A stretch of DNA of 64,000 nt from Tetrahymena thermophila SB210 (Eukaryota > Ciliophora > Oligohymenophorea > Hymenostomatida > Tetrahymenidae): contig NW_002476376.1 in assembly GCF_000189635.1 (NCBI RefSeq), forward strand, positions 2,004 to 66,003. The letters are read 5' to 3'. Below, piece after piece: positions 1-64,000 of the stretch. Under the pieces are notes generated by a model, which worked only from the letters and a program-made list of their open reading frames with translations, was not told the DNA's origin and made no database searches. Numbering within the stretch: position 1 is the stretch's first letter; the number at the start of each line of letters is the position of its first letter. The translations under genes and the position numbers were made by a program.

Positions 1-84
1 AATCCTTAAAATATTCTTTACTAACTGGTTTATCAAATAATTTGTTTTATTCACCTACTACATGTCAAAATTTTTACACTCTTT

Positions 85-770
85 TTTGAATATGATAGTT
101 AATTCAGAATTTATTTTCTCATCAAAAATCATTCTAAAATATTAATTACTCCCTATTTTGAATATGAAAGTTAATTCAGCATTTATTTTCTCATCAAAAA
201 TCATTTTAAAATATTAATTACAGTCTATTTTGAATGAATATGAAAGTTAATTCAGCATTTATTTTCTCATCAAAAATCATTCTAAAATATTAATTACACG
301 CTATTTTGAATATGAAAGTTAATTCAGCATTTATTTTCTCATCAAAAATCATTCTAAAATATTAATTACTTGCTATTTTGAATATGAAAGTTAATTCAGC
401 ATTTATTTTCTCATCAAAAATCATTCTAAAATATTAATTACACTCTATTTTGAATATGAAAGTTAATTCAGCATTTATTTTCTCATCAAAAATCATTCTA
501 AAATATTAATTACCTCCTATTTTGAAAATGAAAGTTAATTCAGCATTTATTTTCTCATTAAAAATCATTCTAAAATATTAATTACACTCTATTTTGAATA
601 TGAAAGTTAATTCAGCATTTATTTTCTCATCAAAAATCATTCTAAAATATTAATTACTATCTATTTTGAATATGAAAGTTAATTCAGCATTTATTTTCTC
701 ATCAAAAATCATTCTAAAATATTAATTACTTCCTATTTTGAATACAAAAGATAATTTAATATTTATAATA
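85..770. repeat. 71-bp tandem satellite, about 10 copies
   Basis: Nearly identical units of about 71-76 bp recur around positions 90, 166, 242, 314, 385, 456, 529, 600, 671 and 743. A core such as AAAGTTAATTCAGCATTT is followed by a TCATCAAAAATCATT block. Internal copies differ mainly in a 4-6 base spacer just before CTATTTTGAA; the first and last copies are diverged. There is no coding frame. Confidence 0.95.
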
Positions 771-799
771 ACATCAAAACGACTTTAAAAAATAAATTA

Positions 800-1436
800 C
801 CTGTTTTTATTTTGAAAATAAATTGATGAATTTGAATTCAATAAGATTATACATGCTATTTTTAAAATTTAAGTAGATTTTAGTATGTTATTTTAATGAT
901 TGTATGATAGATTACAATCTATTTAGGTGAAAGATTTAAATTGAGAAGTAGTTATTGAAGATAAAAAATGTGACCCTCTAAAAGAATATATATAAAAATT
1001 TATTTACAACCGACTTTCGAATTTACTTACTTCCTGTTGATTATAAAGATAAATTTTAAGGTATAAAACATATAAATTAATTGCAAAAAATTACATCTTT
1101 TTTTGTGTACTAAATAAATTTGTATAATTTAAAAAGGAGATTTATGATTAAAATAAGGTAGGTACTTGCTATTTAAGGATTAGAAAAAATAAATAATTTA
1201 AAAATAAAACAAATCAAAGATTACTTTCTAATTAATTTAAATGAAAGAAATCATATTTAGGGGAAGCTAATTAAAAGAAATTACTGGCTATTATGTTAAT
1301 TTTAGTTAAAATTAGTTTTTTTCTTAATAAAGAAAGCTTAAAAATAATTTGCATGCTATTAAATATTAAAATTAAAGAACTTTGTTGTGTTTAAATAATT
1401 AAAAGTGAATACTCTCTATTTAAATAATATTTTTAT
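800..1436. other. AT-rich spacer, nothing recognised
   Basis: Very AT-rich sequence between the 71-bp satellite and the 3' end of the minus-strand kinase gene. No sustained TGA-free frame with protein-like composition was seen on either strand. It presumably contains the kinase 3' UTR. Confidence 0.6.
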
Positions 1437-3487
1437 TCAGCTTTTTTTTGTAAAAATATTTTTTATTGTAATTACAGTTAATTTTTTAGTATTTCCTCCT
1501 ACTTTTGCAATTTGTCTATTAAAGCTTTAGTTTTTTCTTCTGACTGGCTAATAGTCTCTTTAAGCATGAAATTTGCTTACTCTAATTCTGCTAATTTTGC
1601 CTCCTTTTTTATGAATTAATTTGAATAAATTGGGGATATATTGAGCAAAATTTTGATTAATAACTAAAAGTATTTTTTCAGGGTCTTCTTTCAACTCTTA
1701 GATTAAGTTCTGCTAGTTTTTACTTCAAAAAAAGTTAGAAAAAGTAATAGATTTAAAAAATATTCTTACATTATAGGATAAAACTAATTTGACAAATCCT
1801 ATATGAACTCAATTTCATTTTTAAGTGAACTAGCGAGCTTTTGAGTATCTCCATCTATCATCTAAATAAGCAATTCATCTAACTAAAATTCTAAACTAAT
1901 AATTCCTTTTAAAACAATTAATGCCTCTTTAATGGGCAATCTTTTCCTTGGGACAAATTAAGTTAATCCATCAATAAGTTCTTAAAGATTTTTCTTATAA
2001 ACAAAATTTTAAAACTCACCATCATAATTCAATGGCTTATGTTTATTAAATACTAAGTTGAAATCTATTCCCTAGATAAGAGAATAAATTATATAACCTA
2101 TTTATATTAGATTTTATTTTAAATTAGAGAAATGAAACCAGTATATTTTTTATTTTATTTAATACCTAAAGAACATGCTTCGCTCTAATAAATTTACAAA
2201 AACAAGATAATTAACATTTAATTAGAATAATTTAAATATTTACTCTGTTACTTGGTTCTTGTTTGACTTAAATCCCTAGTTTTTAATATTCATCATAATA
2301 AACCTTACCTATTATTTTGTCAGTTGGGTCATAGCATTCTGGAGCTTGATAAATAAAGTTTCCCATCTTAAAATTTTTTGAATTGAATTAAATAAATTTC
2401 TTGTTAGTGTTGAGTAAAAGATTAATTTATACATATTAATTGTGTGAATAACCAGATTTAACTGTCAGTTTATCTGCTAATCCAAAATCGGCTTTATATT
2501 ATTTAGAATATGAAGTCTTGTTTAGATTTGTTAATAATTTACAAACAACGGCATTTCCATTATAGTCAATTAAGATATTGTCCATTTTCAGATCATTAAC
2601 AAGACAGTTCTTAGAGTGAATGTAGTAAAGGCCTTCAGTAATATCCTTAGCATATTTAATTGCTGATATTTCATTCAGTCTTTTGTTTAATTTACTTTCT
2701 ATGATTTCAGTGAGAGTTCCTTTTTATAACATTACATTAAAAAATTTTATAAAATTGGTTAAATAGTTAATTTGTATTTATATTTATTTAATAATAAGGT
2801 AAAATAGATAAATAAATAGAAATTAAAATATTATGTACCCTAACACTCGTTTAGAACTAAGTACATGAACTACTTTCCTTCAAATGAGTCTAAAAGACTG
2901 ACTACGTAAGGAGAGCCTCTGCATTATTTGAGTATATCTATTTCTTATTTCACTTTATTATAAACTTCATCATAAAGATTTCCCTAAAGATCTCTCACTT
3001 AAACGCCCTTGATGGCATATCTCATTTAATTTTTAAAATCTTTTGCTAACAAGACTAATCCTTGTGCTCCCTACCCTAAAAACCTGAAATCAGAGTAGCC
3101 TTTTTCAGTTAATTCAATTTTCATAGCTTAATACATTGAAGCTTGTTAAGGGTTCAACTTTGGTTCTTTGATGTCAGAAACTTTTGGTTTACCAAGTTAA
3201 AAATTTATTAAATTTGGCATAAATTAATTAATTAGTTAATTTATTGATTAATTGATTGTTATAATAATTAAAATGTTTTTAATTTTAAATGTAGCAAATA
3301 GTAATTAATGCTTTAACAGATATATTTATTTATTGAAGTCATTAAATATTATTTTATTTAAATCTTATTTACACATTAGTTCAGGCTTATCAAGCATTTG
3401 GATACCCTTCCTTTTATACATTTATTTCACTCTCTTCCTGTTTTGGACATGCCATATCAATTGTTGTTTAACCTCTTAAGATGCCAT
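1437..3487 (-). CDS. Protein kinase domain protein with C-terminal coiled coil (multi-exon)
   Basis: A probable Ser/Thr protein kinase. The start at 3487 gives MASQEVKQQLIWHVQNRK. The second exon (about 3200-2835) carries the glycine loop GQGAQGLVLLAKD and the ATP-binding lysine in RYAIKG. The next (about 2730-2440) has a modified catalytic loop, LVNDLKMDN: the HRD His and Arg are replaced, but Asp, Lys and Asn are kept. ADFGLADKL follows, then the APE motif as APECYDP near 2360. The C-terminus (about 1690-1440) looks like a coiled coil, for example KLAELEQANFMLKETISQSE. Joining the frame around IPNLFKLIHKK to the coil needs one base fewer in an A6 run near 1605, a sequencing error or real frameshift. 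The proposed stop at 1437 needs a 35-bp last intron, so the 3' end is provisional. The kinase subfamily is not assigned. Confidence 0.82.
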
Positions 3488-4714
3488 GAGATTTTAGCTG
3501 ATAATATCGATTTTTTAATATTACAATTTTTTTTTTCTAACAAATTAATTTGAATAAATTAATTATCTTCCAATAAACAATATTTCTTCACTTTTAAATG
3601 TTAATTTTTTGTTAAAAACTGGTGTAAATTAATTAATTAGCAATTAGAATATTTAATAGACAAAAATTTTCTTTTACAGAAATTATAAATATTACGTATC
3701 AAATCTTAGATAATAATATCAATAAAATTTATATTAGCCCTACTTTCAATCATCTTTCGAATCATCATAAAATATAAGATGACATCATCTATAAGATAAG
3801 CGAATATAGAGCAAATAGAAATTTATAAAATGATAGCCAAACGATGAATATTAGGCCTCAAAAATTTCACCATTTAAACTGTAAAAAAGGACAAAATTTC
3901 TAGCTTTAAGTAAATATTAACATACATACATATTTCACATTTAAAACTTAAGCTTTTTATATCCTGAATAAAATTTACCATTCATTTATCTTCACAATAA
4001 TAAAATACCAGTAAATGGCATTAGGAATCAAATTTTGGATTATAAAATATTATAGCAAAGTAAAAGTATAATTTATATATAACATAGTTCATCTAATTAA
4101 TGAAACTTAGTTATCAAATTTCTCACAAGTTATATTTTAAAAGAAGAAAAAATTTATGACTATAAACAGATTTTAGCATTTTGTAAATTTCTAAACAAAA
4201 ACAATTTGTTATTCTAAATAATTTCAAAATTAAAATATGGTCAATTAGTATGTATACTTGCTTTTAAATATAAAGTATCAATCAACAAGATAAACTAAAA
4301 CTTATAATATAGATAATAGAATTAACAAGTATTAATTGCAATATTATTTTAACTCTATGTATGAAATTTTATTTAAATATTTTGTCTATTTGACTGAAAA
4401 ATCTACAACTATTATCTTTTTACTGGTTTAAATATTTTTCTGATTAGCTTATTTACTGTATAAGAAATTCTCACTTATTTATATCATAAAAAGTTTAATA
4501 TAATTATATATACAGTTATTTTATTATAATCTAGCTATGAAACATTCTATCAAATTATCAAATGATTATAATTTTTATTGTTAGAAATGGCTTTCTTTCA
4601 ATAATATCAAAAATAATAGAGAGCTATTAGAATATTTATCAAATCAAATTTTCCTCCTTTATTAAGGTAAAATACCTATCTAATTATTAGATAAACATAG
4701 ATTTCAATAAGGGA
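3488..4714. other. AT-rich spacer, nothing recognised
   Basis: About 1.2 kb of AT-rich sequence upstream of the kinase start. It should hold that gene's promoter, but no specific element could be identified. Confidence 0.55.
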
Positions 4715-6010
4715 AAGAAGTAATGCAAATATGTTTATAATAATTATCTAATGTCAATCAAATATTCTAATGTCATTAATGACATTTGAAAATAAATATG
4801 AATGAAAAATAAATAGATATTAACAATTTATTTTATTAATAGTAAATGAGGGAAAAAATAAATAAAAGAATATTAAAATATCTCAAAGTAAATTAAAAAG
4901 AATCATAAGAATGAAGATTCTGTTTTTTTTTAAAGTAGGAAATATGATTAATAAAAACTTCTAAATAATGTTTAAAAGCATTAACATATATATGAATTAA
5001 TTACTTAGAAATATATTATTAATATTATTTTTTATGAAAATTATATTTCGCTGTTGTTTCAACACCTTTTTTAACTTTTTCTACCTTGGATTTTAATTAT
5101 AATTCTGAGGAAAGCTTTTTTAAGTATCTAAGCATGCTAAAATGAGGCTAGAAAGAGCATTTTAGATATATTTTATGAATATATTTTAAATATTTTATAT
5201 GATTTAGCATTTATTTAGTGAAGCCAATTAAAATAAATAAAATAATTTATCTTTGCTTGCTTTTTTTCTATAATAATGGTAGATATATATTTTCATCATT
5301 ACATCTCTTTCTCAGTGATAAAAATGGCCTAAATTATAGATATTTTAAACTTTCTTAAACCTATTTTTTTATTAATTTAGAATTAGCCATAAAATAAAAC
5401 CATAAACAGGATTTACCTTAAACTCAAATCTTGAGATTGTTAATCCTTTTTTCCTTTAGTGCAAGAGATAGGAAACATAGTTTTTCTAAATTAAAACATA
5501 CTATGTTAGACAAAAAAAGTAAGAATTTTGTAATTTTACTAGGTTATTACTTGATTCTCATTCTAAATTATGCTAAATCTTTAAAAAAATTAGCATTATT
5601 TGTCATTTACTTACTTATTTATGGAAGGACAAAAATAATAACTCCAAAAATGTATTTTAAAGTTACTATTAGACCATATTTATTGCAAAAGCACAATAAT
5701 CATTCATTTAAACTTGATTTCCATTAATGACGCATATTTGGCTAACTTCTAAATTCACACTAAGTTGTACCTGAGATGATTGATGTGTTAAAATTTATCC
5801 AATAATCTTTTTGATTAATCAAATTAGAGCATTTTGCTGCTATATTTTTTACAAACCATCTATCTATTTTAAAGAAATTGAATATTTTTCTTAAACTCTA
5901 TTTATAACTATGAATTATCTAATCTAAATGCAGTAATAAGGATTTTCATTATATTTTTTAAGCAAAGAAAAATATATACTTTGAGATTGGGTACTAAAAA
6001 TATTTTTTTA
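4715..6010. repeat. 1.3-kb tandem duplication, copy A
   Basis: This segment is repeated with small indels at 6140-7470. It begins with ATGCAAATATGTTTATAATA and ends after TGCAGTAATAAGGATTTTC. The offset grows from about 1425 bp at the left to about 1454 bp at the right. The best-preserved block is AAGCATGCTAAAATGAGGCT near 5131. A 98-codon frame at 5431-5727 begins with TTG, diverges from copy B, and is not accepted as a gene. Confidence 0.85.
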
Positions 6011-6139
6011 AAAAAAATAGGAATATTAAAAATGAATAAACTAGAATGACTTTAGGTAAGCTTCAAAGTTATTTAGTGATATCAGTATGGAGATGCTATG
6101 GTAAGGATTGTTAAAAGTGGAGAGTTAATTTATATAATT

Positions 6140-7470
6140 AACATGTAATGCAAATATGTTTATAATAATTACCTAATGCAATTAAAGAATCAAATATTCT
6201 AATGCCATGAATGACTTTTAAAAATGAATATGAATGAAAAATAAATAGATACTAACTTTTTAAATAAATAATAGTAAGTAAATGAGGGGAGAAAAATAAA
6301 AAGAATATTAAATATCTCTAAGTAAATTAAAAAGAATCATATGAATGAATAAAGCTTTATTTTATTTTTAAAAGTAGTAAATATGATTAATAAAAACTTC
6401 TAAATAATGAATAAAATCATTAACATATATATATATGCATTAATTACTTAGTTTTATATTATTAATATTATTTTTTATGGATATTGTTTTTTGTTGATGT
6501 CTCAATCAACACCTTTTTCAACTTTTACTACCTAGGATTTTAAGTATAATTCTGAGGAAAACTTTTTTAAGTATATAAGCATGCTAAAATGAGGCTAGAA
6601 AGAATATTTTTAGAGTTATTTTATGAAAAGATTTTAAATATTTTATATGATTAAGCTTTATTTTGTAAAGCCAATTAAAATAATTTATCTTTGCTTACTT
6701 TTTTTTCTATAATAATGGTATATGTATATTTTCGTCATTACATCTCTCTCTCAGTGATAAAAATGGCTTGTTTAGGAAATAATAGATATTTTAAACTTGC
6801 TTAAGCCTATTTTTTTATTAATTAAGAATTAGCCATAATATAAAACCATAAATAGTATTTACCTTAAATTCAAATCATGAGATTGTTAATCATTTTATCC
6901 TTTTGTGCAAGAGGTAGGAAACATCATTTTTCTAAATTAAAATGTACTATGTTAGACAAAAAAAGCAAGAATTTTGTAATTTTGTTAGGTTATTACTTGA
7001 TTCGCTTTCTAAATTATGCTAAATGCTTTAAAAAAATTTAGCATTATTTGTCATTTACTTACTTATCTATAGAAGGACAAAAACAATAACTCCAAAAATG
7101 ATTTTTAAAGTTACTATTAGACCATATTTATTGCAAAAGAACAATAATCATTCATTTAAACTTGGTTTCCCTTAATGAACCGTATGTGCCCATTTTCTAA
7201 ATTGACACTAAGTAGTACCTGAAATGATTGATGAACTATAATTTATCCATTAGTCCTATTTGATTAATCAAATAAATGCTTTTTGTTACTATATTTTTTA
7301 TAATGCCATCTATTTTAAAGTAATTAATTGACTATTTTTCTTAAACTCTATTTATAACTATATATGATTTATCTAATGTAAATGCAGTAATAAGGATTTT
7401 CATTATATTTTTAATAATGAAAAAGAAGAATAAATACTTTGATATTGGAAACAAAAAATATTTTTTAGAA
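6140..7470. repeat. 1.3-kb tandem duplication, copy B
   Basis: This is the second copy of the 4715-6010 segment, in the same orientation. About 130 bp of unrelated sequence separates the two. Differences are scattered substitutions and short indels, which fits an old neutral duplication. The frame starting at 6877 matches copy A's frame for about 50 codons and then shifts. Confidence 0.85.
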
Positions 7471-8597
7471 AAAAAGGATTAATAAAATAAATAAACTAAT
7501 TTCTTACATTTAAATATGTATTGAGTTAAATTTTAAAAAAATTCATTTTAGCAAAAACAAATAAATCAGAAATAAAAAGGAAATAAATAAAAAGTATAAG
7601 TACTAATAATTATTGAAGAAAAAGTTTATTTTAGACTATAATTAATTATAAGTTTTTATCAATAAAAAAAATAAAAATTAAATTGTATCCTTAAATTTTA
7701 ATCTTTAAATTTAAAAATTTTAAATTAATTTTACTTATTTAAAAAAAAATATTTTTAAACTATTTTTTCATTAATTAAAGTTATAAATTTTTTACTTGCA
7801 TCTTATTTTGCTATTCAAAAGTAGAATAAAATGATATTTTAATTGATTTTTAAATTTATTATTATTAATAAATTTTCTTTTTGTTTACAAATATGTAATA
7901 GCATTTGTTTTACAAATTTAAAATTTCATACTTTGTAAATAAATTTAAATGAAAATAACATTTTTAGATAAATCAAAGTAATTGCTAGCTTTGTTTATTT
8001 ATTTATTTGCCTTTTTAAGAGTTTTCTTTTGTCAAAGAGATAAAATACTTATTATTACCTCTATAAAAAAGTAAAGGATTCATTTTAATTGAGATTATCA
8101 AAGATGCTTTATAGATTTAGATGCTTTTTATTTCATTTGTTTTATGAAAAAATAAAATAACTGAGAGCACAATACCATAAAATAGTTAAATGAATAAACA
8201 AATAAATGAAAAATCAATAAATTATTTTAGGAAAATTATATGTAAGTAATTATTTTCCAAAGTTAAAGCTGAAGGATTACTACTTATAAAGAAGAAATCA
8301 TTTGAAAATACAATATATATATTAAATTTTTGAATACTTTCAAATTTAAGATATGAAGAGAATGTATATAGAGTACATTAAGAATGATAAATAAAATATA
8401 ATAAAATTAAAAAGATCTATAAATAAATATAGCATTCATTTCTTTAAAAAATTTGATTTTAAATAAATAGTGAATAATTTAATTGATTAAATAATTGTAC
8501 TGACTTCAAATAGAGATTGCATAAAAACTTAATTTAAATTTACATTATAAAGCGAATTACATATAGAGGACCAAGAGATTTAGCAAATTCTCAAATA
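7471..8597. other. AT-rich spacer, nothing recognised
   Basis: About 1.1 kb of very AT-rich DNA with many A and T runs. It is probably the promoter and 5' UTR of the plus-strand gene starting at 8598. No motif can be supported. Confidence 0.55.
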
Positions 8598-10502
8598 ATG
8601 AAGCCAAGCCAATCAAGCTTATTCTCTAATAACTCTCCTTGGAAGGATGGGATCGAGCCTGTATTTTAAACAGGCTAATTTGCAATAGCTTAACAACAGC
8701 AATATGCAGTTATGTAAAATATGAATAGATATTATCCATAAATGCCAATACAGTATTAAATGAATCCTCAGCTCATAAAATAAAGAAATTCCTTTTAATC
8801 TTAGCCATCTCCCTTGAATAGACAGCTCAATAATAGCCAATAACAAATAAATAAAGGAAATAATGCTTAAAAGACTAGCATTTACAAGGAGTAATTTCAA
8901 CAAATATTCAATCAAGAATAAGAAAATGTAAAGTCGCCTTATATGAATACTTCTCGCAGCAATTTTTCAAATAATAATAACAACAATACAAATAATGAGA
9001 CAGGCAGAAGTAGAAGAGATCCAAATTAGCAGTTTCAAGCAGAAGCAGCTAAAGTTGTAATTAGCATTTAGAATAATTTATTAGGGATAATAGAAGGAAT
9101 TCAAAAGAACATAGTTAAGAGCGTAAACTCTAACGTTAACCATTAATTAAAAAAGCAGAGATATTTAATTAAAAAGAAACATGAATAAATTTTATAGCAA
9201 ATGAATGACTAAGAAATAGTGAGAGGAGCAAAGTTTCCTCATGTTTAATCTCCTTCAGAAAAGAAGCAATAAAAATCTTATTAGAAAGCTGAAAGATCTT
9301 ATTCAGCTGCTGGCGATTCTGAGCCTTTTAGAGTATCTAATAAATAAGATGATTTTCAAAAGCCTATAACAGCAGAAATTCAGTTAAAAGAAAAATCTTA
9401 AAGTTAATAAAGTAAAAGTAACAACACTTAGATAAACATAAACTAAATATAAAAAGTAAAAGAATACAGTGGCGATGAATTATCAAATAAAAGGGACTAG
9501 CCATATTCCAATAGGAACTAAAGTAAGCCAGATTCAAGCAGATCAAATACAAATCAAGCTAATAATGCTAATACAATTAATAATAAATAGAGCAACAGTC
9601 AAAATAATGTTAGCTATGAGAATATGAATAAAACTATTAAAGATGAAGAAGTTTTTATTATCGAAGAAAGAAAAAGTGTAGATTACGGGACATCAAACCA
9701 AACCTTGAAGAAAAATAAATCTAAAGAAACTCTAGGCAATTAGAATTAAAATAATAATAGTAATAATCTTAGTAATAATAACAGCAATAACATTAATAAT
9801 GTAAGTAAAAATGATATTAATAAGCAAACAGTTAATAGAAAATATGATTAGCTTTTTGAGGATACTTCTAACGCAGATGGTCTTCAACAAAGTGCTATGA
9901 AAAACGAGTTTCTTGATGATGGTAACTCGTTGGCTTACACTTTAGATGATGAAATTTCAAAGGCATCTGTATTTTTTGGAAACAACAGAGACAGCATAGC
10001 CTTTGATTAATCCAAAGTTAAAATTGGGAATGCAAGCAGAAATCCCAGCATTATTTAGCAACAACAATAAAACCAAGCTAAAAATATATTTGAAGATGAT
10101 GAAGAAGTAGATCTAGATGATTTAGATGATATCAATTAAAGCAAGCAAGGTAACTAAAGGAATTCGCAAGGCTTCCATAATATTAACACTCAGCCCGCTT
10201 CAAGATAAAGCTAATAATAAAAACTAAAGAATTAAAATTCCCATGAAAAAAGTCCGCTAAGTGATTAATATGGTGATGAGCTTTTTGAAGATTTGTTGGA
10301 TGAAGATGAAATTGATGGCAACTTTTCAAACGTTAAAAAGTAGTAAACTTACCTCAAAAACGAAAGCAACTTAAATTAAAATAATAAAATTAATGTATAA
10401 CAAAATTATCAAAACAAATAAGCTAAATAGCCAGATAACAAAGGCGACGAAGACGATGCCTATAAATATGATAGTGATGAATTTGATTTAGATGATTTCT
10501 GA
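8598..10502 (+). CDS. Asn/Gln-rich protein with acidic C-terminal motifs, unknown function (634 aa)
   Basis: One uninterrupted frame runs from ATG at 8598 to TGA at 10500-10502, using many in-frame TAA/TAG codons. The protein is largely low complexity, with runs of Asn and Gln and many Ser. The middle (about residues 140-230) is the part most likely to fold, with helix-forming stretches such as EAAKVVISIQNNLLGIIEGI followed by a Lys-rich segment. The C-terminal third has repeated acidic clusters: FEDDEEVDLDDLDD, ELFEDLLDEDE and, at the very end, EFDLDDF. These look like short acidic binding motifs in a disordered tail. No enzyme domain, signal peptide or membrane helix is visible. The family is not recognised and no function is proposed. 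Confidence 0.88.
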
Positions 10503-10589
10503 TTTTTTTAAATCAAAGCTTGATTTTTACCCAGAAATTTAAACTAAGCAAAAAATCAATCAACAAATAAATCTTTATTCGCTATTTCT

Positions 10590-11745
10590 TTATTTATTTA
10601 TTATTAAAAATTCTAAAATTACTATTCTATATTCCAATCAATTTATTATGTAAATAACTTTATCCATTTTTTTAAACTCAAAGTTAAAAAATTATTTTTT
10701 TATTTACTTAACAACAATAAAATAACCATGATTTTTAAAAGAATAAGTAAAAAACATTGATTAATCATAATTATTGCATATTCCAATCAAATAAATTAAT
10801 ATGTAAATAACTTTAGCCATATTTTTAAGCATAACTAACCTAAAAAATATTTATATATTTGCTTAAAAACAGCATGATAACAATGATATTTAAAAGAATA
10901 AGCAAAAAGCATTGATTAATCATAATTATTGCATATTTCAATCAATCAATTTAATATTTCAATAACTTTATCCATATTTTTAAGAATAACCTAAAAAATA
11001 TTTTATATTTGCTTAATAACAGCATAATAACAATGATAATTAGTATACTAACAAAGTAAAAAATATTGATTAATTATTATTACTCTCTTTTCCAATTAAT
11101 TAATTTATTAAGTAGCTTTGATATATTTAACATATTAAGAGATGTATTGATTAATCATAATTATATTATATTCCAATCAATCAATTTATTATAAAAATAA
11201 CTTCATTCATATTTTTAAACTTAAGACTAACCTAAAAAATATTTTTATACCTAAAAGCAACAAAATAACAGATATTTTAAATACTAAGTAAAGTATTGAT
11301 TAATCACAATTATTCTATCTATATTCCAATTAATCAATTTATTATTTAAATAACTTTATCTATATTTTACTTGCTTAAAAATAACAAAATAGAAATCTTT
11401 AAATATATTTTTAAACTTAAACTAACCTAAAAAATATTTTTATATTTACTTAGCAACAAAAAAATAATGATATTTAACATACTAAGTGAAGTATTGATTA
11501 ATAATAATTATTCTTTATTCCAATCAATCATTTTATTTTTAAAAACAAAATAACAATGATATTTAATATACTAAGTGAAGTATTGATTATGATAAATATT
11601 CTATATATAATTCAATCACTTTATTATGTAAATAACTTTAACCATATTTTTTAAACATAAGAAAAATTCAATAATTTTTATTTGCTTAACAACAACAAAA
11701 TAATAATGATATTTAACATAATAAGTGAAGTATTAATTAATCAAA
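10590..11745. repeat. Degenerate 90-155-bp tandem repeat
   Basis: The block ATTGATTAATCATAATTATT, followed by TTCCAATCAATCAATTTATT and a TAACTTTATCCATATTTTTA block, recurs near 10758, 10912, 11068, 11136, 11295, 11495, 11582 and 11734. Copies are strongly diverged and unevenly spaced. The repeat lies directly 3' of the Asn/Gln-rich gene and has no coding frame. Confidence 0.8.
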
Positions 11746-13085
11746 CCACAAAATCTTAAAATTAAGAATATTTTCTTTTTATAATTAATTTGTTTTACTA
11801 TAAGTTTATTTACAGAGTAATTCATAGGAATCTCCATCCTTTTTTTAAAGTTATATATCAGCTGAAAAAAACTATTAAATTTTTGTAAAATCCACTAAAT
11901 AGGAAAACTATCTGACAAACTTTGCTAATTAAGTTAATTATATTGAAGTATTAGCAAAAGTATTAAATAATTAAATTAAGCTAGAATTAATAAAAATAAC
12001 TTCATAATTAAACTCTGTAACAATTTGTAAGTATTACTTCTTACTTTAATTTACATTTTTTTTTACTTAAAACCTTTATGCAAACTTATTAGCAAGCTTA
12101 AGCTAAAAAAAATTAAAATTTATCTTGATTTATAACAATATAAGTTACTATTTTAATATTTAATTATGTGCAAACACAATTTAATTCATTTTATAAACAA
12201 ATACTGCTTTGATAATTTTAAAAGCTTCTTTTAATTTACTATAAAATTTAAGAATATATTTCTCAACTAAAATTAAAACATTGAAATGTTACAAATTAAT
12301 AATTTCAAAATACTTTTATATATTCTGATGAAATTTTATGCTTTTTAAGTATTAAAAAATGATTAATTGCTAAGTGAACTTTCCAATTATTTGATTGTTA
12401 ATATTTCAATTTTCTATTTTCTATTTTTAATTTCAAATTTTATTAAAATAAATAAATAAATTAATCTAATACTAAAAATAAATAAACTAATTTTTTTATA
12501 CTTTTCCAAAAATCTGAGAATATTTTTATTATATTTATTGCCATTTCTATCTTCAAAAAAGTATTCAGATTGAAAGTTTTAAAAGTTAAAAAAAAATATT
12601 GCACTGTTATTATAATTAAATTGCTGTAAATTAATTTTAATATTTCAGAATTTGTTGAGTTTATCAATCAATATATTTGTGGAATATATTATCTCTTTAT
12701 TGATTTTATTGCTTTTAAATATTTTTTGGCGCTTCAGGTAATATATTTTATATTTAAAGCTTTGCTAAAACAAAATGAAAAATAAATTTTTATCTTTTGG
12801 TAAGATCTCAATAGCTCAATTAAATTTTTATTGCATTTTATTAATTATTTACATAATGAACTTTTAATTTAATGGCTTTTGATTGAGAAAGTAATGAAAT
12901 GATTATTCATTCTCGAAGTTACTCTATTTTTTAATTTATTTATTTATTCAAATCTCTGAAATTAGTTGAAAGATATTATTTCTAATAAACTTTTTGATCT
13001 AATTGCAATAGAAAATTTAATATTTATTACTTGAAATTGAGCTAGAATATACTAAAAATTGTTATTTTCAATAAAATATCAGTAA
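11746..13085. other. AT-rich spacer, nothing recognised
   Basis: About 1.3 kb of AT-rich DNA between the degenerate repeat and the tRNA gene. No gene-like frame was seen; the short minus-strand frame at 12461-12667 has only AT-driven composition. Confidence 0.55.
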
Positions 13086-13156
13086 GGTTGTATGGTGTAG
13101 CGGTTAGCACCGAGGACTTTGAATCCTCTGACCTGGGTTCGAATCCCAGTACGACC
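13086..13156 (+). tRNA. tRNA-Gln, anticodon UUG (reads CAA/CAG)
   Basis: This folds as a complete 71-nt cloverleaf. The acceptor arm GGTTGTA pairs with TACGACC with one G-U. The D-arm contains GTGTAGCGGTTAGCAC. The anticodon arm GAGGA-CTTTGAA-TCCTC has TTG at positions 34-36, and the T-arm CTGGG-TTCGAAT-CCCAG carries the TTCGA box. No intron and no encoded CCA are present. This tRNA decodes normal Gln codons; the tRNAs reading UAA and UAG as Gln are separate genes not found here. Confidence 0.97.
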
Positions 13157-13159
13157 TTA

Positions 13160-13166
13160 TTTTTTT
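13160..13166 (+). terminator. RNA polymerase III T-run terminator
   Basis: A run of seven T residues begins four bases after the last tRNA base, as expected for Pol III termination. Confidence 0.85.
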
Positions 13167-13671
13167 AATTGTAAAACTGGCAGAAATTTTGCATAAATAA
13201 GAAAAATATGTTTGTTTTTAAATTCGAATAAATAATTAAATTCAGATTAAAATAATATCAAGAGTGAAAAAATAAAGAATGAATGAATAATTTATTTATA
13301 GGATTGAATCTACTTTGGGTTTTAGACAAATAGAAGCTTTTGCAAAGACTTTTGTTTTATTTGTATCTTTAATAATTAATTGTTAATTAATACCGTTAAA
13401 TTTTGATCAAATTGAATTAAAGATTTAAGCGCAAAATTTAATTATTATTTATATTCAATTGGATTAATTCAAACAAATTATTTAGAACAAATAATTTATA
13501 AGTCTAAATTGTCATTACTTCGCTTTTTTGAGATAAAAAAATAAACACTTTTTAATTTTTTTAGTGAAATTCTACTCAGTTGATAGACGAAGACATTTAT
13601 TTTAGAAAATTTTGTCATGATGAATTTTTATTTTACTGAATAAAAGTAAAGAGAACATGTAAGATGAGTAT

Positions 13672-13673
13672 GA

Positions 13674-13733
<60 letters not shown>

Positions 13734-13734
13734 A
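13672..13734. repeat. (GAAA)n microsatellite
   Basis: About 15 uninterrupted GAAA units form a pure purine strand of 63 bp. Confidence 0.97.
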
Positions 13735-14084
13735 ATAATAGATATGATCAAAGTAGATAGATATTTTATTTGCTGATGAATAATAAATAATATGATATTA
13801 ATATTAGAAAGATAGATAGAGAATCAATCAATCGTTTTTAATTAATTTACTATAGACATATAAACACAAGTTCTTATCAACTATTAAAGTATATAAAGCA
13901 AACTTAAAATGGTTCATTTTTAATAAGTTTGCTTATAATTTTAATTATTTTCACTTACTAATTCAAAATATTTTGTAATTAAGTTTCGTAGATGCCAATA
14001 ATTGTTGGATTGATTGATTCATTCATAATTCTCTCAAGTTTTCAACTAAAATAATTTATTTTATATTTTTTTGATGTTTCAGAC

Positions 14085-14819
14085 TCAATCAGTCCAAGTG
14101 CCACGAGTGATTTCACTTTTGGGATATTTTGCTGAGCAGTTGACAAAATCTGCATCATCCATGTAGCCCTTGCAGAAGTAAGTACCATCCTGTTAGTTAA
14201 ATCTAAGTCTACCTCCTCCACATTTTGAGCAATTTGGGAGAGTTCCCATAGTTTAGCAATCAGCCATTCTTGAAGCGATTTCTTGTTTATTTCCATTTTG
14301 AGTCATACCATTCTTTTTGAGAGCTTATTTGATAGCAGCAACAGATAATTTTAAAGCTTCTTCATAATACTTTTCATATTTTGCTTTTTCAGCTGCTGTA
14401 TAGCCTGCTAAGGCACCTCCAGAGCTTCCCTTTTTGGCAGCTCCTTTTTTTGCACCATTTTTACCTTTTCCAGAGTCTTCATCACTTTCGTCTCCGCTTT
14501 CAGGCTCATCTGATTCACTTTTTGATCCTTTTTTACCCTTTGCTTTACCTTTAGCAGCTTTGGCTCCCTTATCAAAATTCTTTTTGGCTTCTGCTTGTTC
14601 TGTTCCTGATAAGGCACTGTAGCCATCTAAATCTTCGATGTCTTTAGATCCTGCAAATTTAGTCTTAGAAAAGCATGAAACATGATACCAAGAAGTTTCA
14701 TCATAGTCTCCTTTAGAAATACTTATTCCTACACGCACTTCATCTTTTGCGATCTTCTATTTGCATTATTTGCAAGAAGATCTTGCTGATTTGGCTTTTT
14801 CTATTGATAATTGGACCAT
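14085..14819 (-). CDS. PARP-type zinc finger plus PADR1 zinc-fold protein without catalytic domain (244 aa)
   Basis: One uninterrupted frame runs from ATG at 14819 to TGA at 14085. Residues 1-50 hold a PARP-type DNA-break finger with Cys16-x2-Cys19-x26-His46-x2-Cys49 and the typical WYHVSCF end. Residues about 75-140 are a low-complexity Lys/Ser/Asp/Glu linker resembling a nuclear-localisation region. Residues about 150-244 match the PADR1/third zinc domain of PARP1: a helical part with ALKKNG and EIASRMADC, then Cys197-x2-Cys200-x15-Cys216-x11-Cys228, ending TRGTWTD. PARP1 uses the same four-Cys pattern for its interdomain zinc. Missing here are the second finger, BRCT, WGR and the ADP-ribosyltransferase domain, and no coding sequence follows the TGA. 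It could bind DNA ends and modulate a separate PARP; this role is inferred. Confidence 0.88.
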
Positions 14820-16930
14820 CTATCTTTTCTTTTTTTTGAATAATATGTATTTAATTTGTTTATTTATTTATTAGCTTTCAAATTGATTTGTTAATATTTA
14901 TTAAATTATTAATTTTTTTTATTAATATTTCTAAAGGATACTTACTATTAAAGGTCAATAGATAAAACAATAAAGAAAATTTATTCTAATCAGAAAGAGG
15001 TAAGCAGTACATTTAATGCTGATCTTTTCAAGTGCATTCGTTTGATTGGTAGAAAGCTTTTATTTATTTTATATTTAGAAATAAAATTTCGCATTTAGAT
15101 ATTTTGTTTCTTTCTCTCACCTATCTATTCAATAATTTTATGAGATAAAACAATTTTATGATATAAATTTTAATTTAAAAAGAAGAAAATTTATATTTTT
15201 ATTGAAAATTTTATAATAAACAACCTAAAATTTATTTAGAATCTTTTCAAAAGTATCTCATTTGCATTAAATGTCTTTTATTTAGGTAATCTTAATTTCA
15301 ATAATTAACTTAGTCATATTTAATGTGAGAAAATATTTTGTTTATTATGATAAAATCTATACTAACATAGATAAAAATAAACTGCTATTTGATATAGAAA
15401 TAAAGATGGTTAAACATTTATTCTAATATTTATCTTTATTAATTTATTTTCTTTTTATTAACAAAGTAGAAATAAAGAAGAATAAAAATGGATTTATTTA
15501 TTCTCATAAAAAAATCAATTCAAAGATAGTATATTAAATTAATTACTTTTTAAGTAAATTAGTTATTTATTTATATAAATGATGCAAATACATGTTAATA
15601 TTCAGTAATTATTTTTAAATTGAAAAAATGTTTGATGTAAATTAATATGTTCAAAAGAATTCAAAAACTTAAAATTTCAATTATTTTTTTATAATATTTT
15701 TTATTAAGATAAATGAAATAAATTTGAAAAATAAATAATTTTATAACATAAAATTTATAAAATTAAAATTATTTTTAATTAATAATTTATATCAAATTTA
15801 TTTATGTTTTTAAAATTTTATGGAAAAATGATACACAAATTTCAAACTTTAAAAAATAATTAATTATAAAATATTTTACTAAACAATTTTAGATTAAAAA
15901 TTTTATTTAGATTTGATTTAAAATAATATTAAATCAAACAATCAATGACACTTTTAAATAGAGATTTTAAAAATAAAATTAGGCACAGAAATAGTTATTT
16001 TAATTAATATAAAGAAGAAATTAAAATAAAATTTAAAGATAAATAAAAATGTTTTTTTTTTAATTTAAGCAAAAAACTATGAAAATATTGATTTGAAAAA
16101 CATAAAGAAGAATAATCAGATTGCATATTTATTAATATTAAAGAAAAATTATTGTAAAGTAATAGCTGTTTAATGAATAGTAATTTAATTATTTTCTATT
16201 TGAAGGGAAGAGTAAATTCACAGCCTAATTCATTTTAACATTGATCAGAAAAGAAGCTTGAAAGTATATTTATTATAAAATAGATTGAGATTTCATTTAA
16301 TTAAAGAAATCGATCATAGAATATTTAAGCAAAACTAATATTCTGCTTCCAAGTAAGATATAAAAATTAAAAAACTTTCTATATTAAACAAGCGAGAAAT
16401 CAAATATACTTTCAATTGTGATAGTCAACAAATAAATATAAAGCTTACAATAATTATTGTGATTAGCTATTAAGAAAACAGAGACAGTCTATTAATATAA
16501 ATAAAAATTAATAGGTAGGTTCATTTTAATACAAATACCATGAAACACTTTATAGATTTATTGTAACTAAATAGAAAAGCTTAATTAAGTATTTATATCC
16601 ACTTTCAAGAAAATATTTTCTTTATTAACTATTTAAAACAGATTTAGTTTTTAAAATTTATCTTTCTATCTATCAGTCTATTTATATAATAAACTAAATT
16701 ATTTATGTGTTTTTAAAAAATTAAACTTTGAGAAGTAAAAAAAACATATATTTTAATGAAAGTATTTTATTTTTTATGTGTTTTTTATGAATTGAGCAAA
16801 ACTTATTAATTAATTTATATATTTTTTTATTAAATATAGCTATTATATAATTTAGTAGAAAAAAATTTGCTTTAAAAGTAGGGATATAATAAATTAGCTA
16901 ATAAAGAAACTAATCGTATAGGGTAAACAC
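14820..16930. other. 2.1-kb AT-rich spacer
   Basis: AT-rich region between the divergent zinc-finger and LRAT-like genes, so it should contain both promoters. From about 16390 onward it is duplicated at 18170-18700, upstream of the second LRAT-like gene. This includes a shared TTTGCTTTAAAAGTAGGGAT block (16870 and 18644) about 60 bp before each start codon. Nothing else was recognised. Confidence 0.6.
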
Positions 16931-17554
16931 ATGGGTAATAATACAATTTTTAAGATGAAGTTAGAAGAAATGTAAGTCAGCACTGTACAAGATTGTACTC
17001 ATTTAAGGGTAAAAGAGATTTCAGTTGTGGCTCGCTCAGTTGATATAACTGTTGTTAAGTAATTAGGAGCTAAGCATATGTTTCTAGTTTTGAGGCTAGA
17101 AGGTGACATTCTAATAATCAATGATGTATCTGATGGCGATGGTGGAAAAGGAGCAAAGGTAGTATTTAAAAAACTCCCTTAATGCGAAATTAATGAAGGA
17201 CAGGAGGTTCTCATAACTGCGTGCATAAGGCGTAATGTCACTTTGCAAAATGTTATTTCATATGCAAAATAATATTAGATAGAAAATCCAAATTATCAAA
17301 TTCACTCAAAGAATTGCTAGTTCTACTGCATTAAAATACTAGAAAAGCTGCATGTAGAACAAGTTCACATTTATATAGTAGCGAATTATAGCCACGAAAA
17401 TATGAAAAATACAAAAAGAAATGGTGGAATTGCAGCAGCTATTTTAAGTGGAATCGGAATCGGAATCTATTTATCCTGCAAAAGAAAGGGAGCTAATGAA
17501 GGAGAGAAGAAATCTGATGAGGAAGTGAAGCAGCCTTAAACCTGCTCCGAATGA
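16931..17554 (+). CDS. Small tail-anchored protein with LRAT/NlpC-P60-like His...Asn-Cys signature, copy 1 (207 aa)
   Basis: Intronless frame from ATG at 16931 to TGA at 17552-17554. Residues 46-80 contain GAKHMFLVLRLEGDILIIN, with His49 placed like the catalytic His of LRAT/H-rev107 proteins (His, hydrophobic strand, turn, strand). Residues 126-135 read SKNCQFYCIK, resembling the Asn-Cys-x-x-Phe nucleophile motif (NCEHF) of that superfamily. Residues 165-183 (GGIAAAILSGIGIGIYLSC) form a hydrophobic helix followed by Lys/Arg and an acidic tail, a C-terminal anchor as in H-rev107 acyltransferases. The GDGGKGAK loop is identical in the neighbouring paralogue. Superfamily assignment is by motif only; a thiol acyltransferase or peptidase is the inference. 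Confidence 0.85.
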
Positions 17555-18706
17555 AAAAAAATATATAATAAAATTATTCATTTGTGCAAACTTATTTATT
17601 TAAGAATGAATAGATTTCACTCTTAAAACAAAAATTTTTAAAACATTTCTTTGATGTTCATCAAATTAATTAATTAGAAAAAAGGCTACTAACTAAATTA
17701 AAATAATAAATAAATAAAAAATAATCATCCATGTTTATGTTTTTCTTCAAAAATTAAGATTATTTCAACAATTCTAAATTCTTTAAGATATATTAATTTA
17801 AAAATTTGTTTCTAAGTAAGTAAGTAAGCAAATAAATACTCAGTTAGAACATAAAAAAACATATTATTTCTCTTATTAAGTTTGCTAACTCATTCATATA
17901 TCCTAAATTCATTTATAAATGTTAGTATGGATTTTACAAAGTGTAAACAAAATATCAAAAGTAAATGCTAATAATTATTTTGATAAAATCCAATAAATTA
18001 AATTCATACTAATAATTAGTGCTGTTAAATAAATATATAAATGACTCACTTGGCATACAAAAATATTTTTTTTAATTTTAGTAGTGAAATGAGGGTGAAT
18101 AAAATGCGAATTCCATAAACTTAACATAAGTGATTTTATATTTGATTCAAAGAATTTATTTTTAAACTTTGGTTATATTCCAAAATTAAACCCCTGTATT
18201 TTAAATTGAGATAGTTAATAAATAAATATAAAGATTGCAATAGTTATTAATAATTAGCTATTAAGAAAACAAAAAGAGTTTATTAATATAAATAAACGTG
18301 AATAAGTTTATATATTACAAATAAGATGAAACACTTGATAGATTAATTGTAATTAAATAGAAATGCTTAATTATTTATTTATTTACTTTCAAGTAAATAC
18401 TTTTCTTTATTAATTATTTAATAATGCAGATTTAATTATTTTAAAATCTGTCTATATTATAAACTAAATTGTGTCTGTTTTAAAAAATTAAATTTTGAAT
18501 AGAAAAAAGAAAAGTATTTTAATAAAAGTATTTTAAATTTCCTAACATACATAATAAGGCAAAATTGTTATTTATTAATATTTATTATTATTATTATTAT
18601 TATTATTAAAAATAGATATTAAATTATATAGTAGAAAGATATTTGCTTTAAAAGTAGGGATATAACAAATTAACTAATAAAGAATCTAATTGAATTAGAT
18701 AAGAAT
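17555..18706. other. Spacer between tandem paralogues
   Basis: AT-rich intergenic DNA holding the 3' flank of copy 1 and the duplicated promoter of copy 2 from about 18170. A TTA/ATT microsatellite of about nine units lies at 18581-18607. Confidence 0.65.
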
Positions 18707-19327
18707 ATGGGTAATAGTACAGTTTTTAGTATGAACCTAGAAGGTATGTAAGTCAGGACAGTACGAGATTGTACTCATTTAAAGGTAAAAGAGATTAAAG
18801 TTATGGCTCGCCCAGTTGATATACCTGTTGTTAAGTATTTAGGAGCTGAGCATATGTTTCTAGTTTTGGAGCTAGAAAATGGAGTTCTAATAATCAATCA
18901 TATATCTGATGGTGATGGCGGAAAAGGAGCAAAGGTAGTATTTGAAAAACTCCCTGAATCTGAAGTTGATGAAAAACATACTACTGTCTTAGAAGTACGC
19001 CTAAAAAGTTCTCCTGCCACTTTGCAAGATATGATATCATATGCAAAATAATATTAGGAAGATCATCCCACTTATAAAATCCTTTCAAAGAATTGCTAGT
19101 TCTACTGTGTTGAGATGCTAAAAAAGCTGCATATAGAGGACCATCTCATTATAATCGTATCTAACTACAGCGATGATAACATGTAAACTACAGCTCTCAA
19201 AGGTGGACTAGGATTAGCTGTAGCACTAGCTGGAATTGGACTTGCTGCATAGGGATTATCAAGTAATGATGAAAAAAAAAAGAAAGACGAATTTGAAGAC
19301 TTGCTAGCTTAACTTGACTAGATATGA
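18707..19327 (+). CDS. Small tail-anchored protein with LRAT/NlpC-P60-like His...Asn-Cys signature, copy 2 (206 aa)
   Basis: Tandem paralogue of the gene at 16931, also intronless, ending at TGA 19325-19327. His49 is kept in LGAEHMFLVLELENGVLIIN, as is Asn129-Cys130 in SKNCQFYC. The loop SDGDGGKGAK is unchanged. The C-terminal helix is at 166-184 (GGLGLAVALAGIGLAAQG), followed by a short Lys/Asp/Glu tail. The His, Asn, Cys and anchor survive while the tail and residues 82-105 differ, suggesting both copies are functional. The candidate activity is the same; substrate is unknown. The N-terminal Met-Gly-Asn does not fit the usual myristoylation consensus, because position 6 is Val. Confidence 0.86.
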
Positions 19328-20904
19328 AAAGAAAATAACTTAATAATAACATTATTCATTGAGTGCAAACTTATTTATTCATCCGCATATTTCACTCCTA
19401 AAACAAATTTTTAAACATTTTATTAGGTCTTTATCAAAAAAACTACTAACTTTATTAAAATAATTAATAAATATTCATATATATACATACAAGCTTTTCT
19501 CCAACAAAAATACAGATAGATTATCTATCAACTATTCTAAAATTCTTTCTAAATATACTTAATTAAAAAAATTATTTGTAAGTAAAAACTTGTAATATAT
19601 ATATAAATATATAAAATATCTTTGATTATTTAATTGATTGGTATAAAATTTATTTATTCATCTATATTTATTTGTATGGATTTTTCTAAATGAAAATAAA
19701 TGTCAAAATCAAAACATAAAAATATTTAAAATAAATGCCAAAAATTATTTGATAATATCCAATTAATTAATTTCATATTTATAATAATTTTGATATCAAA
19801 TCCAATTAATTCTAAAATAATATTTATTTTCTTATATATTTTAAATTTTGTAACAGAGCTAACTACCATAAAATCAAAATTTGTGTATTTTCATTCATTC
19901 GTTCACTTAATCAATCACTTAATTAATAAATAAATCAGCTTTTATTATCAAAAAAGTATAAGAAAAATAATTTAGCATCATAAGACGAATATTAACTAAG
20001 AAATAGATTACAATTCAAATTATAAATAACTCTGCATTACATTCAATATACCTATTTTATTTGTTTTTGCTCATAAATTTACTAAATTTTTAATGGTTAA
20101 GAAATTAAATAGCTTATTAGCATAAAAATAATTTAAAATAATTTCTTTTTATTATTTATTTAGCATGTTGAATTTTTAAGTAAGTAAGTAAATAAATGTA
20201 ATTCTTCAATTGTTGAAATTAATTTTGCTAATTTAAAGAAACATAATTCCTTTTAATTTTAAGATTATTTTTTAGTATTAAATTTCCATAATTAATTAAT
20301 TTATTTTCTTGTCTACAATAAGTTTTTAAAATTAAGACATAATTAATTTTGCTGTCTTTAATAAGTTTTTGATATTAATTGAAAAAAGTAATTGAAAAAT
20401 AATTAGTTCAAACAATTAAAAAGACCTTTTCATAAAGTAAATAAACAAAATGATTGGTTTTTATTATAGTCTCAATATAAATTATATTGTTTTATTTCAT
20501 CATTTATTTAGCTTTATTCTTTTAATACATTTTACAGTTAAAAATAGAAGAAAAATATTTACAGTTTTTATGCAAATTATGAACTAAAAACTATATAACT
20601 AAATAATTAACTAACTAACTAACAAACTAATTAATTAACTAACTAAAATAGAGAAACAGACATACATACATAAAAATATAGATTGAACAACAAACAAGAT
20701 AAATAAAAAAATTTACTATAATTTTATTTATTTATTTATCTATCTATTTTTTTATCTCTTTATATTTATTTATTTATATATATTTATATAGAGTCTTTTA
20801 CTTTTATTCATTTAGCTGACTCTAGTTGAAAGCAAGCATCTTCATTAATGAATGAATGAATTAACTAATTGATTGATTGATTAATTTTTTGGTTTTTAAT
20901 TTAT
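19328..20904. other. 1.6-kb AT-rich spacer
   Basis: Spacer between convergent genes (LRAT-like copy 2 and the minus-strand multi-membrane gene). It has several short simple-sequence tracts, including a TAACTAAC run near 20607-20645 and TTTA/TCTA tracts near 20727-20790. No gene was recognised. Confidence 0.6.
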
Positions 20905-23900
20905 TCAAAGCTCTCCCTCGCTTTCTTAGATTTGATTTAAGGTGGAGATTAGCTTGTCTACATTTCTGATGTTAGTGAGACAGAGGATTGTCATTACAAT
21001 ATCAAAAATAATAAGATCGTAAATTTGCACGTAGCTGGAGAGTACTTCAGGATACTGCAGGATCAGAAAGGACACAAGTGAGCATAAACCTGAAACGTTG
21101 CTCTTGATTTAAGACGAAAGCACTTTTCTAAAGTTTGTCAGCACAATGGTAGCTCTTTCGACGTCTTCTCCATATGGATATCTAAACCACCCTTCAACTG
21201 AAAAGATATTAGTTAGTGTCAAGCTCACAGACTTAGGTATGAGGCAGAAAGCTAATCTTGCAGGTACTATTAGAAAAGAAAGACAGCCTTCCCTCTTTGA
21301 AGAGGGCAGAGGATTCAAAAGACAGCTAGTCTTTGGCGTGTTCTCCGAGTTTGCAAGGATAGAACCTAACAAATATGCATCAAAAATCCACAATAGAGTG
21401 CTCAATGCACAAGCTCCGAGCAAGGTTTACAAAACAGGACTCTCAAAATCCCCTCCTGATACTGAAAAACCCCACAAAAGAGTGTAAGGCATTTGAATAG
21501 CCTCAGCAACACTTAACAAAAAAAGCATAAGACAATCTATTCGCTAACCACGCAATTCCTTTTCTCTTTCTCTCACTCCTTTATGCTCTTTCCCACTCGC
21601 ATTCCTTCCAGCGCTACTGCTACCACTGCTGCTGCTTCTACTGCCGCTGCTGCTCCTCCTCATGCCGCTGCTGCTCCCATTCGAATGACTCTTCCCTTTC
21701 AATTTATTGTAGGTGTATCTGAGAACGCTCTAACTCACACTCACTGCCAATGCTGCCAACACTATCCATATAAAGATTGCTCCTCCTCCTTTTAAAGCGC
21801 CTACAGTATCTTGCAACTGGCCCATAACCTTACTGCCAGTATTGCTGCTGCTTTCGCCGCCTTCCCTTTAATCGGCCTTAGCACTTGAACTTTCTTCAGT
21901 CATTCTAGTCAAGGATTGCGCTTTGTCTGATTTTTGTGCATCATCTGGATGAGTAGTGTCTATATTATCTGCAAGATTTGTAGATAAAGAGTAATCTAAT
22001 AATCTTGATCTTGCTGTCTGAAGCAAGTGACTATCGACGCACCCGTTGAACTCAGGCACCAGCGTATATCCTTGATTGCAGCTTGAGCATTAAGTGAGAT
22101 TTGAAGGCGAACATGACAAGCATTAAGGGTCTTTTAGCTAGCAAGCTAAACAAGTACCATTATAGGCTACATATTAAGGGCTGCATGTAGGAAGACAAGC
22201 AAGGACGGCGTGATGATTGTACTGCGACTTGAGATATCCAGGAGCACAAGCTGTACAAGCAGCGTAATTTGATGCGCAAGCTTAGCAATTGGGTGAGCAA
22301 GTATATTTGGAAGTGATTGGGAGACTAACTGATTATATAAGCCAAACATTTTTGAAACTATTTCCTTATTGTGTACTCCATATCAATTAAAAATTATATG
22401 TCTAGGCTACATTTTATTCATTTTATTCAACAATACCAGAGGGATTTCTCAAACCACTTATTCTAAGTTACTAATTTTTGATTATCAAATAATAATAAAT
22501 AAAAATTATTTAAAATTATAAAAATAATATTAACTAAAAACCCTACTAAAAAAATTAAAAAAATTTATTAGAATAATTTTATAATAAGCTATTATTTAGC
22601 AAGATGGGGGTTTTAAAAAAATACTTTTTAACTAACTAACTATATTTATATTATAAAAAAAATATTTGTAGAGCTTTGTGAAATATATCGATATTTTTGT
22701 TGGCAGCAAATAATTTTTTAAGTAAAAAATAATAATTTACAAATGGCTGAGACATTATTGCGAAGCTAGAAATAGAAAAAATAAAGTTGTTAGGAAAATA
22801 AAAAAGACACTTTAATTATTATTCTAAATAGATTTAATTTTCTCCTTAAGTCAGAATTGAGCAATTGTAATTATTAGATACTAGAAGAAAACTTTAATCT
22901 AAGGTTAGGGAAAGGTAATAATTATCATTTATTTTGGGAGGCAAATTCATTTATTTAATAAAAAAAGTGTAATTCACATCACTTAATCCAAGTAGAGAAT
23001 TTGATAATTAAAGAGGAGAACTAGTTGAAAATACAATAAAATTTTAAGGCATTAAATCACTCAAAACATCTATGATCTTACTTTTAGTGTTTATAAGTCT
23101 GTTTTCTAAAAATAACTTTATTACTGCTTATTTCTACTAAATAGTATTCTCAGCTACTACTACTACTTAATAAACTTCGATAGTTATTTTTGTATCTTTG
23201 TGTTATAATATTTATTATATTAAAATTAAAGAAAATTATATTTACCTGGAAGGACTTATTAGAGGATGAGTAAATTTAAAGTTGAATAGTTTTGTTGAGT
23301 TCCCATTTATAGAGAACATTAAACAAAAGAAGCAGGTTAGCAAGTGATATTATTACTACCAAGAAATTAGTATGGTAATTAAATGTTTAGATGATGCTTC
23401 TCCCATAAATATATTGGGTAAGAAAAGGTCATAGTAAAATTGAAGATATCTCTTAAGTATGTTGATATTGTATTGAATGCTAAATAACTCAAATCAACTT
23501 CTGTTAAATTTATACCTTGATAAGTAGATACTTCTGAGTTCGTGAAATAATAAGGTAAGCTATTATTATTTAAATCTAAATTCTCACTAAAAAAAGTAGG
23601 TGGATTCAGATCCTATTTATTTGAACTATTTCTGTTTGCAACAAAAATTTTTAATCCTTAAGTCTAAGTGGCTAAATCATAACTTTTTACATTTTAAATA
23701 GTAACTGTATTATTCAAGCAATAGTTATTATTATTGTTGTTGTTTAGCTGTGAGAATTGTTATAAAGCTAAACAAGAAATGTAGATGCAATTGTTATTTT
23801 ATGTATAGCCAATAACAGACTAGGCAGAAAGTGGATTTACTTGAGTGTATTAATAATTATTTCCATGGCAGCCAAAAAGATTAAATGAAGAATTTTGCTA

Positions 23901-26055
23901 AAAGCTTGTTGTGAATTCTAATGGTAAAGAGACAATAAGCCAAGAACATGTCTCTAGAAATTTTAAAATAGAGAAAGAAAAAGCTAATTATGAGAGCACA
24001 GAAGTTCTATTTTCATAAATACTCAAAGACGAGAAACTTGTTTAGTTGAAGCTGTTTATTTATATTTGAGTTTGCGGAGGAGGAGAAGGAGGTTAAATTA
24101 TAGTTATTGTCTATTAAGTATTTGCGTCAACATAAAATAAAACTGTGGAATTAAAGATGCATTTTACATTTATTTTTGTTAGATTTTGATTTCCATCAAT
24201 TTTATTTACCTTTGAAAAATATTAAATATGTTAAAAAATAATGAAATGATTTATTAATACTTTTGTAAAAGTGATTGAAATAGAGGCAGATGTGAAGTTT
24301 GTTGACAGGAAGCTTATTGAATTATCAATCGATTAATACTGAGAATAAACAAATCCGTTTGTTAGAATATTAGTCTAAGATTAATTTAAGCATTAAACTC
24401 CATTAGGAAGTTCTAAAGTTAAAACTGAACCTAAATTTTATTAATTTTTTAATAAATTGCTTAAGAAATAATAAAATACTTAGGATATTTATTGGAGGTA
24501 TTTGAATTATAATATTCAAAGTTGGAATATCTGTATTATTCAATACAATTTATGTCTGAGTTAGATTAGCATTTGGTAATTATATCTTAGAAATAGTAAA
24601 GTTCTTAACAAATAAGTTGTTTTAACTGCAATTAAAAACAATACTTGAGGAAGAATTATCGTCTATTTAATCTTAAAATTCAAATTATTATATCAAAATC
24701 TAGATATTATTAAGAGTATTGCTAGATTTAAAAGAAAGACTTTTTTGTAAAATTAAAGTTCCATTATTGTAGTAATCAGTAACTTATTCAGTAAAATTAC
24801 TATTGGTTTAGAATTATGCCATTAAAGTTGGTGCTGCCTTTGTAAATTGTTAGCTTATACTTGGTGGTAAAATGATTTAATATAAATCACAATTTACAAA
24901 TATTGTAAAATTCAGATTAAATGCAAGTTCATAAGCTAACAGTTTACCTAACGAAGAAGGTCTTACTAATGCTTACATGTCATTACTGAGAAGATATTAA
25001 ACAGAGTAAAACTAATTGAAAGTGCTAATATCTATAGATTCGAATGAGCTCACTTGATTGTATAACTGCATTTTGATCTAAATACTTGAAATTAAATACT
25101 ATTAAAAGACAAACTCTAAATTTTTGAATTATTATGGGAAATCTGTTTGCTTGAAGCACTAACAAATAGAAAATAGCATATTACTTTAGCAACTTTAAAA
25201 ACTGTTTATTTGCTAATAAGATAAAATAATTAAATTTTTAGAAGAAATCAAATAAATAAATAGATAACTACCTGGCCATCTACTAACAAGTTAAACATAT
25301 TTTAAGGCTGTTAAATAAGATTATTACCTATTTATACTTGGATTTGGAAATAGTAATCTTCATTTGAGTCATTGACAATTTTAAATTATTTATAAGTGTT
25401 TGCAACAATTGAGAGCTACTTGCTTCTGAAGCTCCCATCAATTAATCTTTGCTGAACTTTAAAATTAATAATGAGTTTTTAAAATGAAAATCTCAAAAAA
25501 TATAAACAAACCATTTAATATTTTAATGAAGCTTCTGAATGATCCATAATTTACTAAATTATTATCTTTATCATATACGTTATAGGTCATTCTCCTTTTA
25601 AAGGTGTTTGAAGAAAAAGGTAGCAGATAATTTTATTAGTTCTTTGCCCAAAACCAAAGCTAATTTACAATCTGGACATTTTAGAACTAATCTTGATTTA
25701 CAGTTGAGTTGGTTATCGCAGATTCATCATTTGTAACAATCTAAACATGAGCTAAGCTTAAATCATTTTTAATTTACAAAATTAATCCATCTAAAATTTA
25801 AACAAATCTCCAATCGCAGAGAGTCTACTGTATTGAAATCTATATAAAAATAACAAAAAAATTATTTCAACACCATTAAATAATACTTTATTTAAAAAAT
25901 AAGTGGGTTTTATAACATAGTAGAACTAAATTGTATTCATGAAGGAATTCAATTTTCATTAAAAATTATATGAATAATATTTTATTAAAGGGAGCTAAAA
26001 TGATAAATAGTAGAATTAAATTGCCTACATTTAAGATCACCAATAGGAATAGCAT
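20905..26055 (-). CDS. Large Cys-rich multi-membrane surface protein, paralogue A (multi-exon)
   Basis: The 3' exon is one frame from about 22481 down to TGA at 20905. It encodes a Cys-rich module (pairs such as CSPNCQAC, CTACAPGY, CLACQLKDPQCLSC), a first helix AIFIWIVLAALAVSVS, and a Ser/Arg-rich low-complexity loop. About five more hydrophobic segments follow, including LLGACALSTLLWIFDAYLL and LIIFDIVMTILCL, ending NQIQESEGEL. Upstream exons at about 22800-23245, 23250-24000, 24100-24870, 24890-25240 and 25300-25835 encode Cys-poor beta-type ectodomain repeats with many Asn-x-Ser/Thr sites, including LCDWRF near 25835. The plus-strand gene at 27936 has the same architecture and alignable membrane segments (FSVEGWF versus NVKGWL). 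The 5' end is uncertain; ATG at 26055 opens a hydrophobic signal-like stretch, but its splice to the next exon was not resolved. No known family is assigned; a receptor or adhesion role is a guess. Confidence 0.78.
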
Positions 26056-27935
26056 TTTATTTTCAATTTTTTACTTAGTATTTTTCTTTTGATAAATCGA
26101 AATATTTTGTAGATGTTTTGTATTTATAATCAAAAATGTGATTTTTAAAAATGTTTGCCCATGCAATAGATTCTGAGGTATCTATTTGGTATCTTTAATG
26201 TTATCTACTTTTATTGAAATTAAAAGATTAATGACGGAATAAGCAATACTGAATTATATAAATAATTAATTAATTAAATAATAAAGTCAGATTAGAAACT
26301 TTATTCAATCTTAGATTTAAATATTTGTTATGAAATTTCTTCTAAAGATTTTTAGATAGACTTAATTTATTTTAAAGCTGAACAGAGTGTTTTTTGAGAT
26401 TAATTAATTTTAACCTAATTTTTGAAGCGAATAAAACATTTTTTATAATTTGCTTAGCCTTTAAATTAGGAAATAAATAATTTCATTAATATGAAAAAAT
26501 AATTGAAAAGTGTTGATTGAACCATTTTTCTATTAAAGTCAAATAAAGCATAAAACTCTCTTAGTCTTAGGTATTTCATATAAATAATTAATTTTATTAT
26601 CTAATAAAAAAATATTTACAAAAACGTAATACAAAAAAGGTATTATTTATAAGATATAAGAAAATTAAAAAAACTTATCCAGTTTAATAATAATTTTATT
26701 TAACAGAAATTCAATGGTAAAAAAGATCAAAGTTTTAATCTTTTTTATGGTTAAATTCTAAATTTTAAAGTGTTATTCAATATTGCAAAGAAACTCACAT
26801 TCCTATGTTTGCTAAAACCAAATATAATTTAATTTAATGTTATGTAAATCATATGGATAATAATGTTTACTTATTTAATCGATTATTTTTAAAAATAAAG
26901 GATTTAGAGATCATTTTATATAAATTTCAAAAGAAGTAGGCGTTTTAAAAGAAATTGAATATTTCTAATTATAAATGAATATTTTTAGATGATTTTTTCT
27001 TATAAAAATAAAAATATGCAATCAATCTATTGAGTCTTTACTAATACTTCTTTTTCTTTTCTTTTTTTTTAATAAAAAAAAAGAAAAAAAAATAGTATAA
27101 TCTAAAATTTTTTTTCTAATACTAAGTAGCTTTTCATTCCATTCAATATTGCATTATATGATTTTTATTTTCAATAGATTATTTTTTTTTCATGTGCTTT
27201 TTTACCTCAAAAATGGGATTCATATATAAAATTTGTAATAAATAAATAGTTTTCACATTTTTGTTTAGTCTAAATCTAATTTTTTCATATTTTAAAATGT
27301 TTTTCATCATAAAAATCTTAAAAAATAATAAAAATTGCTGAAAATTAAAAACAAGCTAACAAAAAATGGCAAATTTTGAAGAAAAAATGCTGAAATAACA
27401 AAAAATAAGATTATAAACAGCAAAATTATTTACTTTAAAGTAAAAATGGCAATTTCAAAAAACAATTTTTATAGCTTCCTTCTAAAATTAAAAAAATAAT
27501 CTATTTTAAATTACAAATAATTTAAAAAAATTTAGAAAAAATTGTAAAAACAAAGGAAATTCAGAATGTCTACTTTTGCTTGATCTTTTTAGTTTTGATT
27601 TTCTTAATTAAATGAAAAACTTCTTCTCCCTATCATTTAAAGAATAAACTCTTCGACTCCACAAATAATTTAATTAAAAAGGATAATCCTTAAAATAAAC
27701 ATAGAAGAATTGATCAGAAATAAATTATTATAATTTGGTATCTTTAAAGATACATTAAGAATATACAACAACAAATTATTTAAATGATAATAGAATTTCC
27801 ACATATTAAATCTACCTATTCAAACATCAACTTGCTAAATTAAATAATATAAATAAATATTCAATATTAAATCAAAAAACAAATAAAAAACAAAATCCTA
27901 AAACTGCTTTAAAACAGACATTCAATCTTTAATAT
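26056..27935. other. Divergent promoter region of the two multi-membrane paralogues
   Basis: About 1.9 kb of very AT-rich DNA separates the divergent starts. A T-rich run followed by an A-rich run at 27051-27092 could form a weak hairpin. No gene or recognised regulatory motif was found. Confidence 0.5.
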
Positions 27936-30900
27936 TATGCAAGTATATACCTTAGTGTTTGTTCTTATTCTGCTGATTCGAAAGAACTCAGCTCAGACAA
28001 TTTGCTATCAAATAAGTGCTGATAAGAATTTGAAGTAAATCTAGCAATTACCTCTCAATTAAAGACTAGAGTTTTACAATAAAATACCTAATTATAATTT
28101 TGCTTTAGATTTCAGCATAAACAATTCAGACTTTCTGGCTAACTATCCTCCCAGTTTATTTTTTACATATTTGTTCATAACTACTTCCAACAAATAAGTA
28201 TTAGATAAATTTACTACTTTTCCATCAATCCAATAGATTTAACAAAACTATGGAAACCAAGCTTTTTACATCACTTTAGTTTTCGATTCGTCAAGTTTTT
28301 AGCAAGCGATTGATTCTTAGGCACTTCAAGCCTACAGTTCAATCACTTTCTTTCCTATGCTAACCCTTCCAAGTAAAATTTTAATTTATTCAATTCTTTC
28401 TTTTCATTTTTTATATTTTCAATAGTCTTTGTGCAGATAAACTCCTAGAGCTAGCAATTAATGATTTCAAGTACTTTAATATCTTAGATTAACGATGTAT
28501 CCACTCTAGTCTTACTCTATCCTACTTCATTTGCTTCGCAGCCATAAAACAGCAATAATTTAGGGTGCCAGCTTTATACTGATTTTGTAATTTGCAAATT
28601 TTATTTAAAACTCATTTTTTTGTTTGTTTACTTGCATCAATATAGCTGTTAATTAACAATACAAAAAATAATAATAAATCAATTAATCTATTTGAAATTA
28701 AAACAAATTATTTCACATAATTTGCTTAAAATTTTACCTATTTATTAGTAATATAGGAAATATATTAAAAAACTTAGTTAATTTAATTATTTAATCAATA
28801 TATTTAACATTTTAATCAAGAATTAATTTTATAAATTAGGTTAGTATAAATTAATGCTCTTTTGCAACTAATTCGTCTTCAGGTTTAAGTAGTATTAGCT
28901 TTAACTTATCTGGCTAGAATGTTTCTTTATAAAATATCTCTGCAACAATAGTCCTCAATTCAACTACATTTATCTAAAATAAATTATCAACAGTAAAATT
29001 TCAAATGCAATTACTTAATTACTACTAATCTTAGATAGCTCAATCTCCATTATTCGCTATTTAAGATTAAAGAAAGTGCTAACAAACAACAAGCTTTTCT
29101 GCAAATCTTATTGACAATACCATGCAATTCTTGTAAATGAAAAGACTCTAGGTGAGTTTTACTCCTGCCACACAAAAAATTACAAGATTAATGATAGATT
29201 TCCTGTAATAAGTTAATGTCAAAACAAGTAAAATTTATTCAGCTTTATTATTATTTTATATAATTAACTATTCAATCAGATTCATCAAATATTGTGTTGA
29301 TACTTTCAGATACATCTCAAGCAAATTCTTTTGTAATATTCTGTAATAAGGTCTATCAATCTCTAGTACTTTGCGACTTGACTAATTATTAACTTTTTGA
29401 TTTTACAAAAGGAATTTTGATAACTCTTCCATACTTCTAAACTGTCTAGCAAGTGCAATAACCAACTTTCTCTTTCCAGATAATTTACTATGGAGATCTA
29501 AGTTATTCTAATTGCTATGTCACTACCCTCACAGTACAATATTTGCCAATCCCTTCTTTATTTTCACCAATCGCTTATCTATACAGTAATAATACCTTAC
29601 AAATGTCTCTCTTTGATAAACTAAGTCTAGATAGTTCAAGTAAATAAATATTTAGAACTTATTCATTTATTTATCTTTCTCTTTTAAAATATTAAAATTC
29701 TTTGAGTCTAATTTACCTAAAAAGAAAATAAATTCAAAAATTATTTTATTATTTTTTAATTTATCGCAGATTATTTTCAAAAAACAATATAAAAAAAATA
29801 AAAAACTTATAAATTTCAAAACAAATTCTTTTAATTGCTAAAAATAAATATTAAAATTTATCAATAGTGTTCATTTAAATTCAGTTACCTAATTTGCTTA
29901 GTTTTTCTTAAACTACTTAACTTGGAAATACTTCAGGGATTAGCAATCTCTCAAAGATCTCTGTATAATCTCAGTAAAAAGCCCAATTGTCTTAGATTAA
30001 TTAATCTATTTAAAGCATATAATCAGGAATATCATTTTCATTCACTAATGTAAAATAAAAGTTAAATTAATACATATAAATTAAATTAACTTTATTTATT
30101 TTTAAATTTTAATTAGGTTTAGTAAATTAATACTGAATGTAATTATAATTCTACAAATTTAGTTAGAATACAAATAACCAACACTCAAGGATTATTGATT
30201 TACAATATAACGGCAGCACTCTAAATTTAGCCTAAACAGATTAACATTGTATCAATAAACACAATCTACTTAACACCGGATTCATAATCATAGTCACAAC
30301 AGCTAAATTAATACTTTAATGTCTCAATGACTACTCTTGAAATAAACTTTCAACTTTAATCCAGCTACTACCCATAATAATCAGCATTTATGATTTATAT
30401 GCCTCCTCAGCTATCAAGAGATAGTAGAATAAGCAATGTTTCAGTTGATATATCTAATGAATTTCTTAATTATTGCAAAATTCAAACTAATTCTACATAA
30501 ATTTCAAATTAAACTGTAAATTACTAAAACAAAATTTAATAGAGAGAAGTAATTTCTATTATTTGCTAATAAAGTGGAAACACAAATACTTAAAGTGTTT
30601 TTACTGTAACAATCTAAGGCTATCAATTACCAAGATAATTATAAAAACCAACAGATAGACTTATTATTGATTTAATTGACTTTTCTTAAAAGCAAAATCA
30701 GCCTTTGCCTCTATGCCTTACAACAGAAAATCCTGATATCTCAAATTAAGTTAAAAGTAGTTGGGTTTTTACAAATACTAAATAAACTAGCTTTTTTGTT
30801 TCACAATATGATTTTAAATTTAACGGTAGCTCTGACTAAAATACATTAACCCTTCAGTCTTTGTTAAATATGACAACGTATTACAATATTAGTGATGGAG

Positions 30901-33900
30901 ACTTATTGTTCATATCCTTTTCAAAAATGAACTTTTTTAAAATAGAAACTTTAAATGGAAAATTACTTCCAAATTAAAATTCTACTGAAAATAAAGATTT
31001 AAATTGTTCTTTGGTTTATCCTTAATCAAGCGCATAATCTTCTGCTTTATCTTAGTGCATTTTATTAGAAACCCCTTCAAACTACTCAATTTAAATTACT
31101 CTTAAAACAGCTAATTTGAATTCAATAAGTGGTTGGAATAGCAAAGATATCTTTATAACAATAAATTCATTAGCGTTTTAGTAACTCCTTCCATCTAATA
31201 ATACTAAAATTTAGTTTACGCACTTCTCAAGTGATCAATATTTGTTAAGCTAATCTAATTATTTATTAAATAGCCAGTAAACAACTTCAAATGTATTTTA
31301 CTCAATAAATTAAATAAGTTCTGTCACTCAGTAAACAATAACTAGCTTTGTCTAAACAATTAAATTTGATTTTATTAAAATTTAATTTTTAATGTAAACC
31401 TTAATGTCTACTTTAGATTCTGGATTAAATTTAGCTATAAACTTTTCATAACAAGTCTATTTTAATGTTCAAACATTTTGTTCTTTGGATAATATTTGCT
31501 CTTAGAGTAGTCATCAAATAAAATGCAGTGTCTCTTCTGACGGATTTACTATCCTACTTAGTTAAATTGATTAAAATGCCTTTTGTTCTCCACCTGTTTT
31601 GACTAACTTTGTAATTTGCAAATATTATTTAAATTTTGTTTATTAAGTTTAATCAGATAAAAACCCCTATTAATTTTAAAATTTTTAATCAAATATTAAT
31701 ATACAAAAATTTGTTAAAAATTACTGGGATTAAAATTATATTTTATTTATTTATTAACTATTTATCAATTAAATATTATTAAATATATTAATTTATTTTA
31801 AAATAATAATTTTATTTCAAAAAGAATATCACAATTCATAATCCTGAAATAAATAACTAAAATTCAACAGGAGGTGCTGCTTAATCAATAGCAATTAATT
31901 GGAATTTAACAAGCACTACAAGCTCTTAAACTCTTTTGTCGGGACACACTTCATTAACTACCAACACCTCCTAATGTCCTTAACCTCACTGCGCCACTTG
32001 CACATCTCCTCCATCCATTTGCATTCACTGCACCCAAGGCTATTATTTACTTCCAGATCAAAACTCATGCGTCCAGACTTGTCCACCTCCAACAGTCGCT
32101 CATCAACAAACAGCTACTTGCCAGCCATGCTTCCAGCACCAAGAGTGTCTTCAATGCCAGTCTCAAAACCCAGCTGCTTGCACCTCATGTTCTCCCACCT
32201 ATTCCCTCAATTCCACTCTCCTCCCCTATTGCTACGTGCCTCTTCCTCCTTCTAGTAGCGCTTCTTCCTCCGTCACCAAGGATGTTGTCAATCGCACGCC
32301 TTCTAACTCAACCTTTTCAGGAGCACTCAATCGACCTGAGCCAGGACAGCCCTCACAAAAGTAGCAGTAGCAGTAGTAGTAGTAGTAGCAGCAGGAGCAG
32401 CAGCAACAACAAGAACAACAACAGCAGGAGGCCCAAGCTAGCGATCAGCGAGGCTTTGCTCATTTCTTAGCTCAAACCAAGTCTTATACGAAAGGCTTTA
32501 TTTTGACACTGCTGATTCCCCTCTCAATACTCGGTGCTTGCCTCACTAGGCTAGTCACCTTTTGTCTGAAAAAGCGAGAAAAGAAGGTGCATCCACCACT
32601 GCCTAGTGAATCGAGGAGTGCACAGATTGCACAAAACTTGGATGAAAGGTAAGAAACACAAAAAGATGGAAATGGTGGCGATGAAGAACAGATGAGAGCG
32701 TCTTCGAGGGTAGACACAGCAAATATGTGTCCTCTGAACTCAAGAAGAGGCGAGTAGTTATAATTGGAAGGTGTGCAGTAATAAAGCGATGGTGGTGTTG
32801 GTGGTGGGGAAAGTGAAGGAAACGGGTATTTAGCGTTCTGCTGGATAGCAGTGATCCTTTTGTTGGGAAATGTGGGTGATTTAGTAGAGGTGCCTTATAT
32901 TATCTTCTCACAGTAGAACTCGTTTTCTAACAAAAGCACAACAAATGTATTTGACTTGTAATTTTCAGAAGCAGACATGGGCTAGATTTGTTGTTTGAGC
33001 TACATCGCACTAAACGCAGTTTGCTACTTGATCTGCGTCGTAATGATGGTAAAGGCTATAATTTTTGAGACTGGAAGTGGTGAGCCTCTGTTTTGTATTT
33101 ACGAAGTGAAGCTGAGTAGCAGTAGCAGTTTTTGTGGAGAAGAAATGAAGAAGGATAAAAGTGAAGCTGCTGCGTGCAAAGGGGATTCGAATGCTTAGAA
33201 TGAGAATGGAGAGAAGCACAAAAAAGTGTTGAGTGGGCGAAAGCTATGGAAGCTAATAATAGATGTTTTCTTGAGATGTCTGGTAGTTGTTGGTGGAAAA
33301 GCTTTCTGCATGGTTTATTCAAACGTGGCAAATGTAAAGGGATGGTTAACATGCTAAGTAGATAAAAATTTGAGAGCATTTAGATTGTTCTATATGACTT
33401 TGTGCATCCATGCAATCTTCAATATGATATCAGCAGTATTCTTTACTCTCATGCTTACTCATTTCTCCTTTGCTTCTTGGACTGCAGTAGCACAAGATAG
33501 CCTTACAAGCTAAGGTAGCGATGGTGGAGTCGAATTTTCGTTCTTTGTTGACATCCTTGCATTTAAATTTTTAATGTCTCTGATTTGTTTTTTGAACTGC
33601 CTGCATATCTAACAGCTAATTAGTGCCTGCAAATCTCCTAATCTTCCTGGACCCTAAAATCCCGTTTCCCATCGACTCTAAAGCCCATCTACTCCTTCTT
33701 CTTCCGCATCACCTGCAGACGCAGTAGAAAGAGACGCTTGCAAAGTTTCATACTTTGAAAATACACCAAATGCTGCTGAAAAGACTACTCCAACTGCGGT
33801 AACGCTTGCCTCTTATCGCCAGCAAGAAACATCAGGAACTGGTTCTTAAAACCTCATAGAAGGTAGACCAAGGAGAAAAAAACCATCAAAGTTGAGTCTA

Positions 33901-34023
33901 TTGCTAAAAAGAGATTCAGGATAAAAATCTGGTAGTTCACTTTCATCTAGACAGCAAGAAACACCTTCGCCAAATTTGCCTTCCTACTCTCCTAATCTCT
34001 ACCCATCTCAAGCATACATTTGA
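27936..34023 (+). CDS. Large Cys-rich multi-membrane surface protein, paralogue B (multi-exon)
   Basis: Starts at ATG 27936 with a clear signal peptide (MQVYTLVFVLILLIRKNSAQ). Exon 1 runs to 28372, with a GTAAAATT...CAATAG intron to about 28430. Further exons across 28850-31650 encode repeated ectodomain modules with Cys pairs; several end in a motif like FVICK (28600, 31610). The last exon, about 31830-34023, is one frame and much richer in GC. It holds a Cys-rich module (CATCTSPPSICIHCTQGYY and following), a poly-Gln tract at about 32363-32430, helix ILTLLIPLSILGACL, and about five more helices including FCWIAVILLLGNVG, ALNAVCYLICVVMMVKAIIF and FLMSLICFLNCL. A Pro/Ser-rich cytoplasmic tail ends at TGA 34021-34023. 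It is homologous to the divergent gene at 20905-26055. Expected at the plasma or ciliary membrane; ligand and function unknown. Confidence 0.82.
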
Positions 34024-34319
34024 AGCAAATAATCAACACAAAAATAAGTAAATAAATAAGCAATAAAGCAAGTAGCTAAATTTGTAAATTATTAAGCAAA
34101 TAAGGTAGCAAATGAGAGTGCATTTAATTGCTTAAAAAACCAAATGAATGAATTTTCAAAAAAGTATCTTTAATATAATTACAAATTTAGTAAATATAAA
34201 TAAATAAATCATTATATAAATAAACGAATTAATATATATAAACAACTATATTAAATTAATTCATATCAAAGAATTAATGAATGAATGAATGAATGATTAA
34301 ATAAATGATTATAAATTAA
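34024..34319. other. AT-rich spacer
   Basis: 3' flank of the multi-membrane gene. It contains a short (ATGA)n tract near 34277-34297 and no gene. Confidence 0.5.
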
Positions 34320-35300
34320 ATTGTCGTCTATCAATCAACCAATTTATATATCTATCTATCTATAAAATAAATATATATCTGGATGTAGCTTTTTTTGCAT
34401 AAATAATCTTTTCATAAATTTTCTCATTGTTGTTGACAAAATAATTTAAGTAAATAAATTATAAAATAACTTTTCAAATGAAAATAGTATAAAATAAATG
34501 ATATTTTATTTATATCTTTTTAATTCCTTTATATTAGTTATGATATCATAACTTAAGCTTTTGAAATCTCAAGCTCCACATTTCTTTGTTTAACAATTAA
34601 TCAATCAATAAATTTATTGTAAATAAATCAATCTGTAAATCTATATCTATCTATCTATCAAATAAATATATATATATAAATTTAGTATTTTTTGATTAAA
34701 TAATCTTTAGATAAATTTCTTATTTTTGTTGGCAGTATAGATTAAATAAATAAATAAGAAATAACTTTACAAATGAAAATTAGTAAAAATAAATGATATT
34801 TAATTCGTATCTTATAAAATCCTTGATATATTATAATTAAAGCCTTTGAAATCTTAAACCCCAAATTTTTTTATTAAACAATTAATTAATAAATAAATAA
34901 ATTTGTAGTCTATCAATCAATATATATATCTATCTATCTATAAAACAAATAATTTTCTGAATGTAGATTTTTTTTACAAAAATAATCTTTAGATATATTT
35001 TCTTTCTTTCTTTGTTTCATTCCAATTTTTGTTGAAAAAATAGATAGATAGGTTAAATAAATATATAATAAATAACTATTGAAATGACAATTAGTAAAAA
35101 TAAATTATATTTAATTAATATCTTACAAACTCCTATATATTATTTATTATATCACAATAAAAGATTTTGATATCTTAAACTCCACATTTCTTTATTAAAG
35201 AATTAATAAATCAATAAATTTATAAGCTATTAATCAATCTATCTATCTATCAAAAAAATAAATATATATCTGAATGTATTTTTTCTTGCTTAAATAATTT
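34320..35300. repeat. Degenerate ~300-bp tandem repeat, four copies
   Basis: Four units begin with a TATCAATCAA or ATCTATCTATC tract near 34327, 34640, 34910 and 35228. Each continues with a conserved ATATATCTGGATGTAG-like block, an AAATAATCTTTA block, and a 3' block resembling TTTGAAATCTCAAGCTCCAC. No coding frame. Confidence 0.8.
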
Positions 35301-37149
35301 AAGATTAATACAATTAACTATTCAATTTACTAAAAACTAAGAAACAATGACAAAATAATCACAGAGAAAAATCTTTAATTGAAATATTAATTAATTAATT
35401 TATTTATTCATTTCTTATTTTATTAATTTATTATTTGCATAGAAAATATTCATCATAAAAAGGAGCAGGCAGAGAGATAGATAGATTATTTCTTTTTTAT
35501 CATACTATAAATCTTATCAAAGCAATTAAAATTAATCTATTCAATATTATATTTTCATGCAAACTTCTAATTATTTTGTATAAAATTCATTTTACTTTTA
35601 TTAAAATTGACTTATTATTTTAATTTTCCATTCAATAGATTTTTAAAATAAAAACATTTTATTAAATTATTTATAAAAGCTAGATAGATATATTTTTTCA
35701 TTTTATTAAATTAATGTATATTGTTAATGAATGAATAAATGAATGAATGAATGAATAAACAAACAATAAATTAAGCAAACAAACAAACAGACAGACAACA
35801 AAAATATTGGAATTAAACCAAATTTTATTAAAATATTTATGAATTCAGTTCTATGAATTTGGTAGCAATCATTGCATGGATTATTTAAGGATTTTTATTT
35901 AGTAATACAAACATTACTTTAAGGATACATAACTTATTGTTTAAATGATACTTTGGTCTCCATAAAATATTTGAAATTCTTTTTTACAAGGAAAATTTAT
36001 AAGTTACTTATTCATTTAATAACAAAAATAACTAATTGAAAAAATAAAATAAGTAAAATTTCCTTTAGCTAATAATAAGACAAATAATTAAATAATTGAT
36101 AGATTTTATTTTTTACATTAAAAAGTTTTGGTTAATAAGATTAAAAATAAAAATAGAAAGAAAATTTATCAAGAGAAAGCAGAATAAATATTATTTTGAT
36201 GATAATCTAGAATTGAAATAATTTTGTAAAAATCTAATCTATTTGAAATTAAAGTCTGCTTATTTATTTAGTTTTTTGTTTTTATCGAATACTCTCTTTA
36301 AATTAAATTATTTTTATTTAAAAACAGAGTGAGTGAGTGAGTCTAATAGCTTACTTGATATTTAAACTTACTAACTACTTATTAATTATTTAGAAAATTT
36401 AATTAATATTCATTAATCTTCTATTCATTAAAATTTAATTAAAATAATTTATTTAAATTTACATTCTTCTCTTTAGAATAATTTTTAATTTTAGAAAATT
36501 TATTTTATCAAACAAGCATTTTTCTTTTCTTGATTGAATTTTTTTCTATACTAATTTATCTATTAATTTAATTAAATATCTTTTATTGACTTACGCAGTA
36601 ATTCTAAGCATATAAATGCAAACATACATAGATAAATAGAAAATATAAATAAATACCTTTGTTTATTTTTTAAGGAGTTTAATTTTAAATTCAAGTGAAT
36701 AAAAATAAATAAGTTGATTGATAACAGCAAACAAAAAAACAAACAAACAAAGTCAATTAATTTTTTTGGAATTTAAAAAATAAAATTTCTACTTTAAAAA
36801 AATAATCAGTGAATTAAATAAATTAAGTTAAAATACAAAGCAAAATTTCAATATAAAAAGCTTTTATTGCAATAAATATTTTTTGAAATTTGTTTATTTG
36901 AGATTATTCTAATAAAAGAGTTGTTTTAATTAAAATAAATAATAAAAAGTAATTAATTACTATAAAACATAAAAAATCAAAACAAATAAAAATGAATTAT
37001 TTTTTTATGTTTTAATTTAAACTTATTAAAATATGTTGTTCATTTAAGTAAATATTCTCATAACTGATTAAATTAACAAGACAAAGATCCAAATTAATCT
37101 CTAAAATAATTAATGTATTTATTTCCTAATTTATATTTATTCTTTATTG
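35301..37149. other. 1.8-kb AT-rich spacer with simple repeats
   Basis: AT-rich DNA with small simple-sequence tracts: (GAAT)n near 35725-35755, (AAAC)/(AGAC) near 35775-35800, and GAGT repeats near 36326-36342. No gene-like frame was recognised on either strand. Confidence 0.55.
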
Positions 37150-38210
37150 ATTAAAAATACTCATAAATTATATATAATAAAGATTTTTTGATAACCAGTC
37201 TAAGTAATTATTATATGAAATATAATTCAGATTTGGTTTAAGACTTGTAAAATTGAAAACCAAACTTTAAACTAAAATAAACGAAAACTAAAACAAAATA
37301 AATAAATAAAACTATTTAAAAAATTAAAAGTTTTAAATAAATAAAATAATTATTAAATGAAATATTAAAGTATATTTATTATAGCTAAAATACAATTTTT
37401 AAATATATCTCTAACTGAGAATAAATGAATTATTTTTAATTAAAAAATGCATACTTGCTTTAAAAATCATAATGAAATTAACTTCCTTTAAATATGTATT
37501 CATTTCTATAATTAATGTAAATTAGTATGAATATATTTTTATAACCAGTTTAAGTAATATTGTTATAAAACTAATTCTAATTTGGTTTAATATTTGTAAA
37601 ATTAAAAGTGAACTAAGCTTTAAATCTAAAATAAATAATAAATAAATAAAACTATTTTTAAAATTTATAGTTTTAAATAAATATAATTGTTCTTAAATTG
37701 TAAATGAATGTTCAACTATACCAAACAAACCTCAAATAAATACAATTTTTACATGCTTTTGTATATTTAATAAAAAATAAACCACTATTTTTACTTAAAA
37801 ATATTTTATTAAACTTAAAGTGTCAAAATATTTAAATTTCATTCATAATTTTTAAATTCTAAATATTTATTTATTATTTTAAAAAAATAATTAAAAATAA
37901 ATCCCTTTTATAATGTATGTATGTATTTCTTAATTTATTTATTGATTAAAAATATATTTAAATTAAAAAATAACCCTTTTATAAACAGTGTAAGTAATAA
38001 TAGTCTCAAATCGAACTTTGATTTGATTTAAAATTTGTAAAATTAAAAGAAAATTAATTAACATTTATCTTTAAAATAAACGAAAATAAAATAATAAATA
38101 AAACTATTTTTAAAATTAAAAGTTTAAAATAAATAGAATTATCATTAAATTGTAAGTAAATAAATAAATAAACAAATATTCAACTATATTACACCTAAAA
38201 TTAAATTTTA
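37150..38210. repeat. Degenerate ~355-435-bp tandem repeat, three copies
   Basis: The block TAACCAGTCTAAGTAAT (or close variants), followed by a GATTTGGTTTAA...TTGTAAAATT...AAACTATTT...AAAAGTTTTAAATAAA series, recurs at about 37191, 37542 and 37980. Copies are diverged and non-coding. They lie downstream of the kinase gene that ends at 38538. Confidence 0.8.
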
Positions 38211-38537
38211 ATTACTTTTATATTAATTGTATAAATCTAAAAAATTTTATACTTACTCTTAAAATAATTATAAAAATTTTTCACTTATTAATTAGAAAAA
38301 ATGAAATTTAACTAAAATGTAGGTAGGTAGGTAGGTTGAAATATCAATTCAATTTTAATATTAAAAGATAAAAAAAAATGTAAGAGAAAATATTTATTAT
38401 TAATTAATTTATTGATTTATTTATAATATCTAATTTTTTTATAGTATCTGATTTGAAATGAATAAATAAACAAATAAACAAATTAAAATAAAATCTATTT
38501 ATTAGAAAATTTATTTTTGATCTAATTAAAATTAGAT

Positions 38538-39953
38538 TCATTATTGACTAGAAAATTCATTGAAGGATTTATCAAATATACTCATCTGCTTTTCACTATA
38601 ATTTTTATCGAAATTTTTGAAAAGAATGTTCAACAATTCATCAGATGAATATCTAGATTTAGGATTTTACTGAACCATGTTTTTGATTACATTCTCTATT
38701 AAAAAAGAATCTATATTTTATTCAAAGACTCTATTTTTTGTTTTGTACATTGCATTAATATCACTCAAAATCTATTAATTTCCGTTTCTAATAGGTCTAA
38801 CCTCAGTCTAAAAATTAAACCTCCTTCCACAAAGTAATTCAATGAAGACTATTCCCAAAGAGTAAATATCTGACTGTATGTATGTATTATTTTTATTTAA
38901 AACATAATTTATTAACAATTAAATAATTAAATAAATAAATGATAAAAACAATTAACCTTATAGCAAATTTTAGGCTGATCAGCACTACCTTCATTAAATT
39001 CGATAACTTCTTTGCTTGTATATTTCATTGTTCCAACTTTGCTCTAATTTATTATTTGAGAAATATTCCAATTTAATAAATATAAAATATCTTTACTAGA
39101 TGGTCTGTGTATCCTTTATCTGAGAGCTATTTTGCTTATCCAAAATCAGCTATTTAGAATATTAAATTCAAAAAACTAATAAAAAATCTGCTTCTTTTTA
39201 TGAATTTAATTAGCATATTTAATTGTATTTTTTAATAAAATTTTAACTAGATTTCTATCAAAAAGTAATAAAAAAACAAAAAAATTCAAAACTATAAAAA
39301 ATTAATTATAAGCTTCAAAAAAATTACCAATATAAATTTGATAGTTTTATCCTTTTTTGTTGAAAAGAATATTTTCAGGTTTCAAATCTCTATGAATAAC
39401 CTTCATTTATTTAAGCTCTTCCAAACCCATCAATAATTACATCATGATAGAGATTATTTGTTTTTTACTAATTTATTACTCAATTAAAGTAGTTAATTCA
39501 CCTATATATTTAAATTATAATTTAAAAGGAATTTTAATTAAAAAATAAGCTGTATTTATTTAACTAATTATTTGTTTGTTTATTTATTTATTACCATCGC
39601 AAAGATCTGTGAATATGAAAATTGTAGGTTTAGCCAAATTGATTTCTTATGTATTTTAAATCTGTAAAACATACTTACTTTTGTTAAAATTTTTGAGTAA
39701 ATCGTATTCTTTTTTTAGTTAATTAATGCTATTTTAATTTTAGTCTTTGGATTCAATAATTTTAACAGCTTTTTATTAACTATTATAAGTGATTTTAAAT
39801 ACTAATCCAAAAGAACCCTTTCCTATGATATTTACAAATTTATAGCCTAATTTTGCTAGATTTTAGATATATTCCTTAACTTTGTCTTCATTTAATTCAA
39901 GTTGTTAGCATTACTATTTAAAATTTTCTGGCAAAGATTCTGAAACAGCCAAA
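38538..39953 (-). CDS. Active-type protein kinase domain (possibly C-terminal half of a dual-kinase gene)
   Basis: Split by several short introns. From 39953 downward: a leader SLAVSESLPENF, glycine loop IIGKGSFGLVFK, catalytic lysine in QKAVKII, the hinge region IFIFTDLCDGGELTTL, the full catalytic motif VIHRDLKPENILF near 39400, IADFGQAKQL near 39145, an activation segment GTMKYTSKEV with the APE Glu, and SDIYSLGIVFIELLCG near 38870. It ends NEFSSQQ at TGA 38538. All residues needed for catalysis are visible, so this should be an active Ser/Thr kinase. A pseudokinase lies immediately upstream on the same strand; a 371-bp intron (39954-40324) joins them in a compatible phase. As a separate gene, an alternative ATG at 40147 is in frame but gives a low-complexity leader. 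Confidence 0.85.
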
Positions 39954-40018
39954 CTATTTATTTTATTTTTTAAAAATGAATAAAAGAATGAAAAAAAGCT
40001 AAATAAATACTATCTTTT

Positions 40019-40098
40019 CTATTTAAATTTTTTATAAATTTAAAAATTTAATATTGATCTATTTAAATTTTTTATAAATTTAAAAATTTAATATTGAT
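40019..40098. repeat. Perfect 40-bp tandem duplication
   Basis: Two identical 40-bp units, 40019-40058 and 40059-40098, sit in the putative intron or spacer between the pseudokinase and kinase coding regions. Their perfection suggests a recent event in an otherwise diverged, AT-rich stretch. Confidence 0.95.
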
Positions 40099-40324
40099 TA
40101 TTTATTGTTTTGATTAGAGAAATTTAATATCTTTTTATTTATTTCATTCTAATTTAAAAGAATAATAAAAAAAACTTTCAATGAAGTAATTTAATTACTA
40201 AGATATGACTTAATAAAATTATTTTTTTATTATAAAATAAAATAAACATTTATTTTTTATAGAATGATAGAAAGAATATTTATGACTAAAAAAATAAAAC
40301 CTGTTTATTTGCTTTAAAATTTAC

Positions 40325-41489
40325 CTTTAATTTAGATTTTCTTTATAGTCTCTTCTCACTTTAAGTTATTTAAGCGAATTTTCATCAATATTAAATTCAT
40401 TTAAATTAATTAGTAACTCATCTGCATTCGACCTTGAATTTGGATTTACGACAATCATATTTAAAAGAATTTTCTAAGCAAACTGTTTGTATTGTGATTA
40501 TAAAAGCTATGGCATAACATCAAATAAATTTCTTTCTTTCAAACTTATCCACTACATCATATTTAGAGGATGTTACTAAATTAATGCTTCTAACAAAATT
40601 TATCCAACACCAAACATATCAACCTATTTAATTTTATGATTCATTCATTCATAAATTCAATTTTAATTATTTTCAAAAAATTAATATTTTACATTAATTG
40701 TTAATGGTTTTATTTTCTCATTTACTTCTGGAGCCACATACATCATATTTCCTTCTAGTTCCTAAAAATTAAAATACCTTTAATTAAAAAAGTAAGAGAA
40801 GATATATGTATATGTACCTCTTTTCCAGAATTAATATCGTTGAGCAATCTTGCAATTGAAAAATCATCTAAATAATATTTATTTTAGTAATTAATTTTAA
40901 TTTTCAATTTAATAAATAATTTTATTACTTATTAGAAACTCATTTCTAATACTACTATACAATATTTTTTCAGGCTTAATGTTTCCATAGATAATACTTT
41001 TATCTTTTAATGCAGCAAAACCTTTTAGCAATTAGCATGCTAAAGCACAAACTTATTAGAAATTCATCTTGTTGTCTTCAAAAATTTCTTTTAAAGAACC
41101 TAAATAGATAGATAGATAGTTAAATAAATAAATATTTTGATAAACAATGAATGAAAGAAAATATGATTTTTATTACAATCGCAAAGTTCTAAAACTAAGG
41201 CAGTAATACCTATTTGATCATCTTTAACTACTTCAATAGCTTGTAAGATATATTTTTTTTTCTTAACTAATTCTATCATTTTTAATTGATTTTAAATTTC
41301 AAATTAATTATCATTCTAATATATTTTTATTGCTACTTAGATGCTTAATTTCTAAGAAAATGCTAAAACCAACATACAAACATTGTCTTAAGATAACACT
41401 TTCTCAAGATTATATGACTTACTCTTCAGGAACTCTTAAATAACATTGAGTTTTAATTCTTTTTTTTGCTTTTAATTCAAGTTTTACAT
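40325..41489 (-). CDS. Pseudokinase domain (own gene, or N-terminal half of a dual-kinase gene)
   Basis: Starts at ATG 41489 with MQNLNQKQKKELKLNVIQEF. The kinase fold is recognisable but degenerate. The glycine loop is lost (KVLSQDNVCMLVLAF), while the ATP-site lysine is kept in QVAIKIYQND. After the hinge ALVLELCDC, the catalytic loop reads IIYGNIKPEKIL, so His-Arg-Asp became Tyr-Gly-Asn and the catalytic Asp is missing. DFG has become DFS in LDDFSIARLL near 40850. The C-lobe VDMFGVGQILLEALI near 40615 and an Arg in NPNSRSNADELL are retained. Catalysis is therefore unlikely. The frame reaches KENLNQ at 40325, where a GTAA donor allows splicing into the active kinase; without it the 3' end is unresolved. 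Confidence 0.8.
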
Positions 41490-41720
41490 TTTTTTTTTAT
41501 CTCCTAACCTAAATTATTTCTTACTTAAATTAAAGTGCAGAATTATTAACTTATTTACTATCTCAACAATATTCTAATAAGATTATTATCAATTTTAATA
41601 CAAAAAGCTAATTAAAGATTTCTTTAATTAAATAAAAATCTTTAATAAACAAAATATCTTTATAATTTATTTAATAATTTGTTAATTTCAAAATAAAATT
41701 TGCTGTTTTTCATTTAAACT

Positions 41721-41796
<76 letters not shown>
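41721..41796. repeat. (TCTA)n microsatellite
   Basis: Nineteen uninterrupted TCTA units span 76 bp upstream of the pseudokinase start, inside its likely promoter region. Confidence 0.97.
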
Positions 41797-42129
41797 GCAT
41801 CAGTGATAAAAAAAATGAGCTTATCAATTGGGTAAATAAATATTTTTAAAAATATAAATAGCTGTTCATGGTATTGAAATATCATGAACCAAACTGTATT
41901 ATCAAATATTTTAATTTTATGATTTAAATGAATCACTTTTATTGAAAAAAAGTTAATTAATTAATTAATTAAAAATATTTAACCTATCTAGCAGTCTTAA
42001 AAAAATATTGATTTAATTAATTTTTACATATATTGTTTTGAAAGAATACAATAGCAATTATTTATATTATATGGAAATTTTACCTACCTTTTTCCATTTG
42101 ACAGACATTTTATGCAAATAAATTCAATA

Positions 42130-42850
42130 AAAGTAAACCTAAAAATTTGATTAACTGTTTTTATTTCAAAAATATGGTGAAATAGTAAATTATTAAATTG
42201 ATTTATAATTTATATTTTCAATATAAAATATCATTAGAAACTTAATAAATAAAAAAAATACATTTGTTGATGATTAATAGAATTAATTATTTTTATTGAA
42301 ATATCTTTAAATTAATATAAAAATAAGGATAATAAATAAGTAATTATTATTCATTCATATATTTATTTACTTTCATACATAATAAATTAATTAACTGTTT
42401 TTACTTAAAAAATAGGATGCAATAGATTATTAAATTTATTTATGAAATATAATTTGAAAATAAAATATCATTAGAAATATAATGCAAAAAAATGCTATTG
42501 AAGAATCAATGATAACTGATAGAATTAATAAATATTATTGAAATATCTTTATATTAATATAAAAAATTTGGATTAATAAATTAGTAATTATCATTCATAT
42601 ATTTATTTACTTTCATACAAAATAAATAAATTAATTAGCTATTTTTATTTCAAAAATAATATGCAATAGATTATTAAATTGATTGATGATAGATAATTTG
42701 AATATAAAATATCATTAGAAACTTAAAGCAAAAAAATGCTTGGAAGCAATAGATAATGATGATTGATTGATAGAATTAATAATTATTTTTGAAATATCTT
42801 AAAATTAATAGAAAGAATCTGGATTAATAAATTAATAATTATTATACTTA
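42130..42850. repeat. Degenerate ~235-bp tandem repeat, three copies
   Basis: Three units start near 42150, 42389 and 42625. Each has a GTTTTTATTTCAAAAATA-like block, then AATAAAATATCATTAGAAA, a GATAGAATTAATA block, TGAAATATCTTTA, and a TTCATATATTTATTTACTTT end. It lies between the (TCTA)n tract and the nucleolar-type gene and has no coding frame. Confidence 0.8.
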
Positions 42851-42897
42851 TTTATATATATATATATACATACATACACTTATAGCTTTAAAAAGAG

Positions 42898-44871
42898 ATG
42901 AATTAAGAAAAGATAAAAATAGAAGCATATAATGAGGCATTAGAAATTGTTAATAAATACAAACATGATAATAAGCGCTTGTCATTGAAGCAAAAGGCTA
43001 TTTATAAGAAATCAAAGAGAATTATTGAGGAATACGAAGCACAGGAAGCCAAGGGCTAGTAAAATGGAGGATAGGGTAAAAAGGATGGAAAAAAAGATTA
43101 GCTTTAGGGAGCAGATAGATTTAATTAGGATCGCAATTCTATTTTTGATACTAAAAAAGGTCAGGTTTTATTCGAATTGCAAAAGTCTTACAAAGGTGAT
43201 GAACGTTTCAGATTGGATAAGCGTTTTGCTGAAGATATTGATGCTGAAAAATTACCTAATACACTGAAACAACTAACAACTGGTATTGATTTTGAAAATC
43301 TCTCTGATGGTAGTGATTATGAATTTAAGAAGAAATAATCTAAGTAGAAGAAGAATGAAAAGAAGCAAGAAAAATAGTTGAAAAAGACTTAATAGCTCAA
43401 TGAAATTTAATTAAAGGGTGAAAAGGTACCTTTATCTGAACAAGCAAGCGAAGATGAAGGTGAAAAAAAGCAAGCTGAAGGATAAAAAGGACAATTATTT
43501 GGTTTTGGAGCTGGCAAAAATGGTGCTGATGATGATGCCAATCAGAATGACTCTGACTCTGATTTTTTTACTATCAAGGTAAAATAAGATGACGAGGAAG
43601 AAGAAGAAGAAAATGATAAGAAAAAAAGTAGTAAAAATAAACTTAGAAAAGGCAGTGCTGATGAAACAAAATAAAAATCTAACAAGAAAAGAGGAAGAGA
43701 ATCTAGTTCTGATGAATAAGAAGAAGAAGATGAAGAGGATGATGAAGAGTAAGTAGTTAAAAGATTAAATGAAGAAATGAAAGATTAGAATGATGAATAT
43801 AGTGATTCTGATAGTATTTAGAAGGTATAATTTGATGAAGAAGATTAATAAGATGATGATGGTGGAAAATAATTCAGAAAAGCTTATAGAATTGCAAAAG
43901 ACTATATAGATTAAGAAGCTTTGGTGGATGAAGATGACATTTAAGAATTCACCTTGGAGGAGGAATAGCACACATATTTAAAGATTTTGCAAGAGTTGAT
44001 GCCAACTGAGAAGCTCTTCTTTTAAAATAAGAAAAAGAATGTTAAAGTTATACATAATAAACAAAGTAGCTATGCAGCAATGCTTACTCAGGAAGAAGCT
44101 TAAACAATGAGTGGTAAGAAGAAGAACAAAAATAAATCTAAGGTAGAAGAAAATAACTAAGAAGAAGACAATGAAGAAAACTAAAACGAAGAAAATCAAT
44201 AACATAAGAAAAAAGCTAAGAGTGGATTTGACAAGGATTTCAATAGTGATGACAACAATGATGAAGATTAATTTGGAAGATAAAAAAGTGAAAAAGCTTA
44301 CAATTTGGTTATTCCTCGTTTTGATCCCTCTCAACTTGTAGTTAAGAAAGTCATGTAAGCCTAAGAGAATGAAAAAATATAAAAGCTCAAAGAGCAAGAA
44401 TCCAAAAAGAAATAAAAGAAGTCAACTGAAGCTAAGATTGAAGCTGGTATTGACAAAAAATTACAAAAAATAATGAAAGCCAATAGCATCTTGGATAAGA
44501 ATCTCACTGAACACAGAAAACTCGAAGGTGTTGAAAAAGTTTAAAAGAAAGCTCCAGTTCTTAAAAAGCTAAAGATTGATTCAGACAAGTGGAAAAACAT
44601 TATTAATGAAACTTCAACCATTAAGCATGAAACAGAAAAAAGCATTGAATAAAGTAATTAATAGCAAACTTAATCTCAAAAAAGTCAATCTAATACTAAA
44701 CAAACTGTTGTTAGTAATACAAAAGAACAACAACAAGTAAAGCCAAAGTAATTAGGTAGATCACCAGCTTAACCTACTAACCACCACACTTCCTTAGGTA
44801 TGCTTTTTGCTACCTTCCAACCAGATGCCAATTAAGAAGGATCAAGATCTCAATTCAAATTGTTTGGTTGA
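42898..44871 (+). CDS. Highly charged nucleolar-type protein, possibly NOL8-like (657 aa)
   Basis: Single frame from ATG 42898 to TGA 44869-44871. Residues 80-125 form the most conserved-looking part: FDTKKGQVLFELQKSYKGDE followed by RFRLDKRFAEDID. This resembles the short (D)xRFRxDxRF segment near the C-terminus of the 60S-biogenesis protein NOL8. The rest alternates Lys-rich and Asp/Glu/Ser-rich tracts (SDSDFF, EEEEEEND, DEQEEEDEEDDEE), typical of nucleolar ribosome-assembly factors. It ends LGMLFATFQPDANQ...FKLFG; aromatic F-rich C-terminal pieces also occur in NOL8. No RRM domain is visible, unlike animal NOL8. A nucleolar ribosome-biogenesis role is likely; the family name is tentative, and other acidic nucleolar proteins cannot be excluded. 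Confidence 0.85.
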
Positions 44872-45961
44872 GATAATAATTATTTTTTTATCAACAATTA
44901 AAAAACTTTGCTATAATTCTGGAATAGTTTTAACATAAAAAATAAAAAATAAAATAAGTAATTAAGTAAGAAAGTAATTTAATATAATTGTTTTTAAAAT
45001 AAGATATCTACTTTTTAAAAATAAATTTAGTAGCTGCATTAATAAATTTGTTAAAATATATGATAAACAAACAAACAAACAAAAAAACAAACAAACCAAA
45101 CAATTAACTAACTAACTAATATGCTCAATAAAAACCTAATCCAATTTCTATTAATTTATTTTATTTGTAATATATTAATAATTAAATTTATTTATTAGTT
45201 TTAAATATATTTTAACATCATGCAATCTGTATTTTTTGTCATTCATAATTAAATACTTCTAATAAATGTAATATAAAGCCATTTATCTCTTCATCTAATT
45301 AATCGATAATAAATTAAGCTTTAATTGATTAATTTTTCATTTTTTAGCATCTCTTTGAATTTACAATTATTAAAAAAAGAAAAGAAATATAAATATTTCT
45401 ATTTGTTTAAAATCAACCCAAGAAATAGAAATCATTGTTAATATTATATTTTAAATTATTTTATAAACTTATTTTTTTTTTGAATTTAAAGTTAATTGTT
45501 TCATTTTTGTTAACTAAATAAGTAAGATAACTAACTATAAGAATAAGTTTTAATATTTACTTTATACTTTCTATCTATTAAATTAAAAAGAAGGTGGTCT
45601 TTAATTAAAAATTTCAAAATTTTAAATTCTAAAAATTTTTTTTCACCATTGGTAAAAAAGTGATTTTATGGAGAAGTTAAAGTATTTATTTTTTAAACTT
45701 TAGAATTTATAAGTTTTATTTATAAAAGAAAATTAAGTTAGTTTTAATCATATTAATAATAAAACAGAACTATAAATTGTAACAGTTATAATAAATAAAA
45801 TAAAAAAAGAATAAAATTTAATTATTGAATTAAAAATGATTATGATGTTTTAAATGAACGTGAATATTATGATTTATTTAATAATAAGAACAATCTTAAA
45901 AAAGAATATAAAAATATATATTGATTTATTTACAAAAGAACCCAGAAGTAACAGTAATTTT

Positions 45962-45996
<35 letters not shown>

Positions 45997-46295
45997 TATA
46001 TTTATATATATATAGCTTCATTTTAAAATTATTTTCAATAACTTTAATTTTATTTTGTTTTGATTTAAATTTCAGTTTGAATTGCTCTGTTTAAGTTAAA
46101 AATTAATGATATATTTTGTGAATCAATCAATTTATTTAAGATATAATATTTAATATATTTCAAATATTTAGATAGATATTCAGGATTTTAGTTTTTACAA
46201 GTTATTTAATAATTTTTTTTATTATTATTATGGAAAATTTAATAATTTATTTTTAAAGAAGAAATATTTGTTTTTTTTTCTTCAAAATTATTTAA
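44872..46295. other. 1.4-kb AT-rich spacer between convergent genes
   Basis: AT-rich DNA holding the 3' flanks of two convergent genes. Simple tracts include (ACAA/AAAC)n near 45065-45100 and (TTTA)n at about 45961-46000. No gene was recognised. Confidence 0.6.
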
Positions 46296-49200
46296 TCAAT
46301 TATCAAAATCATGTAAATATTCTTCATCGAAGGCGCTGTATTTATCTTTGTTATCCCAGGGCTCTAATTTCTCAAAATCATTAACGTGATTACTGAAATT
46401 TGCATTTGATTTTTATTTGGAAGAGTATTTTTAGTTAGTATTGCTATAATTTGTAATTTTTTTGTTTATTGTTTTTGGATTAGTGCTAAAAGTAGATTCT
46501 GCGTAATCAAGCTGCTTATAATTTAGGTCTTATTCATCTGTATTTTAAGAGTATTACTAAGTAACTATATGCTGTTAGGAAATTTGCTCATTTTTGTTTC
46601 TGCTCTCAGTATTTATTGTCTTTTTTTAAGTTATAGTTATACTATCTTCTTTCAATATTTATGGAGAGACAACAATGCTTTTGTTTTCTGAATATAATAT
46701 ATTTTTGTCTGTGATATTTTCAACTACTGTCTATTTAACTGGACTTTAGTATTAGCTGAAGCTTTTTAGTTTATTGCTGTGATGAGGATTTATTATTTTT
46801 TTTGGTATTTAAGCTGGTACACTATCGAGTATTTCAGGAGGTTAAAAGCTATCATGTAGAGAGAGAACTTTAGGTCTATTTTAAGGATTAAAATCAATAT
46901 GTTAAGTCCTTCTTTTGTCATGCTCATTAAGCTTTGGAGGAGATAACACCAGTTTTTGCTAGTACTTTTAATCATAGTAGTACCTGAGGCTCTAGAAGTT
47001 GATTTCTTTAAAGGCTTCAATTTGATAGCTTTCTTGAAGTTTTTGAGTTTGATTGTTATTGTTTAACTGATTAGTTTAAAAGTTGCTTTTAGTTGAAATC
47101 AAATGAGCTCCTGCTTTTAGGATTTGGGAATCAAAAATAAATTTGCTAAGGTTTTCCTCCTTACCATCACTGTTTGTCAGACAAAGCTAGCCTTTTTAAA
47201 AGCTAGTAGAATAATTCATTGATTTATTTTAATTTAGTAAATCTTCAGATTAATCAAAAGCCTCATCTTATTCTGTAAAGCATTTAACTAAGTTATTTGG
47301 CAGAAGATTAGATTTAGTATTAGCATTACTAAATGTATTTGTTCTGATTCTTTGGAATTATTTTTTAAGTATAGCCATGCTTAATTACCCTTCAACTGAT
47401 TAATTTATCTCACTACCATTAAAATATTACGCATCTATATCACTGCTTTTATTTCTATTATTCTTCTATTTAATTTTTATAAATTTATTAATTTTCTTAT
47501 TTTCAAATAAAAAAATATCCAATTCATTTTTTTAAAAACCGTAAATATTTCTGAAGAGAAAATAAATCATTAATTATTTTTTATTTTGATATTTTAATAA
47601 AATAAATCATGATTTTTATTGATGTTAAAATAATTTTAGGATTAATTAATAAAATCTACAGTATTTTAACCATGATATAAAAATTTTCTGTAAAATAATA
47701 ATTATATATCTTGTATAATTCATTGAATTTTTTTTATACGTATTGCTTTTGAATGTGTTTATTTGATTTAAAATGATAGATAATAAGTTTGACTTGTAAA
47801 ATTTATATTAATTTCATAATACTTAAATTTATTATGGAAGTAAATTTTTTTACCTTGCTTTAATTCTAGTTAGATTTTTGCTGGATATTTGAATGCTAAT
47901 AGTTAATTAGATTATCTAAATTATTCTAGTCTCTTGGTAATAAAGGAGCAGGTTTCTTTATAAAATTTATTTTTGCACTTTTTGTTGTCTGAGTATTTTA
48001 AGTTTCGTTGACACTATTATTATCTTTGTTTCAATATATAAATCTTTAATAACAAATGAAGCAAAAAAAAAAAAATTAGTTTATTTTTACATTTTAAGTC
48101 TGAGTTTTCTTCTAAGTTTAATGGAAAACTGGGAAAAACAATAGGAGTTTTTTTGTAGGTTTAAGAAGTATTAGCCAATTATGTATCTGATCCAAGCAAA
48201 AGAGATGGAAGATTAGATTTACTTTCTATTTATTAATAATCATGCTAACTATTAGTTGACTATTTTGAAAATTACTACTTTTCCAAATTGCCATAAAACT
48301 TTTGAGAATTTCCTTAGTTTGATCTCAGCTTGAGCTTATTATTAAACGAAACATAAGATTAATCTCTTGCTTGTACGGATTTATTTTTATTATTTAATTA
48401 GGGAAAATTAGGGTCAACAAAGTAGGAAATCCTAACTTTGTAAAATTTCTTCTTTTATTGGCTAATATCGCTTGTGTTGAGGGCGTCTTTATCCTTTAAA
48501 TTAAAAAAGAATTAAAAATAAGACATAAATTCACTTAAATTGAGTTAATGCACCAATAAATAAAAATGAATAAACATTATTTTTAAGAATAGATTATTCA
48601 ATATATTTTTTTTATTTTTTTTATCTTAATAAAAATATAATATTTGATCTTTTTGTATGTAATTTTTAAAAACTATGTTATTATTGAGTTTTAATAAAGC
48701 AATCAATAAAATACTGTTGGAATTGGCGATGACTTGAATGATTATTCATACGATTATTGGATACTATTGTGCTCTGTATTTTCTTATCTATTTTTCTACC
48801 TTATAATTTGGTTTAGAGATTGCTGCACGTAGGTATTTGGGGGAGAGCAGGATGGTTAAGTCTATAGATGCACTCTTTTAGGTGAATACAAAGGACTTTG
48901 ATCCCTAAAATTTTTTGATTCAGAAAAAGACTTATCTTACAAATTTTAATATTACTCTTCCTATTACAATTAAGCTTAGTTTTTTTAGCTAGATTCATTT
49001 CCATTTTGGTTCAAATTAGTCTGCTTAACAGTGCTGCTATTATTTTGTTGATTAGAAGCTTACTTTTAAATAAAATTGATATAATCTTTGTTTGCATTTG
49101 AGCTTGTTTGGATGTGATTTTATCCTGAATTTGGCTAAACAAACTGCTCAAATTACGCCATATGAGCAGGTAGCTATTTTGTTTTAATTTGAGCTAATTC

Positions 49201-49587
49201 CATAATTTTTCGCTAAGTGATTTTTCTCCCTTTCAAAATACAAACTTCATCTCTCCTATCACTGGGACTAGTTAAAATGATTTGCTTCATAACTTGCTAG
49301 CTTCCTTTTAACTAAGGCTATTTAGCATCATAAAATTCAACTTCGTTTTTAACTTTTCTGCTACTAATATTATCAAATGTTGTTGTTGCTGCTGAAGAAG
49401 GAGTAATATCTTTTGATCCTGCTCCTCCCCCAAGCAAAGCGCTTTTGCCAGTCAAATTTCGTTTTTAAAAAATATCTTCTATATTGCATCCATAGCTATT
49501 CCTATTTTAAAGCTTATTATTGTTTTCCCTCTCATAATTAGTTTTATTGATGATCTTTTAAAGAGGACTCAATTCCTTTATTTTCAT
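46296..49587 (-). CDS. Gln/Asn/Ser-rich protein of unknown function (four or more exons)
   Basis: Start ATG at 49587 (MKIKELSPLQKIINKTNYER). Exon 1 is 49587-48715 (291 codons, phase 0, donor GTATTT). Exon 2 starts at 48493 with DKDALNTSDISQ and runs to about 48098. Exon 3 spans about 48052-47855, with INFIKKPAPLLPRDQNN. Exon 4 spans about 47490-46296 and ends FDEEYLHDFDN before TGA. Exon 1 has a short possibly folded stretch, ITSPSDRRDEVCILKGRKIT-like, at about residues 100-140. The remainder is disordered, rich in Gln, Asn and Ser, with Ser-Pro sites such as SPLYSPKR that could be kinase targets. No membrane helix, signal peptide or recognised domain. The reading is supported by four long TGA-free exons with protein-like composition. 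Confidence 0.82.
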
Positions 49588-50629
49588 AGATCCTCTTAAT
49601 TAAGAATAAACAACCCCTATGCAAACAACTAAATAACTAACTAACTAATTAATTAATTAACTTATGTTACTATATATGTATGTATTTAATTTATGTATGT
49701 ATGTGTGTATTAAAACTTGCTTTTGATGAATAAATTGTATGTATATAAATCTAAAATCTTAAAATTTTAATAATTATTATATTTATAAATAAATTCAATT
49801 TGTTTACCTTATTTTACTAAAGCTATTAAAATTTATGTTTTTATATCCAGATATTAATCTATTTATTTATAATCTATCTATCTCTTTATCTTCATTCAAC
49901 TCTCTTTCCTAACCATTCCTATTTACTTTACTCTTCAAGTTAAAATAATATTTTTAATAATATAATCAAGTGTTAAACTATATTTACAATACTTATTTTT
50001 AATAAAATTCATAATACCATTCTTAACAAGATTAGAATCCTAACTCAAATCATTTGCTCTATAATCATAATCTTTTTAAAAGTAAACTAAATATTACTAA
50101 AAACATATTTTTCAAAGCATTTGAATATAGTAATTTATTAATTGAGACATTCTAAAAATTATTTCTTAAATATTTTAAACTCTAAATAAATTAATTTTAA
50201 AAATATAGTAGAAGAGTTGAAGAGTGTTACTTAGTTAATATATGTTTTAAATAGAAATGTTAAATGGTTAATTTTTCTCTAACTTTTTTATGATATTTCT
50301 TCCTGAAAGTAAATGAATTAATTAATACTTTCCCATTAATTTAATTTCATAATTTTTATTTTTAATCAATCAAAAAATAGGGTAAATAGGTGTAATATTT
50401 TTTTCATTTTTGGGTGAATTAGAATCTACCATTTACTATATATGATGAGAGCTATATTTATTAAATTTGCTCTTTAAAAAATATGTACGGGTTTCAGAAA
50501 ATCAAAATAGTTAGTATGAATATAGCAAATGGTTAAAAATGGAAACTAAGATAGTAGTATGGGTAGACGGTAATACATCATAATAGACCTCTATCAATAT
50601 AATTTATTGAGTGAAACCTTAACTCTGTA
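49588..50629. other. AT-rich spacer
   Basis: Upstream flank of the Gln/Asn-rich gene, up to the left edge of the surface-antigen units. It has short TAAC/TTAA and TATG simple tracts near 49627-49710. No gene was recognised. Confidence 0.55.
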
Positions 50630-51195
50630 TAATATGTTCCAATTATAAATAAATTATACTTTCAGTAATAAAATGAAATGAAAAAATTTCTAGAAAAAAA
50701 ATTTAATTCAACCAAATATTTTAGAAATAATAGTTAGTAATACCTTCTTACCTCTTTGATTCGTAAGTTTACCTCATTAAAACATATTTTTAAACTAATA
50801 ACTTTATACACATAAGTATCTCTTTGCAGGATTGCTATTTGACAAATTTTATTTAGTTATCAGTCAATAAGTTTTTAGTAGAATTAAAAATTTTTTATAA
50901 TTATAAAAAAATGAAATTAAAAATAGCTTTTGAACCTAGCAAAATCAATTAAAAGATAAAAAATGCTTAACTAAATATTTAATTTTTTGATGAATTATTA
51001 TTTGATTTAACAACTTTTTACTTAAAAAATTTGAGGATCTTCTAAGCTTGCTTATCAGCAATTAAAAATTAATTAAAATTACTTTTCATAATTTGTTGTT
51101 TTTAAAATATCTTTTTTTAAAAATAAACTTAAGAATTAAAATGAGTTACAACACATATACAGAAAACATGAAAATATAGCTTATTTATTTTAAAT

Positions 51196-52539
51196 TCAAA
51201 ATAAACATATTAAAATAAAAATAAGTGAAATAAAAAGAGTGTTTATTGAGCCACTAGTAGTGGTTGAACATGAGCTGACACCATCTGCAGTACCAGATGT
51301 TCCTTATGGGCATACACAAGCAGTTACAGCAGTAGATCCAGCTGGAGAGGTACGATTATTAGTGCAAGAAGTGCAAGAAGTAGCACCTTATGCAGAGTAA
51401 GTATTAACAGCACATTTATTACAACCTGATCCATTACCATCTGTATCAAATGATGATACACTATATGAGCCAGCAGGACAGGTCTTAAGAGTAACAGTAC
51501 AAATAGATTAACCTGCTCCTATAGTTTAAGTATTAGGGGTTGATGTACCTGCAGTACAAGCAGTACATCCAGTTCCAGATCCATCTGTATCAAATCCTGA
51601 GGCAGAATAGTTACCTTTAGCACATGCTTTAAGAGTACAAACAGATTAATCTATTCCTTTTGTTTAATTATTAGGAGTTGATGTTCCTACAGTACAAGCA
51701 GTACATCCAGCTCCTGATCCAGATCCGTCTGTATCAAATCCTGAGGAAGAATAGTTACCTTTAGGACATGCTTTAAGAGTAAGTGTACAAACAGATTAAT
51801 CTGTTCCTATAGTTTAAGTATTAGGAGTTGATTTACCTGCAGTACAAGCAGTACATCCATCTCCAGATCCGTTTGTATCAAATCCTGAGGAAGAATAGCT
51901 ACCTTTAGCACATGCTTTAAATGTAACAGTACAAACAGATTAACCTGTTCCTATAGTTTAAGTATTAGGGGTTGATGTACCTGCAGTACAAGAAGTACAT
52001 CCTGCTCCAGATCCGTCTGTATCAAATCCTGAAGAAGAGTATTTACCTTTAGCACATGCTTTAAGAGTAAGAGTGCAAATAGATTAATCTGTTCCTATAG
52101 TTTAAGTATTAGGAGTTGATGTACCTGCAGTACAAGCAGTACATCCATCTCCAGATCCGTCTGTATCAAGTCCTGAGGAAGAATAACTACCTTTAGCACA
52201 TGCTTTTAAAGTAACAGTACAAACAGATTAATCCGTTCCTTTAGTTTAAATATTAAGAGTTGATGTACCTGCATCACAATTTTAACAAGGAACTCCATCT
52301 GTGGTGAAATCAAAACCTGTATAACTATATTATCCTTTAGGACATGCCTTAAATGTACATACATTTGGATCTTATCCAACCGTTCCTTTATTATGTGTAC
52401 ATAATCCACCAGGGCAGCTGGTACATTGGCCAGATGAACTATCGCCAGTAGGGTTATATGTACACATAGGACAGGGATCAGAGAGAACAACTTCTAAGAA
52501 GCTTAATACTACTATAAAAGCAAATAGTTTTTTATTCAT
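51196..52539 (-). CDS. GPI-anchored Cys-rich surface (immobilization) antigen, copy 1 (447 aa)
   Basis: Intronless frame, ATG 52539 to TGA 51196. The signal peptide MNKKLFAFIVVLSFLEVVLS is followed by a Cys-rich mature region. After an N-terminal CPMCTY module come about six repeats of roughly 50 residues with the pattern C-x2-C-TAGTSTPNTQTIGTDQSVCT, then KACAKGSYSSSGFDTDGSG. A distinct terminal module follows (CNKCAVNTYSAQGATSCTSC). The C-terminus is Ser/Thr-rich with a terminal hydrophobic stretch (INTLFISLIFILICLF), a typical GPI-attachment signal. This matches the Tetrahymena Ser-type immobilization antigens, which coat the cell and cilia. Family members are normally expressed one at a time under environmental control; the locus name cannot be told from sequence. 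It has the most internal repeats of the three copies. Confidence 0.93.
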
Positions 52540-52734
52540 TTACTAATGTTTAAGGTTTACTAATTTAATTAATTATTATTTATAATTTAATTTATTAATT
52601 AATTATTTATAATTACTTAAGTGCCAAACACTTTTTAAAATAATCGATTTATTTTTATTGATTAAGTATCTAATTTCCTGTTTTTATGTTTAATTTAGAT
52701 ATATTTATTTTCAAAAATTGTAATATTTCAAATT

Positions 52735-52850
52735 AATTGGGAGAGAAATTACAATCGGAGCGTTTTTAAGGCCAATATGTTTGAAGTTCACCTTCCATGC
52801 TAAATTTTTTCGCTCTCCAATCATTTCTCTAGGAGGGTTATATTTTGCAA
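52735..52850 (-). promoter_or_regulatory. Conserved GC-richer inverted-repeat element upstream of antigen copy 1
   Basis: About 200 bp upstream of the start codon lies TGGGAGAGAAATTACAATCG and, 60 bp further, CGCTCTCCAATCATTTCTCT. The outer parts (AGAGAAAT with ATTTCTCT, and CGGAG with CTCC) can pair imperfectly. A second copy sits in the same place upstream of antigen copy 2 and a truncated one upstream of copy 3. It stands out from the AT-rich background. A promoter element or small structured RNA are both possible. Confidence 0.5.
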
Positions 52851-52959
52851 CATTTTTAAAAAAATCTTTAAAGAAATTATAATAATGAAATTTTTTTCCA
52901 AATCATTCTCAACCTCAATAGTTAGGATCCCCCACCTGAAAGATTTAAATTAATTACAT

Positions 52960-54700
52960 TATTTTGCTTGAATTAAAAAAAAAGTAATTAGTAGTAATTA
53001 AGAAGATTGATTTTGTTAATATGAAAAGTATTGATATTTTACATGCTTTTTTCTAATTATAAAATTATAAATAATTTATAGTAAATAGTAAGTAGTTTCC
53101 AATTAACTATTTTTGAAAATAGTAGCATATCATTTTTTTCATAAAATTAATTTATTTTTATATTCAGTAAGAAACAAAAATTTTTGGAATATAGCTATTA
53201 TGAATGGAATTAAATGAGTAAGATAAATTAAATTAATCAGTTTGTTTATTTGTTGCTTGAATTAAAAAAAAAAGTAATTAGAAATAACTAAGAAGATTGA
53301 TTTTGTTAAAATGAAAGTATTGATATTTTATATCCTTTTTTCTAATTATAAAATTATTAAAAATTTATAGTTAATAGTAAGTATTATCCAATTAACCATT
53401 TTTGAAAATAATAGCATATCATTTTTTTCATAAAATTAATTTATTTTTATATTCAGTAAGAAACAAAAATTTTTTGGAATATAGCTATTTAGAATGAAAT
53501 TAAATGAGTAAGATAAATTAAATTAATCAATTCGTTTATTTGTTGCTTTAATTAAAAAAAAAGTAATTAGAAATAACTAAGAAGATTGATTTTGTTAAAA
53601 TGAAAGTATTGATATTTTATATCCTTTTTTCTAAATATAAAATTATAAATAATTTATAGTTAATAGTAAGTAGTATCCAATTAATCATTTTTGAAAATAA
53701 TAGCATATCATTTTTTTCATAAAATTAATTTATTTTTATATTCAGTAAGAAACAAAAATTTTTTGGAATATAGCTATTTAGAATGAAATTAAATGAGTAA
53801 GATAAATTAAATTAATCAATTCGTTTATTTGTTGCTTTAATTAAAAAAAAAGTAATTAGAAATAACTAAGAAGATTGATTTTGTTAAAATGAAAGTATTG
53901 ATATTTTATATCCTTTTTTCTAATTATAAAATTATTAAAAATTTATAGTTAATAGTAAGTATTATCCAATTAACCATTTTTGAAAATAATAGCATATCAT
54001 TTTTTTCATAAAATTAATTTATTTTTATATTCATTAAGAAACAAAAATTTTTGGAATATAGCTATTATGAATGAAATTAAAGGAGTAACATAAATTAAAT
54101 AATCAATTTGTTTGTTTGTTGCTTGAATTAAAAAAAAAGTAATTAGAAATAACTAAGAAGATTGATTTTGTTAAAATGAAAGTATTGATATTTTATATCC
54201 TTTTTTCTAAATATAAAATTATAAATAATTTATAGTTAATAGTAAGTAGTATCCAATTAACCATTTTTGAAAATAATAGCATATCATTTTTTTCATAAAA
54301 TTAATTTATTTTTATATTCAGTAAGAAACAAAAATTTTTGGAATATAGCTATTATGAATGAAATTAAAGGAGTAAGATAAATTAAATTAATCAGTTTGTT
54401 TATTCGTTGCTTTAATTAAAAAAAAAGTAATTAGAAATAATTAAGAAGATTGATATTGTTAAAATATAAAGTATTGATATTTTTACATCTTAATTTCTAA
54501 TAATAAACTTATAAATAATTTAAGTTAATAGTAACTAGTATTCAGTTAACCCTTTTTGTCAATAATAGCATGTAATTATTTTCATAATGTTAATTTATTT
54601 TTATATTCAGTAAGAAAATAAAAATTTTTGGAATATAGATATTATGAATGAAATTTCACGATGTAAATAAGATAAATTAAATTAATCAGTTTGTTTATTT
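52960..54700. repeat. ~288-bp tandem repeat array, about six copies
   Basis: Units start with GCTTGAATTAAAAAAAAAGT or GCTTTAATT variants near 52966, 53254, 53541, 53833, 54120 and 54407. Internal landmarks are AAGAAGATTGATTTTGTTAA, ATAGCATATCATTTTTTTCA and TTTTTGGAATATAG. Inner copies are nearly identical and the last is diverged, so the array has been homogenised. Related copies occur in units 2 and 3. Confidence 0.93.
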
Positions 54701-56207
54701 TTACCCATAGAAAATACCTATGCAAATATTAAACTAAAATTAATAAATTGAAATCAATAAATTAGGCAATCATAAATACTAAAAATGAAATTTTATCACA
54801 ACTAACTATTATGTCTAATCAATATTAATCTATTTATATTTTTTTAAAGGATATTTGATATATTAAATGTAAATATAAGTTGAGAAAATATATTGGCACA
54901 AAAAAAAAATTTAGGTTGAAAATTTAGAATTAATTTTATTTATAGCTTGTTGCATAAAGGAAAATCAGTTGTTTAGATTGTAAAACTAAATTAAAATAAT
55001 ATTAGAAAACTTAGCTTTTTCAATAAAATCATAAAAAGAAAATTGGATAATATCTAAATAGAGGATTTTAATACCTATAAGATAGTATTTATAAATATTA
55101 TCTACTTTTTTAAGATGAAATAAAAATATCTTTAGATGAAACATTTTTTGGGCAAATCAATAATTTATTAAAGAAAATTTGAAAAAGAATGCGAATCATC
55201 ATTTATTATCATGAGCAAAAATTTAACATTAAGATGCTGTAGTAATAGGTAATTAATGTAAAAAAATCTAAAAAATTAAATTTAAAAAAGTAAACTTTCA
55301 CTTTTTTTGCTAAAGAATTCAAAATAATTATTTTAATAAATCTATTAAAAAAAATTAAAAAAATTTTTTAACTGGCTGGCTTTCGTTTTATTTATTCAAA
55401 GAGGTTATTTTAATTTTATAGCATCTTGCTACTTCATAGTAAGTAAGTAAAATAAATGCACGGATATAGAGAATTTTTTTTTTTCATGAATAATATATTA
55501 TATGTAAGGTAGAGAGAGACCAGTTTTAATATAGATGCACCCAAAAAAACTGCAGATTTAATGAAAATAACAAAATTCCTTTCAAAAAATGGTGGTTGGG
55601 TCAGGTAGGTCTCTATGAATCTAATATATTACTTTGAATAATAAAATAAAATGAAATGAAAAAATCTCTTTAATTAAAAAAAATTTAATTCAACCAAATA
55701 TTTTAGTAATAATAGTTAGTAATACCATCTTACCTCTTTGATTCGTAAGTTTACATCATTAAAACATATTTTCAAACTAGTAACTACATTTAATATATAC
55801 ATAAGTATCTATTTGCAAGGATTGCTATTGGAGGAATTTTATTTAGTTATCAGTCAATAAGTTTTTAGTTGAATTAAAAATTTTTAATAAGTATAAAAAA
55901 ATGAAATTAAAAATAGGTTTTGAACCTAGCAAAATCAATTAAAAGATAATAAACTCTTAACTAAATATTTAATATTTTGATGAATTATTTATTATATGAT
56001 TTAACAACTTTTTACTTAAAAAAATTTGAGAATCTTTTAAGCTTGCTTATCAGCAATTAAAAATTAATTAAAATTACTTTTCATAATATTTTGTTTTTAA
56101 AATATCTTCTTTTTAAAATAAACTTAAGAATTAAAATGAGTAACAACACACGTATTAACAATAATCAAAACATGAAAATATGGTTTATTTATTTATTTAT
56201 TTTAAAT

Positions 56208-57272
56208 TCAGAATAAACACATTAAAATAAAAAAGAGTGATATAAAAAGAGTGTTTATTGAGCCACTACTAGTGGTGGAACATGAGCTGACACCATCTGT
56301 AGGACCAGATGTTCCTTATGGGCATACACAAGCAGTTACAGCAGTAGATCCAGCTGGAGAGGTACGATTATTAGTGCAAGAAGTGCAAGAAGTAGCACCT
56401 TAAGCAGAGTAAGTATTAACAGCACATTTATTACAACCTGATCCATTACCATCTGTATCAAATGATGATACACTATATGAGCCAGCAGGACAGGTCTTAA
56501 GAGTAACAGTACAAATAGATTAATCTACTCCTATAGTTTAAGTATTAGGGGTTGATGTACCTGCAGTACAACCAGTACATCCAGTTCCAGATCCATCATT
56601 ATCAAATCCTGAGGCAGAATAGTTACCTTTAGCACATGCTTTAAGAGTACAAACAGATTAATCTATTCCTTTTGTTTAAGTATTAGGAGTTGATGTACCT
56701 GCAGTACAAGGAGTACATCCAGCTCCAGATCCAGATCCGTCTGTATCAAATCCTGAGGAAGAATAGTTACCTTTAGGACATGCTTTAAGAGTAAGAGTAC
56801 AAACAGATTGATCTGTTCCTGTAGTTTAAATATTAGGAGTTGATGTACCTGCAGTACAAGCAGTACATCCAGCTCCAGATCCATCTGTATCATATCCTGA
56901 GGCAGAATAGCTACCTTTAGCACATGCTTTAAGAGTAACATTACAAACTTATGGAGAATTTCCTGATGTTTAACTACTAGCAGTTGTTGTACCTGGAGGG
57001 CAATTATTGCAAAAAAGTCCAAATTATGAGTAATCAAAACCAGATGAACTATATTTTCCTTTAGGGCATGGCTTAATTGTACAAACACTTGGATCTTATC
57101 CAACTGTTGCAGCATCTTTTGTACATAATCCACTAGGGCAGTTGGTACATGGGCTAGATGAGCTATCGCCAGTAGCGCTATATGTACAAGGAGGACAGAG
57201 AGGGGGAGGATTAGAGAGAACAACTTCTAAGAAGCATAACACTGCTATAAAAACAAATAGTTTTTTATTCAT
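56208..57272 (-). CDS. GPI-anchored Cys-rich surface (immobilization) antigen, copy 2 (354 aa)
   Basis: Intronless frame, ATG 57272 to TGA 56208, homologous over its full length to the copy at 51196-52539. It has the signal peptide MNKKLFVFIAVLCFLEVVLS, an N-terminal CPPCTY module with extra Pro, a more diverged first repeat (CNNCPPGTTTA), then three typical CTACTAGTSTPN-type repeats. The common terminal CNKCAVNTYSAQ module and a GPI-type hydrophobic tail follow. It is about 90 residues shorter than copy 1, mainly through fewer internal repeats. The frame is intact, so it is a candidate for alternative expression. The N-terminal domain is the most diverged part between copies, as expected if exposed epitopes evolve fastest. 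Confidence 0.92.
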
Positions 57273-57454
57273 TTTCTAATGTTTAAAGTTTAGTAATTTA
57301 TTTAATTAATTATTATTTTTTATTTTTATTAATTATTTATAATTATTTAAGTGCCAAACACTTTTTAAAATAGTTGATTTATTTTGATTGAAAAAGTATC
57401 TAATTACCTGTTTTTATTTTAGATGTATTTTCAAAAATTGTAATATTTCAATTC

Positions 57455-57565
57455 AAGTGGGAGAGAATTTTCAATCGGAGGTTTTAATGCCAATATGTTA
57501 GAAGTCTGACCTATCATACTAAATTTTTCCCTCTCCAATCATTTTACTTGGAGGGTAATATTTCA
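57455..57565 (-). promoter_or_regulatory. Conserved inverted-repeat element upstream of antigen copy 2
   Basis: Counterpart of 52735-52850, again about 190 bp before the start codon, with TGGGAGAGAATTTTCAATCG and, 60 bp on, CCCTCTCCAATCATTTTACT. The middle CCAATATGTTAGAAGT segment is also conserved, but the pairing arms are less perfect than in copy 1. Confidence 0.5.
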
Positions 57566-57659
57566 ATATTTTTAAAAAAAATTTTAACAAAAGAACTATC
57601 TAACTTATTACAATATTTTTTTAAAGAAGTAAATGAATTTTCAGATGACCTATATATTA

Positions 57660-58520
57660 ATCAGTAATTTATAAAAAATTAATTAGAAGTAATTAAGAAG
57701 ATTGATTTTGTTAAAATGTAGAGTATTGATATTTTTATATTTTATTTTCTAATAATAAAATTATAAATAATTTAAGTTAATAGTAATTAGTATTTAATTA
57801 ATAATTTTTACCAATAATAGAATATAATTGTTTTCATAAAATTAATTTATTTTTATATTTAGCAATGAAAAAAAATTTTGAAATATAGATATACATTATG
57901 AATGAATTATATAGATGTAAGTAAGATAAATATTATTTATTTATAGCTTGAATTTAAAAAAAAGTAATTCGAACAAATTAAGAAGATAGATTTGTTAAAA
58001 TATAAAGTAATGATATTTTTACATCTTATACTCTAATAATTAAATTATAAATAATTTAAGTTAATAGTATATAGTATTCAATAAAACATTTTTGTCAATA
58101 ATAGCATGTAATTGTTTTAATAAAATTAATTTATTTTTATATTCAACAATAAAAAAAAATTTTTGAAATGTAGATAAATATTATTAATGAAATTTATAGA
58201 TGAAAGTAAGATAAATTAAATTAATCAGATTATTTATAGCTGGAATTTAAAAAAAAATAATTAGAACTAATTAAGAAGATTGATTTTGTTAAAATATATA
58301 GTATTGATATTTTTACATCTTATATTCTAATAATAAAATTATAAATAATTTAAGTTACTGGTAATTAGTATTCAGTTAACCATTTTTGTCAATAATAGCA
58401 TGTAATTGTTTTATTAAAATTAATTTATTTTTATATTCAGCAACAAAAAAAATTTTTGGAATGTAGATATATATTACGAATGAAATTAAATGATATCATT
58501 CAGTAAGTAAGATAAATTAA
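57660..58520. repeat. ~285-bp tandem repeats, three diverged copies
   Basis: Copies begin near 57676, 57950 and 58235. They match the 52960-54700 family by AAGAAGATTGATTTTGTTAA, TAATTTAAGTTAATAGTA and AATTTATTTTTATATTCAGC, but differ from one another far more than those of unit 1. Confidence 0.9.
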
Positions 58521-59194
58521 ATGAATCAGCTTGTTTATTTTAACTCATAGAAAATAGATATGCTAATATTAAACTAAAATTAATAAATTAAAATCAATAA
58601 ATTAGGCAATCATAAATACAAATAGTATAATTTTATCTTGACTAACTATTATGCCTAATCAATATTAATCTATTTATAAATTTTTTTAAAAGGATATTTG
58701 ATATATTAAATGTAAATATAAGTTGAGAAAATATTTTGCGACAAAATAAAAAATTTAGTTAGAATACTTGTTGCAATAAGGAAAATAAATCTGTTATTTA
58801 GATTGTAAAACTAAATTAAAATAATATTAGAAAACTTAGCTTTTTCAATAAAATCATCATAAGAAAATTGGATAATATCTAAATAGAGGATTTTAATACC
58901 TCTATGGTAGCATTTTTAAGTAGCATCTAATTTTTTTATGGTGAAATAAAAATATGAATAGAAGAAACAGTTTTTGAACAAACCAATAATTTTACTAAAG
59001 AAAATTTCAAAAAAAATGTGAATTATCATTTATTATCATAAGCATTAATTTAGCATTAAGATATTAAGATACTGTAAAAATAGGTAATAAATAAATGTAA
59101 GAAATTATAAAAAATTAATTTGAAAAAAGTAAAATCATTCATTTGCTAATTTTCATATATATCATTTGCCTATATATATATTAATCAGCGGTAG

Positions 59195-59780
59195 GTAAAA
59201 AATTAATTAGAAGTAATTAAAGAGATAGATTTTGTTAAAATATAAAGTATTGATATTTTTGCTTTTTATTTTCTTATTATAAAAATAAATAAATAATTTA
59301 AGTTAATAGTAAGTAGTATTCAATTAACCATTTTTATAAATAATAGCAAGTAATTATTTTCATAAAATTAATTTATTTTTATATTCAGCAACAAAAAAAA
59401 TTTTTTAATGTAGATATATATTATGAATGAAATTTATAGATGTAAGTAAGATAAAATAAATTAATTAATCAGTTTGTTTATTTGTTGCTTGAATTAAAAA
59501 AAGTAATTAGAAATAATTAAGAAGATTGATTTTTTTAAAATATTAAGTATTGATATTTTTACATCTAACTTTCTAATAATAAAATTATAAATAATTTTAA
59601 GTTAATAGTAAGTTGTATTCAATTAACCATTTTTGTCAATGATAGCTTGTACTTATTTTCATAAAATTAATTTATTTTTATATTCAACAACAACAAAAAA
59701 AAATTTTTGGAATGTAGATAAATATTATCAATGAAATTAAATGATGTAAGTATGATAAATTAAATTAATTAGCTTGTTTC
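59195..59780. repeat. ~290-bp tandem repeats, two copies (internal duplication of unit 2)
   Basis: Two more copies of the ~290-bp family, beginning near 59205 and 59490. A tail (59780-60290) matches 58545-59060, so a repeat-plus-tail segment of about 1.2 kb was duplicated inside unit 2. Confidence 0.85.
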
Positions 59781-60992
59781 TTTTAACTCATAGAAATAAC
59801 TTGATGCAAATATTAAACGTAATTTATAAATTAAAATCAATAAATTAGTTAATCATAAAAACTAAAAATGTAATTTTATCACGACTAACTATTATGTCTA
59901 ATTAATATTAATCTATTTATAAATTTTTTTTAAAGGTTATTTGATATATTAAATGTAATATAAGTTGAGAAAATATATTTCCACAAAATTAAAAATTTGG
60001 GTTGAATATTTTTGAATTAATATTATTTATAGTTTGTTGCAATAAGGAAAATCTGTTGTTTAGATTGTAAAACTAAATTAAATTAAAATAATATTAGATA
60101 ATTTAGGTTTTCAGTATAATTATAAAAAGAAAATTGGATAACATCTAATAGAAGATTTTAATACCTCTACGGTAGTATTTTTAAGTAGTATCTAATTTTT
60201 TAAGACGAAATAAGAAGAAACATTTTTAGAGCAAATCAATAGTTTTATTAAAGAAAATTTGAAAAAAAATGTGAATCATCCATCATTTATTATAATTTTA
60301 AATTAAAAAATATTTTAATACTATTACTAAATTTTTTTTAACGAAACCCATACACATTTATGTTAAAAGCTAAGGAATCATAAATTTTATATAATAATAC
60401 ATGTCAATGATAACTAAATATTGTAAATATAATATTGGTTAAGCTGGGTTTCGACTTATTTGCATAAAATTTAAATTCAAAAATTTTGAATTATATAAAA
60501 AACATTGAATTCAACCAAATATTTTAGTATAATAATTTGTAATACCTTGCCACTTTGATTCGTAAGTTTACCTCATTAAAACACATTTATGAATGAATAA
60601 CAAAAATTTTGAATAATTTTTACTTTACATCTAATACAATACATTCTTTACAAGATTGCCATTTGAAGAAGAATTTTTTTCTAGTTATCAGTAAATAAGT
60701 TTTTAGTTGAATTAAAAAATTTTTATAAATATAAAAAAATGGAATTAAAAATAGGTTTTGAACCTAACAAAATTAATTAAAAGATAAAATTTGCTTAACT
60801 AAACATTTAATTTTTTGATGAATTATTATTTGATTTAACAACTTTTTTACTTAAAAAAATTTAGAGAATCTTCTAAGCTTACTTATCAGTAATTAAAAAT
60901 GAGTTTAAATTTTTAAAATATAAACTTAAGTATTAAAATGAATAAAAACACATGGATTAACAATAATAATACAGAAAACATGAAAATATAGT

Positions 60993-61035
<43 letters not shown>

Positions 61036-61043
61036 TTTTAGAT

Positions 61044-61964
61044 TCAGAATAAAGACATTAAAATAAAAATGAGTGATATAAAAAGAGTGTTTATTGAGCC
61101 ACTAGTAGTGATGGAACATGAACTTACACCATCTGTAGGACCAGATGTTCCTTATGGGCATACACAAGCAGTTACAGTAGTAGATCCAGCTGGAGAGGTA
61201 CGATTATTAGTGCAAGAAGTGCAAGAAGTAGCACCTTAAGCAGAGTAAGTATTAACAGCACATTTATTACAACCTGATCCATTACCATCTGTATCAAATG
61301 ATGATACACTATATGAGCCAGCAGGACAGGCCTTAAGAGTAACAGTACAAACAGATTAATCTGTTCCTTTAGTTTAAGTTGTAGGAGTTGATGTACCTGC
61401 AGTACAAAGAGTACATCCAGTTCCAGATCCGTCTCTATCAAATCCTGAGACAGAATAGTTACCTTTAGCACAAGCTTTAAGAGTAATAGTACAAACAGAT
61501 GAATCTGTTCCTATAGTTTAAGTATTAGGAGTTGATGTGCCTGTAGTACAAGAACTACATCCAGCTCCAGATCCATCTGTATCTAAACCTGAGGAAGAAT
61601 AACTACCTTTAGCACATGCTTTAAAAATAACAGTACAAACAGATTAATCTGTTCCTTTAGTTTAAGTATTAGGAGTTGATGTACCTGCATTACAACTTTA
61701 ACAAGAAAGTCCAGGTCCACTATAATTAAAACCTGAAGAGCTATATTATCCTTTAGGGCATGCTTTAATTGTACATACATTTTGAGACATTCCAAATGTC
61801 CCAACACCATTTGTACATAATCCATTAGGGCAGTTGCTACATGGACCTAATTAGTTGTCGCCACTAGGGCTATATGTACAAATAGGACAGGGAGAAGGAG
61901 ATTGAGAGAGAACAACTTTTAAGAAGCATAACACTGCTATAAAAGCAAATAGTTTTTTATTCAT
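61044..61964 (-). CDS. GPI-anchored Cys-rich surface (immobilization) antigen, copy 3 (306 aa)
   Basis: Intronless frame, ATG 61964 to TGA 61044. Same plan as the other two: signal peptide MNKKLFAFIAVLCFLKVVLS, CPICTY N-terminal module, three internal repeats (CQSCNAGTSTPN, CSSCTTGTSTPN, CTLCTAGTSTPT), the shared CNKCAVNTYSAQ module, and a hydrophobic GPI signal (FISLIFILMSLF). It is the shortest copy. The last ~90 residues are almost identical among the three genes, while repeat number is 6, 4 and 3. The reading frame is intact, but its upstream element is cut off 190-240 bp before the ATG, so its promoter may be altered. Confidence 0.92.
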
Positions 61965-62154
61965 TTATTAATATTTAAGATTTAGTAATTTATTTAATTA
62001 ATTATTATTTATAATTTAATTTATTATTTTTTTATAATTAATTAAGTGCTAAACACTTGTTAAAATAATCGATTAATTTTTAATTAATTAAGTATCTAAT
62101 TCCCTGTTTTTATATTTAATTAGATAATATTTTCAAAAATTGTAATGTAATATT

Positions 62155-62204
62155 TCAAATCAAATGGGAGTTAAATTTTTATTGGACCTTTTTAAGGCGA
62201 ATAA
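62155..62204 (-). promoter_or_regulatory. Truncated copy of the antigen upstream element
   Basis: Only the proximal half, ATGGGAGTTAAATTTTTATTGG then TTTTTAAGGCGAAT, is left at the position equivalent to the elements at 52735 and 57455; the distal CTCTCCAATCA arm is absent. Confidence 0.45.
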
Positions 62205-62269
62205 AAAATATTTAAAATTTTAATTTTATAAAATGAAACTTGCTTTTTGTAAATTTGTATGGTAGCTTA

Positions 62270-64000
62270 TTCTATTTAATGATATATTTTTTCTTCATTT
62301 TTTCCTTCTAATTAACTATTTAATGATATATTTTTTCTTCAATATTTAAAAAGTAACAAATAAATTGGTGATGAAGGTGCATCAAGCTTAGGTTCTGCTT
62401 TAGCAAATTGCATTAATCTCTCAGATTTGACACTTTACCTTAGGTAAAAACAATTTATTTGTTTTTGATTGTGATATTTTTAATTATAAAAACTAATTAA
62501 AAACAATAAAGCTCTTTTTTCTTTTTCTTTTTATTGTGTTTGCTTTTTTTTTGTTCTTTCTTTGTTAATTTAGCTCATCATTTTATTTTCAACTTTTGCT
62601 TTTATTATTTATTTCTTATTATTTCATATTTTTTCTTCATTTTTTCCTTCTAATTAACTATTTAATGATATATTTTTTCTTCAATATTTAAAAAGTAACA
62701 ATTAAATTGGTGATGAAGGTGCATCAGGCTTAGGTTCTGCTTTAGCAAATTGCATTAATCTCTCAGATTTGACACTTTACCTTTAGTAAAAACAGTTTAT
62801 TTGTTTTGGATTGTGATATTTTTAATTATAAAAACTAATTAAAAACAATAAAGCTCTTTTTTCTTTTTGTTTTTATTGTGCTTGCTTTTTTTTTGTTCTT
62901 TATTTGTTAATTTAGCTCATCATTTTATTTTCAACTTTTGCTTTTATTATTTCATATTTTTTCTCATTTTTTCCTTCTAATTAACTATTTAATGATATAT
63001 TTTTTCTTCAATATTTAAAAAGTCAAAATTAAATTGGTGCAATTGGTGCATCAGGCTTAGGTTCTGCTTTAGCAAATTGCATTAATCTCTCAAATTTGGC
63101 ACTTCACCTTGGGTAAAAATAATTTATTTGTTTTGGATTGTGATATTTTTAATTATAAAAACTAATTAAAAACAATAAAGCTCTTTTTTCTTTTTATTGT
63201 GCTTGCTTTTTTTTTTGTTCTTTCTTTGTTAATTTAGCTCATCATTTTATTTTCAACTTTTGCTTTTATTATTTCATATTTTTTCTTCATTTTTTCCTTT
63301 AATTAACTATTTAATGATATATTTTTTCTTCAATATTTAAAAAGTGATAATTAAATTGGTGCAATTGGTGCATCAGACTTAGGTTCTGCTTTAGCAAATT
63401 GCATTAATCTCTCAAATTTGACACTTGACCTTTGGTAAAAACAATTTATTTGTTTTGGATTGTGATATTTTTAATTATAAAAACTAATTAAAAACAATAA
63501 AGCTTTTTTTTCTTTTTCTTTTTATTGTGTTGCTTTTTTTTTGTTCATTCTTTGTTAATTTAGCTCATCATTTTATTTTCAACTTTTGCTTTTATTATTT
63601 ATTTCTTATTATTTCATATTTTTTCTTCATTTTTTCCTTCTAATTAACTATTTAATGATATATTTTTTCTTCAATATTTAAAAAGGTCTAATTAAATTAG
63701 TGATGAAGGTGCATCAGGCTTAGGTTCTGCTTTAGCAAATTGCATTAATCTCTCAGATTTGACACTTTACCTTTAGTAAAAAAGTTTATTTGTTTTGGAT
63801 TGTGATATTTTTAATTATAAAAACTAATTAAAAACAATAAAGCTCTTTTTTCTTTTTGTTTTTATTGTGCTTGCTTTTTTTTTGTTCTTTCTTTGTTAAT
63901 TTAGCTCATCATTTTATTTTCAACTTTTGCTTTTATTATTTATTTCTTATTATTTCATATTTTTTCTTCATTTTTTCCTTCTAATTAACTATTTAATGAT
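62270..64000 (+). repeat. ~322-342-bp tandem exon+intron units
   Basis: The entire unit, 90-nt LRR exon plus ~232-252-nt intron, is repeated. Periods are 342, 327, 322 and 341 bp. Introns share blocks such as TTGTGATATTTTTAATTATA, AACAATAAAGCTC, TTAATTTAGCTCATCATTTT and TTAACTATTTAATGATATAT. Intron identity is as high as exon identity. The array continues past the window end. Confidence 0.95.
62354..63775 (+). CDS. Leucine-rich-repeat protein, five tandem 90-nt LRR exons (partial)
   Basis: Exons at 62354-62443, 62696-62785, 63023-63112, 63345-63434 and 63686-63775 are each exactly 90 nt, begin after AAAAAG and end before GTAAAAA. All are in the same phase, so any number can be spliced in frame. 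Each encodes one 30-residue repeat such as NQIGDEGASGLGSALANCIN then LSDLTLYL, the ribonuclease-inhibitor-type LRR consensus (LxLxL-xxN-xIGxxGaxxLgxaLanC). Variants include IGAIGASGLG and IGAIGASDLG. The gene continues beyond the window; no start exon is visible on the left, where surface-antigen DNA ends at about 62200. In ciliates such LRRs often accompany kinase or other domains, but nothing here says which. It could also be an exon-array fragment rather than a working gene. Confidence 0.78.

Follow-up and report, generated by a model that had tools for sequence, protein, structure and literature searches.

Which kind of gene does the array of leucine-rich-repeat (LRR) exons at the end of this stretch of Tetrahymena DNA belong to, and what makes its repeats differ? 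The window, meaning the whole 64,000-nucleotide stretch that was analysed (C161:2004-66003), holds five tandem units in the array region 62267-64000, spaced 322-342 nt apart and reported by TRF with a score of 2872 and 92% matches. Each unit has one exon of exactly 90 nt, bounded by AG and GT and without an in-frame TGA when read by ciliate code 6, and with TAA and TAG read as Gln the unit consensus is ~NxQIGDEGASGLGSALANCINLSNLTLxL. Each LRR exon opens with one base and closes with two bases of a split codon, which by reading frame makes the introns phase 2. Unit 1 (62354..62443) is followed by a 252-nt phase-2 intron running from GTAAAA to AAAAAG (62444..62695), unit 2 (62696..62785), a 237-nt intron (62786..63022), unit 3 (63023..63112), a 232-nt intron (63113..63344), unit 4 (63345..63434), a 251-nt intron (63435..63685), unit 5 (63686..63775) and another 251-nt intron (63776..64026) that crosses the window end at 64000, all on the plus strand. 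Pfam matched the five-unit peptide to LRR_6 (E 5.7e-13; 48.3 bits against a curated cut-off of 23.4) and, at 28.3 bits, just passed the DUF6180 cut-off of 26.9, a match that we take to be a side hit driven by the repeats. The six-unit peptide matched 13 PDB sequences at E <= 0.001, with the LRR protein 9y6s on top.

The genome that contains the window (101 Mb in 445 contigs) is most likely the macronucleus of T. thermophila: its telomerase gene matches PDB 6d6v, the TERT of that species, with no mismatch along two stretches of ~100 and ~130 residues, and the flanking residues resemble translated intron. The repeat kind has been described before. As far as the text of Xiong et al. 2019 (PMC6564038) was available, it reports tens of thousands of 90-bp LRR exons in Tetrahymena, in arrays of at least 3 exons with variable unit number and nucleotide-level repeats, phase-2 introns for more than 96% of the 90-bp exons, introns of ~257 bp in T. 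thermophila group III genes, and 1,874 LRR genes in T. thermophila. The array resembles the group III genes described there in having exactly 90-bp exons, at least three in a row (6/6 units), phase-2 introns (5/5 between the six exons, by reading frame), nucleotide-level repeats and intron lengths of 232-252 nt, near the 257-bp peak. Among relatives that were fetched by similarity, the median intron was 252.5 nt (102 introns). Judged by these sequence features, the array is a young, group-III-type, six-unit member of the Tetrahymena 90-bp-exon LRR family. The claim of an earlier sequence-only reading, that every unit holds one phase-symmetric exon of exactly 90 nt, was borne out in 6/6 exons and 5/5 introns by reading frame, and it follows that units can be gained or lost without breaking the frame. 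Since PMC6564038 already contains the repeat kind and proposes unequal crossing over and, as a possibility, retrotransposition, the main idea of that reading had been published.

The gene continues past the window. The five consecutive units seen there are followed by a sixth at 64027-64116 in window numbering (C161:66030-66119, plus strand) and then by a terminal exon on the same strand, which codes FSPMNESQKFKVLSKFLKSKRLVVFYF (64336-64416) and closes with Q and TGA. The 540 bp after unit 6 encode KVLSKFLKSKRLVVF and a TGA stop. When 40 loci were scored among 920 first-look candidates, all 39 others matched these 540 bp at 87-94% over at least 510 bases, and a truncation of the array at both ends was rejected on the 3' side because this family 3' end is present. 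A diverged version of the KVLSKFLKSKRLVVF end also follows a second LRR array (C161:78411-84131). That second array, on the same strand at C161:78007-84377, is older, with 16 readable 90-bp exons, a terminal exon, and exon divergence about equal to its intron divergence.

The upstream side was examined with a query spanning 61960-62353 of the window. Positions 242-394 of this query matched 14 other LRR loci at 83-86%, which places the start of homology at ~62201, and positions 1-244 (three loci) or 1-218 (one locus) matched spacers of cysteine-rich genes on C161 at 80-87%. In these alignments the two homologies meet at 62201-62203, and the segment 62201..62353 (plus strand, ending in AAAAAG) corresponds to the 3' part of a putative family intron 1. 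Six fetched relatives share ~900 bp further upstream (82-90%), and this stretch includes a conserved first exon, MIQQIKKYYNLEQVIINFFINILQ..., which we read as ending in phase 2. A tblastn search with the exon-1 peptide found it at nine fetched loci with E <= 1e-4, two of these in pieces or partly, and one relative (C92) carries exon 1, 14 units and the terminal exon in that order. Before the second C161 array the match was weak (E 8e-4, split over two frames); before the window array tblastn returned nothing, and the best other match in C161:2004-89999 had E 0.31. The start exon common to the relatives, a family mark of our own and not one of PMC6564038, thus distinguishes the group III relatives that carry it from the window copy.

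Because no start exon was found upstream and a cysteine-rich-gene spacer reaches up to the joint in its place, the copy looks 5'-truncated unless a new start is used, and on this sequence evidence it is probably a truncated gene. The sequence-only reading had asked whether the adjacent contig would show the remaining domains or no open gene, a dead array; the contig supplied six units and an intact 3' end that includes the terminal exon and its TGA, so the latter outcome applies only to the upstream half, where the family start exon was not found. The copy might instead be live, with a new start at ATG 62233 and a donor at 62262, possibly making use of the promoter region of the opposite cysteine-rich gene. 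Sequence and alignments allow such a candidate start exon at 62233..62261 (plus strand, GTAGCT donor, phase 2), since the 29 nt from ATG to donor are in frame with unit 1 and the reading frame stays open through all six units and the terminal exon. We consider a live copy of this kind unlikely, as the matching segment of the relatives falls after exon 1 and before the first 90-bp exon and is thus a presumed intron, and as the phase fit hangs on 16 nt of the relatives that are absent here, which could be chance. For the same placement in the relatives, ATG 62233 was downgraded as a start exon. Nor do we favour the idea that the missing 5' part reflects something other than germline truncation, either removal of the start exon in the macronucleus linked to an internal eliminated sequence (IES) or an assembly misjoin. 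Group III LRR genes are associated with IESs according to the available text of Xiong et al. (PMC6564038), but both sides of the joint keep their own-family homology to within ~3 bases of it; this observation is not decisive, and we give the idea a low probability.

The spacer upstream of the array belongs to a cysteine-rich gene outside the LRR gene, at 61044..61964 on the minus strand. Its 306-aa product resembles a surface protein in that it carries CxxC motifs, begins much like a signal peptide and is hydrophobic at its end. The gene is one of five cysteine-rich paralogues, all on one strand and with 144-nt repeats, that form a cluster at C161 ~52.4-74.3 kb (in the window from ~50.4 kb), and spacers of this cluster contain a tandem AT-rich repeat of 284-299 bp (window 52964-54700, 57666-58486 and 59197-59768); TRF listed no such AT-rich arrays in the spacer where the LRR array lies. 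Pfam had no match for the 61044-61964 protein or for two frames overlapping the paralogues, and among 18 window proteins searched it matched the array peptide and not the other 17. One non-array window protein was compared with PDB and had no match. Elsewhere, window 32001-34000 stands out at 43% GC, against 15-30% in the other 2-kb steps, with long frames on both strands, two of which had no Pfam match, and window 74-756 is a 72-bp tandem repeat of 9.4 copies with 93% matches.

The sequence-only reading had described the introns as being as conserved as the exons. Within the window array they are more conserved: 59 of 2387 aligned positions differ among the 10 pairs of five introns (2.5%), compared with 101 of 900 positions among the 10 pairs of exons 1-5 (11.2%). 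The six exons have 20 variable columns, of which codon positions 1, 2 and 3 hold 9, 5 and 6, and for the array pN is 0.109 and pS 0.065.

Comparison with the fetched loci extended this pattern. These loci gave 146 distinct exon-like hits, 131 of them readable as exactly 90 nt, and the other 15 were left out before counting; no in-frame TGA occurs in 133 exons from 30 arrays at the fetched loci. Eight of the 30 arrays had fewer than three units, leaving 22 for comparison, of which 16 are young (intron divergence <0.08; 84 units). Exons were more divergent than introns in all 16 young arrays, with medians of 0.127 and 0.035, and pN exceeded pS in 14, the exceptions by pN/pS being C298 (0.56) and one C427 array (0.73). 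The other arrays comprise two without two usable introns (C316 and C355; pN/pS 1.28 and 1.03), one mis-registered array (C92:23107) and three older arrays with intron divergence of 0.24-0.33, similar exon divergence and pN/pS of 0.79-0.93. As the older arrays have no clear exon excess, this excess is a property shown for young arrays only. Five loci fetched later yielded 25 hits, 21 of exactly 90 nt, and exons were again more divergent in 4/4 arrays with at least two usable introns. Among the relatives, some exons in C181 and C120 cannot be read as 90 nt, through one-base loss or internal duplication, so part of the LRR family may be decaying.

Within the exons, the excess is concentrated in few codons. 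In 63 units from young arrays, the exon framework differs at 0.052 and the introns at 0.056, an equality that is reached only when codons 1, 6, 7, 28 and 30 are set aside; the 15 columns of those codons differ at 0.526. Framework distances correlate with those of the adjacent introns (Mantel r 0.38 for the upstream exon and 0.37 for the downstream exon, p <= 0.001, 63 units), and the variable columns are decoupled from the introns (r -0.05, p 0.78); as units share descent, these permutation p-values, like the one given below, are not independent tests. Equal and correlated framework and intron distances mean that exon-intron units travel together. We read this as recent or concerted copying of repeats, joined by what would be diversifying selection at the variable codons. 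If the introns are neutral, selection for difference is the simplest cause of a tenfold difference in divergence between sites a few nucleotides apart.

Where the exchange takes place is less clear. Repeated blocks of units are visible, for example in C303 and C241. Framework distance within a contig (0.059) is not below that between contigs (0.051), and introns are only a little closer within (0.044) than between (0.057), so exchange across the whole family, or a recent common origin, is as good a fit as growth in place. The proposal that the array grows or is homogenised by exchange of whole units therefore stands as far as exon and intron travel together, and its local character is not clearly seen. 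For the same lack of smaller within-contig framework distances, ongoing exchange and recent clonal expansion are not told apart, and the latter could take the place of the former.

Three codons vary most, and they are not those that the sequence-only reading had singled out (DEGASG versus AIGASG, codons 6-7). In the young arrays, codon 1 takes 15 amino acids (3.55 bits; 84 units), codon 28 takes 16 (3.15 bits; 84 units) and codon 30 takes 14 (3.26 bits; 66 junctions). They are followed by codon 7 (2.1 bits, 9 amino acids), by codon 6, at which D or A predominates, and by codon 3, and 24 of the 30 codons stay below 1 bit. Variation is low at leucine codons 27 and 29 and at exon column 1. The phase-2 intron splits codon 30, whose third base is exon column 1 of the next exon and has 0.74 bits, between column 90 (1.70) and column 2 (1.78). 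In the protein the variable patch thus has the pattern LTL-X28-L-X30-X1-N, with X1 supplied by the next exon, and the 66 junctions contain 64 different X28-X30-X1 triplets. X30 is associated with the X1 on the other side of the intron (p 0.015), which indicates that shuffling is incomplete.

Substitution counts at these codons need a careful reading. At codon 30 pN is 0.534 and pS 0.107. This is the only one of codons 1, 28 and 30 at which pN clearly exceeds pS, codons 1 and 28 being synonymously saturated, and for codons 1, 7, 28 and 30 pooled, pS (0.495) is about as high as pN (0.529). Relative to column composition, codon 1 is depleted of A/V/P/T (1 observed, 11.1 expected) and of TGA (0 observed, 6.3 expected), and amino-acid usage at codon 28 shows no bias beyond composition. 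A genome-wide pattern search gave 1657 sites with codons 28/30 left free and 237 with codon 1 left free; controls gave 429 sites with codon 14 free and 831 with an intron triplet free, and the pattern read backwards gave none. Among the first 100 sites per pattern in contig order, the commonest codon made up 15% at codon 28 and 12% at codon 1, and the commonest triplet made up 90% at codon 14 and 89% at the intron triplet. Our searches of an open-access library turned up no statement of these hypervariable positions. The main text of PMC6564038 does not use the terms hypervariable, positive selection, diversifying or variable positions, and its sequence logos may show the pattern.

Two other causes of such variability were weighed against selection. 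Positions that are exposed and unconstrained might simply drift while the rest is conserved. High pS at the hypervariable codons is compatible with drift, as is the high Ka/Ks of young LRR genes (median ~0.4, read as relaxed purifying selection in the available text of PMC6564038), but if the introns evolve neutrally, drift cannot run about ten times faster than they do, and we regard it as improbable. A mutation process targeted near exon ends would explain why codons 30 and 1 flank the intron, why synonymous change is high at the pooled codons and why intron position 10 varies too (1.11 bits). Such a process should not spare codon 29, the seven intron bases next to the donor, all low in variation, or exon column 1, which lies below both its neighbours; nor would it deplete codon 1 of A/V/P/T and TGA, and a mutator that alternates with the LxLxxN pattern of the protein is hard to imagine. 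We hold this explanation to be very improbable.

We therefore favour, at a probability of roughly two in three, the reading in which the window array is a truncated member of the known family and the family serves as a germline-encoded recognition repertoire shaped by unit copying and by selection on three codons. Copying and exchange of whole exon-intron units would keep the exon framework and introns nearly identical, while diversifying selection, as the putative cause of the hypervariability, would keep codons 28 and 30 and codon 1 of the next exon diverse. With codon 30 divided by the intron, any crossover within an intron would place X28 and most of X30 of one unit beside the X1 of another, and so could make a new contact patch with no change of frame. 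We infer that the generation of diversity in this family would run through such crossovers. Tentatively, and at less than even odds, the family may hold thousands of germline LRR units with a recognition patch split by an intron, in which crossovers within near-identical introns mint new specificities as the frame is kept.

Variable residues of the xxLxLxx type are concave and solvent-exposed in LRR proteins (PMC3510248, as available), and codons 1, 28 and 30 appear to map to this surface. The LRR domains of plant NLRs such as flax L5/L6 are likewise diverse at xxLxLxx solvent-exposed residues, according to the same text. Plant NLRs differ in being NB-ARC receptors, whereas the five-unit peptide had no Pfam match beyond LRR models and, weakly, DUF6180. 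In the Podospora NWD genes het-d/het-e (PMC1805685, as available), WD repeats evolve in concert within and between genes, and four codons per repeat are under diversifying selection at the interaction surface. The LRR family is alike in having few hypervariable codons amid near-identical repeats, a likeness in how it works and not in membership; the Podospora repeats are fungal WD40 repeats with a known recognition role, whereas here the repeats are LRRs and the role is presumed, and the available text of PMC1805685 mentions no intron inside the variable patch. The most likely function of the LRR family is that of a germline-encoded repertoire for recognition, and its members may bind variable partners. 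Hypervariable codons support the earlier notion of modular recognition diversity, in which recognition is the presumed part. That a protist would have built, by exon shuffling, a recognition system like fungal and plant immune repertoires is a component of this joint reading that we put forward as possible, with somewhat less than an even chance.

The array itself is ordinary for Tetrahymena. The hypervariable triplet points to the likely concave LRR surface as the place to look for the function of the LRR genes, and residues X28, X30 and X1 offer a residue-level handle on binding to variable partners, be they food bacteria, pathogens or other cells. These findings suggest that one intron position could serve both frame-neutral exchange of repeats and the shuffling of contact residues.
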